Of a stretch of DNA of 64,000 nucleotides, positions 1 to 64,000 are shown piece by piece. The first letter of the stretch is position 1. Each line of letters starts with the position of its first letter. The position numbers were made by a program, and so were the translations under genes. Source of the DNA: Streptomyces sp. NBC_00464. Lineage in GTDB: Bacteria; Actinomycetota; Actinomycetes; Streptomycetales; Streptomycetaceae. The notes beneath the pieces are model-generated. The model made no database searches. It was given only the letters and a program-made list of their open reading frames with translations, and had not been told where the DNA came from. The stretch is from the NCBI RefSeq assembly GCF_036013915.1, contig NZ_CP107899.1, positions 2,728,001 through 2,792,000 on the forward strand. Direction: 5' to 3'.

Positions 1-746
1 TCCAGGGCGTTGGCCTCGCGCAGCCGGGACTGGTAGAGCGCGTAGGCCTGGGCGAGGGTCTTCTCGAAGCCGTCGGCGGCCTGTCCGGCGAAGGTCTCCT
101 CGTCGATCAGCTCGTTCTTCAGGTTCGAGACCTTCGCCGTGAACGACTTCGGCGGGAAGCGCTTCGGGTCGAGGTCGAGATCGCGGCAGACCAGGGCCAT
201 GAGGCGCTTGGAGTCGGCGGCGTCGTAGATCGAGAACGAGGAGGTGAAGCTGAGCCGCTTCGACTCGCGGCGCAGGATCCGTACGCACGCGCTGTGGAAG
301 GTCATGACCCACATGGCGTTGGCCCGCGGTCCGACGAGCTGCTCGACGCGCTCCTTCATCTCGCCGGCGGCCTTGTTGGTGAAGGTGATCGCCAGGATCT
401 GGCCCGGGTGCACCCCGCGCTCGGCCAGCAGATGGGCGATGCGGTGGGTCAGCACGCGGGTCTTGCCCGAACCGGCACCGGCGACGATGAGCAGCGGGGA
501 CCCGGCGTGCACGACGGCTGCGCGCTGCTCGGTGTTCAGCCCGTCGAGCAGCGCGGCGGCGTCGATGACCGGGCGGTGGGCCCCGTCGCGGTAGTACGCG
601 TCGCGGGGCGGCGGGGGCCCGTCGAACACGCCCGCGAAGAGGTCCTCCGGCACCGCTTCGGGTGCGGAGTCCTCGGGGGGCGGCGGGGGCCCTTCCTCCG
701 TGTGCTGGAGGCCGGCCAGGAAACTGTCGTCAAAGAGGCTGCTCAT
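1..746 (-). CDS. pcrA: ATP-dependent DNA helicase PcrA/UvrD (5' part of the gene)
   Basis: Superfamily 1A 3'-5' DNA helicase acting in nucleotide excision repair and clearing of replication obstacles. Only the N-terminal 248 codons are present; the gene runs off the left edge. The translation opens MSSLFDDSFLAGLQ, has a Pro/Glu-rich stretch, then the Q motif (LNTEQRAAV), Walker A (AGAGSGKT, about residue 90), motif Ia (ITFTNKAAGEM) and the motif after it (MTFHSACVRILR). The start is the ATG whose complement lies at 744-746. The acidic, proline-rich N-terminal extension before the Q motif is usual in actinobacterial PcrA. The missing 3' part should hold motifs III-VI and the C-terminal extension. 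Family assignment is secure; pcrA rather than a uvrD2-type paralogue is inferred from the extension and gene order. Confidence 0.93.
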   Translation of the reverse strand, partial: MSSLFDDSFLAGLQHTEEGPPPPPEDSAPEAVPEDLFAGVFDGPPPPRDAYYRDGAHRPVIDAAALLDGLNTEQRAAVVHAGSPLLIVAGAGSGKTRVLTHRIAHLLAERGVHPGQILAITFTNKAAGEMKERVEQLVGPRANAMWVMTFHSACVRILRRESKRLSFTSSFSIYDAADSKRLMALVCRDLDLDPKRFPPKSFTAKVSNLKNELIDEETFAGQAADGFEKTLAQAYALYQSRLREANAL

Positions 747-1009
747 CGCTGTCCGAGTCTAGGGCGCCGCACTGACACTCCGGGCCCGAGTGATGAAGCA
801 CGCACCGGCAGGCGGGCACACAGAGCGAGCAGGGGAACGCGCGGCGTGGGGGAAGCCCGGGTCCACCTGCCCCGCAGCACCCCAATTCGCCGAGGTCACG
901 AAAATGTATCGGGCATATCGAACATCAACCTTCACAGCGGCACCATGAGTTGGCTAGCGTGCTCGTTCGGGCGGCCCGTACCCCCAGAGGCGATCCACGC
1001 CGAGCGGGC

Positions 1010-1160
1010 GTCCACGCCGAATCCGGGCTGCCCGTACGGGAGTCCGGAACCGGGGACCCACACGCAGCACCGGGGTGAATCGGTCCGAATCCCCCACCAG
1101 GACCGTAGGGCAGCCTTCCGTTCCGCCCGAACCCGACAGCTAACCCGGTAGGCGGTCCAC
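1010..1160 (+). promoter_or_regulatory. c-di-AMP riboswitch (ydaO-yuaA class)
   Basis: The leader of the first NlpC/P60 gene carries the conserved blocks of the ydaO-yuaA aptamer in order: CCGGGGACCCA near 1050, CGGGGTGAATC near 1071-1081, TAGGGCAGCC near 1109-1118, and CCGAACCCGACAGCTAACCC followed by GGTAGGCGG near 1129-1157. The distal helix arm ends only a few bases before the Shine-Dalgarno sequence at 1161-1168, so ligand binding could affect either read-through or ribosome access. Streptomyces riboswitches of this class control cell-wall hydrolases (rpf-type and NlpC/P60 genes), which fits the gene behind it. Exact aptamer ends are estimated. The second hydrolase gene at 3156 does not have these blocks. 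Confidence 0.9.
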
Positions 1161-1177
1161 GGAAGGAGATGCCGGCC

Positions 1178-2371
1178 TTGGCGTCGCATCGCAAACCGCG
1201 CACCCGGGTGCGCACTACCGGCCCGGCCGTCGGGATCACGACGGCCGCACTGGCGTCGGTGACCCTGCTGTCCACGCAGAGCGCACTCGCCGCCCCCGCA
1301 CCCAAGCCGAGCATCGAGGACGTACAGAAGAAGGTCGACGACCTCTACCGGCAGGCCGGCACCGCGACCCAGCAGTACAACCAGGCGAAGGAGGCGACGA
1401 CCAAGCAGCGCTCCAAGGTGGACACGCTGCTGGACGACGTCGCCCGGCGCACCGAGAAGCTGAACGAGGCCCGCAGGACGCTCGGCACCTACGCCGCCGA
1501 CCAGTACCGCGGTGGCGCCCTCGCCCCGACCGCCACCTTCTTCCTGGCCGACGACCCGCAGTCGTTCTTCGACCAGACCCATCTCATGGACCGGATGACC
1601 TCGCGCCAGACGCAGGCGGTGTCGGACTTCCGTACGCAGCAGGTGAAGGCGTCCAAGCAGCGGGCCGAGGCCGTGGCGGGCCTGGAGACGCTCACCGAGT
1701 CGCAGGCGACGCTGCGCACCAGCAAGCAGAACGTCCAGACGAAGCTGTCCGAGGCCCGCAGCCTGCTGTCGAAGCTGACCGCCGAGGAGAAGGCGCGCCT
1801 GGCGGAGCTGGAGCGCAAGAAGGAGGCCGAGGCCAAGCGCAAGGCCGCGGAGCTGGCGAAGAAGCAGGCCGCCGCGAAGGCCGAGGCCGACCGCAAGGCC
1901 GACGAGGCCGCGGAGGCCGCCAAGGAGGCCGGCACCGGAAGCGGTACGGACACCGGAAGCGGGACCGGTACGGGCACCGGCACCGGCACCGGCACAGGTT
2001 CGGGTTCGGACACCGACGCCTCGACCAAGGCCGAGAAGGTCATGGCGTTCGCCAGGGCGCAGCTCGGCAAGCCCTACGTCTGGGGGGCGACCGGCCCGGC
2101 CTCGTACGACTGCTCGGGGCTCACCCAGGCGGCCTGGAAGGCGGCCGGCGTCGACATTCCGCGGACCACCTGGGACCAGGTGAACGTCGGCACCCGGGTC
2201 GCCACGGCTGATCTGCAGCCCGGGGACCTGGTCTTCTTCTACGACGACATCAGCCACGTCGGCATCTACAAGGGCGACGGCATGATGATCCACGCGCCGA
2301 AGCCGGGGGCGAACGTGCGCGAGGAGTCGATCTTCTACATGCCGATCTACGGGAGCGTGCGGCCGGGCTGA
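1178..2371 (+). CDS. Secreted NlpC/P60 peptidoglycan endopeptidase (RipA-like)
   Basis: Exported cysteine peptidase that cuts peptide stems of peptidoglycan. Order of parts in 397 residues: signal peptide ending at SALA|APAPK, a long coiled coil (residues ~35-240) rich in Lys/Glu/Ala, a Gly/Thr/Ser linker, and a C-terminal NlpC/P60 domain with Cys312 (YDCSGLTQAAW), His360 (ISHVGIY) and His372 (MIHAPKPG). I chose the TTG at 1178: an ATG at 1169 lies directly on the Shine-Dalgarno GGAAGGAG (1161-1168), whereas TTG is 9 bases downstream and gives the same ASHRKPR-type N terminus as the paralogue at 3156. Coiled coil plus NlpC/P60 is the RipA/CwlO layout, in which the coiled coil often keeps the enzyme inactive until a partner such as FtsEX acts. 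Controlled by the riboswitch upstream. Confidence 0.93.
   Translation: MASHRKPRTRVRTTGPAVGITTAALASVTLLSTQSALAAPAPKPSIEDVQKKVDDLYRQAGTATQQYNQAKEATTKQRSKVDTLLDDVARRTEKLNEARRTLGTYAADQYRGGALAPTATFFLADDPQSFFDQTHLMDRMTSRQTQAVSDFRTQQVKASKQRAEAVAGLETLTESQATLRTSKQNVQTKLSEARSLLSKLTAEEKARLAELERKKEAEAKRKAAELAKKQAAAKAEADRKADEAAEAAKEAGTGSGTDTGSGTGTGTGTGTGTGSGSDTDASTKAEKVMAFARAQLGKPYVWGATGPASYDCSGLTQAAWKAAGVDIPRTTWDQVNVGTRVATADLQPGDLVFFYDDISHVGIYKGDGMMIHAPKPGANVREESIFYMPIYGSVRPG
1931..2013 (+). repeat. Gly/Thr linker microsatellite inside the NlpC/P60 gene
   Basis: A run of degenerate 6-base units (ggcacc/ggtacg/ggaagc) encodes alternating Gly-Thr and Gly-Ser between the coiled coil and the peptidase domain. 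Exact ggcacc copies are adjacent near 1974-1992. Such a tract can change length by slippage without breaking the frame. The paralogue at 3156 has a short non-repetitive linker here. Confidence 0.8.
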
Positions 2372-2395
2372 CCTCTGCTCGCCCCCGTCGCGAAA

Positions 2396-2435
2396 ACGCC
2401 GCTGCCCGGACCCCATGGGGTCCGGGCAGCGGCGT
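2396..2435. terminator. Bidirectional terminator, perfect 20-bp-arm palindrome
   Basis: A perfect inverted repeat centred on 2415/2416 (arms 2396-2415 and 2416-2435, core CCGGACCCCATGGGGTCCGG) lies between the convergent ends of the NlpC/P60 gene (stop at 2371) and the small membrane protein gene (stop at 2446). It is placed to stop transcription from both sides. There is no long T-tract, as is usual in Streptomyces. Confidence 0.85.
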
Positions 2436-2445
2436 GAGCGAGGGC

Positions 2446-2799
2446 TCAGGTCCAGAGCGTGGCGATGAAGATGTTGACGATCGTCAGTCCGCCGACCGCG
2501 GCGAAGAGGCCCTTGTCGACCTTCTCCTCGTCGCGCTTGACGTAGACGAGCCCGAGGATCACGACCAGGATCAGCAGCTTGATGCCGATCTTGACGTTGT
2601 TCACGGGGTGGTCGTCGGCCTGGTCGAGCCCGACCAGCGCGATTCCGGTGACCAGCATGGTCAGAGCGCCGTGCAGCATGGCCGGGACGAACCGTGCCGT
2701 GCCCGCACTCATCGCCTTCATCTGGGTCAGGAAACCGCCCAGCAGGGAGGCGATGCCGATGATGTGCAGGGCGACGAAGACATCGATGAGTACACGCAT
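2446..2799 (-). CDS. Small integral membrane protein, 117 aa
   Basis: Hypothetical protein with about four hydrophobic segments: VFVALHIIGIASLLGGF near the N terminus, a segment around residues 40-58 (MLVTGIALVGL), KLLILVVILGLVYV, and GGLTIVNIFIATLW at the very end. I start it at ATG 2799 (MRVLIDVFVALH), because the upstream in-frame extension is not hydrophobic-domain-like and the first helix follows this Met directly. It sits alone between two NlpC/P60 genes, convergent with the first. No enzyme motif is visible. Function unknown; conservation in this position would suggest an envelope role. Confidence 0.8.
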   Translation of the reverse strand: MRVLIDVFVALHIIGIASLLGGFLTQMKAMSAGTARFVPAMLHGALTMLVTGIALVGLDQADDHPVNNVKIGIKLLILVVILGLVYVKRDEEKVDKGLFAAVGGLTIVNIFIATLWT

Positions 2800-2832
2800 G
2801 GCTCCGCAGCCTAGCCCCGGCCATATCAGCAC

Positions 2833-3155
2833 TCCACGGCCGGGTGAGGCTTAGTGGCCACTTGACCGCATGATGCACCAATTGCCTGACTCTGGTGCAA
2901 TTTTTCCGATCGTACGATGGCAACGCAACGCCAAATTAAGACAATAAGCGTCATTACAACCCTTTCCCGTGTCCCGGGTTTAGCGTCCCTGTCCAGGTGA
3001 CCGGCACACCGCCGACCCGCACCCGGACGACGGTCCCGGTCACCCCGCCGAGGTTCCGGCGGCGGACCGCTCCCCCTGTTGGCGGCCCGTCGCCGGGCCG
3101 GGCGGGCCCGTCGGTAGACCCCGGCGGGCCGTCGAAAGGAAGGACGCCCGCCCTC
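2833..3155 (+). other. Leader and promoter region of the second NlpC/P60 gene
   Basis: 323 bases without a gene. The first half is unusually AT-rich for this genome. An inverted repeat TGCACCA (2874-2880) / TGGTGCA (2893-2899) with a 12-base loop is followed at once by ATTTTTCC, so it resembles a terminator or attenuator on the plus strand although no plus-strand gene ends upstream; it could also be an operator. A second inverted repeat pairs GGTGACCG (2996-3003) with CGGTCACC (about 3037-3044). The ydaO aptamer blocks seen before the first paralogue are absent. A long structured 5' leader is likely. Confidence 0.5.
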
Positions 3156-4202
3156 GTGGCAGCGCACCAGAAACCCAAGCAGCGCCCGTACACCGGCTCT
3201 GCTGCCCGCACCGCAGCGACGCTCGCCTTCGCCGGGGCCGCGACCGCTGCCGCGTTGCCGGGATCCGCGCACGCCGAACCGGCGCCGACCCCCGCCCAGG
3301 TGAGGGCCGAGGTGGACCGGCTGTACCGGGAGGCGGAGGTCGCCACCGAGCAGTACAACGGCGCCAAGGAGAAGGCGACCGCCACCGCCAAGTCGGTGGA
3401 CGCCCTGCGCGACGAGGCGGCGCGCAGGACCGAGCGGCTCAACACCGCACGCGACGCCCTGGGTTCGTACGCCGCCGCGCAGTACCGTTCCGGCGGCATC
3501 GACCCCGCCGTGCAGCTGGCGCTCTCGTCGGACCCCGACCAGTACCTCCGGCGCGCCTCGTACGTGGACCGGGCCGGCGAGCGGCGTGCCACCGAGGTCC
3601 GCGCCGTGCAGCGCCAGGTCGCGGACGTGGCCCAGGTACGTGCCGAGGCCGCAGGTCAGCTGGCCGACCTCGCCGCCCGGCAGGCCGCCCTGAAGGAGCA
3701 CAAGGCGACGGTCCGCACCAAACTCGCCGAGGCTCGGCAGCTGCTGGCCCGCCTCTCCCCCGCCGAGCGCGCCTCCTACGACGCCTCCGAGGGCGGCCGC
3801 GGCAGCTCCCACGCCGACCGCAGCGCCCCGCGCGGTACCGCCCAGGCGCCCAACGCCCGCGCCGCCGAGGCGGTCGCCTTCGCGTACACCGCCCTGGGCA
3901 AGCCCTACGTCTGGGGCGCCACCGGCCCCTCCTCGTTCGACTGCTCCGGCCTCACCCAGGCCGCCTACCGCTCCGCGGGTGTCTCGCTCCCCCGGACCAC
4001 GTACACCCAGATCGACGCCGGCCGACGCGTATCGCGCTCCGAACTCGCACCCGGAGACCTGGTGTTCTTCTACTCGGGCATCAGCCATGTCGGCCTCTAC
4101 ATCGGCAACGGCCAGATGATCCACGCCCCGCGCCCCGGGGCCCCGGTCCGCATCGCGCCGATCGACCAGATGCCCTTCGCGGGAGCGACCCGAGTGGCGT
4201 AG
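3156..4202 (+). CDS. Secreted NlpC/P60 peptidoglycan endopeptidase, second paralogue
   Basis: Paralogue of the hydrolase at 1178, 348 residues. Signal peptide (FAGAATAAALPGSAHA|EPAP), coiled-coil region (residues ~35-205), short Ser/Arg linker, and a C-terminal NlpC/P60 domain with Cys263 (FDCSGLTQAAY), His311 (ISHVGLY) and His323 (MIHAPRPG). GTG at 3156 is chosen because AAAGGAAGG lies about 12 bases upstream and the resulting AAHQKPKQ start matches the ASHRKPR start of the first paralogue; the open frame extends 53 codons further upstream but that stretch is Pro/Arg-rich and unlike a signal peptide. The two proteins align through the whole coiled coil and peptidase domain, pointing to an old tandem duplication with different leaders and hence probably different control. 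Confidence 0.93.
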   Translation: MAAHQKPKQRPYTGSAARTAATLAFAGAATAAALPGSAHAEPAPTPAQVRAEVDRLYREAEVATEQYNGAKEKATATAKSVDALRDEAARRTERLNTARDALGSYAAAQYRSGGIDPAVQLALSSDPDQYLRRASYVDRAGERRATEVRAVQRQVADVAQVRAEAAGQLADLAARQAALKEHKATVRTKLAEARQLLARLSPAERASYDASEGGRGSSHADRSAPRGTAQAPNARAAEAVAFAYTALGKPYVWGATGPSSFDCSGLTQAAYRSAGVSLPRTTYTQIDAGRRVSRSELAPGDLVFFYSGISHVGLYIGNGQMIHAPRPGAPVRIAPIDQMPFAGATRVA

Positions 4203-4245
4203 GCTCCCGCCCTCCGCACCGGAACGGCCCGAAGGACACCCGCAC

Positions 4246-5019
4246 ATGCCCATGGACGTCGACGTCCAGCACCATGCCCGTACGCTCACGCTCCGCTCCC
4301 CGGACCACGTCCGGGTCGGCCCGTTCGCGATCCGCTACAACCCGAACTGGTCCCTGAAGTACGCCAATTACGCCATCCCGGACCCGGACGCGGAGCCGAC
4401 GCCCGCCGAACTCGACGCCCTGATCGCGGCCTTCGGGGAGCTGGACCGGATGCCGCGCCTGGAGTTCCTGCCCACCTGGGCGCCGGCGGTCGAACCCGCG
4501 CTGCTGGCCGCCGGGTTCACGGTGGAGAACCGCGCCCCGCTGCTGGCCTGCGCCCCGGGCGGTCTGCTGCCGCCGAAGCCGGTCGACGGCCTGGTGATGG
4601 CCGAGCCCGCCACGGATGCGGAGTTCGACGCCGCTGCCCTCGTCCAGCACCTGGGCTACGGCGGGACGGGCGAGCCCGAGGCCGGTACGGCCCAGTGGCT
4701 GCGCACCGCCGCATCGGACGGCGGGGTCGCCGCCCTCGCCACGGTCGACGGCACCCCGGCGGGCGCGGGCGGCTGCTCGGTGCCGGTCGACGGCCTCAGC
4801 GAGCTGGCCGGGCTCGCGGTCTCGGCGGACTTCCGCCGCCGCGGCATCGGGGCCGCCCTCTCCGTCCACCTGACGGAGACCGCGTTCGCGCGGGGCTGCC
4901 GGGTGGTCTGGCTGGAGCCGGGCGACGCCGACGTGGAGCGGATCTACGCGTCCATCGGCTACCGCCGGGTCGGCGAGAAGCTGAACATCTCGCTCGACCC
5001 CGAACGCGAAGGCGCCTGA
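4246..5019 (+). CDS. GNAT-family N-acetyltransferase
   Basis: 257-residue acyl-CoA-dependent acetyltransferase, substrate unknown. The C-terminal half carries the GNAT acetyl-CoA site: ELAGLAVSADFRRRGIGAAL (V/I-x-x-x-x-R-R-x-G-I-G pattern) followed by the helix LSVHLTETAFARGC and the strand ending WLEPGDADVERIYASIGYRRVG. The N-terminal half is divergent, possibly a degenerate second GNAT fold, making a two-domain arrangement. GAAGGA at 4231-4236 is 9 bases before the ATG. Its stop at 5019 is one base from the stop of the convergent response-regulator gene, so the two genes share a terminator region or overlap in their transcripts. Confidence 0.88.
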   Translation: MPMDVDVQHHARTLTLRSPDHVRVGPFAIRYNPNWSLKYANYAIPDPDAEPTPAELDALIAAFGELDRMPRLEFLPTWAPAVEPALLAAGFTVENRAPLLACAPGGLLPPKPVDGLVMAEPATDAEFDAAALVQHLGYGGTGEPEAGTAQWLRTAASDGGVAALATVDGTPAGAGGCSVPVDGLSELAGLAVSADFRRRGIGAALSVHLTETAFARGCRVVWLEPGDADVERIYASIGYRRVGEKLNISLDPEREGA

Positions 5020-5020
5020 C

Positions 5021-5725
5021 TCAGACCAGCCGTCGCGCCGTCGCCCACCGGGTCAGCTCGTGCCGGTTGGAGAGCTGGAGCTTGCGCAGCACGGCGGAGA
5101 CGTGCGACTCGACCGTCTTCACCGAGATGAACAGCTGCTTGGCGATCTCCTTGTACGCGTATCCGCGGGCGATCAGCCGCAGCACCTCGCGCTCGCGCTG
5201 GGTCAGCCGGTCGAGGTCCTCGTCGACCGGGGGCGCGTCCGTGGAGGCGAAGGCGTCCAGGACGAAGCCGGCCAGCCGGGGCGAGAACACCGCGTCGCCG
5301 TCCTGGACCCGGAAGACCGAGTCGACCAGGTCGGCGCCGGTGATGGTCTTGGTGACATAGCCGCGGGCGCCGCCGCGGATCACGCCGATGACGTCCTCGG
5401 CGGCGTCCGAGACGGACAGCGCGAGGAAGCGCACCGGGTTCTCCACCGCGCCCATGAACGGGGCGCAGCGGCGCAGCACCTCGACGCCGCCGCCGCCCGG
5501 GAGGTGGACGTCGAGGAGGACGACCTCGGGGCGGGTCGCCGTGATGACGGTGACCGCCTGGTCGACGTCGGCGGCCTCGCCGACGACCTCGACGCCCGTC
5601 TCCTCGGTGCGGCCGATCTCGGCCTGTACTCCGGTGCGGAACATCCGGTGGTCGTCGACGAGCACGACTCGTACCCGGCGCTCCGGGCCCTCGTGGCCCC
5701 CGGTCGCCTCAGTGGTCCCGTTCAT
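5021..5725 (-). CDS. NarL/LuxR-family response regulator of the PspC locus
   Basis: Two-component response regulator, 234 residues. Receiver domain: acidic pair Asp24-Asp25 (VVLVDDHRMF), phosphoacceptor Asp72 (VVLLDVHLPGGGG) and Lys126 (RGYVTK). C-terminal LuxR-type helix-turn-helix: LTQREREVLRLIARGYAYKE and SVKTVESHVSAVLRKL. The start is ATG 5725, which overlaps the 3' end of the kinase gene by 17 bases, so translation is probably coupled. The kinase-regulator pair with divergent PspC proteins resembles the LiaFSR envelope-stress arrangement of Firmicutes. Expected targets, by analogy only, include the divergent genes at 7198 and 8501. Confidence 0.93.
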   Translation of the reverse strand: MNGTTEATGGHEGPERRVRVVLVDDHRMFRTGVQAEIGRTEETGVEVVGEAADVDQAVTVITATRPEVVLLDVHLPGGGGVEVLRRCAPFMGAVENPVRFLALSVSDAAEDVIGVIRGGARGYVTKTITGADLVDSVFRVQDGDAVFSPRLAGFVLDAFASTDAPPVDEDLDRLTQREREVLRLIARGYAYKEIAKQLFISVKTVESHVSAVLRKLQLSNRHELTRWATARRLV

Positions 5726-7007
5726 CGCTCGTCCTCTCCATCTCCAGCTCGACTTCCGTGCCCCCGCCGGGCACCGAACGCAGCCGGGCGGTACCGCCGT
5801 TGCGCTGCATCCGGCCGATGATTGATTCTCGTACGCCCATTCTGTCCCCCGGTACGGAATCCAGGTCGAAACCCGGACCCCGGTCGCGGACCGAGACGAA
5901 GACCGTGCGGCCCTCGACCTCCGCGAAGACCTGGACGGCGCCGCCCTCGCCACCGTACTTGGCGGCGTTGACCATCGCCTCGCGTGCGGCCTGCATCTGT
6001 GCGGTCAGCTTCTCGTCGAGCGGGCAGTCGCCCACGACGACGACCTCCAGCGGCACGCCGTGCTTGTCCTCGACCTCGGCGGCGGCGCGTTTGACGGCCT
6101 CGGCGAGGGTCACGGGCTCGTCGTCCTCGTCCTTGCCGGTGCCCTCGGGGTTGTAGAGCCAGTTGCGGAGCTCGCGTTCCTGGGCGCGGGCCAGTCTGCG
6201 GACCTCGCCCGCGTCCTCGGCGTTGCGCTGGATCAGGGTGAGGGTGTGCAGCACCGAGTCGTGGACGTGGGCGGCGACCTCGGCGCGCTCCTGGGCCCTG
6301 ATGCGCATCAGGCGTTCCTCGGAGAGGTCCTGGGTCATGCGGACGAGATAGGGGCCGGCCAGCAGGGCGATGCCGGTGAGCACGGCGATGGCCGCGGTGA
6401 GGACGTTGCCGAGCTGGGCCGCGGAGCCGCGGACGACCATGAAGCCGGCGAGGCCGAGGCCGACCAGGGCGACTCCGGCGAGGCCCCGGGCCAGATGCAG
6501 GACCCGACGGCGGCTGCCGACCTCCATCCAGCGGGCGCGGCGGGCGTTGTCGGCCTGGCGCCACACCAGGACCGAACCGGCGCCGATCAGCAGGGTGGGC
6601 CAGATGTAGCGGTCGGCCTTGCTGCCCATGTCGACGTTGCCGACGAAGATCAGGGCGCCGATGAGCAGCGCGATGAGGGCGAAGACCTGGCCCTTGTCCG
6701 GCTTGCGGAGTCTGCGGGTGCCGTCGGGGGCGGTCGCGAAGACGGAACGCGGGCCGTCCACGCCGCCGACGCCGAGCGGGACCACGATCCAGAACACGGC
6801 GTACAGGAGCGCGCCGAGGCCGTCCGCGAAGAACAGCCCGAGGAAGACGAACCGCACCCAGGCGACCGGCAGCCCGAGGTGCCCGGCGAGACCGCGTGCG
6901 ACGCCGCCGAGCAGCCGCCCGTCGGCGCTGCGGTACAGCTTGCGCTGGGGCGGCTCCTCCGGGTCGGGGGCGAGGGAGCTTGCGGCTCGGGGCGAGGCGG
7001 CTGGCAT
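5709..7007 (-). CDS. PspC-domain sensor histidine kinase (HisKA_3 type)
   Basis: 432-residue membrane kinase, partner of the regulator at 5021. An N-terminal PspC domain (KLYRSADGRLLGGVARGLAG and the following helix WVRFVFLGLFFADGLGALLY) precedes several membrane segments (about residues 45-220). The cytoplasmic part has the HisKA_3 phosphoacceptor helix with His in AEVAAHVHDSVLHTLTLIQR and an HATPase domain (NAAKYGGEG; RDRGPGFD; GMGV-like RMGVRESIIGRM; GGGTEVELEM). PspC fused directly to a kinase suggests that the sensor itself reads membrane stress. I start it at ATG 7007 (MPAASPRAASS), since residues further upstream look non-coding. The gene is divergent from the PspC protein at 7198, separated by 190 bases that should hold both promoters. 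Confidence 0.92.
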   Translation of the reverse strand: MPAASPRAASSLAPDPEEPPQRKLYRSADGRLLGGVARGLAGHLGLPVAWVRFVFLGLFFADGLGALLYAVFWIVVPLGVGGVDGPRSVFATAPDGTRRLRKPDKGQVFALIALLIGALIFVGNVDMGSKADRYIWPTLLIGAGSVLVWRQADNARRARWMEVGSRRRVLHLARGLAGVALVGLGLAGFMVVRGSAAQLGNVLTAAIAVLTGIALLAGPYLVRMTQDLSEERLMRIRAQERAEVAAHVHDSVLHTLTLIQRNAEDAGEVRRLARAQERELRNWLYNPEGTGKDEDDEPVTLAEAVKRAAAEVEDKHGVPLEVVVVGDCPLDEKLTAQMQAAREAMVNAAKYGGEGGAVQVFAEVEGRTVFVSVRDRGPGFDLDSVPGDRMGVRESIIGRMQRNGGTARLRSVPGGGTEVELEMERTSDERDH

Positions 7008-7197
7008 GACCCGATCGTCACACGTCCGTGCGGGCGATGGCATCAGGGTCGGCCCCCACTTCGACCCTGAGACCGCGGAGACCGTGCGGCGGGGCAGCGG
7101 GGCCGTGTGGCCCCTCAGGGTCGGCCGGTCCAATATCAGGGACCGGCCAGGGTCGGGGCGGGTGCCGGAAGGGGCCGGCGCCCGTCACCATGGAGCC

Positions 7198-8514
7198 ATG
7201 ACCGTTCCCCAGGATGCGCCGCCCGGCGTCGTACCGCCCCCCGGGCCCGTACCGCAGCTGCACCGCAGTTCGCGGCAGAAGGTGGTGGCCGGGGTGTGCG
7301 GGGGGCTCGGCCGGTACTGCAACGTCGATCCGGTGATCTTCCGGATCGTGCTCGGAGTGCTCTCCGTGACCGGCGGCCTCGGGCTGATCTTCTACGGCTT
7401 CGCATGGCTGCTGATCCCTCTGGAGGGCGAGGAGGAGAACGAGGCGCGCCGGCTGCTGTCGGGCCGGGTCGAGGGGTCGTCGCTGATCGCGGTGCTGTGC
7501 GCGCTGATCGGCTGCGGTCTGTTCCTGTCCATGCTCGGCAACAGCGGCACGCTGGCGTTCTCCGCGATGCTCGCGATCGCGGTCATCGGCTTCACCGTCT
7601 GGACGCAGCACCGCAGGACGGCCGATCCGCAGGAGCGGACGCATCCGGCGGCCGAACGCGCGGTGTCGGACGCGCCGCCCGAGGTGAAGGCGCCGCCGAC
7701 ACCGTCCGCCCCGTCCTGGTGGCGCGACCCCGTCGTCAAGGACAGGGCGACCGAGACATCCGGAACCGGCTATCTGTGGGGGCCGCCGGACGCCGTGCCG
7801 GCCGGCCGGGCGGAGGGGGCGCGCCGGGCGACGGCCGACGCCCCGTTGCGCTTGCCGCAGCGGTCGCGGGAGGTCCGGGGGCGACGGTCGATCGGCGGTG
7901 CCGTCTTCGTCAACGCGCTGGTCGCGGGCGGTCTGGGCACGGGCCTGAGCTGGGACTCCCAGCCGCTCGGTACGAGTCTGCAGATCGGGCTGGCCGCCGC
8001 GCTCGCGGTCTTCGGGCTGGGGATGCTGGTCAGCGCCTTCGTCGGCCGGACCGGTTTCGGCACGCTTCTGCTGGCGATGATCACGGCCGGCCTGCTCGCG
8101 GGCGCGTCCGCGCTGCCGAAGGACATCACCACCGACTGGGCGCGCAAGGACTGGCGGCCCGCGTCGGCCGCCGCGTTGCAGCCGCGGTACGAGCTGGGCT
8201 CCGGTGAGGCGAAGCTGGACCTCACCCGGCTCGCCGTGCCCGCGGGTGACACGGTCAGGACCGAGGTGGGGCTCGGTGCGGGCCGCATCGTCGTACGCGT
8301 ACCGAAGGCGGTCACCGTGAAGGTGCACGCGCGGGCCGGCCTCGGCGACATCACGCTGCCGGCCGACCGGCGCCAGGGCGATGTGGACATCCGTCCCTCG
8401 CAGAACGAGCACCGCACGCTGCCGCCGGCCGCGGGCAGCAAGCCGGCCGGCACGGTCGAGCTCGATCTGGAAGTCGGCATCGGACAGGTGGAGGTCACCC
8501 GTGCCACGTCATGA
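7198..8514 (+). CDS. PspC-domain membrane protein with LiaF-like C terminus
   Basis: 438-residue membrane protein. The N terminus has a PspC domain (RQKVVAGVCGGLGRYCNVDP, then FRIVLGVLSVTGGLGLIFYG), followed by a linker rich in Ala/Pro and charged residues and a second group of helices (about residues 230-305). The C-terminal ~110 residues (GSGEAKLDLTRLAV, VRTEVGLGAGRIVVRVPKAV, VTVKVHARAGLGDITLP, VELDLEVGIGQVEVTRA) form repeated beta strands typical of the LiaF/cell-wall-stress adhesin-like domain. Divergent from the kinase and regulator genes, so this is a complete PspC/LiaF-type module. ATG 7198 places the PspC domain near the N terminus as usual. It likely holds or modulates the kinase, by analogy with LiaF. 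Confidence 0.9.
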   Translation: MTVPQDAPPGVVPPPGPVPQLHRSSRQKVVAGVCGGLGRYCNVDPVIFRIVLGVLSVTGGLGLIFYGFAWLLIPLEGEEENEARRLLSGRVEGSSLIAVLCALIGCGLFLSMLGNSGTLAFSAMLAIAVIGFTVWTQHRRTADPQERTHPAAERAVSDAPPEVKAPPTPSAPSWWRDPVVKDRATETSGTGYLWGPPDAVPAGRAEGARRATADAPLRLPQRSREVRGRRSIGGAVFVNALVAGGLGTGLSWDSQPLGTSLQIGLAAALAVFGLGMLVSAFVGRTGFGTLLLAMITAGLLAGASALPKDITTDWARKDWRPASAAALQPRYELGSGEAKLDLTRLAVPAGDTVRTEVGLGAGRIVVRVPKAVTVKVHARAGLGDITLPADRRQGDVDIRPSQNEHRTLPPAAGSKPAGTVELDLEVGIGQVEVTRATS

Positions 8515-8764
8515 GTTCCGGCCCGGACGGGCCGTCGCGGGCCTGGTGATGCTGGCACTGGCGGGCGGCTACGCGGCCGACGCGGCGGGCCTGTGGAACG
8601 CCCCGTGGGTCTTCTTCGTCCCGGTCTTCGTGGGCGGCCTGTGGCTGGCCGCCACGGTGACCTGGATCGCCTACCGGATCCGTCGCCGCCGTGTCATGCG
8701 GAAGGCGTCCACGGAGAACGACGCGGCCCCGCCGAGCAGCAGCGGCAGCCAGGCCATGAGGTAG
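8501..8764 (+). CDS. Small two-helix membrane protein, 87 aa, coupled to the PspC gene
   Basis: Starts at GTG 8501 inside the last codons of the PspC gene (14-base overlap), with GGAGG at 8490-8494; this arrangement supports translational coupling and one operon. It has two hydrophobic segments: GRAVAGLVMLALAGGYAADA and PWVFFVPVFVGGLWLAATVTWIAY, then a basic RIRRRR stretch and a hydrophilic tail (ENDAAPPSSSGS). The gene tail overlaps the 3' end of doxX on the other strand by 94 bases. It has no recognisable enzyme motif. A role in the same envelope-stress response is inferred from the coupling only. Confidence 0.78.
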   Translation: MPRHEFRPGRAVAGLVMLALAGGYAADAAGLWNAPWVFFVPVFVGGLWLAATVTWIAYRIRRRRVMRKASTENDAAPPSSSGSQAMR

Positions 8765-9180
8765 ATCAGGTCGTTGCCGAGGTAGTACGGCGAGACCTGC
8801 CAGCTGACGGTGAGCCACAGGCTGAGCGAGATCAGCGCCCCGCCGAGTGCCGCGATCCGGGTCCACAGCCCCAGCAGCGTGCCGATGCCGACGGCGAGTT
8901 CGCCGAAGGCGATGGCGTACCCGAATCCGGACGGGCTCTTCAACGCGAGGTCGACGAGGGCCGGGATCGCGGAGGAGTCGCGGACGGCGGTCATCTGCTC
9001 GCCGATCGATCCCGGTCCGGTGGCGTGGAAGAAGGCGCTGTCGGTCAGTTTGTCGAGCGCGGCGTAGATGAAGGTGACGCCGAGGAAGATCCGCAGGGGC
9101 AGCAGGGCATGCTCCCGCGCCAGCTCCCCCAGGCTCCTGGCCTCACCCAGACCGCGCCCGTTCGTGCCGTACCCGTGCAT
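8671..9180 (-). CDS. DoxX-family membrane protein
   Basis: 169-residue protein of the DoxX/SURF4-like family, with four predicted membrane helices: PLRIFLGVTFIYAALDKL, a central AIAFGELAVGIGTLLGLWTR, LGGALISLSLWLTV, and LIYLMAWLPLLLGGAASF. The first helix with its F-x-Y-A-x-x-D/K pattern and the GELAVGIGTLLGLWTR motif are family hallmarks. Family members in mycobacteria form complexes with superoxide dismutase and a thiosulfate sulfurtransferase-like protein; no such partner is adjacent here. Start ATG 9180 follows GGGAG at short spacing. The last ~31 codons are antisense to the small membrane gene at 8501. Confidence 0.88.
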   Translation of the reverse strand: MHGYGTNGRGLGEARSLGELAREHALLPLRIFLGVTFIYAALDKLTDSAFFHATGPGSIGEQMTAVRDSSAIPALVDLALKSPSGFGYAIAFGELAVGIGTLLGLWTRIAALGGALISLSLWLTVSWQVSPYYLGNDLIYLMAWLPLLLGGAASFSVDAFRMTRRRRIR

Positions 9181-9347
9181 GCTTCTCCCGCCTTCCGCAG
9201 CCCCGCCGCCGGACCGGGGTCCGTCGACAGAACCGTTCGACCCTCGCCGGACCGTTCGATCCTTCACCAGACCATACGTACGCTCCGGACGCACGGCTCA
9301 CCAGGTGTGCGGTCGGGTTCATTACGCGGTGGTGCTACAGCGGTGCG

Positions 9348-9395
9348 GCCGGCGCCGCCCGGGTCACGTCGATCGCCACCCGGGCGGCGGCCGGC
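9348..9395 (-). terminator. GC-rich terminator hairpin after the 421-aa membrane gene
   Basis: Inverted repeat with arms 9348-9364 (GCCGGCGCCGCCCGGGT) and 9378-9395 (its near-perfect complement with one extra base), separated by 13 bases. It starts two bases downstream of the stop of the minus-strand gene at 9397. Confidence 0.75.
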
Positions 9396-9396
9396 G

Positions 9397-10662
9397 TCAG
9401 TCGGTGACGTCGATCGCGACCCGGTTCGACTCCGCCCCGGACGCGGTGACCACCTGCACCTCGACCACCCCCGGCTCCACCTCCACCGGCACCGGCACGG
9501 TCAGCACGGTGTCCGTCGGATTGGCGAAGCCCCCGGTGACCGGGACCATCGGGACGTGTACGTGGACGGGGCCGATCCGCACCACCATGCGGGCCAGCCG
9601 GTCCGGGGACCCGGCACCCGGCGGCACGAACCCCGCGCCGCGGATCTCGATGTCGTCGCCGGTCCGGATCGGCGCGTCCAGATCGCCCGCCTCACGGGCC
9701 CGGACCACCGACAGCACCACGGGCCGGCCGCCCTCGGTGTACTTCCCGGCGAAGTAGGCCGCCGCCGAGACGGCCACCAGCAGGGCGAGCCCCCACGGCA
9801 GATCGGGCAGCTGCTCGGGCCGGCGGGCGAGCCGGACCGCGGCGAAGACCACGGCGACGGTGGACACCAGCACGTAACTCACATCGGTGAACCCGCCGCG
9901 CCCCGAGTCGTCGGTGAGCAGATCCGCCGCGCGCGGCCGGTCGGCCCGCAGCTTCTGCAGCCGCCCGGACAGCACCCGTACGCTCACCACCCGCCGGACG
10001 ACCACCGCGATGGCGCACACCAGCGCCAGCACGGTCACCACACCGGCGCCGCGCGCCAGGTCCAGGCCCTCGATCAGGGCGTCGCGCTGTGCGTGGCCGG
10101 AGGCGCCCGCCAGCTGGAGGGCGAGGACCAGGACGGAGAAGACGGCGAGCAGCACCCAGGACGCGGCGACCGCGCGGGAGGTGGAGAGCCGGTTGTCCTC
10201 GCCGATCAGCGGCGCGAGAAGGCCGCCGCGCGCCCGGTGGATGTGCGCGGCCGCGGTGAGCAGTCCCGCGGTGACGAGTCCGGCGACCAGGCCCGCGGTC
10301 CGGGCGTGGGTCCAGCCGGCCCCGATGGCGGTGGCGGCCTCGGCGACGGCCAGTACGGCGACGGCGCCCCAGACGATGACCAGGGTGCGCTGCCACACCC
10401 GGTACAGCCAGGCGTCACCGGCCTCCCGGCCCCGGTCGGCGACGGCGCGCGCGGACTGGGTCAGCTCGTCCGAGACCCACTGCCGGGTCGCGGAGGCGGA
10501 CTGGGCGACGCCGGCGGGAAGCCCCTGGCCCGCTGCGAGTTCGTCCCGCTTGGCCAGGAAGGCGGCCACCGCCCGCCGGTGCCCCTGGCGCGCTCCGTGC
10601 GGGCAGTCGCCACACGTACAGCCGCCGCCGTGCGTGCCTTGTCTCGCCTCGTCCAACGCCAC
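9397..10662 (-). CDS. Membrane protein with N-terminal CxCxxC cluster and C-terminal IPT/TIG-like domain
   Basis: 421 residues, function not recognised. N terminus MALDEARQGTHGGGCTCGDC has a Cys-x-Cys-x-x-Cys cluster with nearby His, a possible metal site. Residues ~90-310 contain about seven hydrophobic helices (for example LVIVWGAVAVLAVAEAATAI and TAGLVAGLVTAGLLTAAA). The last ~85 residues look like an IPT/TIG or filamin-type beta domain: GDDIEIRGAGFVPPGAG, then VPVPVEVEPGVVEVQVVTAS, ending VAIDVTD. The start is GTG 10662, about 10 bases after AAAGGGCGG. No enzyme signature. A metal cluster, helical bundle and a beta domain joined in one polypeptide is unusual; it stands alone between terminators. 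Confidence 0.78.
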   Translation of the reverse strand: MALDEARQGTHGGGCTCGDCPHGARQGHRRAVAAFLAKRDELAAGQGLPAGVAQSASATRQWVSDELTQSARAVADRGREAGDAWLYRVWQRTLVIVWGAVAVLAVAEAATAIGAGWTHARTAGLVAGLVTAGLLTAAAHIHRARGGLLAPLIGEDNRLSTSRAVAASWVLLAVFSVLVLALQLAGASGHAQRDALIEGLDLARGAGVVTVLALVCAIAVVVRRVVSVRVLSGRLQKLRADRPRAADLLTDDSGRGGFTDVSYVLVSTVAVVFAAVRLARRPEQLPDLPWGLALLVAVSAAAYFAGKYTEGGRPVVLSVVRAREAGDLDAPIRTGDDIEIRGAGFVPPGAGSPDRLARMVVRIGPVHVHVPMVPVTGGFANPTDTVLTVPVPVEVEPGVVEVQVVTASGAESNRVAIDVTD

Positions 10663-10789
10663 GGAGAATTCCGCCCTTTCCCGCCCCGGTACAGCCGATG
10701 GTCAAACCCAACTCGGCTGTGATTGCTGCGAATTGTGCCGTACGGGGCGGGAGGTTCCCGCATCGGGGCACACCGGACGGGCGGGATCG

Positions 10790-11560
10790 TCAGAACGTTC
10801 GAGAGATCCGGCTCCACAGCGGCTGGTAGTTGATCCAGGCGACCAGGTCGCTGCCGAGCTGTTCGCGCGTGGTGACCGCGTCCCGGTGCTCGATCAGCAC
10901 CGGCTTCCCGGCGGCCCGCGCGGCCAGCTGGACCTGGCAGGACCGCTCCAGGGCGAGGAACCACCAGGCCGCCGCGTCCACCGAGTCGCCCACGGTCAGC
11001 AGCCCGTGGTTGCGCAGCACGATGGCCTTGCGCGCCCCGAGCGCGGCCGCGATCCGGCGCCCCTCGTCCTCGTCCACGACGACCCCGGTGTACGCGTCGT
11101 AGAGCGCGTGGTCCTCGTAGAAGGCGCAGGACTCCTGGGTGATCGGCTCGACGAGCTCCCCCAGCGCGGCCAGCGCCCTGCCGTGCACGGAGTGGGTGTG
11201 GGCGACGGCGACGACGTCCGGGCGGGCCCGGTGCACCTGCGCGTGGACGGCGAACGCGGCCTGGTTGACGTGCCGGCTCCCCTCGACGACCTGGCCCTCA
11301 CCGTTGACGAGGATCAGCTCGTCGGGCCGCAGCCCGTCGAAGGGGGCGCCGAAGGGGTTGACCCAGTAGCAGTCGCTGAACTCCGGGTCCCTTGCCGTGA
11401 TGTGCCCGGAGACGCCGTCCTCGTACCCGTACTCACCGAACAGGCGCAGCGCCCCGGCCAGGCGTTCCTTGCGGTGAGCGCGCTCCTCCTCCACGGAGGT
11501 GTGGACGGGCGGCATGGCGAAGTGGAGCTGGTCCACGGGTACGGGTGTGGGCTCGGGCAT
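10790..11560 (-). CDS. Class II aldolase/adducin-family protein
   Basis: 256-residue cytoplasmic protein of the class II aldolase/adducin family (L-fuculose-phosphate/ribulose-phosphate epimerase fold). Zinc ligands are visible as HTHSVHGRAL (two His of the HxH pair) and a later His in LRNHGLLTVG; the substrate-side motif GHITARDPE and the acidic ESCAFYEDHALYD stretch also match. It resembles the larger fungal/actinobacterial group often annotated as decarboxylase or aldolase with unknown substrate. Start ATG 11560 has GAGGAG 5-6 bases upstream. It follows guaA on the same strand after a terminator hairpin, so it probably has its own promoter in the 11561-11674 interval. Confidence 0.88.
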   Translation of the reverse strand: MPEPTPVPVDQLHFAMPPVHTSVEEERAHRKERLAGALRLFGEYGYEDGVSGHITARDPEFSDCYWVNPFGAPFDGLRPDELILVNGEGQVVEGSRHVNQAAFAVHAQVHRARPDVVAVAHTHSVHGRALAALGELVEPITQESCAFYEDHALYDAYTGVVVDEDEGRRIAAALGARKAIVLRNHGLLTVGDSVDAAAWWFLALERSCQVQLAARAAGKPVLIEHRDAVTTREQLGSDLVAWINYQPLWSRISRTF

Positions 11561-11674
11561 GGCGACTCCTCGGTGCTCCCGGGCGTACGGGATCAGGCGT
11601 ACGGGATCGGAAGTTACCGCCGGTCGCCCCAGGTGGCCAGAGGTATCGGCCATCGATTCGGGCCGGGAACGCGG

Positions 11675-11710
11675 CGATGCCGCCGCCCGTGGGAACGGAC
11701 GGCGGCATCG
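11675..11710 (-). terminator. Terminator hairpin downstream of guaA
   Basis: Arms CGATGCCGCCG (11675-11685) and CGGCGGCATCG (11700-11710) pair perfectly around a 14-base loop, 20 bases after the guaA stop on the minus strand. Confidence 0.8.
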
Positions 11711-11730
11711 GCGTGAGTACAGGGGAGTGA

Positions 11731-13317
11731 TTACTCCCACTCGATGGTGCCCGGGGGCTTGCTCGTGACGTCGAGCACGACGCGGTTGACGTCGGCGACC
11801 TCGTTGGTGATGCGGGTGGAGATCTTGGCGAGGGTCTCGTACGGCAGTCGCGACCAGTCCGCCGTCATGGCGTCCTCGGAGGAGACCGGGCGCAGCACGA
11901 TCGGGTGACCGTAGGTGCGGCCGTCGCCCTGGACGCCGACGCTGCGGACGTCCGCGAGCAGGACCACCGGGCACTGCCAGATGTCCCGGTCGAGGCCGGC
12001 CGCGGTCAGCTCCTCGCGGGCGATGGCGTCGGCCTCGCGGAGCAGGTCGAGCCGCTCCTTGGTGACCTCGCCGACGATCCGGATACCGAGGCCGGGGCCG
12101 GGGAAGGGCTGGCGCTGGACGATCTCCTCCGGCAGGCCGAGCTCCTGGCCGACCATCCGGACCTCGTCCTTGAACAGCTGGCGCAGCGGTTCGACGAGCT
12201 CGAACTCGATGTCGTCGGGGAGGCCGCCCACGTTGTGGTGCGACTTGATGTTGGCGGTGCCGGTGCCGCCGCCGGACTCGACGACGTCCGGGTAGAGCGT
12301 GCCCTGGACGAGGAAGGCGACCTCGGGGCCGTCCTCCTGGAGGATCTCCAGCTGGGCCTGCTCGAAGACGCGGATGAACTCGCGGCCGATGATCTTCCGC
12401 TTCTGCTCCGGGTCGGACACGCCGGCCAGGGCGTCGAGGAAGCGCTTCTCCGCGTCGACGACCTTCAGCTTCGCCCCGGTCGCGGCGACAAAGTCCTTCT
12501 CGACCTGCGCGGTCTCGCCCTTGCGCATCAGACCGTGGTCGACGTACACACAGGTCAGCTGGGAGCCGATGGCCTTCTGCACGAGGGCCGCGGCGACCGC
12601 GGAGTCCACGCCGCCGGACAGGCCGCAGATGGCGCGCTTGGTGCCGACCTGCTCGCGGATGAGGGCGATCTGCTCCTCGACGACGTTGGTGGTCGTCCAG
12701 TTCGGCTCGATGCCCGCGCCGCGGTAGAGGAAGTGCTCCAGGACCTGCTGCCCGTGCGTGGAGTGCAGGACCTCCGGGTGGTACTGGACGCCGTAGAGCT
12801 TCTTCTCGTCGTTCTCGAAGGCGGCGACCGGGACGACGTCCGTGGACGCGGTGACGGTGAAGCCCTCGGGGGCGGCGGAGCAGGCGTCGCCGTGCGACAT
12901 CCACACCGACTGCTCGGTCGGCGTGCCCTCGAAGAGGGTCGAGCCGGCCTTGGAGACGGCGAGCGCGGTACGGCCGTACTCGCGGGCACCGTTGTCGTCG
13001 ACGGTGCCGCCGAGCGTGGTGGCCATCAGCTGGAAGCCGTAGCACATGCCGAAGACGGGGACCCCGGCCTCGAACAGCGCGCGGTCGAGCGAGGGCGCAC
13101 CCTCGGCGTACACGGAGGAGGGCCCGCCGGACAGGATGATCGCCCGGGGGTTCTTGGCCAGCATCTCGGCCACCGGCATCGTGGACGGCACGATCTCGCT
13201 GTAGACCCGGGCCTCACGGACGCGTCGGGCGATGAGCTGGGCGTACTGCGCGCCGAAGTCGACAACGAGGACCACGTCGGTGGTGGTGTCGGGGGCGGCG
13301 GGGGGTGCTGCTGGCAC
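11731..13317 (-). CDS. guaA: GMP synthase (glutamine-hydrolysing)
   Basis: Converts XMP, ATP and glutamine to GMP, the last step of guanine nucleotide synthesis. 528 residues. Class I glutamine amidotransferase domain first: catalytic Cys92 in [11 protein letters not shown] and His/Glu in [10 protein letters not shown]. Then the ATP-pyrophosphatase domain with the P-loop [13 protein letters not shown], and the GMP-synthase dimerisation domain ending PPGTIEWE, the typical family C terminus. GTG 13317 gives the normal family length and has GGAAGG 7 bases upstream; the long open frame upstream of it is only lack of stop codons. guaB and guaB3, the preceding pathway steps, lie 18 kb away in this window. 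Confidence 0.97.
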
Positions 13318-13431
13318 GGGGCGGCCTTCCGGCGGTGGAGAGGGGGTCGGTTCTTCCGATTCTACCGGCGGCCGGGGGCGTACCTCGTCGCACCGGGAGG
13401 GGCCCGGCCGTCTCACCATCCGGGCCGGGCT

Positions 13432-13461
13432 TTGGCCCGGGCCCGCCACCGGGTCCATACT
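13432..13461 (+). promoter_or_regulatory. Probable promoter of the chorismate-mutase leader
   Basis: A -35-like TTGGCC (13432-13437) and a -10-like CATACT (13456-13461) are spaced by 18 bases. The next six bases lead directly to the ATG of the leader peptide at 13468, so the transcript would begin at or within a base or two of the start codon (leaderless mRNA), as is common for amino-acid leader peptides in Streptomyces. Confidence 0.55.
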
Positions 13462-13467
13462 GTCCGC

Positions 13468-13539
13468 ATGCGTCAGCACACGATCTTCGTCTTTACCTAT
13501 GGCACCCGGCCCGCCGGCTGCCATGGTCGTGCTGCTTGA
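13468..13539 (+). CDS. Putative Phe/Tyr leader peptide of the chorismate mutase gene, 23 aa
   Basis: Short frame [20 protein letters not shown] followed by RAA and TGA. Three aromatic codons (Phe-Val-Phe-Thr-Tyr) cluster at positions 7-11, the amino acids made from the product of the downstream enzyme. Immediately after them the frame runs through a hairpin (ATGGCA at about 13499 with TGCCAT at about 13524, plus inner CCGGC/GCCGG), and 25 bases beyond the stop lies the strong hairpin at 13564-13589. This is the layout of a translation-controlled attenuator. No Shine-Dalgarno is visible; a leaderless transcript is suggested by the promoter position. Not experimentally supported here. Confidence 0.6.
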
Positions 13540-13563
13540 GCAACTGACAAGCAACGTTCCAGG

Positions 13564-13589
13564 CGCCCCGGGCCGACAGGCCCGGGGCG
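13564..13589 (+). terminator. Putative attenuator terminator before chorismate mutase
   Basis: Perfect 11-bp stem CGCCCCGGGCC / GGCCCGGGGCG with loop GACA, followed by TTCT. It lies between the leader peptide stop (13539) and the chorismate mutase start (13649). CGGCCC within the leader hairpin region can pair with GGGCCG in the left arm, offering an alternative antiterminator. A second imperfect hairpin follows at about 13600-13620. Confidence 0.6.
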
Positions 13590-13648
13590 TTCTGGCGTTC
13601 CGGGCCCGGTCGGGCCCCGGGGAGTCCCCATCCACCGGGAGATCCCTC

Positions 13649-13954
13649 ATGAGCACCACCACCACCACCGCCAGGACCGCCGCCGACGTGACCGGGGCGC
13701 ACACCGACGAGGCCGCGTCCCTGATCGCGGACGCCCGGACGCGCATCGACGCCCTCGACGACCGGATCATCGGCCTCGTCCAGGAGCGGATGGCCGTCTC
13801 CACGGTCATCCAGGAGGCCCGGATGACCTCCGGCGGCCGCCGGGTGAACCTCTCCCGCGAGATGGAGATCCTGGGCCAGTACCGGGACGCGCTGGGCAGG
13901 CCCGGCACCTCCCTCGCGATGACCCTGCTGGAGCTGTGCCGCGGCCGCGTGTGA
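13649..13954 (+). CDS. Chorismate mutase (AroQ type)
   Basis: 101-residue all-helical AroQ-class chorismate mutase, converting chorismate to prephenate for Phe and Tyr synthesis. Diagnostic residues: Arg and Asp in [20 protein letters not shown] (first helix), Arg/Lys positions in [20 protein letters not shown], then the third helix [14 protein letters not shown]. The start ATG 13649 has GGGAG 7 bases upstream; the first ten residues (STTTTTART) are low complexity. It is preceded by the leader peptide and attenuator described separately. Small stand-alone AroQ enzymes in actinobacteria often need a partner (DAHP synthase) for full activity, but none is adjacent. Confidence 0.9.
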
Positions 13955-14236
13955 CGCACCGCAGGTCAGACGCCCCACGTGCGGACGGGGCTGTACGGGC
14001 GTATCCCAGTTCGGGCCGACTCTCACCCGTACGGCGCGTGACCGGTCCCCGCGCGGCTTCGTTGGTCCCGGTGTCCGTGCCAGCCAGGGGCGGCTTTGGA
14101 GGAAAACCACGCGTGGCTCCGCCGGGGTGTGTGGCGTACTGCAGGTACGCCGTGGGACCGCGCACCGGCGTGCGTGACCGGTCGGCAGGGGACAGCAGCC
14201 CGGTCACTCGGAGGAACCGCTCGCCGGTCTCTCCAC
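13955..14236 (+). other. Structured non-coding interval after chorismate mutase
   Basis: About 280 bases with no credible gene on either strand. It is rich in hairpins: GGCGTAC/GTACGCC (14133-14139 with 14145-14151), CACGCGTG near 14109, and several CCGG-type pairings. It ends in the strong T-tailed terminator at 14237-14274. It may be a long 3' untranslated region of the chorismate mutase transcript or hold a separate small RNA. I recognise no RNA family, and it does not fold as a tRNA. Confidence 0.4.
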
Positions 14237-14274
14237 GAACGGCCGACTCCGGGGACGCCCGGAGCCGGCCGTTC
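14237..14274 (+). terminator. Intrinsic terminator with T-rich tail
   Basis: Stem GAACGGCCG-A-CTCCGGG paired with CCCGGAG-C-CGGCCGTTC (one A.C mismatch), loop GACG (14254-14257), followed by TTCTTT. The T-tail points to termination of plus-strand transcription, although the stem could also serve the minus-strand gene whose stop is at 14308. Confidence 0.85.
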
Positions 14275-14307
14275 TTCTTTCCAGCCGCTCTGTCTACGTG
14301 GCCGGGG

Positions 14308-16053
14308 TCATCGGGTCGCGCGGCGGCGGCGGGACACCGTGTACAGGACGCCGCCCGCGGCCAGGGCGACGAGAGCCGCGCCGCCGGTCATCAGCGCGGT
14401 GGAACCGGTGGAGGCGAGATCGCCCCCGGTGTCACCGCCGCCGGTGGTGCCGTTGCCGCCGGTGGTGCCGGCCGAGGACGAGCCGGCCGAACCGCCGGAG
14501 TCGCCGGACGCGCTGCCGCTGTCCGAGGAACCGCCGGTGGAGCCGCCCGTGGCGGCCGCTCCGCCCGAGCCCGAGGTGGTTCCACCGGTGGTGGAGCCGC
14601 CCGAGCCCGAGTCCTTGGCGTTCAGCACCAGGGACGCGGTGTTGTTGGCGGTCTTGGTGTCGAAGCGCAGGCCGGGGTCGCCGAGGTGGATGTTGCGGAC
14701 CCAGACCTTGCCGGACGCCCCCGCGACCACCTTGTCGATCTTCAGCTTGAAGGGGAAGGCGAAGTCGGCGTCCTCACTCACGGACATCGGCGTGGAGCAG
14801 AAGTAGCGCGGGGCGCCCTTCTGGTTCTCGCGGTAGTCGCCGTCGGCGGTCACACCGCGGCAGGACTCGGGCCTGTCGACGACCGTGGCGCCCTCGGGCA
14901 CGGTGATGTCCACCGTGGCGACGTCCTCGCCGGAGCGGAGATTCCCGACCCAGGCCGGTCCCCGGTTACGGAATCCGACCGTCGCCTCGACCGTGGCGCC
15001 CGCAGCGCCCTTGACCCGCGCCCCGTACGCCGCGAAGTCGGCGCTGTTGGCGGTCTGGAAGTCGACTTCCTGCTGGTTGTCGCCCGGCTCCAGGTCGGCC
15101 GAGCGCGCCGACGGGGCCTTGCGCAGGGTCAGCGTGGCGCCCTCGCCGGAGCTGTACCGCGCACCGGCCCGCTGCGCGGCGCGGGCGGCGGAGCCGTCCT
15201 CCGTGACGCTGTAGAGGAAGGTGTCGTAGAACGCGCGTGGAGTGGCCTTGATGCTGGGCGGCTCTGCCAGCGTGTACGTGACGCCCGGCTCGTAGCTCCC
15301 GTCGAAGGAGCACAGCGCGGTGGTCCAGCTGTCGGCGGAACCCAGGCCCAGCCCCTCCTCGCTGTACTCGCAGTTCCGGTACCGCTCGGTGAACGCCATG
15401 CCGCGGGTGTGGCGCAGGGTGAGCAGGACCCCGTCGGCCGCGCGCGTGCCGTTGTTGGTGAAGGTGAGGGGCGCCGGCTGGCTGTCGCCGGGCTTGAGGT
15501 TCGTCCTGAACGGAATCCGCTTCATCGACAGGTCGGGTCCGCCGATGCCGACGTGGGCGGAGAAGGACCGGAAGGTGGCGCCTTCCGCCTCGGCGGTGAC
15601 CTCGATGGTCCCCGCGTCGCCGTCCTTGCTGCCCTTCGCCGCGGTGAGTTCGAGGTCGGCGACGGTGCTCAGGCCGGGGAAGATGCCCCAGTCGTGGCAG
15701 ACGGCGGTCGTCCCGGTGGTCTCGCAGTCCGCGCTGCCTTCCTCGCTGAACGACACATCCGCGACCCCGGCGATCCCGCTGAGGTCGAAGCGGACGGTGT
15801 ACTCCTCGCCGAAGGTCCCGTTCTCCTCGTCCTCGGACGGGTTGTTGACCGTGAATCCGAGGGTCGCCTTCTGCGGGGTGCCCGTGGCCGGGTACGGGTG
15901 CAGGGCGGTGTCGGCGGGGCCTCCGAGGGTGAACTCGGGGGCCGCGGCCCGGGCCGGGGTGTTCAGGGCGAGAGCACCGGCGGCCAGAAGGCCGGCTGCG
16001 GCGAAACCTCCGGTGACGCGACGGAGAGCTGCTCTCGGGGGCGTGCTTCTCAT
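14308..16053 (-). CDS. Sortase-anchored (LAXTG) surface protein
   Basis: 581-residue exported protein attached to the cell wall. N-terminal signal peptide (MRSTPPRAALRR, hydrophobic GGFAAAGLLAAGALALN, cleavage after ARA|AAPEF). The body (residues ~35-460) has repeated beta-strand-rich segments with Cys pairs (SADCETTGTTAVC, YRNCEYSEEG, CSTPMSV), resembling DUF11/Ig-like cell-surface modules. A Gly/Ser/Thr-rich wall-spanning stretch (~470-540) leads to the sorting signal LASTG (546-550), a hydrophobic helix (MTGGAALVALAAGGVLY) and the tail SRRRRATR. LAXTG is the preference of class E sortases of Streptomyces. Start ATG 16053 follows AAGGG. No sortase gene is in the window. Ligand or enzymatic function is not apparent. 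Confidence 0.87.
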   Translation of the reverse strand: MRSTPPRAALRRVTGGFAAAGLLAAGALALNTPARAAAPEFTLGGPADTALHPYPATGTPQKATLGFTVNNPSEDEENGTFGEEYTVRFDLSGIAGVADVSFSEEGSADCETTGTTAVCHDWGIFPGLSTVADLELTAAKGSKDGDAGTIEVTAEAEGATFRSFSAHVGIGGPDLSMKRIPFRTNLKPGDSQPAPLTFTNNGTRAADGVLLTLRHTRGMAFTERYRNCEYSEEGLGLGSADSWTTALCSFDGSYEPGVTYTLAEPPSIKATPRAFYDTFLYSVTEDGSAARAAQRAGARYSSGEGATLTLRKAPSARSADLEPGDNQQEVDFQTANSADFAAYGARVKGAAGATVEATVGFRNRGPAWVGNLRSGEDVATVDITVPEGATVVDRPESCRGVTADGDYRENQKGAPRYFCSTPMSVSEDADFAFPFKLKIDKVVAGASGKVWVRNIHLGDPGLRFDTKTANNTASLVLNAKDSGSGGSTTGGTTSGSGGAAATGGSTGGSSDSGSASGDSGGSAGSSSAGTTGGNGTTGGGDTGGDLASTGSTALMTGGAALVALAAGGVLYTVSRRRRATR

Positions 16054-16287
16054 CTCGGGCCCTTGTGGTCGTCGGGAGCTGTGTGACCGCTGTGACAGCG
16101 GCATGCATACGACCACGGGCGAGCCGGGATGGTTGCGCGCGTTCAGATCACGAATCGGGTACGCCGTCGGGCGTGACCGACCTCACATCGGAATGTCATC
16201 GGCCGGGGACAACTATCCGGACTCCTCGCAGGTCATCCATGCGGAACACCGGTCACACCGCTGCGCGGTCGCACCGGCTACAGCGTG

Positions 16288-16319
16288 AGGGGCTGCACTC
16301 GGAGGGGGGTGCAGCCCCT
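16288..16319 (-). terminator. Terminator hairpin after the GMC oxidoreductase gene
   Basis: Arms AGGGGCTGCAC (16288-16298) and GTGCAGCCCCT (16309-16319) with a 10-base loop. It lies 23 bases beyond the stop of the minus-strand oxidoreductase gene. The 234 bases between it and the start of the LAXTG gene show no gene. Confidence 0.8.
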
Positions 16320-16341
16320 TCTGCTGTCCGGTCCCGGCCAC

Positions 16342-18177
16342 CTACTCCGTCTCCGTGGCCTTCTTCGGCGGCACCGTGGGCATTCCCAGGAACGGCAGCC
16401 TCAGCGCGCCGAACGCCTCCTTCGGGACGGCCGGCGCCTGCGGCTCGACCGCCGCCAGCCGCTCGTACGCCTCACCAGGGGCCGGGCGCAGGTCCTGCTC
16501 GCCCTTGTTGGGCCAGAAGGACATGGCCCGCTCCGCCTGCGCGGTGATCGTCAGCGACGGGTTGACGCCGAGGTTGGCGGAGACCGCGGAACCGTCGACG
16601 ACCGAGATGCCCGGGTGGCCGAACAGCCGGTGGTACGGGTCGATGACCCCCTCGTCGGCAGTCGCGCCGATCGGGCAGCCGCCGAGGAAGTGCGCGGTGA
16701 GCGGGGTGCCCATCAGCTCACCGATGTTGGAGCCGGCGAAGCCGTTGATCTCCTCGGCGAGCAGTGTCGCGCTCTGCGTCGCCTCGGCGATCTGCGTCGG
16801 GTTGGGCGCGCCGTGCCCCTGGCGGGCGGTGAGCAGTCCCTTCCCGATGCCGCGGGGCTTGCGGTACGCGGTCAGGGAGTTGTCCAGCGACTGCATGACG
16901 AGCCCGATGATGGTCCGCTCCGACCAGCGCCGGTTGGAGAGCGAACGCACGGCGAGCGTCGGGTGCTTGGCCATGCTGCCGATCCAGCTCAGCACCCGGT
17001 GGGTGCCGTACGGGACCTGGAGGATGGTCATGCCGCCCATGGCGTTGGATCCCTTGCCGTAGCGGACCGGTTCGATGTGGGTGTTCTCGTCGGGGTGGAT
17101 CGACGAGGTGATGGCGACGCCCTTGGTGAAGTCGGCCTTGGTGCCGTGCTTCCTGCGGTAGCGGCGGTCCGAGGTCTGCGCGCCGACGAGGCCTTCGGAG
17201 TTGGTCCGGGTCAGCTCGCCGAGCCGGGCCGAGAGCCGGGGCAGCAGTCCCCGGTCCTTCATGGTGTGCAGCAGGGTCTGGGTGCCGTACGTGCCCGCCG
17301 CCACGACCACCTTGCGTGCGCGCAGCAGGGTGGGCTTCGCCCTCTTCCGGCGGTCGGTCGGCACGGTGGCGACGTGGTAGCCGCCCTCCGGGTCCTCCGT
17401 GACCGCGACGACGGACGTCATCGGGTGGATGACCGCTCCGGCCTTCTCGGCGAGGTGGAGGTAGTTCTCGTTGAGGGTGTTCTTCGCACCGTGCCGGCAG
17501 CCGGTCATGCACTCGCCGCACTCGGTGCAGGCCTTGCGGGCCGGACCGGCGCCGCCGAAGTACGGGTCGGCGACGGTGCCGCCGGGCTTCGCCCTCGCCG
17601 TGCCGTCGGCGTCCTTGCCGTCACCGAAGAAGACACCGACCGGGGCGAGATGGAAGGTGTCGCCGACGCCCATGACCTCGGCGGTCGCCTTCAGATGGAC
17701 GTCGGAGGGGGTCATCGTCGGGTTGAGCCGGACCCCGAGCATCCGCGTGGCCTGGTCGTAGTACGGCTTCAGCTCGTCCTGCCAGTCGGTGATGTGCGCC
17801 CACTGCCGGTCCTGGAAGAACGGCGCCGGGGGCACGTACAGCGTGTTGGCGTAGTTGAGCGAGCCGCCGCCGACGCCCGCACCGGCCAGCACCATCACCT
17901 TGCCGAGCAGATGCACGCGCTGGATGCCGAAGAGGCCGAGGGCGGGGGCCCAGAGGTAGTTCTTCAGGTCCCACGAGTTCTTGGGCAGGGTGCCGGGCGT
18001 GAAGCGGCGGCCCGCCTCCAGGACGCCGACCCGGTATCCCTTCTCGGACAGCCGAAGCGCCGAGACCGCGCCGCCGAAGCCCGAACCGACGATCAGGACG
18101 TCGTAGTCGTACGCGGCGTCGTCATCGGCTCCTTCCGGGTCCACGGGCTGTTTCCGGGCAGGGCTGACCTGGGACAT
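16342..18177 (-). CDS. GMC-type FAD oxidoreductase (cholesterol-oxidase-like, ChoD group)
   Basis: 611-residue FAD-dependent oxidoreductase. FAD-binding motif near residue 30 (YDVLIVGSGFGGAVSALRL) followed by the acidic VLEAGRR. A further GMC-like segment VLAGAGVGGGSLNYAN binds the cofactor. An internal Cys cluster, CTECGECMTGCRHGAKNT, is ferredoxin-like (Cys-x2-Cys-x2-Cys-x3-Cys) and typical of this actinobacterial group. The C terminus has the GMC_C pattern (LGGCPIGATADEGVID; DGSAVSANLGVNPSLTITAQ). No signal peptide, so cytoplasmic or peripheral. It belongs to the family of M. tuberculosis ChoD, whose true substrate is uncertain. The gene is 41 bases behind the semialdehyde dehydrogenase on the same strand, so they probably form an operon. 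Confidence 0.88.
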   Translation of the reverse strand: MSQVSPARKQPVDPEGADDDAAYDYDVLIVGSGFGGAVSALRLSEKGYRVGVLEAGRRFTPGTLPKNSWDLKNYLWAPALGLFGIQRVHLLGKVMVLAGAGVGGGSLNYANTLYVPPAPFFQDRQWAHITDWQDELKPYYDQATRMLGVRLNPTMTPSDVHLKATAEVMGVGDTFHLAPVGVFFGDGKDADGTARAKPGGTVADPYFGGAGPARKACTECGECMTGCRHGAKNTLNENYLHLAEKAGAVIHPMTSVVAVTEDPEGGYHVATVPTDRRKRAKPTLLRARKVVVAAGTYGTQTLLHTMKDRGLLPRLSARLGELTRTNSEGLVGAQTSDRRYRRKHGTKADFTKGVAITSSIHPDENTHIEPVRYGKGSNAMGGMTILQVPYGTHRVLSWIGSMAKHPTLAVRSLSNRRWSERTIIGLVMQSLDNSLTAYRKPRGIGKGLLTARQGHGAPNPTQIAEATQSATLLAEEINGFAGSNIGELMGTPLTAHFLGGCPIGATADEGVIDPYHRLFGHPGISVVDGSAVSANLGVNPSLTITAQAERAMSFWPNKGEQDLRPAPGEAYERLAAVEPQAPAVPKEAFGALRLPFLGMPTVPPKKATETE

Positions 18178-18218
18178 GGCTCTCCTCGGTACGAAAAGGA
18201 CAGAAGTGGCGCGGGCGA

Positions 18219-19847
18219 TCAGCGCAGGCGGAACGCCTTCATCGCCTTCAGGCTGCGGCTCATGAACGCCGCGTACTTCTCGTCGTCCATCCCGAAGGAC
18301 GGGGCGAGCGGGATCAGCCGCTGCTGGGCGACGGTCTGGGCCTCGGTGTACTTGAGGATGCCCTCGGAGCCGTGCCGGCGGCCGAGGCCGGATTCCTTCA
18401 TTCCGCCCATCGGGGACTGCACGCTGCCGTACGCGGGGGCGTAGCCCTCGTTGATGTTGACCGTGCCGGTGCGCAGCCGGGCGGCGACCTGGTGGCCGCG
18501 CCGGCCGTCCTTGGTCCAGACGCTCGAGTTGAGTCCGTACGGGGTGCCGTTGGCCAGGGCGACGACCTCGTCCTCGTCGCTGAAGCGGTAGATCGAGACG
18601 ACCGGCCCGAAGGTCTCCTCGTTGCAGACGGCCATCGGGGCCTCGACGCCGTCGAGAATGGTCGGCTCGTAGAACAGCGGGCCGATGTCGGGGCGGGCGA
18701 CGCCGCCGGCGACGAGCTTGGCGCCCTTCTCGACGGCCTCCGCGACGTGCCGGCTGACGGTCTCCAGCTGGCGCTCGCCGACGAGCGAGCCCATGTCGGC
18801 GCCGTACGCGAGGGAGTTGCCGAGCCGCATCGCCTTCGTACGGGCGGCGAACCGGGCCACGAAGTCGTCGGCGATCGACTCGTGGACGTACAGCCGCTCG
18901 ATGGAGATGCAGAGCTGGCCGGCGGAGGAGAAGCAGGCGCGGACGGCGCCGGCGGCGGCCTTCTCCACGTCGGCGTCCTTCAGGACCAGCATGGCGTTCT
19001 TGCCGCCGAGCTCCAGCGAGACGCCGACGAGCCGGGCCGCGGCACCCTGGGCGACCTCGCGGCCGGTGCGGGTGGAACCGGTGAACGAGACGTAGTCGGC
19101 GTGCTTGACGACCTCGGGGCCGACGACGGGGCCGTCCCCGAGCACGACCTGGAAGACCTCGGCCGGGAGTCCGGCCTCGATGAGCAGGTCACGGGCCCAC
19201 AGCGCGGTCAGCGCGGTCTCCGTGTCCGGCTTCATCACCACGGCGTTGCCGGAGACGAACGCGGGCAGCGCGTCACCGACGGACAACTCGAACGGGTAGT
19301 TCCACGGCGCGATCTGGCCGATGACCCCGCGGGGCTGGCGCAGCTCGGTGACCTTGGTGAGGGTCGGTACGACACCGGTGTGCCGCTTCGGCTTCAGATA
19401 CGCGCCGGCCTTGCGGCCGTAGTGCCGGGCGGCGACGGCGACCGCCTGCACCTCCTCGTGGGCGTGCAGCCGGGCCTTGCCGGTCTCCAGCTGAATGAGG
19501 TCGAGGACCTCCGACTGACGGTCCAGGACGAGGTCGTGGAAGCGCAGCAGCACGGCGGCCCTGGCCCGGACGGACGTCGCGGCCCAGGCGGGCTGCGCGG
19601 CGCGGGCGCGCTCGTAGGCGGTGGCCACGTCCTCGGGGGTGGACTCGGGCAGGTCGGCCAGCTTCTCGCCGGTGAAGGGGGTGTGGTTGGCCGTACGGCC
19701 GGAGCCGACGACGCCACGGGTCAGCTGGGCGATCACCTCGGGCGTCACGACATCGGCGGCCGTGCGCACGCCCGCGGGCGCGGCGGCCACCGGGTTGGTG
19801 CCGACAACCGCGGCGGTGGTGGGCGTGGAGGCCTGCGAGTCCGTCAT
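18219..19847 (-). CDS. gabD2: Succinate-semialdehyde dehydrogenase, NADP-dependent (GabD2-like)
   Basis: 542-residue aldehyde dehydrogenase. Catalytic Cys313 in SAGQLCISIERLYV and general base Glu279 in SLELGGKNAML. The cofactor region PWNYPFELSVGDALPA and the structural motif CNEETFGPVVSIY are present. It would oxidise succinate semialdehyde to succinate using NAD(P)+, the exit of GABA catabolism and of the alternative TCA route. The best match by motif pattern is the GabD2 group of actinobacteria (often called SSADH2), some of which also accept other aldehydes. ATG 19847 starts MTDSQASTPTT; the N-terminal ~45 residues are a low-complexity extension usual in Streptomyces. Co-transcribed with the GMC oxidoreductase downstream. 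Confidence 0.9.
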   Translation of the reverse strand: MTDSQASTPTTAAVVGTNPVAAAPAGVRTAADVVTPEVIAQLTRGVVGSGRTANHTPFTGEKLADLPESTPEDVATAYERARAAQPAWAATSVRARAAVLLRFHDLVLDRQSEVLDLIQLETGKARLHAHEEVQAVAVAARHYGRKAGAYLKPKRHTGVVPTLTKVTELRQPRGVIGQIAPWNYPFELSVGDALPAFVSGNAVVMKPDTETALTALWARDLLIEAGLPAEVFQVVLGDGPVVGPEVVKHADYVSFTGSTRTGREVAQGAAARLVGVSLELGGKNAMLVLKDADVEKAAAGAVRACFSSAGQLCISIERLYVHESIADDFVARFAARTKAMRLGNSLAYGADMGSLVGERQLETVSRHVAEAVEKGAKLVAGGVARPDIGPLFYEPTILDGVEAPMAVCNEETFGPVVSIYRFSDEDEVVALANGTPYGLNSSVWTKDGRRGHQVAARLRTGTVNINEGYAPAYGSVQSPMGGMKESGLGRRHGSEGILKYTEAQTVAQQRLIPLAPSFGMDDEKYAAFMSRSLKAMKAFRLR

Positions 19848-19943
19848 GAGGGCGAGAGTACGTCGAGCCGAAGCCTTTGGGTACCCGTGGGTAACAGCTT
19901 TTCACACTCCCCACAACAGCCCTGTGCGGCCCCCCACCAACCG

Positions 19944-19961
19944 AGCCAGTGATCACTGGCT
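19944..19961. promoter_or_regulatory. Perfect 18-bp palindrome upstream of gabD2
   Basis: AGCCAGTGATCACTGGCT is its own complement and stands 97 bases upstream of the gabD2 start, in a relatively AT-rich stretch. It has no loop-forming spacer or T-tail, so a protein-binding operator is more likely than a terminator. The binder is unknown. Confidence 0.55.
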
Positions 19962-19999
19962 GAATAACCGCTGATCAGGGGGTATCTCCGTCCGCATCA

Positions 20000-20031
20000 C
20001 CGACCGGGAAGCCCCCGCCGGAGCCGGTCGG
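20000..20031 (-). terminator. Probable terminator after the first Ser/Thr kinase gene
   Basis: Arms CCGACCGG (20000-20007) and CCGGTCGG (20024-20031), with a 16-base loop, lie 13-44 bases after the minus-strand stop at 20044. Confidence 0.6.
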
Positions 20032-20043
20032 AGCCGTGCGGGG

Positions 20044-21723
20044 TCAGTTGGAGTCGGCCGGCGCGCGCCAGCTGCGCAGCATCGTGTTGAACCGGTCCCG
20101 GGTGATGTCCCAGTCCTCCTCCGGCCCCGTCATGTACAGCGCGTACTCCGGGCCGCCCTCCTTCGCGTAGTACATCTGGTCGATGGCATGGCGCGGCTCG
20201 CCGGGCTTCTCGGTCCAGGTGAACTCCCAGATGGCTCCGGGGCAGTCGCGGTAGACGTTGCTGTTCATCTCCAGGTTCCGGTAGTCCGGCAGCCGCTCGC
20301 GCAGGTTCGTCTCCATGTCCTGCATGTGCGTGTACGAGTCCTCGAAGTCGGGCGCCGGGTCGACGCTGACGCGGAGGTAGTGCACACCGTCGTCCGGGGT
20401 GTAGTCGATGTTGGTGCCGTTCACCTGCCGCTCCCAGCCGATCGGCATGAGGATGCTGAACCCGGAGGGGTCCTCCACCCGCCGCCAGCCGTCCGGCACG
20501 CCCGCCTTCGCCGGGTCCGGCGAGGGTGTCGGGGTGGGCGTGGGGGTGGGTGTGGCCTTGCCCGGCCCCGGCGACCGGGTGCCGTGCGACGCCGTGCCAC
20601 CGGTGCCGGATTCCGCGTCCGTGCGGTTCGCGTACAGCATCGCGGCGATACCCGCGCCGCCGCCCACCAGGGCCGCCAGCGCGATGACCACGACCGTCGT
20701 ACGCCACCGGCCTCGGCTGCGCCGGATGGCCGGTGCGGAGGCCGGGGCCGGAAGGGGACCGGGGTAGGGAAGCTGGGCCGTGCCGCCGTTCACCGCCCCG
20801 CCGCCGGAGGTGCCGTCGGCGCCCATGGAACGCAGCACCTCCTCGGGGACCCGCTGCGTGGGGACGTACGCCTGGGCCGACCGGGGCTCGCGCCCCTCCA
20901 TGGCCTCCAGCAGCATCCGTTCGGCCTCCGCGGCCGAGGGCCGGTCCTCGGGTTCCTTGCGGAGCAGCGCCGTGATGACGGGGGCGAGCGCCCCGGCCCG
21001 TGCGGGCGTCGGCGGGTCCTCGGTGACGACGGCCTGCATCGTGGATATCGGGGAGGTGCGGCGGAACGGCGAGCGCCCCTCGACCGCGGTGTACAGCGTG
21101 GCGCCCAGCGACCACAGGTCGGAGGCGGGGCCCGGGTCGCCGCCGCGGACCCGCTCGGGTGCCAGATAGTCGATGGAGCCGACCAGTTCACCGGTCCTGG
21201 TGATGGTCGAGTCGCCCTCTATCGCCGCGATCCCGAAGTCGGTCAGCAGCACCCGGCCGTCCCGCGCGAGCAGGACGTTGCCCGGCTTCACATCGCGGTG
21301 CAGCACCCCGGCACTGTGTGCGGCGCGCAGGGCGCCCAGCACGTGGAGCCCGATCCGGGCGGCCTCGCGCGGCTCGATCTCGCCGGACTCCTTGGTCTGG
21401 TCGGCGAGTGACGGACCGTCGACGTACTGCATGACGATCCACGGCCGGTTGTCGTACTCGATCACGTCATGGACGGTGACCACACCGGGATGCGTGATGC
21501 GGGCGGCGGCGCGGGCCTCCTTCTGGGTGCGCGCGTGCAGCACGACCCGGTCCGCCTCCGCGACGTACAGCCCGGCGGTCAGCTCCTTGACGGCGACGGT
21601 GCGGTGCAGCACCTCGTCATGAGCGCGCCAGACCTTGCCCATGCCGCCGCGTCCCAGGACTTCGCCGAGCCGGTACCTCCCGGCCAGCACCAGTCCCGCT
21701 TCCGTGCCCTGTGATCGATCCAC
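20044..21723 (-). CDS. Receptor Ser/Thr protein kinase (Pkn, PASTA-less)
   Basis: 559-residue membrane kinase. Kinase domain at the N terminus (residues ~17-280): glycine loop GRGGMGKVW, ATP lysine Lys46 (VAVKEL), catalytic loop HRDVKPGNVLL, Mg-binding DFG (LTDFGIAAIEG), activation-segment Thr-Gly (ITRTGELVGSIDYLAPERV). Then an Ala/Pro linker, one membrane helix (VVVIALAALVGGGAGIAAML), a Thr/Pro-rich stalk and an extracellular domain of about 145 residues beginning VPDGWRRVEDPSGFSILMPI. There are no PASTA repeats. GTG 21723 is chosen as it precedes the kinase fold by the usual ~16 residues; the frame extends further upstream. It is the last of three adjacent kinase-like genes with related ectodomains. 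Confidence 0.92.
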   Translation of the reverse strand: MDRSQGTEAGLVLAGRYRLGEVLGRGGMGKVWRAHDEVLHRTVAVKELTAGLYVAEADRVVLHARTQKEARAAARITHPGVVTVHDVIEYDNRPWIVMQYVDGPSLADQTKESGEIEPREAARIGLHVLGALRAAHSAGVLHRDVKPGNVLLARDGRVLLTDFGIAAIEGDSTITRTGELVGSIDYLAPERVRGGDPGPASDLWSLGATLYTAVEGRSPFRRTSPISTMQAVVTEDPPTPARAGALAPVITALLRKEPEDRPSAAEAERMLLEAMEGREPRSAQAYVPTQRVPEEVLRSMGADGTSGGGAVNGGTAQLPYPGPLPAPASAPAIRRSRGRWRTTVVVIALAALVGGGAGIAAMLYANRTDAESGTGGTASHGTRSPGPGKATPTPTPTPTPSPDPAKAGVPDGWRRVEDPSGFSILMPIGWERQVNGTNIDYTPDDGVHYLRVSVDPAPDFEDSYTHMQDMETNLRERLPDYRNLEMNSNVYRDCPGAIWEFTWTEKPGEPRHAIDQMYYAKEGGPEYALYMTGPEEDWDITRDRFNTMLRSWRAPADSN

Positions 21724-21855
21724 GTGTCCCCGCCCCGTTCCTTCGGATGACAGGTTACGGAGGGGAGGTACGACCACGGAACCTCGCACCGCTCACGAGA
21801 TCTCACTGTGATGCTTGTCGCTCTGCCGGACCGCCCGCCGCCGGACCGTTTCACT

Positions 21856-24570
21856 TCACTGCGTCACGCGGTAGGAGAGGCTGGCCTGTTGGTAGATCTC
21901 GGTCACCTTGTCGCGCTGATCCTCCGGGCCGATGACCTGGAGAACGTGGTAGCGGCCCTCGACGACCATCACCAGATTGCGGACGTAGACCTCACGCCCA
22001 CCGGCGTCCCGCCAGGTGAACTGGCCCTCCGCCATGGCCTGCCGGCCGACGTCGATCCGGCGGAGCCCGCTCGCCGACGCCCAGCTGGATTCGCGGAACG
22101 GCATCAACTCCGGCTCCTTGTCCCGCTGGTAGTCGAGCGGGTCGGCGCCGTTGGCCTTCACGGTGTCGCGGCCGGGGACGACGAGGAGGCTGAAGCCGTC
22201 GCTTCCGTACCGGATCTGACGGTCCGTGTTGGCGGGGCTGCGCTGCCAGCCCTTGGGCGTCCCGACCTCGAAGCCCTCGGCGTCCTTGCGCAGGGTGTAG
22301 CCGGGTGCGAGTGCGACGGCGGAGCGGCTGGTCTGCGGCTGCTGTGCGCCGGAGGAGCCCGGAGGTGACGGCTCCCCGGAGTCCTGGGAGCCGCCCTGGG
22401 GCGCTCCGGACTCGGTACGGGAGGGGGCGGGGCCGGCCCCGGACTCCGTACCGGACTTGGGCATGAACATCACGGCGTACGCGACCGCCGCGGCCAGGAC
22501 CAGCAGGATCAGGACGAGCAGCAGCCGGCCGAGCCGGCGCGGTGCGTGCCCCTCCTGCTGCGGGCGCGGCGGGGTGCGCAGCGCCTTCGGCCCCTTGGGC
22601 TCGCGCGGCGGCCTGGGGTTCCTGGGCTCGCGCGGCTGAAGCGTGGCCCGCTCCGCGGGTTCCAGCCGTTCCTTGGTCTGGCGGTGCCGGCCGTGCGCCG
22701 CCCCGCCCCGGCGGCCGCGGCGCTTGCGTACGAGCTCTCCGCGGCGGCGTACGACGGGCAGCCGGGTGGCGTCGGCGGAGGGCAGCGTCACGACGTCGAG
22801 ACCGGCCTCCGGCTCGGGCGCCGACCGCACGAGGGAGCGCAGCCAGCCGCGCAGTTCCTCGAAGTCCGGGCGCTCGGTGGGGTCCTGCCGCAGCAGTGAC
22901 TCGACGACGGGCCGCAGCGGCCCGCACTCCTCGGCGAAGGCGGGCGGTTCGCCGCAGACCATCTGGACGAGCTCGGCGGCGTTCTCCTCCGGATACGGGG
23001 CGTGGCCCTGTACGGCGCGGTAGAGCAGGGCGCCCAGCGCCCAGAGGTCGGTGGAGGGGCCGATGGGCGGTGCCAGCTGCCAGTTCTCGTGGACCGGACC
23101 GGCCTGCTCGGGCGCCCAGCGCTCGGTGACCGCGCCGACGACGGCGATCCGGGCCTGCCGGGCGCGCTCGGCGGCGAGGGTGGTGGCGGGGCCGCGGTAG
23201 GCGGACGAGTCACGGCCTCCGGCGACGATCTCGTCCCAGCGGCCCGGGGCGGTCTCGCGGGCAGCCTCGCCGGTGGGGGCCGGCAGTTGCGGGCGTACGG
23301 CCGGGGTGGCGCCCAGACGCCGGGAGTCGGCGCGCAGGGCGTCCTCGTTGGAGCCGCCGGCGGGCACCGGGCGACCGCGGCCGGGGCCGTCGTCCCAGGA
23401 ACCGGTGAGATGGAGCCGCCGGGGCGGCGCCTGGCCGTCGTCGCCGCCGAGGTCACCGCGGCCGAAGCCGTCGCCCTCGTCGTCGCCCTCGTCGTCGTAC
23501 GGGTCCTCGTCGTCGTACAGGTCATGGGGGTCGTACGGGGCCGGGGTGCCGGGCCGGCCGAGAGGCTGCGGCGGGTGGGCGGGCCGCGGGACCGGAAGGG
23601 TGCCGGTGTCCTGCGCCTCGTCCGTACCGGCCCGGCGCTCCTCCTCGCTGAGCCGGGCGGCGGCGCGGGCGCCCGCACGGTACGCGGCGATGGCCCCCGC
23701 CCGCGCGGCCCGCGCCTGGGCGCCGCCCGCCTCGGAGGCGGGGACGGGCACGGTGGCGGGCGGCGGGCGGCGCACGGCCTCCAGCTCACCGGCTCCGTGC
23801 GGCTGCACCGGAGTGGCCCCGGGCCCCGACTCGATGGCCGCGGGCCCCCGGGAACCGGGCACCTCGGGCGAGCCGTACGGATCGGCGCCCTCGGGCTCGG
23901 GCGGGACGTACGGGCCCGTGGGGCCGGACTCGACCGCGGGGCTGCCGTACACGCCCTCGGCCTCGCCGTCGTCGTCGGCGCGCGGCACCGGAACGTACCC
24001 GCAGAGCGCCTCCTCCGCCGCCCCGGCCGCCAGGCCGGTCAGCACGACGCGTCCGTCGTCGCAGATGAGCACCGTGCGCACGGTGATGTTGCGGTGGGTC
24101 CAGCCGTGCGCGTGCAGGACGCGCAGCGCGGTCAGGACGTCGGAGCCGATCTCGGCGGCCCGGAACGGATTGAGCGGGTGTTCCGCGAGCAGGGCCGCCA
24201 GCGGCCGGGCCGCGACCAGTTCGCTCACGATCCAGAGCGAACCGTCCTCGGCGAACACGTCGAACACCTGGTCAAGGCGCGGGTGGTCGGGCACCTGGGC
24301 CGCCGCCTGGGCGGCCTCGATGGCCCGCCGGACCGCCGGATCGGTGGACCGCCGCACCGTGCGCCCGCTCGTCCGCCGCGCGGCCGTGGGCAGCCCCTCC
24401 GCGTCGAGCACCTCGGCGTCCACGACCTCGGGCAACGGCACCTGACGGACCAGTACCTCCTGGCCGCTGTAGGTGTCGAACGCCCGGGTCTCGACCAGTT
24501 CGTACTCGTCGGACGGAGGCAGCGGAAGGCGGTAGCGGTCGGCAAGTACCCGACCCGCATAGTCGTCCAC
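21856..24570 (-). CDS. Pseudokinase receptor: kinase-like domain split by a long insertion, with ectodomain
   Basis: 904-residue membrane protein with a protein-kinase fold that lacks catalytic residues. The HRD loop reads HRNITVRTVL (Asp to Asn and no catalytic Asn), the DFG position reads LTGLAAG, the glycine-rich loop is absent, and the ATP-lysine region reads VLVRQV. After subdomain VII there is a ~260-residue acidic/Pro/Ala-rich insertion (residues ~200-465), after which the fold resumes (STDLWALGALLYRAVQGHAP; LLRQDPTERPDFEELRGWL). A membrane helix (LLLVLILLVLAAAVAYAVMF) and a ~130-residue ectodomain (LRKDAEGFEVGTPKGWQRSP...) follow. GTG 24570 has GGGGAGG upstream. Probably a scaffold or regulator for the two active kinases on each side; activity should not be assumed. 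Confidence 0.88.
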   Translation of the reverse strand: MDDYAGRVLADRYRLPLPPSDEYELVETRAFDTYSGQEVLVRQVPLPEVVDAEVLDAEGLPTAARRTSGRTVRRSTDPAVRRAIEAAQAAAQVPDHPRLDQVFDVFAEDGSLWIVSELVAARPLAALLAEHPLNPFRAAEIGSDVLTALRVLHAHGWTHRNITVRTVLICDDGRVVLTGLAAGAAEEALCGYVPVPRADDDGEAEGVYGSPAVESGPTGPYVPPEPEGADPYGSPEVPGSRGPAAIESGPGATPVQPHGAGELEAVRRPPPATVPVPASEAGGAQARAARAGAIAAYRAGARAAARLSEEERRAGTDEAQDTGTLPVPRPAHPPQPLGRPGTPAPYDPHDLYDDEDPYDDEGDDEGDGFGRGDLGGDDGQAPPRRLHLTGSWDDGPGRGRPVPAGGSNEDALRADSRRLGATPAVRPQLPAPTGEAARETAPGRWDEIVAGGRDSSAYRGPATTLAAERARQARIAVVGAVTERWAPEQAGPVHENWQLAPPIGPSTDLWALGALLYRAVQGHAPYPEENAAELVQMVCGEPPAFAEECGPLRPVVESLLRQDPTERPDFEELRGWLRSLVRSAPEPEAGLDVVTLPSADATRLPVVRRRGELVRKRRGRRGGAAHGRHRQTKERLEPAERATLQPREPRNPRPPREPKGPKALRTPPRPQQEGHAPRRLGRLLLVLILLVLAAAVAYAVMFMPKSGTESGAGPAPSRTESGAPQGGSQDSGEPSPPGSSGAQQPQTSRSAVALAPGYTLRKDAEGFEVGTPKGWQRSPANTDRQIRYGSDGFSLLVVPGRDTVKANGADPLDYQRDKEPELMPFRESSWASASGLRRIDVGRQAMAEGQFTWRDAGGREVYVRNLVMVVEGRYHVLQVIGPEDQRDKVTEIYQQASLSYRVTQ

Positions 24571-24623
24571 GACGCCTCCCCAGAGCGCGCTGTCCCCCGG
24601 TCACGTAGACCGCACGAAACCGC

Positions 24624-24650
24624 CAATTGCAGTCACTTACTGTGCAATTG
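24624..24650. promoter_or_regulatory. AT-rich inverted repeat upstream of the pseudokinase gene
   Basis: CAATTGCA (24624-24631) and TGCAATTG (24643-24650) flank 11 bases. It lies 54-80 bases upstream of the pseudokinase start, the only AT-rich spot in the kinase cluster, and is placed where a promoter or operator would be expected. Confidence 0.5.
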
Positions 24651-24749
24651 ACTTGTGATTTCGGCTGCGTACGGTCTTCGAGCTCTCACAATACGTGGCT
24701 GGAGGCGGCCGCGCGGCAGGGTCGGCGCAACCCGGCCGGACGGCTTGCC

Positions 24750-26696
24750 TCAGCCGAGCGGCTTGAACGTGTCGAACGCCGTCTTGCGCAGCGTCCGGCA
24801 CTCCTTGCTGTCCCACGCGTCGGCCTTGCAACTGATCATGATCGCGTAGCCGTGACCGCTGTCGACCTTGAAGCCCCGGTTGATCACCCGGACCCGCTGG
24901 CCCTGCTGCGTACGCTCGAACTGCCAGTCGGCGACGGTCGGGTAGCCCTTGTACTGGACCTCGTTTATGCCGAGGTGGTGGTAGTTGTTGCTGGTGGCCG
25001 CGACGGCGGCCCTGGCGGCTCTCCACGCCCCGGCGGCGTCGCCGCCCGGCGAGCCGGTGTAGTCGACCTGGATGCGGGGGAAGCCGCCGCTGACGTTGTA
25101 TATGGCGCCGGAGTTGTCGCCTGCCGTCTTGTCGAAGCGGAAGTTCTCGGGCATCGCCATGGAGAAGTGGAACTGCTTGTTCTCGACCGTCCGGAATCCG
25201 GCGGGCACGGCGTCGGCCGACTTCTCGTCCTTCGCGTCGTCCGACCCCTTGTCCGAGTCGTCGTCCGCGCCCTGGCCGCCGTTGCCCTTCGCATCCTCGC
25301 CCTGGCCCTGGCCCTGCTCCTTGCCGCTGCCCTGCTCCGTGTCGCCGGAGCCGCCGGAGCCGCTGCCCGCGGAGGTGCCGGCCGAGGCGGACGTGCCGTC
25401 CTTGGTGCCGCCCGCGTTGTCGGAGCCCTTGTCGTCCCCGCCGAGCGTGAGCGCGAGGACCGTGCCGAGCACCGCGAGCGCGATGACGGCCGCGATGATC
25501 GCCAGCGTGCGGCGCGGCACCACGTCCGTGAGGGACGCGCGGGGCGGGGTGACCGGCGAGGTGGCAGGGCGCGGCGGCGGTACGGCCCCCGAGGGGGAGG
25601 CCGTGGCCGTCGCGGGAGCCGTGGCCGGCCGGGCCGGAACGGAGGCCGCTGCGACCGCACCGGCACCGGCTGCCGCCTTCGCGTTCCGCGTCGAGCGCAG
25701 CGCCCCGCGCAGCCGGTCCCGTGCCCCTTCGCCCGTCTCACCGGACTTCTGCGCCGCCTTGGGCGGGGCATCGGCCACGTTCTTGGGGAGGGCCATCACC
25801 TGGGTGGCGTCGGCCGGCGGCGGCACCGGAAGCTCCGGCTCCTCCGGGGCGTTGATGACGTCGTTGAGCAGGGCGCGCGCGCCCGCGTCGTCGAGCCGCT
25901 GCTCGGGGTCCCGGGCGAGCAACCCGTAGATGACCTCTTCCAGCGGGCCCGCGTTCTTCGGCGGGTCGAGCGGCTCGGTCATCACGGCGGTCAGGGTCGC
26001 GATCGCGGACCCCTTGTCGTACGGCGGGCAGCCCTCCACGCTCGCGTAGAGCAGTCCGCCGAGCGACCACAGGTCGGCCGGCGGTCCCGGCTTGTGCCCG
26101 CGGGCCCGCTCCGGCGAGATGTACGAGGGTGCGCCGACGAGCATGCCGGTGGAGGTGACCGACGGGTCGCCCTCGACCTGGGCGATGCCGAAGTCGGTCA
26201 GCACGACCCGGCCGTCCTCGGAGATCAGCACGTTGGACGGCTTCACGTCGCGGTGCAGGATGCCCTCGCGGTGCGCGGAGCGCAGCACGTCGAGGATGGC
26301 GAGGCCGACCTCGGCCGCCCGCTTCGGCGTCAGGACGCCGTCCTCGCGCACCGCCTCGGCCAGCGACTTGCCCTCGATGAGTTCCATGACGATCCACGGC
26401 CGGTCGTCCTCGTCGACCACGTCGTAGACGGTGACCGCGCCGTTGTTGCGGATCCGGGCGATCGCCTTGGCCTCGCGCAGCGTGCGCGTGATGAGCCGGC
26501 GCTTCTCGTCGTCGTCGATCGCCGTGGGGAACCGCAGTTCCTTGACCGCGACCGTGCGGCCCAGCGTCTCGTCGACGGCGCGGTGGACCGTGCCCATTCC
26601 GCCCCGGCCGAGCACCTCTCCGAGCCGGTACCGCCCCGCGAGAAGACGTCCGTCCTTGTCCCGTTGGGGCCCCCGTGCCTGCTCCGCCTCCGACAT
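24750..26696 (-). CDS. Receptor Ser/Thr protein kinase, third of the array
   Basis: 648-residue membrane kinase with all catalytic elements: GRGGMGTVH, Lys52 (VAVKELRF), HRDVKPSNVLI, LTDFGIAQVEG, and activation segment VTSTGMLVGAPSYISPERAR. After the kinase lobe (to ~residue 285) come an Ala/Pro-rich linker, a membrane helix (LAIIAAVIALAVLGTVLAL), a Gly/Ser/Asp-rich stalk (GGDDKGSDN... to ~485) and a ~155-residue ectodomain beginning VPAGFRTVENKQFHFSMAMP. The stalk is strongly acidic. ATG 26696 follows AGAGGGG. It is the first gene of the kinase / pseudokinase / kinase set on this strand, with 179 bases to the next gene. Confidence 0.93.
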   Translation of the reverse strand: MSEAEQARGPQRDKDGRLLAGRYRLGEVLGRGGMGTVHRAVDETLGRTVAVKELRFPTAIDDDEKRRLITRTLREAKAIARIRNNGAVTVYDVVDEDDRPWIVMELIEGKSLAEAVREDGVLTPKRAAEVGLAILDVLRSAHREGILHRDVKPSNVLISEDGRVVLTDFGIAQVEGDPSVTSTGMLVGAPSYISPERARGHKPGPPADLWSLGGLLYASVEGCPPYDKGSAIATLTAVMTEPLDPPKNAGPLEEVIYGLLARDPEQRLDDAGARALLNDVINAPEEPELPVPPPADATQVMALPKNVADAPPKAAQKSGETGEGARDRLRGALRSTRNAKAAAGAGAVAAASVPARPATAPATATASPSGAVPPPRPATSPVTPPRASLTDVVPRRTLAIIAAVIALAVLGTVLALTLGGDDKGSDNAGGTKDGTSASAGTSAGSGSGGSGDTEQGSGKEQGQGQGEDAKGNGGQGADDDSDKGSDDAKDEKSADAVPAGFRTVENKQFHFSMAMPENFRFDKTAGDNSGAIYNVSGGFPRIQVDYTGSPGGDAAGAWRAARAAVAATSNNYHHLGINEVQYKGYPTVADWQFERTQQGQRVRVINRGFKVDSGHGYAIMISCKADAWDSKECRTLRKTAFDTFKPLG

Positions 26697-27126
26697 GCGT
26701 CCCCTCTGCGATCAACCCGCCCTGGCAGAGCGTTCATTGTCCCTCACCCCGGGACCGGTCCTGGTGCCGGGTCCGGGGACCGTCATCACGTGGCCGGCGG
26801 AAGGGATTTCCTGCCGGGCCCGTACGCGTGGCGCTGCCGCGCCATGGCCGCGCCCCCCACCGTTCCCTGCCCAGGGAACCACATCTCATCCGGACACCTT
26901 CCTGCCTACCACGGCCCGTCGTCCGGAGCGATGACCCGAACCGTCGCATTCCGCGCCTGTCCTGACGTACCGCCCCAAAGACCGGCCGCGGGGCGCCACC
27001 GGCCCCTGCGAACCCACGCCGTGCGCACCGAAGTTCCGGGGCCCCACACCCCTGCCCCGCCCGGCGGAGGCGGGCGGCGGAGGCGGCCGGCGGGCTGCGG
27101 GCTGCGGGGCTCCGGGCGAACAGGCC
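26697..27126. other. 430-base intergenic stretch between glpD and the kinase array
   Basis: I see no credible coding frame with a ribosome site. The part next to glpD is very GC-rich with repeats of CGG-G-style runs (27056-27110) that could form the glpD terminator; the part next to the kinase start contains GGACCGGTCC-type short palindromes near 26750-26790 and should hold the kinase promoter. Confidence 0.5.
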
Positions 27127-28833
27127 CTAAATGGGCACGATGTCCGGCGCCCCCAGCCGCGCCGCGTCCGCCGTCAGGTCGTCGGGCTGGCGCTGCGACT
27201 CCCGTTCCGCCTCCACCCGCTTCTCGTAGTGCGCGACCTCGCGATCGATCCGGCCCTGGTCCCAGCCGAGCACCCGCGCCATCAGCTCCGCGCACAGCCG
27301 GGCGGAGCGCGTACCCCGGTCGAAGGTCTCGATGGAGATCCGGGTGCGCCGGGTCAGTACGTCGTCGAGGTGGCGGGCCCCCTCGTGCGAGGCCGCGTAC
27401 ACGATCTCGGCCTTCAGGTAGTCGTCGGCGGACGGCAGCGGTTCGCCCATCACCGGATCGGCGACGATCAGCTCCAGGATCTCCTCGGTCATGGAGCCGT
27501 ACCGGTTCAGCAGATGCTCCACCCGGGCGACATGGAGGCCGGTCCGGGCGGCGATCCTGGCCCGCGCGTTCCACAGGGCGCGGTAGCCCTCGGCGCCCAG
27601 CAGCGGAATGTCCTCCGTGACACATTCGGCCACCCGCTGGTCCAAGGCGTGCACGGCCTCGTCGACGGCGTCCTTGGCCATCACCCGGTACGTCGTGTAC
27701 TTCCCGCCCGCGACGACCACGAGGCCCGGCAGCGGATGCGCCACCGTGTGCTCGCGCGAGAGCTTGCTGGTCGCGTCCGACTCACCGGCCAGCAGCGGGC
27801 GCAGACCCGCGTAGACGCCCTCGACGTCATCCCTGGTCAGCGGGGTGGACAGCACCGAGTTGACGTGTTCGAGGAGATAGTCGATGTCCGCGCTGGACGC
27901 CGCCGGATGCGCCTTGTCCAGGTCCCAGTCGGTGTCCGTCGTCCCGACGATCCAGTGCCGTCCCCACGGAATGACGAAGAGGACCGACTTCTCGGTGCGC
28001 AGGATCAGGCCCGTGGAGGAGTGGATGCGGTCCTTGGGGACGACCAGGTGGATGCCCTTGGACGCCCGTACGTGGAACTGGCCGCGCTCGCCGATCAGCG
28101 CCTGGGTGTCATCCGTCCAGACGCCGGTGGCGTTGACCACCTGTTTGGCCCTGACCTCGTACGTATCGCCTGCCTCGACGTCCTCCACCCGGGCGCCGAC
28201 GACGCGCTCGCCCTCCCGGAGGAAGCCGATCACCCGCGCCCGGTTCGCCACCTGCGCGCCGTACCCGGCGGCGGTGCGCACCAGCGTCGCCACATAGCGG
28301 GCGTCGTCCATCTGGGCGTCGTAGTACTGCAGGGCCCCCACCAGGGCGTCGCGCTTCAGCGCCGGCGCGACCCGCAGGGCCTGGCGGCGGGAGAGGTGCC
28401 GGTGCACGGGGAGCCCGCGGCCGTGCCCGGACGACACCGACATCGCGTCGTACAGCGCGACGCCCGAACCGGCGTACAGCCGCTCCCAGCCCTTGTGCTG
28501 CAACGGATAGAGGAAGGGCACCGGCTTCACCAGGTGCGGGGCGAGGCGCTCCAGCAGCAGCCCGCGCTCCTTCAGTGCCTCGCGGACGAGCGCGAAGTCG
28601 AGCATCTCCAGATAGCGCAGCCCGCCGTGGATCAGCTTGCTCGACCTGCTCGACGTGCCGGACGCCCAGTCGCGCGCCTCGACCAGCCCGGTCGAGAGCC
28701 CTCTCGTCACCGCGTCGAGCGCCGTCCCGGCGCCGACCACGCCCGCCCCCACGACCAGCACGTCCAGTTCGCGCTCGGCCATCGCGGCGAGCGCCTCGGC
28801 GCGCTCCGCGGGTCCCAGTGTCGCTGTCCTCAC
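27127..28833 (-). CDS. glpD: Glycerol-3-phosphate dehydrogenase, FAD-dependent
   Basis: 568-residue flavoenzyme oxidising sn-glycerol-3-phosphate to dihydroxyacetone phosphate and feeding electrons to menaquinone at the membrane. FAD site near residue 30 (LDVLVVGAGVVGAGTALDAV), DAO-family motif SSRSSKLIHGGLRYLE, and the ATG-like segment ATGVWTDDTQ. The C-terminal DAO_C domain (LLNRYGSMTEEILELI; ADDYLKAEIVYAASHEGA; TRRTRISIETFDRG) is complete. GTG 28833 is chosen because GGGAGG lies about 7 bases upstream; the frame is open further upstream without a domain reason. It is divergent from the nucleotide-sugar dehydrogenase at 29083. glpK or glpF genes are not adjacent in this window. Confidence 0.95.
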   Translation of the reverse strand: MRTATLGPAERAEALAAMAERELDVLVVGAGVVGAGTALDAVTRGLSTGLVEARDWASGTSSRSSKLIHGGLRYLEMLDFALVREALKERGLLLERLAPHLVKPVPFLYPLQHKGWERLYAGSGVALYDAMSVSSGHGRGLPVHRHLSRRQALRVAPALKRDALVGALQYYDAQMDDARYVATLVRTAAGYGAQVANRARVIGFLREGERVVGARVEDVEAGDTYEVRAKQVVNATGVWTDDTQALIGERGQFHVRASKGIHLVVPKDRIHSSTGLILRTEKSVLFVIPWGRHWIVGTTDTDWDLDKAHPAASSADIDYLLEHVNSVLSTPLTRDDVEGVYAGLRPLLAGESDATSKLSREHTVAHPLPGLVVVAGGKYTTYRVMAKDAVDEAVHALDQRVAECVTEDIPLLGAEGYRALWNARARIAARTGLHVARVEHLLNRYGSMTEEILELIVADPVMGEPLPSADDYLKAEIVYAASHEGARHLDDVLTRRTRISIETFDRGTRSARLCAELMARVLGWDQGRIDREVAHYEKRVEAERESQRQPDDLTADAARLGAPDIVPI

Positions 28834-28991
28834 TGCTGCCTCCCGGTAGATCGGGGTGGTACGGCACGGGGGATGCGGTCCGACCGCGGGGTCGGATGCC
28901 CGTGCCCACCTCTCGATTCTGTCCGCGCTCCGCGACTTCAGCCACCGCCTGTGGACAACACCCGGACGACGGGGGCCGCACAATGCGACAT

Positions 28992-29010
28992 ATAGGTCAT
29001 ATTTACGCTT
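28992..29010. promoter_or_regulatory. AT-rich element GTCATATTTAC in the glpD / dehydrogenase divergent region
   Basis: The 249-base divergent intergenic region contains an AT-rich island (CATATAGGTCATATTTACGC). The 11-mer GTCATATTTAC recurs exactly upstream of whiD at about 35816-35826. In a 72% GC chromosome such an AT-rich 11-mer is unlikely to recur in one 64-kb window by chance, so it may be a promoter part or a regulator site. Confidence 0.35.
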
Positions 29011-29082
29011 AGTCTGACATTGCGCTGTCCCCAGCGGTTGCGCTTTCTGTCCTCATGGTCTTAGGGAAGGACGGCCACCCAC

Positions 29083-30345
29083 GTGCCTGCAGACCTCGCC
29101 GTCATCGGACTCGGTCACCTCGGCCTGCCCCTCGCCCAAGCCGCCGTCTCAGCCGGTATCCAGACCATCGGCTACGACACCGACCCCCGGGCCTTCGCGG
29201 AACTCTCCGCGGGCCGCACCCCCGTCGAGGGATCGCTCACCGCGTCCGACATCCGCCGGATGCTCTCCGGGGGTTTCCGCCTCACCACCAACCAGGCCGA
29301 GCTGGGCCGGGTCCGTACCGCCGTGATCTGCGCGCCCACCCCCCTGGGCCCCGACCGCACCCTCGACCTCACCGGCGTGGGCGACGCGGCCCGCGCCCTG
29401 GCCGCCCGGCTGCGCCCGCACACCACCGTGCTGCTGGAATCGTCCGTCCCCCCGGGCACCACCGAGAACTTCCTGCTCCCCCTCCTCGAAGAGGGCTCCG
29501 GACTGCGCGGCGGACGCGACTTCCACCTCGCCCACTCCCCCAGCCGCCTCGACCCCGGCAACCGCACCCACGTCTACGCCAACACCCCCAAGGTCATCGG
29601 CGGCCTGACGCCCGCCTGCACCGAATCGGCCGCCGCCTTCTACAGCCGGCTCACCGACAAGGTCGTCCGCGCCCGCGGCCCGCGCGAGGCCGAGATGACG
29701 AAGGTGCTGGAGACCAACTTCCGGCACGTCAACATCGCCCTGGTCAACGAGATGGCCGTGCTCTGCCACGACCTCGGCGTCGACCTGTGGGACGTCATCC
29801 GGTGCGCCGAGACCAAACCCTTCGGCTTCCAGCCCTTCCGCCCCGGCCCCGGCGTGGGCGGCCACGGCGTTCCGGTCGACCCGGGCTACCTCCCGTACAA
29901 CAGCCGCACCCCCGGCCACCCCCTGCGGATGGTCTCGCTCGCGCAGGAGATCAACGACCGGATGCCGCAGTACGTGATCCAGCGCTGCGCCACCCTCCTC
30001 AACGAGCACGGCAAGTCCGTCCGCGGCGCCCGGGTCCTCCTCCTCGGCGTCACCTACAAGCCCGACCTCGCCGACCAGGAGGCCTCCCCCGCCCGCGAGA
30101 TCGCCACCCGGCTGATGGACATGGGAGCCCAGATCGGCTACCACGATCCGCACGTCCTGGACTGGCGCGTACGCGAACTTCCGGTCCCCCGCGCCGATTC
30201 GCTGTACGAAGCGGCCTCCAGCGCCGATCTGACGGTGCTGCTCCAGCACCACCGCACGTACGACCTCCAGGGCCTGGCGGTGAAGGCACAACTCCTGCTC
30301 GACACCCGCGGCGCGACCCCGGCAGGGGCCGCGCACCGGCTCTGA
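29083..30345 (+). CDS. UDP-glucose/UDP-ManNAc-type nucleotide-sugar dehydrogenase lacking the catalytic Cys
   Basis: 420 residues of the UDPG/GDP-mannose dehydrogenase family. NAD-binding motif at the N terminus (LAVIGLGHLGLPLAQAA), acidic YDTD, SSVPPGTTENFLLP, the structural Lys region (EMTKVLETNFRHVNIALVNEMA) and the C-terminal UDP-binding domain (LGVTYKPDLADQEASPAREI; GYHDPHV). In active family members the nucleophile stands in a motif like GGHCxxVDP; here the motif reads GPGVGGHGVPVDPGYL with Gly262 at that position (codon GGC where TGC/TGT is expected). Unless this is a sequencing error, the oxidation cannot run by the usual thiohemiacetal route. GTG 29083 follows GGGAAGGA. Everything else in the fold looks intact. 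Confidence 0.85.
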   Translation: MPADLAVIGLGHLGLPLAQAAVSAGIQTIGYDTDPRAFAELSAGRTPVEGSLTASDIRRMLSGGFRLTTNQAELGRVRTAVICAPTPLGPDRTLDLTGVGDAARALAARLRPHTTVLLESSVPPGTTENFLLPLLEEGSGLRGGRDFHLAHSPSRLDPGNRTHVYANTPKVIGGLTPACTESAAAFYSRLTDKVVRARGPREAEMTKVLETNFRHVNIALVNEMAVLCHDLGVDLWDVIRCAETKPFGFQPFRPGPGVGGHGVPVDPGYLPYNSRTPGHPLRMVSLAQEINDRMPQYVIQRCATLLNEHGKSVRGARVLLLGVTYKPDLADQEASPAREIATRLMDMGAQIGYHDPHVLDWRVRELPVPRADSLYEAASSADLTVLLQHHRTYDLQGLAVKAQLLLDTRGATPAGAAHRL

Positions 30346-30451
30346 TCGCAGTCCCCCCAAGGATTTTTGTGGGCCGATGTCGGAGCCGACTGCTAGCCTG
30401 CGGCGTCACGCATCGCACACTCGTGCGCCACAGTCCCAGGGGGAACCCAAC

Positions 30452-31057
30452 ATGAGCACGCCCGTACCACCGCCGAACCAGCCGTACGACGCCCAGCCCC
30501 AGGCCGGCAACCCGTACGCCGGCCAGCCCGGCCAGCCCCAGCCCGGCCAGCCCCAGCCCGGTGCCCCGTTCCCGGGCCAGCAGCCCGTCGGCGCTCCGTA
30601 CGGCGGAGGCGCACCCTTCGGCGGCGGCGCACCGTTCGCTCCGGTGGCACCGGCGCGCAGCAACGTGGGTCTCGGCATCCTCGTCGCGCTCGTCGCGGCA
30701 CTCGTCGCGGCGGGTATCTACGGCGCGATCATCGGCGCCACGGAGCACGAGATCGGCTACGCGGCCGTGGGTGTCGGCGCCCTCGTCGGCTTCGCCGCCG
30801 GCAAGCTCGGCGGCCGCAACCCCGCCCTGCCGGTCATCAGTGGTGTCTTCGCACTGCTCGGCGTGTATCTCGGCCAGCTGCTCGGTGCGGCGATCCTCCT
30901 CAGCGACATCGTCCCGCTCTCGGTCTCCGAGATCTTCTTCGATCACTTCAGCGACCTGAGCCAGGCGTGGAAGGAAGAGATCGACTTCCTCGGCGTCGTC
31001 TTCTTCGTGGTCGCCGCAGTGGTGGCGTTCTCCACGGCCAAGAAGACGTCCGACTAG
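30452..31057 (+). CDS. Membrane protein with Pro/Gln/Gly-rich N-terminal tail
   Basis: 201 residues, no recognised function. Residues 1-70 form a disordered tail with tandem PGQPQ-type units (GQPGQPQPGQPQPG, then APYGGGAPFGGGAPFAPVAP). The rest has four hydrophobic helices: VGLGILVALVAALVAAGIYG, EIGYAAVGVGALVGFAAG, VISGVFALLGVYLGQLLGAA and DFLGVVFFVVAAVVAFSTA. Start ATG 30452 follows AGGGGG. The Pro-rich tail with transmembrane core is common among actinobacterial envelope proteins. It is convergent with guaB3 and separated from it by a perfect palindromic terminator. Confidence 0.82.
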   Translation: MSTPVPPPNQPYDAQPQAGNPYAGQPGQPQPGQPQPGAPFPGQQPVGAPYGGGAPFGGGAPFAPVAPARSNVGLGILVALVAALVAAGIYGAIIGATEHEIGYAAVGVGALVGFAAGKLGGRNPALPVISGVFALLGVYLGQLLGAAILLSDIVPLSVSEIFFDHFSDLSQAWKEEIDFLGVVFFVVAAVVAFSTAKKTSD

Positions 31058-31080
31058 TCACGGACCGCACCCGAAACACC

Positions 31081-31116
31081 GGAGGGCCCGGACCGCGATC
31101 GCGGTCCGGGCCCTCC
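31081..31116. terminator. Bidirectional terminator, perfect 18-bp arms
   Basis: Perfect palindrome (arms 31081-31098 and 31099-31116, core GGACCGCGATCGCGGTCC) between the converging membrane protein gene (stop 31057) and guaB3 (stop 31134). Confidence 0.85.
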
Positions 31117-31133
31117 CGTCATGCTCGGAGCAC

Positions 31134-32258
31134 TCAGCGGCGGTGCTGCGAGTCCGCCACCGTGACCTCGACGCGCTGGAACTCCTTGAGGTCGCTGTAC
31201 CCCGTCGTCGCCATCGCCCGGCGCAGCGCGCCGAAGATGTTCATCGAGCCGTCGGGGGTGTGCGAAGGACCGGTGAGGACCTCCTCCGTCGTGCCGACGG
31301 AGCCCAGGTCGACCAGCTTGCCGCGCGGCACGTCCTCGTGGACGGCCTCCATGCCCCAGTGACGGCCGCGGCCCGGCGCGTCCGTCGCGCGGGCGAGCGG
31401 GGAGCCCATCATCACGGCGTCCGCACCGCAGGCGATGGCCTTCGGCAGGTCGCCGGACCAGCCCACGCCACCGTCCGCGATCACGTGCACGTACCGGCCG
31501 CCGGACTCGTCCATGTAGTCGCGACGGGCACCGGCCACATCGGCGACCGCGGTCGCCATCGGGACCTGGATGCCGAAGACGTTGCGCGTGGTGTGCGCGG
31601 CGCCGCCGCCGAAGCCGACGAGGACACCGGCAGCGCCCGTACGCATCAGGTGCAGGGCCGCGGTGTACGTGGCGCAGCCGCCGACGATCACCGGGACGTC
31701 CAGCTCGTAGATGAACTGCTTCAGGTTGAGCGGCTCGGCCGCGCCCGAGACGTGCTCGGCGGAGACCGTCGTACCGCGGATGACGAAGATGTCCACGCCC
31801 GCGTCGACGACGGCCTTGGAGAACTGGGCGGTGCGCTGCGGGGAGAGCGCGGCGGCGGTGACGACACCGGAGTCGCGCACCTCCTTGATGCGCTGCCCGA
31901 TCAGCTCCTCCTGGATGGGGGCGGAGTAGATCTCCTGGAGCCGGCGGGTCGCGGACTCGACCGGCATCTCGGCGATCTCGTCCAGGAGCGGCTGCGGGTC
32001 GGCGTGCCGGGTCCACAGGCCTTCCAGGTTGAGCACGCCGAGGCCGCCGAGCTCACCGATGCGGATGGCGTGCTGCGGGGAGACGACGGAGTCCATGGGA
32101 GCGGCCAGGAACGGCAGCTCGAAGCGGTAGGCGTCGATCTGCCAGGCGATCGAGACCTCCTTCGGGTCGCGGGTCCGGCGGCTCGGGACGACGGCGATGT
32201 CGTCGAATGCGTATGCCCGGCGGCCGCGCTTGCCGCGCCCGATCTCGATCTCAGTCAC
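31134..32258 (-). CDS. guaB3: GuaB3: IMP-dehydrogenase-related protein
   Basis: 374-residue TIM-barrel protein of the IMPDH/GMP reductase superfamily, without CBS domains. It keeps the phosphate-binding and NAD-side motifs (ADGGVGWSGDLPKAIACGAD; MMGSPLARA) but the catalytic loop reads GFGGGAAHTTRNVFG where active IMPDH has GPGS-x-CTT: the cysteine is missing. This is normal for the actinobacterial GuaB3 group, whose role is still unclear. It lies 104 bases after guaB on the same strand, separated by a hairpin, so it is either weakly read through or has its own promoter. ATG 32258 starts MTEIEIGRGKRGRRAYAFDD, the standard N terminus of this group. Confidence 0.92.
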   Translation of the reverse strand: MTEIEIGRGKRGRRAYAFDDIAVVPSRRTRDPKEVSIAWQIDAYRFELPFLAAPMDSVVSPQHAIRIGELGGLGVLNLEGLWTRHADPQPLLDEIAEMPVESATRRLQEIYSAPIQEELIGQRIKEVRDSGVVTAAALSPQRTAQFSKAVVDAGVDIFVIRGTTVSAEHVSGAAEPLNLKQFIYELDVPVIVGGCATYTAALHLMRTGAAGVLVGFGGGAAHTTRNVFGIQVPMATAVADVAGARRDYMDESGGRYVHVIADGGVGWSGDLPKAIACGADAVMMGSPLARATDAPGRGRHWGMEAVHEDVPRGKLVDLGSVGTTEEVLTGPSHTPDGSMNIFGALRRAMATTGYSDLKEFQRVEVTVADSQHRR

Positions 32259-32311
32259 GATGTGTGGCCTTTCCCTCTACGTCTGCGCTGTCCAGTATCC
32301 CCGACACGTGC

Positions 32312-32349
32312 GTGAGGGGCGGTTCCGGGAACCCCGGACCGCCCCTCAC
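32312..32349 (-). terminator. guaB terminator hairpin
   Basis: GTGAGGGGCGGT (32312-32323) pairs with ACCGCCCCTCAC (32338-32349); inner CCGG arms extend the stem past a single bulge. Lies 14 bases after the guaB stop. Confidence 0.82.
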
Positions 32350-32362
32350 CTGCGCTGTCGCG

Positions 32363-33907
<1,545 letters not shown>

Positions 33908-33993
33908 CTAACGGCCTCCGGGGGTGTCTCATTCCATGAGCAAGATCACCGGGAGGTTCTGTAGCTTCCTACGGCACGGACCGGTGTCCCGCT

Positions 33994-34659
33994 TCACTGT
34001 TCCGCGAGGGCCCGCAGCCGGCTGAGCGCACGGTGCTGGGCGACCCGGACGGCACCCGGCGACATGCCGAGCATCTGTCCGGTCTCCTCGGCGGTGAGCC
34101 CGACGGCGACCCGCAGGACCAGGAGTTCGCGCTGGTTCTCCGGAAGGTTGGCGAGAAGCTTCTTGGCCCAGGCGGCATCGCTGCTGAGGAGCGCCCGCTC
34201 CTCGGGCCCGAGCGAATCGTCCGGCCGCTCCGGCATCTCGTCGGAGGGCACCGCGGTCGATCCCGGGTGCCGCATCGCGGCCCGCTGGAGATCGGCCACC
34301 TTGTGGCCGGCGATGGCGAAGACGAAGGCTTCGAAGGGCCTGCCGGTGTCCTTGTACCGCGGCAGGGCCATCAGCACCGCGACACAGACCTCCTGCGCCA
34401 GGTCCTCCACGAAGTGACGGGCATCACCGGGCAGCCGGTTCAGCCGGGACCTGCAGTAGCGCAGCGCGAGGGGGTGTACATGGGCCAGCAGATCATGGGT
34501 GGCCTGCGCGTCACCTTCGACGGCACGATGCACCAGGGCACCGATCACCGTCGTTCCTTCCTCGCGCATCGAACCATGGTGCCCCGGAGCCGCATCATCC
34601 GCGGCACCGCGTCCGTAGTTGTGCACCGAAGCGTTATGAGCGGGTGCGCCGGAAGTCAT
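33994..34659 (-). CDS. shbA: ECF-type sigma factor, ShbA/SigD-like
   Basis: 221-residue sigma-70-family factor with regions 2 and 4 only. Region 2: [20 protein letters not shown] and [18 protein letters not shown]; region 4: [20 protein letters not shown] and [20 protein letters not shown]. Gene order (next to guaB, guaB3 and a whiB-type gene) matches sigD of M. tuberculosis; by recollection the Streptomyces counterpart is ShbA, the factor that drives transcription of the principal sigma gene hrdB in S. griseus. ATG 34659 (MTSGAPAHN) is preferred, with GGAGGGCGCAGGA upstream; other starts (34710 or the internal MREEGTTV) are possible. No anti-sigma gene is next to it. Confidence is high for the family and moderate for the symbol. 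Confidence 0.85.
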
Positions 34660-34836
34660 GTCCTGCGCCCTCCCCTTCCGCTCGACCGAATCGTTCCCGA
34701 GGAACTCCACGCTCTCAAGGATGCGTCATCGGCCGGGAAGCGTCACATGCCGCCGGGGCGGCGGGCTGCACGGGCGGGGTACGAGCAGGTCGCGTCGGGG
34801 GAAACGACCCGGCTCCGCACCCCTCGCCCGGGGTCG

Positions 34837-34862
34837 CCCCGTCCGCCCGCGAGCGGACGGGG
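34837..34862 (-). terminator. bldM terminator hairpin
   Basis: Perfect arms CCCCGTCCGC (34837-34846) and GCGGACGGGG (34853-34862) with loop CCGCGA, 33 bases downstream of the bldM stop on the minus strand. Confidence 0.82.
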
Positions 34863-34894
34863 AGTGGATGTCGGCGGCCGGTCACGGCCGGCCC

Positions 34895-35506
34895 TCAGCG
34901 GACCAGCCCCCAGCGGAAACCGAGTGCCACCGCGTGGGCGCGGTCCGAGGCGCCGAGCTTCTTGAACAGGCGCCTGGCGTGCGTCTTCACCGTGTCCTCG
35001 GAGAGGAACAGCTCACGGCCGATCTCCGCGTTGGAGCGACCGTGGCTCATCCCTTCGAGCACCTGGATCTCACGCGCGGTGAGCGTGGGCGCCGCACCCA
35101 TCTCGGCCGAGCGCAGCCGCCGCGGGGCGAGCCGCCACGTCGGATCGGCCAGTGCCTGGGTGACGGTCGCCCGGAGCTCCGCCCGGGAGGCGTCCTTGTG
35201 CAGATATCCGCGGGCCCCGGCGGCGACCGCGAGCGCGACGCCGTCCAGGTCCTCCGCGACCGTCAGCATGATGATCCGCGCCCCGGGGTCGGCGGAGAGC
35301 AGCCGCCGGACGGTCTCCACACCTCCCAGACCGGGCATGCGTACGTCCATCAGAATCAGATCCGAACGGTCGGCACCCCAGCGGCGGAGGACTTCCTCCC
35401 CGTTGGCCGCCGTCGTCACACGCTCGACGCCGGGCACGGTCGCGACCGCGCGACGGAGCGCTTCTCGGGCAAGCGGGGAATCGTCGCAGACGAGAACGGA
35501 TGTCAT
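34895..35506 (-). CDS. bldM: Developmental response regulator BldM
   Basis: 203-residue NarL-family regulator needed for aerial hyphae and spore formation in Streptomyces. Receiver domain with Asp8-Asp9 (VLVCDDSPLARE), Asp54 (LILMDVRMPGLG) and Lys104 (YLHKDASR); LuxR-type DNA-binding domain LTAREIQVLEGMSHGRSNAE and SEDTVKTHARRLFKKLGASD. Known work on BldM shows it acts without phosphorylation, as a homodimer or as a heterodimer with WhiI. ATG 35506 gives the exact family length; the frame extends upstream without meaning. It is transcribed from a sigma-BldN promoter (see 35630-35657) and is divergent from whiD, a classical developmental pair. Confidence 0.97.
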   Translation of the reverse strand: MTSVLVCDDSPLAREALRRAVATVPGVERVTTAANGEEVLRRWGADRSDLILMDVRMPGLGGVETVRRLLSADPGARIIMLTVAEDLDGVALAVAAGARGYLHKDASRAELRATVTQALADPTWRLAPRRLRSAEMGAAPTLTAREIQVLEGMSHGRSNAEIGRELFLSEDTVKTHARRLFKKLGASDRAHAVALGFRWGLVR

Positions 35507-35629
35507 GACCGCCCTCCGAAGCTGATGCGCGTCACCTTGAGCCTCCAGGCTGTTACAAGTCGTCACCTGTGCGGTTGACGCTCTCGGACACTTGCCCGAT
35601 CGCTTTCTCTGCCAACCGCCTCCGCACTC

Positions 35630-35657
35630 TCAACGATGGTCACTCGAAAGAGTTACG
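35630..35657 (-). promoter_or_regulatory. Sigma-BldN-dependent bldM promoter
   Basis: On the minus strand, CGTAAC (35652-35657) and CGTTGA (35630-35635) are separated by exactly 16 bases, the consensus reported for sigma-BldN promoters and in particular for bldMp1. The -10 is 124 bases upstream of the bldM start. The 411-base bldM-whiD interval holds only promoters and leaders; no gene is visible in it. Confidence 0.88.
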
Positions 35658-35823
35658 GGTCGGACGGCCGGGTTCGGCACTCTACGTGAGGGGTCGAGCA
35701 CGGAGGAGAGCGCCACGGGGTCGTTCAGCCGTCAACCGAACCTTTCCAGGAACTTATGCCCCATTTAGCGGGTTTTCTTCCCTTTTGCTGGTGTCTGTGG
35801 ATAGATTCGCAATCAGTCATATT

Positions 35824-35848
35824 TACATCTACTAACACCGTAGATGTA
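35824..35848. promoter_or_regulatory. Inverted repeat in the whiD upstream region
   Basis: TACATCTAC (35824-35832) and GTAGATGTA (35840-35848) form a perfect 9-bp-arm repeat with a 7-base spacer, 70 bases before the whiD ATG. It lies just after the AT-rich GTCATATTTAC element. It could be a regulator site (BldM and other developmental regulators act here) or a hairpin in the whiD leader. Confidence 0.55.
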
Positions 35849-35917
35849 CGGTCATGGGCACGGTACGACGGACGACCACGACGTTTCCGACTCAGCATGG
35901 TTTCGAGGGGACAAGCA

Positions 35918-36244
35918 ATGGCAGATTTCTCCCGCCTTCCCGGACCCAACGCCGATCTGTGGGACTGGCAGCTGCTGGCGGCCTGCCGAGGGGTCGACAG
36001 CTCACTGTTCTTCCACCCCGAGGGGGAACGCGGAGCCGCCAGGAGCGCCCGCGAGACCTCCGCGAAAGAGGTCTGCATGCGATGCCCGGTACGCGCCGAG
36101 TGCGCAGCCCACGCGCTGGCGGTACGCGAGCCCTACGGGGTGTGGGGAGGACTGACCGAGGACGAGCGCGAGGAGCTCATGGGCCGGGCAAGGAACCGGC
36201 TGATCAGCGCGGTGGCACCGTCGTCGCCGCCCGGACACGGCTGA
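35918..36244 (+). CDS. whiD: WhiB-like Fe-S transcription factor WhiD
   Basis: 108-residue Wbl protein required for late sporulation. Four cluster-binding cysteines: Cys23 (LLAACRGVD), Cys53 and Cys56 (VCMRCPVRAEC) and Cys62. The G[VI]WGG turn (GVWGGLTEDERE) and the C-terminal basic segment (MGRARNRLI) are present. The N terminus MADFSRLPGPNADLWDWQLL matches WhiD of S. coelicolor as I recall it. ATG 35918 is chosen, with GAGGGG 8 bases upstream; in-frame codons further upstream belong to the AT-rich leader. WhiD binds a [4Fe-4S] cluster and the principal sigma factor region 4. Divergent from bldM. Confidence 0.97.
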   Translation: MADFSRLPGPNADLWDWQLLAACRGVDSSLFFHPEGERGAARSARETSAKEVCMRCPVRAECAAHALAVREPYGVWGGLTEDEREELMGRARNRLISAVAPSSPPGHG

Positions 36245-36365
36245 CCCTCGCCGCACTCCACAAAGGCAGAAACGTTTCTCCACTCAGACCCCGGGCGCAC
36301 GCTTCTCCTTCGGGCCGCGGGCGCACGCTCCTCGTCGCCCGGGCCCGTGGGCCCGCGGAGGCCGC

Positions 36366-37256
36366 TCAGCGGGCGGCCGCCAGCGACAGCTGGTCCAGGG
36401 TGGCCGCCACGGCCGGAACCTGCGCCAGGTCGGGCAGGGTCAGCGCAACGATCTCGCGCTCGATGGCCGGCTCCACGCTGACGGTCCGGGCACCCCTGGG
36501 GCGTACCGACTCGATCGCCAGCGCCGGCAGGACGGCCACCCCGAGACCCGCGCCGACCAGGCCGATCACCGCCGGGTAGTCATCCGTGGCGAAGTCGATC
36601 CGCGGGGTGAAGCCGGACGCCTCGCAGACCTCCACCAGCTGCCGGCGACAGCGCGGGCAGCCGGCGATCCACGGTTCGCCGGCGAGTTCGCCGATGCCCA
36701 CCTCGGCCCGGTCCGCGAGCGCGTGGCCCTCGGGAACCAGACCGATCAGCCGGTCGGTCAGCAGCGGGCGCACCACCAGGTCGTCCCACTCGGCGCCCGG
36801 TGTGCCGTAGCGGAAGGCCAGCGCGATGTCGCAGTCGCCGTCGCGCAGCATCTCCACCGAGCGGGGCGGCTCGGCCTCGACCAGGGAGACCCTGGTGCCG
36901 GGATGAGCGGCCCGGAGTGCCGCGAGAGCGCCCGGGACCAGGGTGGAGCTGCCACTGGGGAAGGAGACGAGCCGGACCCGGCCGGCCCGCAGCCCGGCGA
37001 TCGCGGCGACCTCCTCCTCGGCGGCGGTGAGCCCGGCGAGGATGCCCGAGGCATGCCGTACGAGCGCCTCACCGGCCTGCGTCAGCCGCATCTCGCGTCC
37101 CGTGCGGATGAGGAGCGTGGTGCCCGCCGAGGCCTCCAGCGCCTTCATCTGCTGGCTCACGGCGGGCTGGGTGCAGCCCAGCTCGCGGGCGGCGGCGGAG
37201 AAGGAGCCGGTACCGGCCACGGCGCGCAGGACTCGGAGATGACGGGCTTCGATCAC
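36366..37256 (-). CDS. LysR-family transcriptional regulator
   Basis: 296-residue LysR-type regulator. N-terminal winged helix-turn-helix (LRVLRAVAGTGSFSAAAREL and GCTQPAVSQQMKALEASAGT), C-terminal two-lobed effector domain (RVRLVSFPSGSSTLVPGAL ... YPAVIGLVGAGLGVAVLPAL). A Cys-rich element GCPRCRRQLVEVC lies in the effector domain. GTG 37256 is preceded at only six bases by a TATATT -10 box, so the mRNA is probably leaderless. The neighbouring divergent MOSC gene is the likely target. The start also agrees with the normal LysR N terminus (one to five residues before the HTH). Confidence 0.9.
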   Translation of the reverse strand: MIEARHLRVLRAVAGTGSFSAAARELGCTQPAVSQQMKALEASAGTTLLIRTGREMRLTQAGEALVRHASGILAGLTAAEEEVAAIAGLRAGRVRLVSFPSGSSTLVPGALAALRAAHPGTRVSLVEAEPPRSVEMLRDGDCDIALAFRYGTPGAEWDDLVVRPLLTDRLIGLVPEGHALADRAEVGIGELAGEPWIAGCPRCRRQLVEVCEASGFTPRIDFATDDYPAVIGLVGAGLGVAVLPALAIESVRPRGARTVSVEPAIEREIVALTLPDLAQVPAVAATLDQLSLAAAR

Positions 37257-37262
37257 CCTTTG

Positions 37263-37290
37263 AATATAAGGGAATCTTGGGTCGGTCGCG
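37263..37290 (-). promoter_or_regulatory. lysR promoter and candidate operator (leaderless transcript)
   Basis: TATATT (37263-37268 on the minus strand) lies six bases before the GTG start. A weak -35 TTCGCG is 18 bases upstream. The AAG-GGAAT-CTT pattern at about 37269-37279 overlaps it and resembles a LysR T-N11-A half-site arrangement; autoregulation of the divergent lysR/MOSC pair is plausible. Confidence 0.5.
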
Positions 37291-37336
37291 AATTTCCGGC
37301 GTGCAGCTTTGGGTCGGGAGTGGTTAGCGTGCAGCC

Positions 37337-38002
37337 ATGAACGCGATGACCGTGCTGACCGTGAACACGGGCCGCCCCGTGGCAGTGGACTACACCGACT
37401 CCCCGGGCGGCGTGACCGGGATCGACAAGCACCCCGTCGAGGGGCTTGTACGGGTCTGCGATCCCGGCCCCGAGGGCAGCGGCCTGGCCGGCGACGCCGT
37501 CTGCGATCTGCGCCACCACGGCGGCTCGCACCAGGCCGTGTACGCGTTCGCCCGCGAGGAACTCGACGCGTGGGAGCGGGAGCTGGGGCGCCCGCTGCCC
37601 AACGGCTGCTTCGGCGAGAACCTGACCACGAGCGGTGTGAAGGTCGGCGGCGCACTGATCGGCGAGCGCTGGCGGATCGGTGGCGAGCTGGTTCTGGAGG
37701 TCACGTCCGGCCGGATTCCGTGCCGTACGTTCGCGGGGCACGTCGGCGAGGAGCGCTGGGTCAAGCGGTTCACGCAGGCGGCCTTCCCCGGCGCGTACTT
37801 CCGGGTGCTCACGCCGGGCAGCATCCGGGCCGGCGACCCCGTCGAGATCGTGCACCGGCCGGATCACGAGGTGACGGTGGAACTGCAGTTCCGGGCCGTG
37901 ACGACCCGGCGCGGGCTGCTGCCGCGGCTGCTCGCGGCAGGCGAGGCGCTGCACCCCTCGGCCTTGCGGAAGGCGCACGCGTACGTGGCACTTCAGGGGT
38001 GA
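37337..38002 (+). CDS. MOSC-domain protein (YiiM-like)
   Basis: 221-residue MOSC beta-barrel protein; such domains bind molybdenum cofactor or handle reduced nitrogen/sulfur groups. Family features: GLAGDAVCDLRHHGGSHQAVYAF, NGCFGENLTTSG, and CRTFAGHVGEERWVKRF with a Cys at the usual place (RIPCRTF). It matches the YiiM/MOSC group that in E. coli reduces N-hydroxylated substrates together with molybdopterin. ATG 37337 (with a second ATG at 37346) starts MNAMTVLTV. Paired divergently with the LysR regulator and likely under its control. Confidence 0.9.
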   Translation: MNAMTVLTVNTGRPVAVDYTDSPGGVTGIDKHPVEGLVRVCDPGPEGSGLAGDAVCDLRHHGGSHQAVYAFAREELDAWERELGRPLPNGCFGENLTTSGVKVGGALIGERWRIGGELVLEVTSGRIPCRTFAGHVGEERWVKRFTQAAFPGAYFRVLTPGSIRAGDPVEIVHRPDHEVTVELQFRAVTTRRGLLPRLLAAGEALHPSALRKAHAYVALQG

Positions 38003-38059
38003 GCGGGGAGCGGTGGGCGGGTCGTCCGAAGGCATCCGCGGGGCACTAACGTGCCGCGT

Positions 38060-38833
38060 ATGACGACTGCACTGATTACGGGCGCGACCGCGGGCATCGG
38101 GGCCGCCTTCGCGCGGCGGCTCGCGGCCGAGGGGCACAACCTCGTGCTGGTGGCCCGCGACACCGACCGGCTGCGGGAACAGGCCACCGAACTCCACGAC
38201 CGGCACGGTATCGAGGCCGAGGTGCTGACCGCGGACCTGTCCCGGGACGACGGGATCGCCGCGGTCGAGACCCGGCTGGCCGACCGCAAGGAGTCGGTCG
38301 ATCTGCTGGTCAACAACGCCGGGTTCGGCAACAAGGGCACCTTCCTCGACGTCCCCATGGCGGACGAACTGGCGATGCTCAAGGTGCACTGCGAGGCGGT
38401 CCTGCGGCTGACCTCGGCGGCCGCGGCCGGCATGAAGGAGCGGGGCAGGGGCGGCATCGTGAACGTGGCCTCCGTGGCGGCGTTCGTGCCGCGCGGTACG
38501 TACGGTGCGTCCAAGGCGTGGGTCGTGCAGTTCACCCAGGGCGCGGCGAAGGACCTGGCAGGTTCGGGCGTGCGGCTGATGGCGCTCTGCCCCGGCTTCG
38601 TACGGACGGAGTTCCATCAGCGGGCCGGGATGGGCACGGGCAACATCCCCGGCTGGATGTGGCTCGACGCCGACAAGCTGGTGGCCACGGCCCTGGCGGA
38701 CCTGGCGCGCGGCAAGTCGGTCTCGGTTCCGGACGCGCGGTACAAGGCGTTGATGGGGCTGGTGAAGGTGACGCCGCGCGGCCTGCTCGGAGGGGTTACC
38801 TCCAAGACAGGCCGCAAGTACGGACCTCAGTGA
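38060..38833 (+). CDS. Short-chain dehydrogenase/reductase
   Basis: 257-residue classical SDR. NADP-binding TGATAGIGAAFARRLA at the N terminus, NNAGFG, catalytic Ser in NVASVAAFVPRG and YxxxK in TYGASKAWVVQF, PGFVRTEF loop. The residues after the glycine motif (VLVARDTDRL) favour NADP(H). Substrate unknown; the short C-terminal basic tail (SKTGRKYGPQ) is usual in the group. ATG 38060 puts the nucleotide motif at the normal distance; GTG 38051 is possible. It follows the MOSC gene by 57 bases and may be co-transcribed with it. Confidence 0.9.
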   Translation: MTTALITGATAGIGAAFARRLAAEGHNLVLVARDTDRLREQATELHDRHGIEAEVLTADLSRDDGIAAVETRLADRKESVDLLVNNAGFGNKGTFLDVPMADELAMLKVHCEAVLRLTSAAAAGMKERGRGGIVNVASVAAFVPRGTYGASKAWVVQFTQGAAKDLAGSGVRLMALCPGFVRTEFHQRAGMGTGNIPGWMWLDADKLVATALADLARGKSVSVPDARYKALMGLVKVTPRGLLGGVTSKTGRKYGPQ

Positions 38834-38841
38834 GCGGCGGG

Positions 38842-40371
38842 TTACCGCACGCCGCGGCCCGCGTAGGCGCCGATGTTGGGGGCGCCGGGCTTGAGACGGT
38901 TGCCGAAGTAGTCCTTGCCGCCGTTGTCGTCGATGACGGCTCCGGCGGCGAGGGCGGGCGAGCCGGCGCCGAGCCGGAAGTCGTCCCGCAGCTTCGGGTC
39001 GGCCGTGATGCCGCCGGGGTTCGGGCGCGTCATGTCGATGCCGTAGAAGGCGTTGTGGTCGAAGGAGAGCCCGGCTGTCGGGTTCTTGAACGCGTAGCCG
39101 CCGGTGCCTTCGCTGACGAAGACGTTGTTGCGGACGGACAGTTCGTGCTGGGTGGTGGCGGGGCTGCCGGCGTCGTCCTGGACGAGGTAGCCGGGGATCT
39201 GCTCCTTGTTGTGGAAGGTGTTGTTGTAGATCTCGGTGCCGAGGATCGGGCCCCAGCAGTTCTGGATCAGGCGGGCGCCGTCGTTGCGGCTGACGTTGTA
39301 GCGGGCGACCGTGCCGATGGTCTTCGCGCCGCTGTAGGGGCAGATCAGCAGGAAGCCGCCCTTGTTGTCGTGGCTGTAGTTGTACTGGAAGACGGTGTTC
39401 TGCGAGGCGCCGTCGGCGTCGAAGGACATGCCGTCGTGGGTGTTGCCGCCGCCGGAGACCTCGTTGTACTCGACGGTCGTGTCGTCGGTGTTGAACGTCC
39501 AGATGCCCGCGTTGGCGGAGGGCGAGCGGAGCTGGAATCCGTCGACCCGGTTGTGGTCGACGCGGGCGCCGCTGGTGGTGTCGAGCTTCATGCCGTCGCC
39601 GGCCAGGGACTTCAGCGTGTTGTGGTGGATACGGACGCCGGTGCTGGGAGTCCACTCCCCCGGGTAGACGTTCGGGTCCTGCTGCCCGCCGACCAGATCG
39701 CGTTTGGAGAACGTCGACTTGAAGTAGATGCCCTCGCGGTCGACGTCCTCGATGCGGTTGTGGCCGATGTCCAGGCCGTCGTACCAACTGGCCTTCGCCG
39801 TGCCCTCGACGGCGATGTGGATGGCGCTGGAGCCGGACACGGTCTTGTAGTCGCCGCCGCGTACGTCGTGGATGTAGAGGCCGCTGATGTCGAAGCCCCG
39901 GGCGACGCCGTAGTCGGTCAGGCGCAGACGGACTCCGTTGCGCTCGCTGCCGGGGTTGTCGGCGTTGGTGATCTCCAGGGCCCTGAGGTGCACGTACTGC
40001 GTGTTGGAGAGCAGGACGGTGTCGTGGGCGCCGGCTCCGTCGAGCCTGGCGCGGGCGGGGCCGTTGCCGTAGTCGGCGATGGTGAACGGGGCGCGGGCGG
40101 AGCCGGTGCCCGTGGGGGCGAGGGTGCCGGTGCAGGTGGCACCGCGCCTGAAGAGCAGCCGGTCGCCGGGCCCGTAGGGGTGCGCGTTGGCTTCGGCGAG
40201 GGTGGTCCAGGGATGCTGCCTGCTGCCGGTGGCCCCCTGGGGGGCGGCGCCGCAGTCGACGTGGAAGGTGCGGCCGGCGGATGCGGCCTGCGCGGTGCTC
40301 GGGCCCGCGAAGGTCAGACCGGCGGCGGCAGTCAGGGCCGCGAGCGCCGCGGCGGTGACGCGATGTCTCAC
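38842..40371 (-). CDS. Secreted parallel beta-helix protein (pectate-lyase/inverting hydrolase-like)
   Basis: 509-residue exported protein. Sec signal peptide VTAAALAALTAAAGLTFAGP with Ala-x-Ala cleavage (STAQAAS). The mature part has many short strands separated by Asn-rich turns: YVHLRALEITNADN, IYIHDVRGGDYK, IGHNRIEDVDREGIYFKST, IHHNTLKSLAGDG, TTVEYNEVSGGGNTHDG, YNYSHDNKGGFLLICPYS, IYNNTFHNKEQIP, a right-handed parallel beta-helix of the PbH1/NosD type. Likely acts on plant or microbial polysaccharide. GTG 40371 follows a strong GGAGGAAT. Promoter with a regulator half-site in its spacer is upstream (40436-40465), tying it to the divergent regulator. Confidence 0.88.
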   Translation of the reverse strand: MRHRVTAAALAALTAAAGLTFAGPSTAQAASAGRTFHVDCGAAPQGATGSRQHPWTTLAEANAHPYGPGDRLLFRRGATCTGTLAPTGTGSARAPFTIADYGNGPARARLDGAGAHDTVLLSNTQYVHLRALEITNADNPGSERNGVRLRLTDYGVARGFDISGLYIHDVRGGDYKTVSGSSAIHIAVEGTAKASWYDGLDIGHNRIEDVDREGIYFKSTFSKRDLVGGQQDPNVYPGEWTPSTGVRIHHNTLKSLAGDGMKLDTTSGARVDHNRVDGFQLRSPSANAGIWTFNTDDTTVEYNEVSGGGNTHDGMSFDADGASQNTVFQYNYSHDNKGGFLLICPYSGAKTIGTVARYNVSRNDGARLIQNCWGPILGTEIYNNTFHNKEQIPGYLVQDDAGSPATTQHELSVRNNVFVSEGTGGYAFKNPTAGLSFDHNAFYGIDMTRPNPGGITADPKLRDDFRLGAGSPALAAGAVIDDNGGKDYFGNRLKPGAPNIGAYAGRGVR

Positions 40372-40435
40372 AATTCCTCCGTACGAACAGTCAGGGTCGG
40401 GACAGGCCTGGAACGGCCGGGTCGGCATCGCCGGG

Positions 40436-40465
40436 AATCCTGGACTCGGATTGATCGAACGTCAA
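40436..40465 (-). promoter_or_regulatory. Promoter of the beta-helix gene with overlapping TTCGATCAA half-site
   Basis: Minus-strand -35 TTGACG (40460-40465) and -10 AGGATT (40436-40441), spacer 18. The half-site TTCGATCAA occupies 40451-40459, directly after the -35 inside the spacer, an ideal repressor position. The same half-site recurs at 40481-40506 and 41712-41730. Confidence 0.7.
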
Positions 40466-40480
40466 TGGATAGCGTTTGAA

Positions 40481-40506
40481 TGATCGAAACTCCCATCGTT
40501 CGATCA
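40481..40506. promoter_or_regulatory. Operator candidate TGATCGAA-N10-TTCGATCA
   Basis: Perfect inverted repeat between the divergent beta-helix gene and the DeoR/LacI hybrid regulator gene, 80-105 bases before the regulator start. Probable autoregulatory site of that regulator. Confidence 0.7.
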
Positions 40507-40585
40507 CGTTGGTCTAGGGTCGGACACCGGCTCCGGCACCGGCCGGGCCAGGGGCCGGGCCACACACTGCGAGGGGACTGCCGCC

Positions 40586-41671
40586 GTGCGCGAAAGTGCT
40601 GTTGAACGTCATGACCGCCTGCTCGGACTGGTACGCGACCGGGGCTCCGCCCGGGTCTCGGACCTGGCTTCGCAGCTGGGGGTCTCACCCGTCACGGTGC
40701 GCCGGGACGTCGAGGACCTGGCCGGCCGCGGCCTGCTCGAACGGGTCCACGGTTCGGTGTCCTGGCCTCAGGACGCCGTCCCCGCCGCAGGGCCCGCCGG
40801 CCCGGGAAACGGGCTGGTGCTCGGCATGCTCGCGCCCTCCGCGACCTACTACTTCGCCGAGGTCATCAGGGGCGCCCACGAGGCCGCCGCACGGGCCGGC
40901 GCCCGGCTGATCCTGCGGATCTCCGACTACCGGCCGCAGGAGGACCAGGCCCGCACCGAGGGGCTGCTGTCCGCGGGAGCCGAGGGGCTGCTGGTCGCGC
41001 CCGGCTGGCAGCACCCGGGCGACCCGTCGGCTTTCGGTGACTGGATCAGCTCGCTGCCCGTGCCGACCGTCCTGCTGGAGCGCAGGCCCACCGCCGGATC
41101 ACCCCTGGACGGCCTGGACCGGGTCTGCTCGGACCATGCGCACGGAGTACTGCTGGCCGTGCGCCACCTGGTGGACCTCGGGCACGGGGCGCCGCTGCTG
41201 ATGGCCCGCGCGGACTCCCCCACCGCCCTTGCGGTGCGCTCCGGATACGCGGAGGCGCTGACCGTGCTCGGGCTGCGCGCACCGCAGGACGTGATCGATT
41301 CCGTACCGGCGGAACTGGCCCCGGAGGCGTTCGAGGAAGCCGTGCAGGCACTGCGCGAAGCGGTCCTGACGGGGGTGGCGACGGCCGCGCTGATCCACAA
41401 CGACGTGGACGCGATCCAGGTGGTCCAGCGCCTGGCCGAACTGGGCGTGCGGGTGCCGGAGGACCTCGCCCTGATCGCGTACGACGACGAGGTGGCGGCG
41501 CTCGCGGACACCCCGCTCACCGCCGTGGCCCCGCCCAAGCGCGAGGTGGGCCGCCATGCGACGGAACTGCTGGTGGAGCGGCTGGGGCAGAGCTCCGACG
41601 CCCCCCGCCGGCATCTGACACTGCTCCCGCAGCTGCGGGTCAGGGACTCCTGCGGAGGGCCGCTCCCGTAG
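40586..41671 (+). CDS. DeoR-type HTH / LacI-type sensor hybrid transcriptional regulator
   Basis: 361-residue regulator combining two family halves. Residues 1-60 are a DeoR-type winged helix (RHDRLLGLVRDRGSARVSDL and LGVSPVTVRRDVEDLAGRGL), while residues ~75-355 form a periplasmic-binding-protein-like LacI/GalR ligand domain (LVLGMLAPSATYYFAEVIRG; GAEGLLVAPGW; AALIHNDVDAIQVVQRLAEL; VPEDLALIAYDDEVAALADT). This combination is common in Streptomyces sugar operons. GTG 40586 follows GAGGGG by 9 bases. The neighbouring TTGATCGAA operator set suggests it controls the beta-helix gene and the ABC transporter downstream, with a sugar or sugar acid as inducer. Confidence 0.92.
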   Translation: MRESAVERHDRLLGLVRDRGSARVSDLASQLGVSPVTVRRDVEDLAGRGLLERVHGSVSWPQDAVPAAGPAGPGNGLVLGMLAPSATYYFAEVIRGAHEAAARAGARLILRISDYRPQEDQARTEGLLSAGAEGLLVAPGWQHPGDPSAFGDWISSLPVPTVLLERRPTAGSPLDGLDRVCSDHAHGVLLAVRHLVDLGHGAPLLMARADSPTALAVRSGYAEALTVLGLRAPQDVIDSVPAELAPEAFEEAVQALREAVLTGVATAALIHNDVDAIQVVQRLAELGVRVPEDLALIAYDDEVAALADTPLTAVAPPKREVGRHATELLVERLGQSSDAPRRHLTLLPQLRVRDSCGGPLP

Positions 41672-41711
41672 GCGGCCGCGGACGCCTCAGTAGCTTCCGT
41701 ACGCAACTTTT

Positions 41712-41730
41712 TTGATCTTTTTTCGATCAA
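41712..41730 (+). promoter_or_regulatory. Operator candidate TTGATC-N7-GATCAA before the ABC operon
   Basis: Inverted repeat whose right part TTCGATCAA (41722-41730) equals the half-sites near 40451 and 40499. It lies 86 bases before the substrate-binding-protein gene and 15 bases upstream of a TTGACT -35 box, in a T-rich stretch (TTTTTTC) unusual for this genome. Confidence 0.7.
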
Positions 41731-41744
41731 TCGCTCTTTCGCTC

Positions 41745-41773
41745 TTGACTTCGGTCACGGCTGGTCCAAGGAT
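41745..41773 (+). promoter_or_regulatory. Probable promoter of the ABC sugar operon
   Basis: -35 TTGACT (41745-41750) and -10 AAGGAT (41768-41773) with a 17-base spacer, followed 29 bases later by AGGAG and the GTG start. Confidence 0.55.
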
Positions 41774-41815
41774 CACGGCCAACGCCAATGTCGCCGCCTG
41801 TTCAGGAGCCTCGCT

Positions 41816-43144
41816 GTGAGCCGCAGTTCGAGCAGAACGTCCCTCGCCGTAGTCGGCGCCGCCACCGCCCTCGCCGTTCTCACGGCCTGTGGCGGCAGCG
41901 GAGACGACAGTTCCGCCGCCGGAAGTGACGGCAAGCCCGTCAGCATCACCTTCTGGGGCTGGACCAAGGGGTCCAAGGAAGTCGTTGACGCGTTCAACGC
42001 CTCCCACACGAACATCAAGGTGGTGTACGAGGAGATCCCGTCCGGAAACGCGGGCGGCTACGCCAAGATCTCCAACGCCGTGAAGGCGGGCAACGCCCCC
42101 GACCTCGTCTCCATCGAGTACCCGCAGCTTCCGGAGTACGTCAGCCAGGGCGCGCTCCAGGACATCGGCCAGTACTTCACCGAGGACGTCAGGAAGAAGC
42201 TGCTGCCCCAGGCGGTGGAGCTGACGACGCTCGGCGGCAAGAACTGGGCCGTCCCCTTCGACGCCTCGCCGCAGTCGTTCTACTACCGCAAGGACCTGTT
42301 CGAGAAGTACGGCGTCGAGGTCCCCAAGACCTGGGACGACTTCCGCAAGGCCGCGGAGAAGGTCAAGAAGGCCGACAAGAAGGCCCGGATCGGCACGTTC
42401 TTCCCGGACGACCCCACCACGTTCCAGGCGATGGCCTGGCAGGCCGGCGCCCAGTGGTACAAGCCCGAGGGCGACACCTGGAAGGTCGACACCACCGACG
42501 CCGCGACCAACAAGGTCACCGACTACTGGCAGGGTCTGCTCGACGACGACCTGATCCGCGCCAACGCCTCCTTCAGCCCGGAGTGGACCAACTCCCTCAA
42601 GAACGGCGGCACCGTCGGCTACCTCGGCGCGGCCTGGGGCGCGGGTGTCCTCAAGGGCACCCTGCCCGAGCAGAGCGGCAAGTGGGCCGTCGCCCCGATG
42701 CCCAGCTGGGACGGCAAGCCGGCCAGCGGCATGCTCGGCGGCTCCACCTTCGCGGTGACGAAGGACAGCAAGAAGGCCGAGGCCGCAGTCGAGTTCGCCA
42801 CCTGGATGTCGACCACCCCGGAAGGCATCAAGGCCCGCATCGAGTCCGGCACGTCCAGCGCCTTCCCGGCCGCCGCTTCCCTGCGCCCGGTCGCGAAGAA
42901 GGCCTTCGACGCGGACTTCTACGGCGGCGAGGACATCTACCAGGTCTTCGAGGACGCCGCGACGTCCATCGGCCCGAACTGGAACTGGGGCCCGACGACC
43001 GGCACCACGAACACCACGATGAAGGACCAGTTCGGCAAGGTCGCAAGCGGCGGGACCACCATCAAGGAAGCGGTGAAGGCCGGGCACGACGCCACGGTCG
43101 CCGAGCTGAAGAAGCGCGGTCTGAAGGTCGAGGACGCAGGCTGA
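41816..43144 (+). CDS. ABC sugar transporter, substrate-binding lipoprotein
   Basis: 442-residue extracellular solute-binding protein, family 1. Lipoprotein signal with lipobox LTAC and lipidated Cys25 (ALAVLTACGGSG). Conserved binding-protein segments: VSITFWGWTKGSKEVVDAFN, EEIPSGNAGGYAKISNAVKA, PDLVSIEYPQLPEYVSQGAL, and the hinge WAVPFDASPQSFYYRKDLFE; C-terminal MLGGSTFAVTKDSKKAEAAV. It delivers a sugar to the two permeases that follow. GTG 41816 is 8 bases after AGGAG. The stop TGA overlaps the ATG of the next gene by one base. The ATPase is not encoded here; Streptomyces sugar systems of this type share the MsiK ATPase. Confidence 0.95.
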   Translation: MSRSSSRTSLAVVGAATALAVLTACGGSGDDSSAAGSDGKPVSITFWGWTKGSKEVVDAFNASHTNIKVVYEEIPSGNAGGYAKISNAVKAGNAPDLVSIEYPQLPEYVSQGALQDIGQYFTEDVRKKLLPQAVELTTLGGKNWAVPFDASPQSFYYRKDLFEKYGVEVPKTWDDFRKAAEKVKKADKKARIGTFFPDDPTTFQAMAWQAGAQWYKPEGDTWKVDTTDAATNKVTDYWQGLLDDDLIRANASFSPEWTNSLKNGGTVGYLGAAWGAGVLKGTLPEQSGKWAVAPMPSWDGKPASGMLGGSTFAVTKDSKKAEAAVEFATWMSTTPEGIKARIESGTSSAFPAAASLRPVAKKAFDADFYGGEDIYQVFEDAATSIGPNWNWGPTTGTTNTTMKDQFGKVASGGTTIKEAVKAGHDATVAELKKRGLKVEDAG

Positions 43145-44037
43145 TGAAGCGCGCCCGGACCTCCAGAGCCGCCGCCATCCTGCTGGGGCCCTTCTTCGTA
43201 CTGTTCACGCTGGCGATGGTGCTGCCGATCGGCTACGCGGTCTGGCTCAGCCTGTTCACCGAGAAACAGTCCGGCCTGGGCTTCGGCGGCACCGAGACCG
43301 TCTTCAGCGGACTCGACAACTACACGGCGGCCCTGGGCGACCGGGCGTTCCGCGAGGGCTTCGGCGTACTCCTCGGATACTGCCTGTTCTACATCCCGCT
43401 GCTCCTCGTCGGAGCCCTCGCCCTCGCGCTGCTGCTGGACTCCACGCTGGCCCGCGCCCGCCGGTTCTTCCAGCTCGCGCTGTTCCTGCCGCACGCCGTG
43501 CCCGGCATCATCGCCGCGCTGATCTGGGTGTACCTCTACACCCCGCAGCTCAGCCCGGTGGTGAGCGCCATGGAGTCCGGAGGCATCGGCTTCGACTTCT
43601 TCTCCCCCGAGGGTGCCCTGCCCTCCATCGTCAACATCGCGCTGTGGGAGTGGCTCGGCTACAACATGGTGATCTTCTATGCCGCGTTGCAGGCCATCGA
43701 CCGCTCCGTGCTCGAAGCGGCCACCGTCGACGGGGCCGGCGCCTGGCGGATCGCGATCGGCATCAAGGTCCCCCTGATCCGCGCCTCCGTCGTGATGGTC
43801 GCGCTGTTCACCGTCATCGGCTCGCTCCAGCTGTTCACCGAGCCGCTGATCCTCAACAAGGGGACCGGCTCCGCCGTCTCCTCCACCTGGACGCCGAACA
43901 TGTACGCGTACACCGCGGCCTTCGAGCGCAATGACTACGGTCTCGCCGCGGCCGCCTCCATCCTGCTGGCGCTCACGGCCGCGCTGCTGTCCTTCGTCAT
44001 CACCCGCTTCACCGGCCGGAAGGGCAAGAAAGCATGA
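43144..44037 (+). CDS. ABC sugar transporter permease (MalF type)
   Basis: 297-residue permease with six membrane helices (from LLGPFFVLFTLAMVLPIGYA to AAASILLALTAALLSFVI). The binding-protein-dependent transport motif EAATVDGAGAWRIAIGIKVP (EAA-x3-G-x9-I-x-LP type) contacts the ATPase. Large periplasmic loop between helices 1 and 2 is typical of MalF-type partners. Its ATG at 43144 overlaps the previous stop by one base, and its stop overlaps the next ATG (ATGA at 44034-44037): tight translational coupling. Confidence 0.95.
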   Translation: MKRARTSRAAAILLGPFFVLFTLAMVLPIGYAVWLSLFTEKQSGLGFGGTETVFSGLDNYTAALGDRAFREGFGVLLGYCLFYIPLLLVGALALALLLDSTLARARRFFQLALFLPHAVPGIIAALIWVYLYTPQLSPVVSAMESGGIGFDFFSPEGALPSIVNIALWEWLGYNMVIFYAALQAIDRSVLEAATVDGAGAWRIAIGIKVPLIRASVVMVALFTVIGSLQLFTEPLILNKGTGSAVSSTWTPNMYAYTAAFERNDYGLAAAASILLALTAALLSFVITRFTGRKGKKA

Positions 44038-44888
44038 GTTCCCCCGCCTCCCACGGCCGCTGGATGTCGAAGACAGCCGTCAACGGCTTCCTGCTGCTCG
44101 CCGTCGTCTACATGCTCTTCCCGCTCGTCTGGCTGGTCACCGCGGCCACGAAGGACACCGGTGGCCTGCTCGCGGGCAACGCGTTCTCCTTCGACGGCTT
44201 CAACCTCGGCGAGAACCTCTCCAACCTGGCCTCCTACGGCGACGGCATCTACTTCCGCTGGTACCTCAACAGCCTTCTGTACGCGGGCGGCGGGGCGATC
44301 GTCTGCTCGCTGATCTGCGTCGCCGCGGGGTACGCCTTCGACAAGTACGCGTTCCGGGGCAAGGACCAGCTGTTCGGCATGGTGCTGCTGGGCGTGCTCG
44401 TCCCCACCACCGCGCTCGCCCTGCCGATGTACCTGCTGGCGTCCAAGGTCGGCCTGGTGAACACCTACTGGTCGGTGCTGATCCCGGTGCTGGTCAACCC
44501 GTTCGGCGTGTATCTCGCCCGGGTGTTCAGCTCGGGCTACATACCGAACGAGGCACTGGAGGCCGCCCGGATCGACGGGGCGGGTGAGCTGCGCATCTTC
44601 TGGTCCGTCGGTCTGCCCATGGTCATGCCGGGCTTCGTGACCGTCTTCCTCTTCCAGTTCACCGCGATCTGGAACAACTTCTTCCTCCCCCTCGTGATGC
44701 TCTCGGACCGCAAGCTCTTCCCCCTGAGCCTCGGTCTGTACTCGTGGAACACCAACACCCATGGCGAGCCGAGCTTCTACCCCCTCGTGGTCACCGGCTC
44801 CCTTCTGGCCGTCATCCCGCTGATCGTCGCCTTCGTCTCCCTGCAGCGGCACTGGAAGGCGGGACTGACCGCCGGAAGCGTCAAGTGA
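44034..44888 (+). CDS. ABC sugar transporter permease (MalG type)
   Basis: 284-residue permease with six helices, starting at the ATGA overlap with the previous gene. First helix VNGFLLLAVVYMLFPLVWLV, EAA loop EAARIDGAGELRIFWSVGLP, last helix PLVVTGSLLAVIPLIVAFVS. It forms the pore with the 43144 product. The pathway continues with the hydroxyacid dehydrogenase 36 bases downstream. Confidence 0.95.
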   Translation: MSSPASHGRWMSKTAVNGFLLLAVVYMLFPLVWLVTAATKDTGGLLAGNAFSFDGFNLGENLSNLASYGDGIYFRWYLNSLLYAGGGAIVCSLICVAAGYAFDKYAFRGKDQLFGMVLLGVLVPTTALALPMYLLASKVGLVNTYWSVLIPVLVNPFGVYLARVFSSGYIPNEALEAARIDGAGELRIFWSVGLPMVMPGFVTVFLFQFTAIWNNFFLPLVMLSDRKLFPLSLGLYSWNTNTHGEPSFYPLVVTGSLLAVIPLIVAFVSLQRHWKAGLTAGSVK

Positions 44889-44924
44889 CCGTCCATGCGA
44901 GCCCAGAGGAGTACGAGTTCCACC

Positions 44925-45953
44925 ATGCCGCACGCCACTGACAACCGGCCCCGGGCCCTGCTCGCGATGGCCCCCGGCATCGCCGGACGCCTCCTCGCCG
45001 AACGCCACCACACCCGGCTGGCCGCCCTCACCCGTACGGACACCGAGCTCGTCGCCCACGACCTGGCCGACCCGACGCCCGAGGTGGCGGCCGCGCTCGC
45101 CGAGGCCGACGTCCTCTTCACCTGCTGGGGCGCGACCCCGCTCACCGCACCGGTGCTGGCCGCCGCCCCCCGGCTGCGGGCGGTGGTGCACGCGGCCGGG
45201 TCCGTGAAGCACCACATCACCGACGCCTGCTGGGAACGGGGCATCGCCGTCACGTCGGCGGCCGGGGCCAACGCGCTGCCGGTGGCCGAGTTCACCCTCG
45301 CCGCGATCCTCTTCGCGGGCAAGCAGGTCCTGCGTTCCGCACAGCGCTACCGCGAGCTGCGCACCAAGCACGACTGGCTCGACGAGCTGGACGGCACCGG
45401 CAACTACCGCCGTACGGTGGGCATCGTCGGCGCCTCCCGCATCGGCCGTCGGGTGATCGAGCTGCTGCGCCCCTTCGATCTCGACGTCCTGCTGTACGAC
45501 CCGTATGTCAGCGAGGAGGAGGCGGCGCTGCTGGGCGTCCGTCTCACCACGCTCGACGATCTCTGCGCGAGCAGCTCCGTCGTTTCGGTGCACGCCCCGC
45601 AACTGCCCGAGACGCACCATCTCATCGGTGCCGCCCAGCTGGCGGCGATGCCGACCGGTGCGACGCTGATCAACACGGCGCGCGGGTCGCTGGTCGACGA
45701 GGCCGCGCTGCTTCCCGAGCTGACGAGCGGGCGGCTGCACGGGGTCCTGGACGTCACGGACCCCGACCTCCCCCTGGCGTCCTCGCCGCTCTACGACCTG
45801 CCGAACGTGCTGCTGACTCCGCACGTCGCCGGATCGCTCGGCAACGAGCTGCACCGGATGGCGGACCAGGCCCTGGACGAACTGGAACGCTTCGCGTCCG
45901 GCCGCCCGTTCGCGGACCCGGTGCACGGGGACGCGCTCTCGCGGTCGGCGTAG
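44925..45953 (+). CDS. D-2-hydroxyacid dehydrogenase
   Basis: 342-residue NAD-dependent dehydrogenase. Nucleotide-binding [20 protein letters not shown] (GxSxxG variant of GxGxxG) then the acidic YDPYVS; catalytic Arg in [12 protein letters not shown], catalytic His in [17 protein letters not shown]. The glutamate position of the usual triad lies in [16 protein letters not shown], where Asp replaces the more common Glu-Pro. ATG 44925 ([10 protein letters not shown]) is preferred over ATG 44895, which has no ribosome site, though GAGGAG is 13 bases before 44925. Last gene of the ABC operon; it may oxidise or reduce the imported substrate or its product. The stop is followed directly by the repeat region. 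Confidence 0.88.
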
Positions 45954-45956
45954 GTT

Positions 45957-46110
45957 GCCCGCCCGGCCCGTCCGGCCCGCCCGGCCCGTCCGGCCCGATC
46001 AGCCCGATCAGCCCGATCAGCCCGATCAGCCCGTCCGGCCTGCCCGGCCTGCCCGGCCTGCCCGGCCTGCCCGGCCTGCCCGGCCTGCCCGGCCCATCCG
46101 GCCAGCACCG
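45957..46110. repeat. 9-bp tandem array (CCGGCCCGT / TCAGCCCGA / CCGGCCTGC units)
   Basis: Begins four bases after the dehydrogenase stop. Units: about four CCGGCCCGN, four TCAGCCCGN, then six exact CCGGCCTGC copies, decaying into CCGGCCCAT-type units. The 9-base period keeps one reading frame, so a long PAR/VRP repeat frame appears, but there is no start or ribosome site. Type of array is compatible with slippage expansion. Confidence 0.9.
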
Positions 46111-46209
46111 CCCATACGGGCCCACCGGCTAACCCTGCCCATCCGGCTAACACGGCCGGCCCGGCCGGCCCGGCCAGCCTCAGCGGCCGAATCCAGCCTC
46201 GCCGGCCAC

Positions 46210-46304
46210 TCCAGCCCCTCCGGCGATTGAGGAGCGGGGGTACGGGGGCAGCGCCTCCGGGGCTCCGCCCCGGACCCCGCTCCTCAATCGCCGGAGGGGC
46301 TGGA
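46210..46304. repeat. Large inverted repeat, 30-bp perfect arms with nested hairpin (MITE/REP-like)
   Basis: Left arm 46210-46239 and right arm 46275-46304 are perfectly complementary; the arm core is CCCCTCCGGCGATTGAGGAG. The 35-base loop holds a nested hairpin TCCGGGG-CTCCG-CCCCGGA (46256-46274). The unit resembles the dispersed CTCCGGCGATTGAGGA repeats known from Streptomyces intergenic regions. No transposase gene; target duplication not visible. Confidence 0.85.
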
Positions 46305-46570
46305 TTCGGCCGAGCCTCAACCGCCGGAGGCGCCGGATCCGGGCGAGCCTCAACCGGAGGGGCCGGATCCGAGCAAGCCTCAGTCGCCGGAGGCGCCGGA
46401 TCCGGGCGAGCCTCAACCGGAGGGGCTGGATTCGGCCGAGCCTCAACCGCCGGAGGCGCCGGATCCAAGCGAGCCTCAACCGCCGGAGCCGGATTCGGGC
46501 GAGCCTTAACCGCCGGAGCCGGATCCGGGCAAGCCTCAACCGCCGGAGGCACCGGATTCGGGCGGTGAAA
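46305..46570. repeat. Degenerate ~27-32-bp tandem copies of GCCTCAACCGCCGGAGG
   Basis: Eight more copies of the inverted repeat's right-arm core (AGCCTCAACCGCCGGAGG variants, each followed by CCGGATCCGGGCGA-like sequence) follow in one orientation. Copies alternate between ...CCGCCGGAGG... and ...CCGGAGGGG... forms. It looks like local amplification of the arm of the element at 46210. No gene is visible in 45954-46698. Confidence 0.85.
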
Positions 46571-46697
46571 ACCTCATGCGCCGGAGGGGCCGAGTTCGAA
46601 CGGCGAAGCCCATACGCTGGGGCCTGCCGGCGGAGCCTCATGCACCAGGCGGCCCAGATCCCGGGCGGCAAAGGCGCCGGCGCGGCCGGATACGCAA

Positions 46698-46730
46698 AAG
46701 GCCCGGTACCCCTCGCGGGGTACCGGGCCT
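46698..46730 (-). terminator. groEL1 terminator
   Basis: Perfect 14-bp arms AGGCCCGGTACCCC (46699-46712) and GGGGTACCGGGCCT (46717-46730), loop of four, followed on the minus strand by TTTG. Lies 27 bases after the groEL1 stop. Confidence 0.9.
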
Positions 46731-46756
46731 CACCGCTTGCGCGGCACAGCTACACG

Positions 46757-48433
<1,677 letters not shown>

Positions 48434-48483
48434 TTATTTCGCAGGGGGCCAGGGGCGCAGAACAGAAGCAAACGTTTGGTGAA

Positions 48484-48789
48484 TTACTTCTCGATGATCG
48501 CGAGCACGTCGCGAGCCGAGAGGACGAGGTACTCCTCGCCGTTGTACTTCACCTCGGTGCCGCCGTACTTGCTGTACAGAACGACATCGCCGGTCTTGAC
48601 GTCGAGCGGAAGACGCTCGCCGTTCTCGAAGCGGCCCGGGCCCACGGCCAGGACGACGCCCTCCTGGGGCTTCTCCTTGGCAGTGTCCGGAATGACCAGG
48701 CCGGAGGCCGTGGTCTGCTCGGCGTCGAGCGGCTGGACCACAATGCGGTCCTCGAGCGGCTTGATCGCAACCTTGGTGCTGGTCGACAC
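48484..48789 (-). CDS. groES: Co-chaperonin GroES
   Basis: 101-residue co-chaperonin capping GroEL. Conserved motifs: [20 protein letters not shown], mobile loop [19 protein letters not shown], and [23 protein letters not shown] 48789 follows GGGGGAG at 8-9 bases. First gene of groES-groEL1, preceded by a promoter with two CIRCE elements. Confidence 0.97.
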
Positions 48790-48894
48790 GATCCGGTCTC
48801 CCCCTTCGGAGATCTCACGGGGTTATCAGTCTTTGGGTGGCGACCAGATGGGCCCGTCGTCGCGGGTGCCGGACCTGCTGGTCGCACAGTACTG

Positions 48895-48921
48895 CTGGCA
48901 CTCTCCAGTGGGGAGTGCCAG
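48895..48921. promoter_or_regulatory. CIRCE element 1 (HrcA operator)
   Basis: CTGGCACTC-N9-GAGTGCCAG (perfect 9-bp arms). Lies 106 bases upstream of groES and just downstream of the inferred transcription start, so HrcA bound here blocks elongation or clearance. Confidence 0.93.
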
Positions 48922-48928
48922 CACTGAG

Positions 48929-48956
48929 ACTATGACCGCGATTAGCACTCGGTCAA
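48929..48956 (-). promoter_or_regulatory. groES-groEL1 promoter
   Basis: Minus-strand -35 TTGACC (48951-48956) and -10 CATAGT (48929-48934), spacer 16. The -35 falls exactly in the central spacer of CIRCE element 2. Confidence 0.75.
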
Positions 48957-48968
48957 GCGGAGTGCCAA
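48942..48968. promoter_or_regulatory. CIRCE element 2 (HrcA operator)
   Basis: TTAGCACTC-N9-GAGTGCCAA, close to the general TTAGCACTC-N9-GAGTGCTAA consensus. Overlaps the -35 region of the groES promoter. With element 1 it brackets the promoter. Confidence 0.93.
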
Positions 48969-49056
48969 TTCACGCCCCTCGTGGCGTCCGGCCGTTCGCC
49001 GTCGAGCCCGGCCCGGCACAGGGAGAACGCCACAGGCACCCGGACCGTTCCGCACG

Positions 49057-49386
49057 TCAGCCGTGCCGGCACCCCGCGTCCAGGACCGCCCCGTCGCGCG
49101 GCCCCGGCCGCTCCGGCCACCAGCGAACCGGCGGGCGCACCACCCGGGAGTCCCCGGCCACCGCGGGGCGGCCGCAGGCGACGACGACCATCGCCCCCGG
49201 CGCCCCGTGATCACCGCGCACGGCCGCGGGCCGCACCTCCGGGGCGCTCGGCGACGGGTTCATCCGCTGCGCCGCCTTCCGGCCCAGCCGCTCGATCGGG
49301 TCCACCGACTGTGCGCAGCCGGCGGTGACGGTCAGGAGCGCACCGGCGGTCAGCAGTCCGGCCAGCAGCCGGTGCGCCCTTCTCAT
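49057..49386 (-). CDS. Small lipoprotein, translationally coupled to the deacetylase
   Basis: 109 residues. Lipoprotein signal peptide (MRRAHRLLAGLLTAGALLTV) with lipobox TAGC and Cys24. The mature part is short, Arg/Pro-rich (VDPIERLGRKAAQRMNPSPS; ACGRPAVAGDSRVVRPPVRW) with two further Cys, no family recognised. Its ATG at 49386 overlaps the deacetylase stop (ATGA), so both proteins are made together. A helper or substrate-positioning role in cell-wall modification is inferred from coupling only. Confidence 0.75.
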   Translation of the reverse strand: MRRAHRLLAGLLTAGALLTVTAGCAQSVDPIERLGRKAAQRMNPSPSAPEVRPAAVRGDHGAPGAMVVVACGRPAVAGDSRVVRPPVRWWPERPGPRDGAVLDAGCRHG

Positions 49387-50366
49387 ACGTAGTCCTCCAG
49401 CCGGGCCACCGCGTATCCCTTGTCCGTGATGACCTTCATGACGGACCGGATCAGGTCGGGCATGCTGCCCTTCCACTCCTTCTTGCCGCGGAAGTGGGTG
49501 AGGATGATGTCGCCGGGGTGCAGGTCCTGGTCCTCCTCCCGCCACTCCATGTGGTCGGGGAACGCCTCCGCCGCCCACAGCGGTACGGCCGTGATGCCGC
49601 AGGACTTGGCGATCCGCAGGGTGTCGCCGTTGTAGTTGCCGTACGGCGGCCGGAAGAGCCGGGGGCGCTCGCCGTACTGCTTCTCGAGGATGTCCTGCTG
49701 GTCGCAGATCTCCTGTTTCTGCTCGGCATGGGAGAGCCCGGGCATGTAGCGGTGGTTCAGCGTGTGGTTGCCGAGGACGACCCCACGGGCCTGGGCCTCC
49801 TTGAAGTACGCGTAGTCGTCGCGCACCAGGTAGTCGCTGAGGAAGGCGCTGTACGGGATGTTCAGCTCCGACATCATCCGCAGCAGCTCGGGGTCCTTGT
49901 CGTCCCCGTCGTCCATCGTCAGGAAGACGATCTTCTCCTTGGTGGGGACCGTGGTGAAGACCGGCGGCAGCGACGCGTCGCCGCCCTCGACCTCGAAGCC
50001 CTTACGGGTGGTGAGGTGCGGCTTCACGGCGGGCGGGGCCGGCGGAGCCAGCGGGGTGCTCGCCAGTCCCCACTTCTTGGCGGCGACGGCCCGTGCGGCC
50101 TGGACGCGGCGCGCCTTCTCGGCCTGCGCCGCGGCGGAACCGGCCGCTCCCGCCGGGGCGCCCTTCGGCGGTCCGGCATGGGCCGCCGCCTCGCGCACCG
50201 GGTCGGCCGCGGCCCGCTGTCCGGTCTCGGCCGCGCAGCCCGAGGCGGCTGCGGCGACCAGGAGTGCGGCGAGCACCGCATAGCCCGGCCGGCGCCGCAG
50301 GTGGCCCTGCCCGCGCTTCCTGCGCCCCTGTCCGCCCGATGCCGCACCCGGTCTGAGACGCTTCAT
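49383..50366 (-). CDS. Polysaccharide deacetylase (NodB homology domain), lipoprotein
   Basis: 327-residue exported deacetylase of the CE4 type. Lipobox ASGC with Cys44 in a signal peptide preceded by a long basic N terminus; Ala-rich stalk; NodB domain from residue ~140: VFLTMDDGDDKDPELL (metal-binding Asp pair), LGNHTLNHRYMPGLSH (two His ligands), RLFRPPYGNYN and DIILTHFRGKKEW. Likely removes acetyl groups from N-acetylated cell-wall glycans. The TFDDG motif is TMDDG here, the second Asp being the metal ligand. ATG 50366 follows AAGGAAG. Coupled to the small lipoprotein at 49057. Upstream gene is divergent. Confidence 0.9.
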   Translation of the reverse strand: MKRLRPGAASGGQGRRKRGQGHLRRRPGYAVLAALLVAAAASGCAAETGQRAAADPVREAAAHAGPPKGAPAGAAGSAAAQAEKARRVQAARAVAAKKWGLASTPLAPPAPPAVKPHLTTRKGFEVEGGDASLPPVFTTVPTKEKIVFLTMDDGDDKDPELLRMMSELNIPYSAFLSDYLVRDDYAYFKEAQARGVVLGNHTLNHRYMPGLSHAEQKQEICDQQDILEKQYGERPRLFRPPYGNYNGDTLRIAKSCGITAVPLWAAEAFPDHMEWREEDQDLHPGDIILTHFRGKKEWKGSMPDLIRSVMKVITDKGYAVARLEDYV

Positions 50367-50495
50367 GGCAAATTCTTCCTTTTGTCGTACTGGCTGCATG
50401 GCGCCGCATCCTGCCAGCCCGGGATCGGGTATCCGGGCCGACACAGCACCCGCCCCGCACGGTCCCCCGCCTGGCGCGCAGCCGACTGGCCCACA

Positions 50496-51761
50496 ATGGG
50501 GCGGGTGAACGCTCTCGCCCCGACCGGCCCGTCCGACGCCCCCGACCCGTCCGACGCCCCAGACCCCCTCGCCGCCTTCCTGGCCCTGCGCGCCCCCGAG
50601 GGCGCCGAACTGCTGGCCGGGCTGCGGTCGTACGACCCCGCCACCGAACTGGCCACCGCCACCCGGCTGCGCCGCAGCCACCCGGCCGCCCTCGTATCGG
50701 CGGCGCTGGGGCAGGCCCGGCTGCGGCAGCGGGCGGTGGCGAAGTTCGGCGCCGAGGACGCGCACCGGATGTTCTTCACGCCGAACGGGGTCGAGCAGGC
50801 GACCCGCACCTCGGTGGCCGGCTACCGCGCGCGCCGGTTCGCGGACGCCGGGGTGCGCAGCGTCGCCGACCTCTGCTGCGGGATCGGCGGCGACGCGATC
50901 GCCCTGGCCCGCGCCGGGATCTCCGTCCTCGCCGTGGACCGCGACCCGCTGACCGCCGAGGTGGCCCGTGCCAACGCCGCCGCGCTCGGCCTGGACGCGC
51001 TGATCGAGGTCCGGTGCGCCGACGTCACGGAGATCGACACCACGCCCTACGACGCGGTCTTCGTCGACCCGGCCCGCCGGGGCGGACGCGGCCGGATCTT
51101 CGACCCCGAGGCGTACTCCCCGCCCCTGTCCTGGGCGACCGCGGCTGCGCTGAAGGCGCCCAGGGCCGCCCTGAAGATCGCCCCGGGCGTCCCGCACGAG
51201 GCGATCGGGCCGCAGGCGGAGGCCGAGTGGATCTCGGACGGCGGCGACGTGAAGGAGGCGGTGCTCTGGTTCGGCGAGGGCTTCGAGGCGGGCTCCTACC
51301 GCGCGACCCTGCTCCCGTCGGGCGCCACCCTGTCCGCTCCGGCCGCGCTGCCCGCCCCGCCGGTGGGCCCGGTGGGCCGCTATCTGTACGAGCCGGACGG
51401 CGCGGTGATCCGGGCGCATCTGGTCGCCGACATCGTGGAGCGGTGCCACGGCAGGCTGTTCGACGAGATGATCGCGTACGTCACGAGCGACGAGCTGTAC
51501 GACTCCCCGTACACCGCAGGTTACGAGATCACCGATCAGCTGCCCTTCAACATGAAGCGGCTGAAGGCGCTGCTGCGGGAGCGGAAGGTCGGCGTCCTCA
51601 CCGTCAAGAAGCGCGGCTCCGCGGTCGAACCGGAGGAACTGCGCAGGAAGATGAAGCTCCAGGGCCCGAACGCGGCAACGGTCTTCCTGACCCGGGTCGC
51701 GGACGCGCCGACGATGCTCGTCGGCCGCCCCGTGACCGGCCCGGAGGCCGGCCGCGGCTGA
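50496..51761 (+). CDS. Class I SAM-dependent methyltransferase, THUMP-like
   Basis: 421-residue methyltransferase-like protein. SAM-binding motif VADLCCGIGGDAIALARAG, acidic VLAVDRDPLTAEVARANAAA, and VFVDPARRGGRGRIFDPEAY in the place of the catalytic motif IV (DPAR). The C-terminal part (ITDQLPFNMKRLKALLRERK and VGVLTVKKRGSAVEPEELRR) is the THUMP-like domain typical of this family, thought to bind RNA; substrate not known. ATG 50496 and GTG 50505 (VNALAP) are both possible; the ATG version adds three residues. It runs plus strand, divergent from the deacetylase and convergent with the small membrane genes after it. Confidence 0.88.
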   Translation: MGRVNALAPTGPSDAPDPSDAPDPLAAFLALRAPEGAELLAGLRSYDPATELATATRLRRSHPAALVSAALGQARLRQRAVAKFGAEDAHRMFFTPNGVEQATRTSVAGYRARRFADAGVRSVADLCCGIGGDAIALARAGISVLAVDRDPLTAEVARANAAALGLDALIEVRCADVTEIDTTPYDAVFVDPARRGGRGRIFDPEAYSPPLSWATAAALKAPRAALKIAPGVPHEAIGPQAEAEWISDGGDVKEAVLWFGEGFEAGSYRATLLPSGATLSAPAALPAPPVGPVGRYLYEPDGAVIRAHLVADIVERCHGRLFDEMIAYVTSDELYDSPYTAGYEITDQLPFNMKRLKALLRERKVGVLTVKKRGSAVEPEELRRKMKLQGPNAATVFLTRVADAPTMLVGRPVTGPEAGRG

Positions 51762-51771
51762 CGGACCGGCG

Positions 51772-52137
51772 CTACGCGAGGTCGGTCAGGTCCTCCGCGT
51801 AGACCTGCGAGAGCGGCTGCGGGCCCACGTACTGCTGGCAGTTGCACTGCCCCGACTCGAAGCGCACCGGCTTCTTCTGCTCGTCCCACGCGGTCGGCAC
51901 CTCGACCCGCTCGTGGCACTTGCCCCGCTTGTCGTGCTTGGCGAGGTGGTGCGTGCAGCCGCAGACCGGTTCCGGCGGCCGGTTCGCCGCCTCGACCGCC
52001 AGCCGTTCCTGCTTACCGGCCTCCAGCAGTTCCAGCCTGCGGGCGTGCCGATTGCGCAGCGCCGTACGGACGTTGTCGACCACCCAGCCGAAACCGCCCG
52101 TCCAGAAGATGATGAGCACCCACCAGTACCACTCCAT
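51772..52137 (-). CDS. Small membrane-anchored Cys/His-rich protein, 121 aa
   Basis: One N-terminal helix (WYWWVLIIFWTGGFGWVV), an Arg-rich basic region, then a Cys/His cluster CGCTHHLAKHDKRGKCHE and a later CNC motif near the C terminus (SGQCNCQQYV): a likely zinc site. No family recognised. GGGGGAGG precedes ATG 52137. Stop only 11 bases from that of the convergent methyltransferase gene. Confidence 0.75.
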   Translation of the reverse strand: MEWYWWVLIIFWTGGFGWVVDNVRTALRNRHARRLELLEAGKQERLAVEAANRPPEPVCGCTHHLAKHDKRGKCHERVEVPTAWDEQKKPVRFESGQCNCQQYVGPQPLSQVYAEDLTDLA

Positions 52138-52189
52138 GAAAACGCCCTCCCCCGGAGTAACCCGCGCACGCCCCAGGATAGGGCCGGGG

Positions 52190-52855
52190 TCAGCGGTGGG
52201 CGCCGCCGCCGGAGGAAACGAGCGGCTCGGGCGCGACCCCGCCGGCCAGCGTCCTGAGGACCCAACGCCGGTGCCAGAAAGCCTTGATGATGCCAACGAG
52301 GCCGATGAGCCAGCCGATGAAACCGAGGCCCATGATCAGGGCCATCAGGCCGTAGGTGTCGCTGCCGCGTACGGCGCCCGCGGGCACGGCGAAGCAGGCG
52401 TACAGCCCGAAGGCACAGAGCGCGAAGGAGCCCAGCAGCCAGGCGAGGCTCACGCCGGGCAGCCGGAACGCGCTGTCGCCCGCCGGGTCACGGTCCAACG
52501 CGCCCCACTGCGCGAGCAGTCGGCGGATCTCCCGGTCCCGGCGCAGGCCGATGACGACGAGGATGACCGCCGGCACCAGGCAGCAGGCGCCCATGACCAG
52601 CATGATCGCGCCGATGAAGGCGCTGATGACGTCGTACGACTCCTCGAAGGTGATGAACGCCGCGCCGATCAGCGCCCAGCCGAGCGCACCGAGCGCACCC
52701 CACAGCCACAGCAGCCCGAGCCGGCCGGGCCCGAGGTGCATCTTCACCAACGCCCCGAGAATGAAGGCCCGGTCGGCGAGCAACGCGCTCCGGTCGGGCC
52801 AGGAACGTATCTCCACGGGCGGCGGGGGCGGCGGCAGCGCTGAGCGAGGGGACAT
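52190..52855 (-). CDS. Membrane protein, 221 aa, four helices
   Basis: Hydrophobic segments LGLLWLWGALGALGWALIGA, VISAFIGAIMLVMGACCLVP, LAWLLGSFALCAFGLYACFA and LMALIMGLGFIGWLIGLVGI. Pro-rich N terminus (LPPPPPPVE), charged loop between helices 2 and 3 (RRDREIRRLLAQWGALDRDP). No function recognised. ATG 52855 is chosen; a Met further up (52891) is possible. Followed on the same strand by the small Cys/His-rich gene. Confidence 0.75.
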   Translation of the reverse strand: MSPRSALPPPPPPVEIRSWPDRSALLADRAFILGALVKMHLGPGRLGLLWLWGALGALGWALIGAAFITFEESYDVISAFIGAIMLVMGACCLVPAVILVVIGLRRDREIRRLLAQWGALDRDPAGDSAFRLPGVSLAWLLGSFALCAFGLYACFAVPAGAVRGSDTYGLMALIMGLGFIGWLIGLVGIIKAFWHRRWVLRTLAGGVAPEPLVSSGGGAHR

Positions 52856-52908
52856 GGGTCCGACCCTATCGAGCGCCGGGCGCCGCCCCACGCCCGAGTG
52901 ATCACATG

Positions 52909-53379
52909 TCAGGCATTGCGCAGGGCCTCGATGTCCAGGCGCTTCATGCCGAGCATCGCCTTCATGGCGCGGGCCGCCTTCTCCGGGTCGGGATCGGTCA
53001 GGGCTTCACCGAGACCGGGCGGGATGATCTGCCAGGAGACGCCGAACCTGTCCTTGAGCCAGCCGCACTGGCTCTCCTGGCCGCCGTCCGCGGTGAGCTC
53101 GTCCCACAGACGGTCCGCCTCCTCCTGCGAGTCGCAGTCGACGGAGAGCGAGACCGCCTCGCTGAAGGGGAACTCGGGGCCGCCGTCGAACGCGATGTAC
53201 TCGGCGCCGTCCAGCTGGAAGCGGACGGTCATCACCGCCCCCTCCTCGCCGGGCGACGCGGCCGTCCAGCGGGTCACGTCCAGGACGCGCGAGTCACCGC
53301 CGATGACGGAGATGTAGTGGTTCGCAGCCTCCTCGGCCTGGTTCTTGTCGAACCACAGGAACGTGGTGACCTTCTGCAT
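52909..53379 (-). CDS. VOC/PhnB-like glyoxalase-superfamily protein
   Basis: 156-residue vicinal-oxygen-chelate fold of the 3-demethylubiquinone-methyltransferase/PhnB type: MQKVTTFLWFDKNQAEEAAN, FQLDGAEYIAFDGGPEFPF, GWLKDRFGVSWQIIPPGLGE. Metal ligands of true glyoxalase I are not all evident. Located directly after the ECF42 sigma gene with the YCII gene upstream, a grouping seen with ECF41/42 sigma factors. Its role in that cassette is unknown. Confidence 0.88.
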   Translation of the reverse strand: MQKVTTFLWFDKNQAEEAANHYISVIGGDSRVLDVTRWTAASPGEEGAVMTVRFQLDGAEYIAFDGGPEFPFSEAVSLSVDCDSQEEADRLWDELTADGGQESQCGWLKDRFGVSWQIIPPGLGEALTDPDPEKAARAMKAMLGMKRLDIEALRNA

Positions 53380-53442
53380 GGTCTTCTCCTCACGCGGTGG
53401 TACCGGGTGCCGTGCAAGGTAGACCGGCGGTGGCCCCGGAAC

Positions 53443-54699
53443 TCATCGGCCGGCCCGGTCCAGGAGCAGGGCCCGTTCCCGCTCGTTGCGGGTGAGCTCC
53501 GCCGCCCGTACGAACTCGGCGCGTGCCTCGTCCGTACGCCCCATCCGCTCCAGCAGATCCCCGCGGACGCTCGGCAGCAAGTGGTACGTCTTGAGCGCGG
53601 GGTCGGTGGCCAGCGCGTCGACGAGGGCGAGAGCGGCGGCCGGCCCCTCGGCCATGGAGACGGCGACCGCGCGGTTGAGCTCGACGACCGGGGACGGGGT
53701 CAGGGCGGCGAGCCGGTCGTAGAGCGCGGCGATGGCTGCCCAGTCGGTGTCCTCGTAGCGCGCCGCCCGGGCATGGCAGGCGGCGATGGCCGCCTGGAGG
53801 GCGTACGGGCCCAGGGCCTGCCCCGCCTCCGCGGCCGTTTCGCCCGCCCGGAGCAGGGCCGCGTAGCCGCGGCGGATCAGCAGCCGGTCCCAGCGGGCCC
53901 GGTTCTGGTCGGCGAGCAGCACCGGGGCGCCGTCCGGTCCGGTCCTGGCGGCGGTGCGCGCGGCCTGGAGCTCCAGCAGGGCGGCCAGTCCGTGCACCTC
54001 GGCTTCACCCGGCGTCAGCCCGGCCAGCACCCGGGCCAGCCGCAGCGCGTCCTCGCAGAGGCCGGGGCGCAGCCAGTCGTCGCCGGCGGTCGCGGCGTAG
54101 CCCTCGTTGAAGACCAGGTAGATGACTTCGAGCACCGATCCGAGGCGGGCGGCGCGCTCGGGGCCGTACGGCACCTCGAAGGGCACTCGGGCCCGGCCGA
54201 GCGCCCGTTTGGCGCGGACGATCCTCTGGGCGACGGCCGGCTCGGTCGTGAGGAAGGCGCGGGCGATCTCCTCGGTGGTGAGGCCGCCGAGGAGGCGCAG
54301 GGTGAGGGCGATCCGGGCGTCGGTGGAGAGCACCGGGTGGCAGGAGGTGAAGATCAGCCGCAGCAGGTCGTCGTCGATCCGGTCCGGGTCCGCGGCACCC
54401 GGGTCCGGTTCGCCGGAGACGGTCTCCACGTCGCGGCCCATCTCGGCCAGCTTGCGGGCGTACGTCTCGCGGCGGCGTACGAGGTCGATGGCGCGGTGCT
54501 TGGCCGTGGCCATGAGCCAGGCTCCCGGGTTGTCCGGGACGCCCGACTCCGGCCACTGCTCCAGCGCGGCGACCAGGGCGTCCTGCGCGAGCTCCTCGGC
54601 GATGCCCACGTCCCGGACGATCCGGGCGACACCGGCGATGATCCGCGCGGACTCGATCCTGAATACCGCCTCAACCGCGCTCGCTGCCGTCACGGCCAC
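53443..54699 (-). CDS. ECF42-group sigma factor with C-terminal TPR-like extension
   Basis: 418-residue sigma factor. Sigma region 2 (RDVGIAEELAQDALVAALEQ; GAWLMATAKHRAIDLVRRRE) and region 4 (ALTLRLLGGLTTEEIARAFL; AQRIVRAKRALGRARV) are followed by a ~200-residue helical domain with TPR-like repeats (DWAAIAALYDRLAALTPSPV; TDEARAEFVRAAELTRNERE), the hallmark of ECF42, in which this extension controls activity instead of an anti-sigma factor. GTG 54699 or GTG 54693 is the start; ribosome site weak. Flanked by a DGPF/YCII gene and a VOC gene, the conserved ECF42 neighbourhood. Confidence 0.92.
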   Translation of the reverse strand: MAVTAASAVEAVFRIESARIIAGVARIVRDVGIAEELAQDALVAALEQWPESGVPDNPGAWLMATAKHRAIDLVRRRETYARKLAEMGRDVETVSGEPDPGAADPDRIDDDLLRLIFTSCHPVLSTDARIALTLRLLGGLTTEEIARAFLTTEPAVAQRIVRAKRALGRARVPFEVPYGPERAARLGSVLEVIYLVFNEGYAATAGDDWLRPGLCEDALRLARVLAGLTPGEAEVHGLAALLELQAARTAARTGPDGAPVLLADQNRARWDRLLIRRGYAALLRAGETAAEAGQALGPYALQAAIAACHARAARYEDTDWAAIAALYDRLAALTPSPVVELNRAVAVSMAEGPAAALALVDALATDPALKTYHLLPSVRGDLLERMGRTDEARAEFVRAAELTRNERERALLLDRAGR

Positions 54700-54744
54700 C
54701 CATCAGAGCAGCCGCCCCGGGCCCGGGCAAGCGCGGCCGGCCGG

Positions 54745-55107
54745 TCAGCCGGTCGCTTCGTCGATGGCCCGGACCTCGGAGGTGACGCTCCAGCTCTCCG
54801 GGTGGCACTGCAGGAACCGCCTGGTCCACTCCAGGGCCTCTTCCTTGTCCTTGCACTGGAGGATGGCGTACCCGCCGACGACCTCCTTGGTCTCGGTGAA
54901 GGGCCCGTCGGTGTAGCTGAGCTTTCCGCCGGACCAGTGGACCCGGGTGGCCTGGGCGGTAGGGGTGAGGCCGGCCGTCTCCAGCATCACGCCCGCCTTG
55001 CTGATCTCCTCGAACAGGGCGCCCATGCGCTTCTCGAAGTCCGGGTCGGGCTCGAAGCCGGCGGCGGCCTGCTCGTCGATGCGGATGAGGGACATGAAGC
55101 GCGGCAT
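54745..55107 (-). CDS. YCII/DGPF-domain protein of the ECF42 cassette
   Basis: 120-residue YCII-related protein with the DGPF motif (YTDGPFTETKEVVGGYAILQ). DGPF proteins are the standard partners of ECF42 sigma factors and probable members of their regulon. ATG 55107 starts MPRFMSLIRIDEQAAAGFEP. 45 bases before the sigma gene on the same strand; likely one operon. Enzymatic role unclear (possibly a degraded ferredoxin-like dimer domain). Confidence 0.92.
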   Translation of the reverse strand: MPRFMSLIRIDEQAAAGFEPDPDFEKRMGALFEEISKAGVMLETAGLTPTAQATRVHWSGGKLSYTDGPFTETKEVVGGYAILQCKDKEEALEWTRRFLQCHPESWSVTSEVRAIDEATG

Positions 55108-55150
55108 GGTGACTCCTCGGTCGGAAGGGCGGGGACCTCTTCCCCGCCTC

Positions 55151-56647
55151 TCACCTGTGCGTCGAACGGGAGACAGCCGAATCGACACTTCCCCCGGAAT
55201 TCTTCAAAGAAATGTCCGGATCGGCCACCGGGCCCGTTCCGGGAGTGGTCACCGCCCCGGTTTCCCGCTCGCGCGGAAGCAGGACCAGCGCGGCGAGGGC
55301 CCCCGCCGCGAGCAGTCCGGCGGCGGCCCAGAACGCCGTCGCGTAGCCGGAGACCAGGTCGGCCGGGCGGTTCGAGTCCCCGCTGACCTGCGCGGCGACC
55401 GTCACCAGGACCGCGAGCCCCAGCGAGCCGCCCACCTGCCGGGAGCTGTTCAGCAGCCCGGAGGCCATACCGGTCTCCCCGGGCGCGACATCGGTCGTGG
55501 CGGCCGTGCCGAGAGGGACGAAGCACATGCCGATCCCGACGGCGGAGACCAGGGACGGGCCGAGGACGAACGTGAGGAAGGTGCCGTCCGTCCGGGCCGT
55601 GACCGCGAAGCCGGCGATGCCGAGAGCGGCCAGCGTGCCGCCCACGGCCAGCAGCCGCCGGGTGCCGAGCGCCGCGACCGTACGGGTGGCGATGACCGAA
55701 CCCGCGACGACGCCCGCGCTGAACGGCAGGAAGGCGATTCCGGCCGCGGTCGGTCCGTAGCCGAGCACCTGCTGCAGGCAGAGCGAGACGAAGTAGAACG
55801 CGGCGAACTGACCGGAGCTGAGCAGCAGGCAGAACAGGTTCGCCGTCAGGACCGGCCGCCCCCTCAGCAGGCCGGGCCGCAGCAGCGGATGCGCGGTGCG
55901 CTGTTCGACGGCGACGAAGGCGACGAGCAGCACTGCCGCTCCGCCCAGCGTGGCGAGGGTCCTGGCGGACCCCCAGGGGTGGGTCGAGGTCCCCACGAGC
56001 CCGAGGACGAGCAGGGCCGTACCGCAGGTGGCGAGCAGCGCCCCGGCCACGTCGAGCCGGGCGCCGGCTCCCGCGGGTCCCGGGGTCGGCCCGGTGCGCA
56101 GGGAGGCGAGCAGCGCGAAGGCCACGATCGGCACGTTGACGAGCATCACCGCACGCCAGCCCGCGACATCCGTGAGCACTCCGCCGGCCAGTACCCCGAC
56201 CGCACCGCCCGCCGCGCCCGCCATGCCCCACAGCCCCAGGGCGCGGGAGCGCGCGGGCCCGGCCGGGAAGGCGATGGCGATCAGCGCGAAGGCCACCGGA
56301 GCGAGCGCGGCGGCGCCGACCCCCTGCACCGCCCGCGCGGCGATCAGGGTGCCGGGCGACCCGACGAGTCCCCCGGCCAGGCTCGCCGCACCGAAGAGCG
56401 CCAGGCCCGCGATCAGGACGGGGCGGCTGCCGAGCAGGTCGGCGAGCCGTCCCCCGAGCATCAGCAGCCCGCCGAACGCGAGCGCGTACGCGTTGACGAC
56501 CCACAGGAGCCCCTGCGGTGTGAAGCCGAGATCGGCGCGCATGTCCGGCAGCGCGACGTTCACCACGGACATGTCCAACGCCACCATGAACTGCACGGTG
56601 AGAGCCACCGGCAGCAGCCAACGCATCTGCCGTGATCGGTCGTTCAC
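55151..56647 (-). CDS. MFS drug-efflux transporter (DHA2, EmrB/QacA type)
   Basis: 498 residues with 14 predicted helices. First helix VALTVQFMVALDMSVVNVAL has the DHA2 motif D-M-S-V-V-N-V-A-L-P; motif A GGRLADLLGSRPVLI follows; motif C-like GVLAGGVLTDVAGWR. Exports antibiotics or antiseptics by proton antiport. The TetR gene is divergent and the palindrome at 56688-56701 lies between them, so the pump is probably induced by its substrate. Confidence 0.92.
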   Translation of the reverse strand: MNDRSRQMRWLLPVALTVQFMVALDMSVVNVALPDMRADLGFTPQGLLWVVNAYALAFGGLLMLGGRLADLLGSRPVLIAGLALFGAASLAGGLVGSPGTLIAARAVQGVGAAALAPVAFALIAIAFPAGPARSRALGLWGMAGAAGGAVGVLAGGVLTDVAGWRAVMLVNVPIVAFALLASLRTGPTPGPAGAGARLDVAGALLATCGTALLVLGLVGTSTHPWGSARTLATLGGAAVLLVAFVAVEQRTAHPLLRPGLLRGRPVLTANLFCLLLSSGQFAAFYFVSLCLQQVLGYGPTAAGIAFLPFSAGVVAGSVIATRTVAALGTRRLLAVGGTLAALGIAGFAVTARTDGTFLTFVLGPSLVSAVGIGMCFVPLGTAATTDVAPGETGMASGLLNSSRQVGGSLGLAVLVTVAAQVSGDSNRPADLVSGYATAFWAAAGLLAAGALAALVLLPRERETGAVTTPGTGPVADPDISLKNSGGSVDSAVSRSTHR

Positions 56648-56687
56648 GGTCTTCCCCTTCCCTCGCGGACACTCGGTCGGGTCATTA

Positions 56688-56701
56688 CTATACGCGTATA
56701 G
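56688..56701. promoter_or_regulatory. TetR operator candidate CTATACGCGTATAG
   Basis: Perfect 14-bp palindrome in an AT-rich stretch (TTACTATACGCGTATAGAAATTA) between the efflux gene (start 56647) and the tetR gene (start 56749). The minus-strand -10-like TATAGT overlaps it, so binding would block the pump promoter. Confidence 0.82.
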
Positions 56702-56748
56702 AAATTAAGCGCAGATGATCCGGCGAAGGGACGGGAGACAATGCCCGG

Positions 56749-57456
56749 GTGTCAGGGACAGAGAAGAAAGCACCGGCGGCGAAGCGGTCCGTGGGGCGGC
56801 CGCGCAGGCTCGACCCGGACGCGATGGTCGCCACCGCGCGCCGCATCATCGAGGAAGAGGGCGTGGACGCCCTGAGCATGCGCAGGGTCGCGAAGGAGCT
56901 CGGCTCCACGCCGATGGCGCTCTACCACTACGTCCAGGACAAGGACGAGCTGCTGATGCTCACCCTGTCCGGGACCGCGGCCGCCTTCCCGCGCCCCGAA
57001 CTGCCCGCGGACCCGCGCGCGCGCCTGCTCACCGTCGCGACGCACCTGCACGGGATCCTGGCGCAGCTTCCCTGGGTGCTCGACGTCCTGGCGCTGGGTG
57101 AACTCACGGACAAGGACGCCCTGTGGATGGTCGAGGAGATCGTCGACTGCGCGATCCTCTGCGGCCTCTCCCCCGAACAGGCGGTACGCGCCTACCGGAC
57201 GATCTGGAACTACGTCTACGGCGACCTGGTCTTCCGTCGGTCGGCCGCCCGCCGCGCCGAACACCCGCCGTCCAAGCGGTACTTCCCCGAGATGGTCACC
57301 GATCAGGACGCGGCGGCACTGCCCCGCCTCACCGCGATCCGGAACGACTGGCGGGCCTACGCCGCCGACTACGAGGCGGCCGACGAACTCGACGCGATCA
57401 TCACCGGTCTGCTGGCCCGAGGGACTCGAAACGCCAGCGGTGCACCGGCCGGGTGA
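56749..57456 (+). CDS. TetR-family repressor (TetR_C type)
   Basis: 235-residue regulator. N-terminal HTH: DAMVATARRIIEEEGVDALS, MRRVAKELGSTPMALYHYVQ, DKDELLMLTLSG. C-terminal ligand domain of the TetR_C_1/ActII-like class. GTG 56749. Divergent from the DHA2 efflux gene. Its last 56 bases overlap the antisense 3' end of the gene at 57401. Confidence 0.92.
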   Translation: MSGTEKKAPAAKRSVGRPRRLDPDAMVATARRIIEEEGVDALSMRRVAKELGSTPMALYHYVQDKDELLMLTLSGTAAAFPRPELPADPRARLLTVATHLHGILAQLPWVLDVLALGELTDKDALWMVEEIVDCAILCGLSPEQAVRAYRTIWNYVYGDLVFRRSAARRAEHPPSKRYFPEMVTDQDAAALPRLTAIRNDWRAYAADYEAADELDAIITGLLARGTRNASGAPAG

Positions 57457-57685
57457 CGATCGCCGCGTCCGGTTCGGGCAGCTCCGGCAGTTCGTCGCCG
57501 TACGCGCCCTCCCACCAGGTCATGACCAGGACCCGGTCCTGCGGCGCGCGCAGCAGCTCGCTGCGCAGCGGGGGGCGCGCCAGCTCGCCGGTGCGGGCGC
57601 GCGCCCACTCCAGCAGTTCCGCGCCCCGGCCCTCGGTGGCCCGGGCCTCCCACATCAGCGCGACGGTGGCGCCGTTCCCGCTCAT
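57401..57685 (-). CDS. Hypothetical protein coupled to tsaD, 94 aa
   Basis: Residues [20 protein letters not shown] ... [20 protein letters not shown] give a compact alpha/beta fold; resemblance to dimeric alpha-beta barrel (ABM-like) proteins is weak. ATG 57685 overlaps the tsaD stop (ATGA), so it is co-translated with tsaD. The end overlaps tetR on the other strand by 56 bases. Function unknown. Confidence 0.72.
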
Positions 57686-58785
57686 GAGTACAGGTTGTCC
57701 TTGCTGATCTCGTGCACGTGGTCGTGCGTGTGGGCGTGACCGGCGCCCGGTACGTGGGTCTCGGTGACCGGCAGCGAGGAGTCGGCCGAGAGCTCCAGGT
57801 CGGAGGCGGGCCGGTTGCGGGCCACCATCTCCGCGCCCAGCGCCGCGACCATGGCCCCGTTGTCGGTGCACAGTCCGGGCCGCGGCACGCGCAGCCGGAT
57901 GCCGGCCCGCTCGCAGCGCTCCTGGGCGAGCGCCCGGAGCCGCGAGTTGGCCGCGACGCCGCCGCCGATCATCAGGTGGTCGACGCCCTCGTCCTTGCAG
58001 GCCCGGACGGCCTTTCGGGTGAGCACGTCCACCACGGCCTCCTGGAAGGACGCCGCCACGTCCCGTACCGGCACCTCCTCGCCCGCGGCGCGCTTCGCCT
58101 CGATCCAGCGGGCGACGGAGGTCTTCAGGCCGGAGAAGGAGAAGTCGTACGCGGGGTCGCGCGAGCCGCTCAGGCCGCGCGGGAACGCGATGGCCTTCGG
58201 GTCGCCCTCCTTCGCGAGCCGGTCGATGACCGGGCCGCCGGGGAAGCCGAGGTGCAGCACCCGGGCGATCTTGTCGAAGGCCTCGCCCGCCGCGTCGTCG
58301 ATGGTCGCGCCGAGCGGCCGGACGTCGTTGGTGATGTCGGGGGCGAGCAGCAGCGAGGAGTGCCCGCCGCTGACCAGCAGCGCCATCGTCGGCTCGGGCA
58401 GCGGGCCGTGCTCCAGCTGGTCGACGCAGATGTGCGACGCCAGGTGGTTCACGCCGTACAGCGGCTTGTTCAGCGCGTACGCGTACGCCTTGGCCGCCGA
58501 GACGCCGACGAGCAGGGCGCCGGCGAGGCCGGGGCCCGCGGTGACGGAGATGCCGTCGAGGTCGCGGCCGGTGACGCCGGCCTCCTTCAGGGCGCGCTCG
58601 ATCGTGGGGACCATCGCCTCCAGATGCGCGCGGGAGGCGATCTCCGGGACGACGCCGCCGAAGCGGGCGTGCGTGTCGACGCTGGACGCGACGGCGTCGG
58701 CGAGGAGCGTCGTCCCGCGGACGATACCGACGCCGGTCTCGTCGCAGGAGGTCTCGATGCCGAGTACGAGCGGTTCGTCAGCCAT
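57682..58785 (-). CDS. tsaD: tRNA threonylcarbamoyladenosine synthase component TsaD
   Basis: 367-residue Kae1/Qri7-family ATPase completing t6A37 modification of ANN-decoding tRNAs. N-terminal [18 protein letters not shown], metal-binding His pair in [14 protein letters not shown]-binding [15 protein letters not shown] and [15 protein letters not shown]-terminal ~25 residues ([20 protein letters not shown]) form a His-rich tail of uncertain use, unlike most TsaD. ATG 58785 overlaps the rimI stop (TGATG). Confidence 0.96.
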
Positions 58786-59312
58786 CAGTCAGTCCCGTTT
58801 TCTTGTACGTGCTCTTGTACGTGTTCTTGTACGTGTTCTTGTACGTGGAGGCGCATGACGAGTGCGTCGATGTTGCCCGGCTGGTAGTAGCCGCGCCGGA
58901 AGCCGATCGGTTCGAAGCCGAAGCGCTCGTACAGCTTCTGCGCCCGGGTGTTGTCGACCCGGACCTCCAGCAGCACCTCGGCGCACTCGAAGGCCGTGGC
59001 GTGCTTCAGCAGGTCGGTCAGGAGCTCGGAGCCGAGCCCGCCGCCCCAGTGGCCGCGGGTGACACCGATCGTCTGCACGTCGGCGAGGTCACCGGCCGCG
59101 GCGAGGCCCGCGTATCCGACGATCCGGCCGGAGACCGGGTCCTCGGCGACCACATAGCGGCGGGTGGCCTGCGGGCCGCGGGCATGTGCCAGTTCGGACC
59201 AGAACATGCCGGCCGACCAGGCGTCGTCCGGGAACAGCTCGTGTTCCAGGTCGAGCACCGGATCGATGTCCCACCAGCGCATCTCGCGCAGCACTGCGGT
59301 CGTGGCGGTCAC
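58785..59312 (-). CDS. rimI: Ribosomal-protein-S18-alanine N-acetyltransferase RimI
   Basis: 175-residue GNAT enzyme acetylating S18. Core: [20 protein letters not shown], acetyl-CoA motif [19 protein letters not shown] and [20 protein letters not shown], then [18 protein letters not shown] tail of four repeated VQEH units replaces the usual end and is encoded by the 12-bp repeats at 58802-58849. GTG 59312 overlaps the tsaB stop (GTGA). Part of the tsaB-rimI-tsaD operon. Confidence 0.95.
58802..58849 (-). repeat. 12-bp tandem repeats at the rimI 3' end
   Basis: Four units of CTTGTACGTGTT (plus strand; first unit ends GCT, last GGA) encode VQEH x4 at the RimI C terminus. In-frame length changes are possible. 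Confidence 0.9.
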
Positions 59313-59971
59313 TTCGGCGTGACCACCTTGTAGTTCTTCGGGACCTGCGCGTCGGGCCTGCGCAGATAGAGCGGCTGCGGCGGCAGCAGCTCGTCCCCCG
59401 CGGCGAGGCGTTCGGCGGCGAGGGCGGCCATCGCACCGGCGGCGAGGTGCTCGGGGCCGCGCGCGTCCGGGAACGCGTCCGGGTAGAGCACCGCACCCGC
59501 CCCGACGACGGGGAGCCCGGCGAGCTGCCCGGCGATGTCGGCGGGCCGGTCGACGGCGGGTTCACCGGTGCGGGTGAGGGGGTCCTCGTACCGCGCCCAG
59601 TACACCTCCTTGCGGCGGGCGTCCGTCGCGACGGCGAACGGTCCCGCCACCCCGGCCTGCCCCGCGGCGTACGCGAGAGCGTCCAGGGTGCACAGCCCGT
59701 GCACGGGCACGGACAGCGCCGAGCCGAACGTCGCGGCCGTCACCAGGCCGACCCGTAGTCCGGTGTACGGGCCGGGGCCGACGCCCACGACCACGTCCGT
59801 CACGGTGTCGAGCGTCACTCCGGCCTCGGCGAGGACCCGGTCGACGGCGGGCAGCAGCAGCTCCCCGTGCCTTCGGGCGTCGACCTGACCGGACTCGGCG
59901 ACGACGCGGGTCCCGTCGTGCAGGGCGACGGTGACAGCGGGGGTGGCGGTATCCATAGCGAGCAAGAGCAC
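59309..59971 (-). CDS. tsaB: tRNA threonylcarbamoyladenosine dimerisation protein TsaB
   Basis: 220-residue ASKHA-fold partner of TsaD: LLLAMDTATPAVTVALHDGT, VTDVVVGVGPGPYTGLRVGL, and LSVPVHGLCTLDALAYAAGQ. GTG 59971 start. Stop overlaps the rimI start. Forms the t6A complex with TsaD and TsaE. Confidence 0.95.
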   Translation of the reverse strand: MLLLAMDTATPAVTVALHDGTRVVAESGQVDARRHGELLLPAVDRVLAEAGVTLDTVTDVVVGVGPGPYTGLRVGLVTAATFGSALSVPVHGLCTLDALAYAAGQAGVAGPFAVATDARRKEVYWARYEDPLTRTGEPAVDRPADIAGQLAGLPVVGAGAVLYPDAFPDARGPEHLAAGAMAALAAERLAAGDELLPPQPLYLRRPDAQVPKNYKVVTPK

Positions 59972-60127
59972 GCAAACAGCCTACGGCTCCGCCGCGGGCG
60001 GTACGGCGCCCCGTACGGCGTCCCGGTGCGGGGGTGCTCCGGTGCTACCGTCACCGGGTATACGCGGAGTACGTGTAAACGCTTGTACGACATACGACGA
60101 ACTGCAACGGCGAAAGAGGCGCGAACG

Positions 60128-60688
60128 GTGGCTAGGGGCAGCTCGGGAATCGTGGCCGCGCTCACCGCGGCGGCCGTGGCCGTCGTCGGCTTCCTGGCCT
60201 ACCAGGCATCGGCCGACGTCCCCGACAACCTCGCCGCCACGCCGAAGGCGTCCAGCAGCGCACCGGCCAAGGGCGGCCACGCCAAGCCGAAGCCGAAGAA
60301 GGACCCGCTGGCGGTTCCCGCCGCGTCCGGCTCGGGCATGCGCGTGGTGTACGCGCTGGGTGACCGCCGGGTGTGGCTGGTGAACGCGAAGAACAAGTCG
60401 ACCCGGACCTTCAAGGTGATGCCGAGCGCGGTGAGCCCGCTGCCGGGCACCTATCCGGTGAGCTCGCGCTCCGGCAGCGTCACGGGCTCCGACGGGGTGC
60501 CGATCGAGCACGTGGTCCGGTTCGCGACGACCGATGACGTGGCCATCGGCTTCAGCGCCGCGCAGGACGGCTCGATGGAGGCCCCGGACCCGACGCTGAA
60601 GGCGGGTGGCGTCCGGATGTCCCGTGCGGACGGCGACGCGGTGTGGACGTTCGCCACGGTGGGCGTGAAGGTCAACGTCGTCCCGTAG
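60128..60688 (+). CDS. Membrane-anchored protein with degenerate YkuD-like domain
   Basis: 186 residues. One N-terminal helix (GIVAALTAAAVAVVGFLAYQ), a Lys/Pro-rich stalk (KPKPKKDPLAVPAASG) and a ~110-residue beta domain (MRVVYALGDRRVWLVNAKNK; PGTYPVSSRSGSVTGSDGVP) like the first half of L,D-transpeptidase domains. The catalytic HxxxxxxxxSHGC motif is not present, so it is probably not an active transpeptidase. GTG 60128 chosen, with AGAGGCGCG upstream. Divergent from tsaB and convergent with the small iron-box gene. Confidence 0.78.
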   Translation: MARGSSGIVAALTAAAVAVVGFLAYQASADVPDNLAATPKASSSAPAKGGHAKPKPKKDPLAVPAASGSGMRVVYALGDRRVWLVNAKNKSTRTFKVMPSAVSPLPGTYPVSSRSGSVTGSDGVPIEHVVRFATTDDVAIGFSAAQDGSMEAPDPTLKAGGVRMSRADGDAVWTFATVGVKVNVVP

Positions 60689-60712
60689 CCCCGAGGGGCG
60701 CGCCCGTGGGGC

Positions 60713-60877
60713 TCAGGCCCGCTTCGTGTTCGTTCCCGTGCCCTCGCGCGGCGCGGGGGCCGCGCCGCGCGGGCCGGCCGGCGGGGTGGAGACCGCGTCG
60801 GCCGCCGCCCCCGCGGCCAGCAGGTCTCTCATCGATACCGCCCGCGGCGGCTGCACGTCACGCTCGGATGTCGGCAT
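60713..60877 (-). CDS. Small protein (54 aa) behind an iron box
   Basis: MPTSERDVQPPRAVSMRDLL then AAGAAADAVSTPP, ending TNTKRA; Ala/Pro/Gly-rich without membrane helix or Cys. Strong GAGGAGG lies 6 bases before ATG 60877, and a DmdR/IdeR-type iron box at 60911-60929. Family not recognised. Gene is same strand as tsaE, which ends 140 bases upstream. Confidence 0.75.
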   Translation of the reverse strand: MPTSERDVQPPRAVSMRDLLAAGAAADAVSTPPAGPRGAAPAPREGTGTNTKRA

Positions 60878-60910
60878 GGACGCCTCCTCGGGCTCCGGTG
60901 GAAGGCACGG

Positions 60911-60929
60911 TTAGGCAGACCTAACCTGC
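60911..60929. promoter_or_regulatory. Iron box (DmdR1/IdeR operator candidate)
   Basis: Contains GTTAGG-CAGA-CCTAAC; on the minus strand GCAGGTTAGGTCTGCCTAA agrees at 13 of 19 positions with the TTAGGTTAGGCTAACCTAA iron-box consensus. 34-52 bases upstream of the 54-aa gene. Confidence 0.8.
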
Positions 60930-61016
60930 TCTCGCCCTCCATGTCACCACGCCCGCACCGCCCCGCGCAACAATTTACCGACACCATGTCGGAAACGGGC
61001 CCGGGGCGACCTCGTC

Positions 61017-61583
61017 TCAGGCGCCCGCCACGTCCCACGGGTCCCAGGAGTCATTCCGCAGCCCCGCCCACCGCACGCCGACGCCCACGAGCGTCACTAC
61101 GCGCCGTTCGTCGTCCGTGTCGCCGACGGCGCGGTCGATCAGCACCTGGAGACGGTCGTCGGAGAGCTCCTCGACCTTGCCGTCGCCCCACTCGACGACG
61201 ACCACCGAATCCGGCAGCGACACGTCGAGGTCCAGGTCCTCCATCTCGTCGAGCCCGCCGCCCAGGCGGTACGCGTCGACGTGGACCAGCGCCGGTCCTT
61301 CGCCGAGCGGGGGGTGGACGCGGGCGATCACGAAGGTGGGGGACGTGACGGCGCCGCGCACGCCCAGGCCCTCGCCGAGACCACGGGTCAGGGTCGTCTT
61401 CCCCGCGCCGAGTTCGCCGGTGAGCATCACCAGGTCGCCGGGGCGCAGGACGCCGGAGATCCGGCGGCCCAGAGCCTGCATCTGTTCGGGTGATTCGACG
61501 GCCAGGGTCACGGTGACGGTGTCGGTGACGTGCGCGACGGATCCGGCGGGCTCGGCCGCCGGGCTGCTGTGCGGTGCTTCCAT
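61017..61583 (-). CDS. tsaE: tRNA threonylcarbamoyladenosine ATPase TsaE
   Basis: 188-residue P-loop ATPase needed for t6A. Walker A LTGELGAGKTTLTRGLGEGL, switch-like TSPTFVIARVHPP, Walker B-like HVDAYRLGGGLDEMEDLDLD, and VVVVEWGDGKVEEL. ATG 61583 chosen (MEAPHSSPAAEP). Follows the alpha/beta hydrolase gene by 40 bases on the same strand. Confidence 0.95.
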   Translation of the reverse strand: MEAPHSSPAAEPAGSVAHVTDTVTVTLAVESPEQMQALGRRISGVLRPGDLVMLTGELGAGKTTLTRGLGEGLGVRGAVTSPTFVIARVHPPLGEGPALVHVDAYRLGGGLDEMEDLDLDVSLPDSVVVVEWGDGKVEELSDDRLQVLIDRAVGDTDDERRVVTLVGVGVRWAGLRNDSWDPWDVAGA

Positions 61584-61623
61584 GCCCGCCAACGTTAGAG
61601 GATTTCCGGTACGGCCCCGGCCC

Positions 61624-62847
61624 TCACCCACGCGCCTCGGAGGACTCCGGTACGGCCCCGGCCCGCACCAGCAGGTCCGCCAGCCGGTCCGTCACCGTCT
61701 CCGGGTGCTCCAGCATCACCAGGTGGCCGGCGTCCGGGACGATGACCAGTTCCGCGTCGGGCAGCCGGTCCGCGATCGCCTCGCTGTGCGAGCTGGGCGT
61801 CACCAGGTCCTTGTCGCCCGCCAGGACGAGCACCGGGACGTCCCGGAACAGCGGCAGCGCATTGCTCTTGTCGTGCTCGGCGAAGGCGGGGTAGAACTCC
61901 GCGACGACATCGATCGGCGTGGACTCGATGAGCCGTTCGGCGAACCGCTCGACCGCCGGGTCCACATCCCGTGAGCCGAACGAGTACCGCTTGATCAGCC
62001 CGGCGAACAGGTCCGCGGTCGCCCGCCTCCCCCGCTCCACCAGCTCCGCCTGCGAGCCGAGCGCCTTCAGCACGCCGGGCAGCACCCGCCGTACCGCGTT
62101 CACGCCCGCCACCGGCAGCCCGAAGCTGACCTCGCCGAGCTTCCCGCTCGACGTGCCCACGAAGGCGACGGCGGCGACCCGGTCGCGCATCAGGGCCGGA
62201 TACTGATCGGCCAGCGCCATGATCGTCATGCCGCCCATGGAGTGCCCGACCAGCACCACGGGCCCCTCGGGAGCGGCCGCGTCGATCACGGCCTTGAGGT
62301 CACGGCCGAGCTGGTCGATGCCGACGTGCACGCCCTGCGCCTGCGCCCGGCCGCGCTCGGAGCGGCCGTGGCTGCGCTGGTCCCAGTGGACGGTGCGCAC
62401 GATGCCGCGCAGGGCCGCCCGCTGGAAGTGCCAGGAGTCCTGGCTGAGGCAGTAGCCGTGGCTGAAGACGACCGTCACCGGGGCGGGGGCCTTGCGTCCG
62501 AAGAGACGGCGTCTGCGCGGACCGGCGGCGGCCGGGCCGGGGGGCGTGCCGCCCGTTCCCGCGCCGCTGCCCGGGTCGACCTCGTCGACCTCGTAGTACA
62601 GCTCCGTGCCGTCGTCGGCCGTCGCCCGGCCCGGCAGCCCGCGCAGCGAGCCGTACGGTCCGGTGGCGTCCAGGGCCAGCCTGGCCCGCTTGCGCATCCC
62701 GCGGCCGACCGTCAGCCGCTCGACCGCGACCCCGGCCGCCGCGCCTGCGGCGATCACCCCTATGGCGGCCCCGGCGATCCCCGCCCGGCGCCAGCCGACC
62801 GCCGAAGCGGCCGTCGCCACCGCGTCCCCCGCGCTGATCTCACTCAC
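61624..62847 (-). CDS. Alpha/beta hydrolase, membrane-anchored
   Basis: 407-residue serine hydrolase. N-terminal hydrophobic AGIAGAAIGVIAAGAAAGVA; nucleophile Ser in VLVGHSMGGMTIMAL; acid in VLVLAGDKDLVTPSSH; His in VPDAGHLVMLEHPETV; oxyanion-side VVFSHGYCLSQDSWHFQ. Substrate unknown; the gene is regularly between alr and tsaE in actinobacteria. GTG 62847. Confidence 0.92.
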   Translation of the reverse strand: MSEISAGDAVATAASAVGWRRAGIAGAAIGVIAAGAAAGVAVERLTVGRGMRKRARLALDATGPYGSLRGLPGRATADDGTELYYEVDEVDPGSGAGTGGTPPGPAAAGPRRRRLFGRKAPAPVTVVFSHGYCLSQDSWHFQRAALRGIVRTVHWDQRSHGRSERGRAQAQGVHVGIDQLGRDLKAVIDAAAPEGPVVLVGHSMGGMTIMALADQYPALMRDRVAAVAFVGTSSGKLGEVSFGLPVAGVNAVRRVLPGVLKALGSQAELVERGRRATADLFAGLIKRYSFGSRDVDPAVERFAERLIESTPIDVVAEFYPAFAEHDKSNALPLFRDVPVLVLAGDKDLVTPSSHSEAIADRLPDAELVIVPDAGHLVMLEHPETVTDRLADLLVRAGAVPESSEARG

Positions 62848-62982
62848 CGTGCCGCGCTCCTCGTCGGTCGTGCCGTGTCCGTCGGGTCAGGGTCGGGGTC
62901 GGAATCGGCCCGGTCTCCTGCGATCTCGTCAGGCCGTCCCCGGACATGCTCAGATCGTGCCTGGTCAGGGGCGCTTGTTCGG

Positions 62983-64000
62983 TCAGGACCCGGCCGAGGG
63001 GCCCTCCGGCGTTTCGTCGTCGCGGTAGACGCGCGGCACTCTGCCGCTGATACGGGTGACGATCTCGTACGCGATCGTGCCGGCCGCCTGCGCCCAGTCC
63101 TCGGCGCTCGGCTCGCCCCGGTCCCCCGGGCCGAACAGCACGGCGTCGCTGCCCACCGCCGGCTCGTCCCCGTGGAGGTCGACGACGAACTGGTCCATGG
63201 CCACCCGGCCCGCGACCGCCCGCCTGACACCGCCGACCAGGACCGGGCCGCGGCCCGACGCGTGGCGCGGGATGCCGTCCGCGTACCCCAGCGGCACCAG
63301 GCCGAGCGTGGTCTCCGCGGACGTCGTGTAGTGGTGCCCGTAGCTGATGCCATGACCGGCCGGCACCCGCTTGACCAGGGCGACGGACGCGGCGAGCGTC
63401 ATCACGGGACGCAGTCCGAAGTCCGCCGGGGTGCCGAGCTCGGGGCTGGGCGAGATGCCGTACATGGCGATCCCGGTCCGCACGAGGTCGAAGTGCGACT
63501 CGGGGACCGTCAGCGTCGCCGGGGAGTTCGCGATGTGCCGCACCTCGGGCTCCACGCCGGCCTTCTCCGCGTACGCCACCATGTCGCGGAACGCTTCCAG
63601 TTGCGCCGTGATGGAGGGGTGTCCGGGCTCGTCCGCGCAGGCGAAGTGCGACCAGAGGCCGGTGACGCGGAGGGCGCCCGCCTCCTCGGCGGTGCGGGCG
63701 GCGGCGACCAGTTCGGGCCAGTCGGCGGGCTGGCAGCCGTTGCGGCCGAGGCCGGTGTCGGCCTTGAGCTGGACCCGGGCGGGCCGGCCCGCCTCCGCTG
63801 CCGCCGCGGTGACCTCGCGCAGCGCCCACATGCCGCTCACCGACACGTCGATGTCGGCCTCGATGGCCTCGCGCCAGGGCCCGCCGGGCGTCCACAGCCA
63901 GCACATCACCCGGCCGCCGAGACCGGCCGCGCGCAGGGCGAGCGCCTCGTGCGGCGTGGCGGTGCCCAGCCAGGTGGCGCCCGCTTCGAGCGCGGCGCGT
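62983..64000 (-). CDS. alr: Alanine racemase, 3' part of the gene
   Basis: PLP enzyme making D-alanine for peptidoglycan. About 339 codons are present; the start and the PLP lysine lie beyond the right edge. Visible: ADTGLGRNGCQPADWPELV, SHFACADEPGHPSI, RTGIAMYGISPSPELG, catalytic Tyr in HGISYGHHYTTSAETTLGLV, GYADGIPRHASGRGPVLVGG, and MDQFVVDLHGDEPAVGSDAV. C-terminal beta domain complete, ending EGPSAGS. Confidence 0.95.
   Translation of the reverse strand, partial: RAALEAGATWLGTATPHEALALRAAGLGGRVMCWLWTPGGPWREAIEADIDVSVSGMWALREVTAAAAEAGRPARVQLKADTGLGRNGCQPADWPELVAAARTAEEAGALRVTGLWSHFACADEPGHPSITAQLEAFRDMVAYAEKAGVEPEVRHIANSPATLTVPESHFDLVRTGIAMYGISPSPELGTPADFGLRPVMTLAASVALVKRVPAGHGISYGHHYTTSAETTLGLVPLGYADGIPRHASGRGPVLVGGVRRAVAGRVAMDQFVVDLHGDEPAVGSDAVLFGPGDRGEPSAEDWAQAAGTIAYEIVTRISGRVPRVYRDDETPEGPSAGS

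Follow-up and report, generated by a model that had tools for sequence, protein, structure and literature searches.

The closest known systems to the element described here are the AroR leader of Corynebacterium glutamicum, reportedly the work of Neshat et al. 2014, and pheL of Escherichia coli, an ORF led by a Shine-Dalgarno sequence with many Phe codons and no Tyr codon. AroR, in the available parts of the sources, is a leader peptide containing Phe-Tyr-Phe located before aroF, which encodes a DAHP synthase (PMC11802643, PMC4046766); it works by ribosome stalling and answers to Phe, Tyr being described as without effect (PMC11802643). The same partly available text names pheL as the attenuator of pheA, the gene for chorismate mutase-prephenate dehydratase (PMC11802643). 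For Streptomyces lividans, the accessible part of one study lists eight leader peptides (two for Leu, two for Trp and one each for Ala, Ile, Met and Thr), none of them for Phe or Tyr (PMC8079986), and for the Phe/Tyr operons of actinobacteria, a 2005 survey reports, in its available part, no conserved upstream RNA structure (PMC1262725). In the open-access literature searched, as far as its texts were available, we found no mention of a Phe/Tyr leader for chorismate mutase in actinobacteria, and a chorismate mutase leader is absent from the available passages of PMC3765725, PMC4833913, PMC13236596, PMC4633059, PMC3890552 and PMC9094748.

The window analysed here, i.e., the whole stretch of 64,000 nt of Streptomyces sp. 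NBC_00464 (NZ_CP107899.1, 2,728,001-2,792,000, forward strand), contains a chorismate mutase gene (13649..13954, + strand as for all parts of the element; profile match to CM_2 and to the equivalog NF005894) that is divergent from guaA. As in attenuators, this gene is preceded by a short ORF, predicted to be translated, with codons for the end products of the pathway. The initial annotation had described a leaderless 23-codon Phe/Tyr frame with a promoter ending six bases before it and chorismate mutase downstream, and all of these parts are in place: the ORF, whose product contains FVFTY, occupies 13468..13539 (stop codon 13537-13539), and the −10 element CATACT (13456..13461) ends six nt before ATG 13468. 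The ORF includes a Phe codon TTC (13486-13488), the control Phe codon TTT (13492..13494) and the control Tyr codon TAT (13498..13500), the last within the 5′ arm of a hairpin, P1. The element is very probably a ribosome-mediated transcription attenuator on a leaderless transcript; as far as can be judged from sequence, the earlier reading of an aromatic attenuator before chorismate mutase appears right, and understated.

Like AroR, in the available description, the element is an actinobacterial Phe/Tyr leader peptide with putative ribosome stalling before a gene of the aromatic pathway, but AroR, compared here by description, precedes a DAHP synthase whereas the Streptomyces element precedes a chorismate mutase. 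With pheL, also compared by description, it shares a Phe leader peptide and predicted attenuation before a chorismate mutase activity; it differs in its leaderless ORF with two Phe codons and one Tyr codon, and in its monofunctional enzyme. The TrpL1 leader of trpE in Streptomyces, as described in the accessible part of the study, resembles it in having a leaderless leader ORF, control codons and hairpins, but its codons are Trp codons and the gene, trpE, is another one (PMC8079986).

The element is present in a single copy in its own genome, other blast matches being short with E values of 0.01 or worse. The motif TTTASCTATGGCA occurs once in the window at up to two mismatches (0.10 occurrences expected; 9 of 100 shuffles have one). 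A search of the whole window against Rfam 15 at the curated threshold gave no riboswitch, T-box or trp leader match at the chorismate mutase leader. The only Rfam 15 match in the window is a c-di-AMP (ydaO/yuaA) riboswitch at 1005-1170 (+ strand, 71.3 bits). Elsewhere in the window, positions 14308-16116 of the − strand encode a predicted protein with a C-terminal LASTG motif, a hydrophobic stretch and a basic tail, which presumably resembles a sortase-anchored surface protein.

Of 137 leaders, 136 have a loose −10 hexamer located 6 or 7 bases 5′ of the start codon (L079, with AATACT outside the pattern, was left out of the −10 count). The strict form [CT]ATA[CA]T is found in 108 of the 137, versus one of 548 ATGs of the window (gap 5-8), and a Shine-Dalgarno motif before the start codon is absent from all 137. 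Both features speak, indirectly, for the transcription start at the leader ATG that the initial annotation had proposed to map. The −35-like sequence TTGGCC (13432..13437), as read from the sequence, is weak and lies 18 nt before the −10 element; a TTGR-type −35 is present in only 49 of 136 leaders. At the locus, a promoter scan detected no consensus −35/−10 pair and a terminator scan no hairpin with at least five T in the eight positions behind it. Since these mechanical scans were empty, both the promoter and the terminator calls rest on comparison. Of the promoter proposed in the initial annotation, the −10 hexamer is thus backed by the family comparison, whereas the −35 is weak and the consensus scan lends it no support.

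Eighty loci, 77 of them titled Streptomyces, were fetched by similarity of their chorismate mutase genes, and the leader is present in all 79 readable ones, the contig of L026 starting too late. Three leaders missed by the first core pattern (L006, L017 and L131) were added to the leader count afterwards. In the sample of genomes from the family, a blastn match was obtained in 102 of 150, and among 60 more distant family loci that were fetched, 58 have a leader followed by chorismate mutase in the same orientation. L173 and L174, with neither leader nor chorismate mutase, were discarded as chance BLAST hits. Of the 132 genomes sampled from the genus of the window, 129 have the element according to a covariance model (one weak match was subtracted from a tally of 130); the other three, G116, G445 and G471, gave no credible match. 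A gene similarity search found only a weak chorismate mutase match in G116, which suggests that the element and the gene were lost together in this genome.

The leader RNA has a predicted folding energy of −71.2 kcal/mol (z = −6.4 versus 200 dinucleotide shuffles). It can form the 1:2 (protector/pause) hairpin P1 (13497..13526; CUAUGGCA.CCGG / CCGG.UGCCAUGG), the hairpin P2 (13533..13553; UGCUUG/CAAGCA), which spans the stop codon, and a GC-rich terminator hairpin with a weak U-rich tail (13559..13595). The terminator core is an 11-bp GC stem (13564-13574/13579-13589), extended by 5 bp past a bulge, and its arm GCGCCCCGG is nearly invariant. When no ribosome is present, the 5′ half of the ORF could pair with its 3′ half (P0, 13468..13543).

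In an alignment of 69 representatives, 92.1% of the cells of P1, P2 and the terminator are paired, and 43 cells are changed on both sides, versus 18.5 in shuffles (none of 500 reaches 43) and 6 to 22 with slid partners. Changes on both sides affect 6 of the 15 terminator pairs among the family representatives, and in P2 (helices 3 and 4 of the alignment) there are covarying pairs and about 81% of the cells are paired. The putative intrinsic terminator before the gene combines a strong, covarying stem with a weak U tract. No pair of P1 is changed on both sides within the family (69 representatives). Across families, a swap test on 31 sequences gave −15.9 kcal/mol for cognate P1 arms versus −12.4 for swapped ones (z = −7.5, 0 of 5000). 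P1 overlaps the control codons, as does the 1:2 hairpin of trp/phe-type attenuators. The same kind of test argues for P0, with z = −8.6 (0 of 5000) in the 69 representatives and z = −2.3 (60 of 5000) in a thinned set of eight.

The candidate antiterminator pairs the loop and 3′ arm of P1 (13507..13526) with the 5′ arm of the terminator (13559..13575) and encloses P2. In the swap test on 31 sequences, cognate strands reached −17.5 versus −15.0 kcal/mol for swapped ones (z = −6.6, 0 of 10000). Restricting the set to one sequence per family-and-arm combination (21 sequences) gave z = −5.9. The procedure does not fully correct for kinship, and the cognate arm is better than the mean of other-family arms in only 22 of the 31 leaders. 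The arms were picked by eye, as automatic picking failed for about a dozen of the 31, and an uncurated run gave z = −4.2 (p 0.0002, 25/31). Matched arm changes, also read by eye, include AGCCCGG/CCGGGCU (L211), ACUCCGG/CCGGAGU (L213), GGUCCGG/CCGGACC (L150 and L234) and GGACCCG/CGGGUCC (L209). With the ribosome edge set after TAT, the antiterminator forms around P2, with at least nine pairs, in 68 of 68 minimum-energy folds (L080, in which the terminator pattern was unmatched, was omitted). In 68 leaders, the duplex energies do not surpass those of dinucleotide-shuffled arms (mean z −0.28); because GC content alone stabilises such duplexes, the case for the antiterminator rests on the swap test and on the constant topology. 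By folding and comparison, this pairing is exclusive with both P1 and the terminator, as in described attenuators.

The pause-type hairpin, the 11-bp GC stem and the antiterminator pairing of the initial annotation are thus all found by sequence and folding, and the covarying stems that it had proposed to look for appear as swap-test signals (P1, antiterminator) and as changes on both sides (terminator, P2). Its wider statement that all parts of attenuation are present holds for the codons, P1, the antiterminator and the GC stem; the U tract is weak and escapes the terminator scan.

The codons, the hairpins P1 and P2, the terminator, the antiterminator pairing and the gene context, as established at the sequence level, suggest how the start site, translation, stalling, termination and the amino-acid response could be linked. 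The transcript would begin with the A of ATG 13468 or a neighbouring base, so that a 70S ribosome would initiate at once. With ample charged tRNA, the ribosome would reach the stop codon and cover the 3′ arm of P1 together with P2; the terminator would then form and RNA polymerase would halt before chorismate mutase. If charged tRNA-Phe (probably tRNA-Tyr too) were short, the ribosome would stall at TTT/TAT, holding the 5′ arm of P1, the loop and 3′ arm of P1 would then capture the 5′ arm of the terminator in a pairing that encloses P2, and RNA polymerase would read on. In the absence of translation, P0/P1 would form and the terminator would win.

Beyond the family, a class-wide search with the model covered 296 genomes and produced many weak hits, of which 35 places were fetched. 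Thirteen have a leader with chorismate mutase downstream (two in family f31, one in f46, two in f37, seven in f48 and one in the window's family), and the leaders of another 13, all in f17, combine Phe, Trp and Tyr (FWFWYG, WSFWYG, FWRFYG). Nine places (L210, L216, L221, L226, L227, L228, L240, L242 and L243) were rejected as false hits without leader ORF, so the class-wide tally of 170 of 296 is not a leader count. A second search, anchored on chorismate mutase, in which 20 loci of six families were fetched, identified leaders with Phe and Tyr in 3 of 7 loci of f4, 7 of 8 of f18, both of f14 and the single loci of f21, f35 and f12, those of f12 and f14 being judged by ORF only. One of the f18 loci, L257, was counted by its motif TTTTATGGG only, no ORF having passed the scan. 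No leader was found at the chorismate mutase of L247, L248, L249 and L250 (f4) or of L251 (f18) with these patterns, which ask for Tyr, though they allow TTC, and therefore miss leaders without Tyr. Altogether, chorismate mutase leaders were found in the window's family and in ten others (f4, f12, f14, f18, f21, f31, f35, f37, f46 and f48).

In f17, the gene after the leader is a DAHP synthase in 13 of 13 loci by N-terminal sequence, an identity checked with profiles in three of them (TIGR01361, PRK08673). These 13 leaders (L209, L212, L214, L217, L218, L219, L220, L222, L223, L224, L225, L239 and L241) are leaderless. Where folded, they follow the same plan of P1, antiterminator and terminator. 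They may be nearer relatives of AroR, and possibly serve attenuation in response to Phe, Trp and Tyr alike. In families other than the window's own, all 13 of the leaders before DAHP synthase contain a Trp codon, versus 1 of 26 before chorismate mutase. This codon-follows-gene rule is not strict, since Trp codons also occur in the window's family: outside Streptomyces, many of its leaders have one in the P1 loop (GTGWSG), past the stall site, and in L135, L138 and L151 a Trp codon adjoins the control Phe codon.

Other aromatic genes of Streptomyces served as controls. A similar scan recovers the TrpL1 leader of PMC8079986 (MFAHSTRNWWWTAHPAAH) beside a class II DAHP synthase gene in the window's own genome, and TrpL-like ORFs are present at six of eight class II DAHP synthase loci, along with single other ORFs. 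The TrpL1-type leader of this genome adjoins the class II DAHP synthase gene at about position 2968 of locus L270, on the reverse strand. At prephenate dehydratase and pheS, with eight loci each, only single, non-recurring ORFs were obtained (L274, L278, L279 and L285).

The Phe and Tyr codons, whose conservation the initial annotation had put forward as a check, are nearly invariant. Of the 138 leaders compared (that of the window, with 79 and 58 from the two sets of fetched loci), 137 use TTT as the control Phe codon and 136 use TAT as the control Tyr codon; L172, with a shifted motif (FTQG), is the exception for both, and L127 has TAC. The FxYG motif is in frame across the family leaders except L172, with FIYG in L017, and Ser replaces the first Phe of the leader in L020, L024 and L059. 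By comparison, 36 long window ORFs picked by codon-position GC contain 360 Phe codons, one of them TTT, and 324 Tyr codons, 16 of them TAT.

Phe sensing is the firmest part of the proposed mechanism, and Tyr sensing is likely, albeit less sure, because the Tyr codon is also part of P1 and AroR, in the available text, is reported to be insensitive to Tyr (PMC11802643). It is possible, although we consider it doubtful, that the attenuator is a variant that senses Phe only, TAT being kept mainly for the pairing of UAU in the 5′ arm of P1 and Tyr supply having no effect; L172, which retains Phe and has lost Tyr, would fit such a variant. The first base of the Tyr codon nevertheless forms a UG pair in 64 of the 69 representatives and a UA pair in 3; a CG pair, the better one, which would give a His codon, is found in none, and this speaks against the variant. 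Leaders of 11 other families have Tyr as well, a weaker point since the search pattern asked for Tyr. Some leaders of f18 and f21 have just one Phe and one Tyr codon, which weighs against the attenuator reading as a whole, as does the recovery of a leader at no more than 3 of the 7 loci of f4.

As for the preference for TTT, the rare UUU probably makes the sensor sensitive through slow wobble decoding. In 11 other families, 40 loci were tried and 39 yielded a leader ORF, each with at least one TTT, although the places found with the model lean to TTT because it was built on TTT leaders; in f17, the start pattern made 10 of the 13 DAHP synthase ORFs readable, and these contain no TTT and 43 TTC. 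A competing account, bearing on this codon only, is that TTT is invariant because it keeps the stretch before P1 unpaired or acts as a transcription pause signal. The stretch from TTC to TTT indeed forms a bulge between P0 and P1 in the minimum-energy fold, and the A[CG]C after TTT is nearly invariant as well; against this, the codon preceding TTT varies and TTT is present with different flanks in the leaders of other families, making the account unlikely.

Within Streptomyces, the whole peptide, including its C-terminal GCHGRAA, is strongly conserved, as would be expected if the nascent peptide arrested the ribosome in response to a metabolite. Yet the frame shifts soon after FTYG in L020, L072, L120, L126, L127 and L129, and after GCH in L133, L139 and L177, with the RNA motif kept in all nine, so that the conservation of GCHGRAA acts at the RNA level and a peptide-level function of this C-terminus could be discarded. 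The leaders of other families moreover share little besides F, Y and the P1 hairpin, and peptide arrest is very improbable. Translational attenuation, in which the strong hairpins upstream of chorismate mutase would mask its ribosome binding site, is hardly credible, since the Shine-Dalgarno-like GGGAGA (13637..13642) lies about 41 nt past the terminator and the tblastn gene match begins 168 to 417 nt from the start of the leader query in 58 relatives, a distance too variable to offer the hairpins a fixed partner. Ribosome-mediated transcription attenuation, in turn, accounts for the codons and their placement in P1, for pairings that exclude one another, for a gene at variable distance and for a codon set that changes with this gene.

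The chances appear evenly balanced that these elements descend from one ancient aromatic leader of Actinomycetes, found at chorismate mutase in at least 11 families and at DAHP synthase in another, with codons matched to the branch of the pathway (Phe/Tyr versus Phe/Trp/Tyr) and with the rarest Phe codon, UUU, as an obligate slow-decoding element. The element is apparently a widespread and undescribed attenuator of known mechanism, as judged by comparison: it is almost base-for-base conserved in Streptomyces and recognisable in ten other families, despite the negative result in the available part of the 2005 survey (PMC1262725). The main value of the finding lies in this breadth, in the branch-matched codons and in the near-invariant rare UUU, which offers a clean way to ask if a tRNA sensor is tuned by codon choice. 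For organisms that use aromatic precursors for antibiotics, such an attenuator would account for the control of the branch point between Trp and Phe/Tyr, and it would be a clear engineering target.
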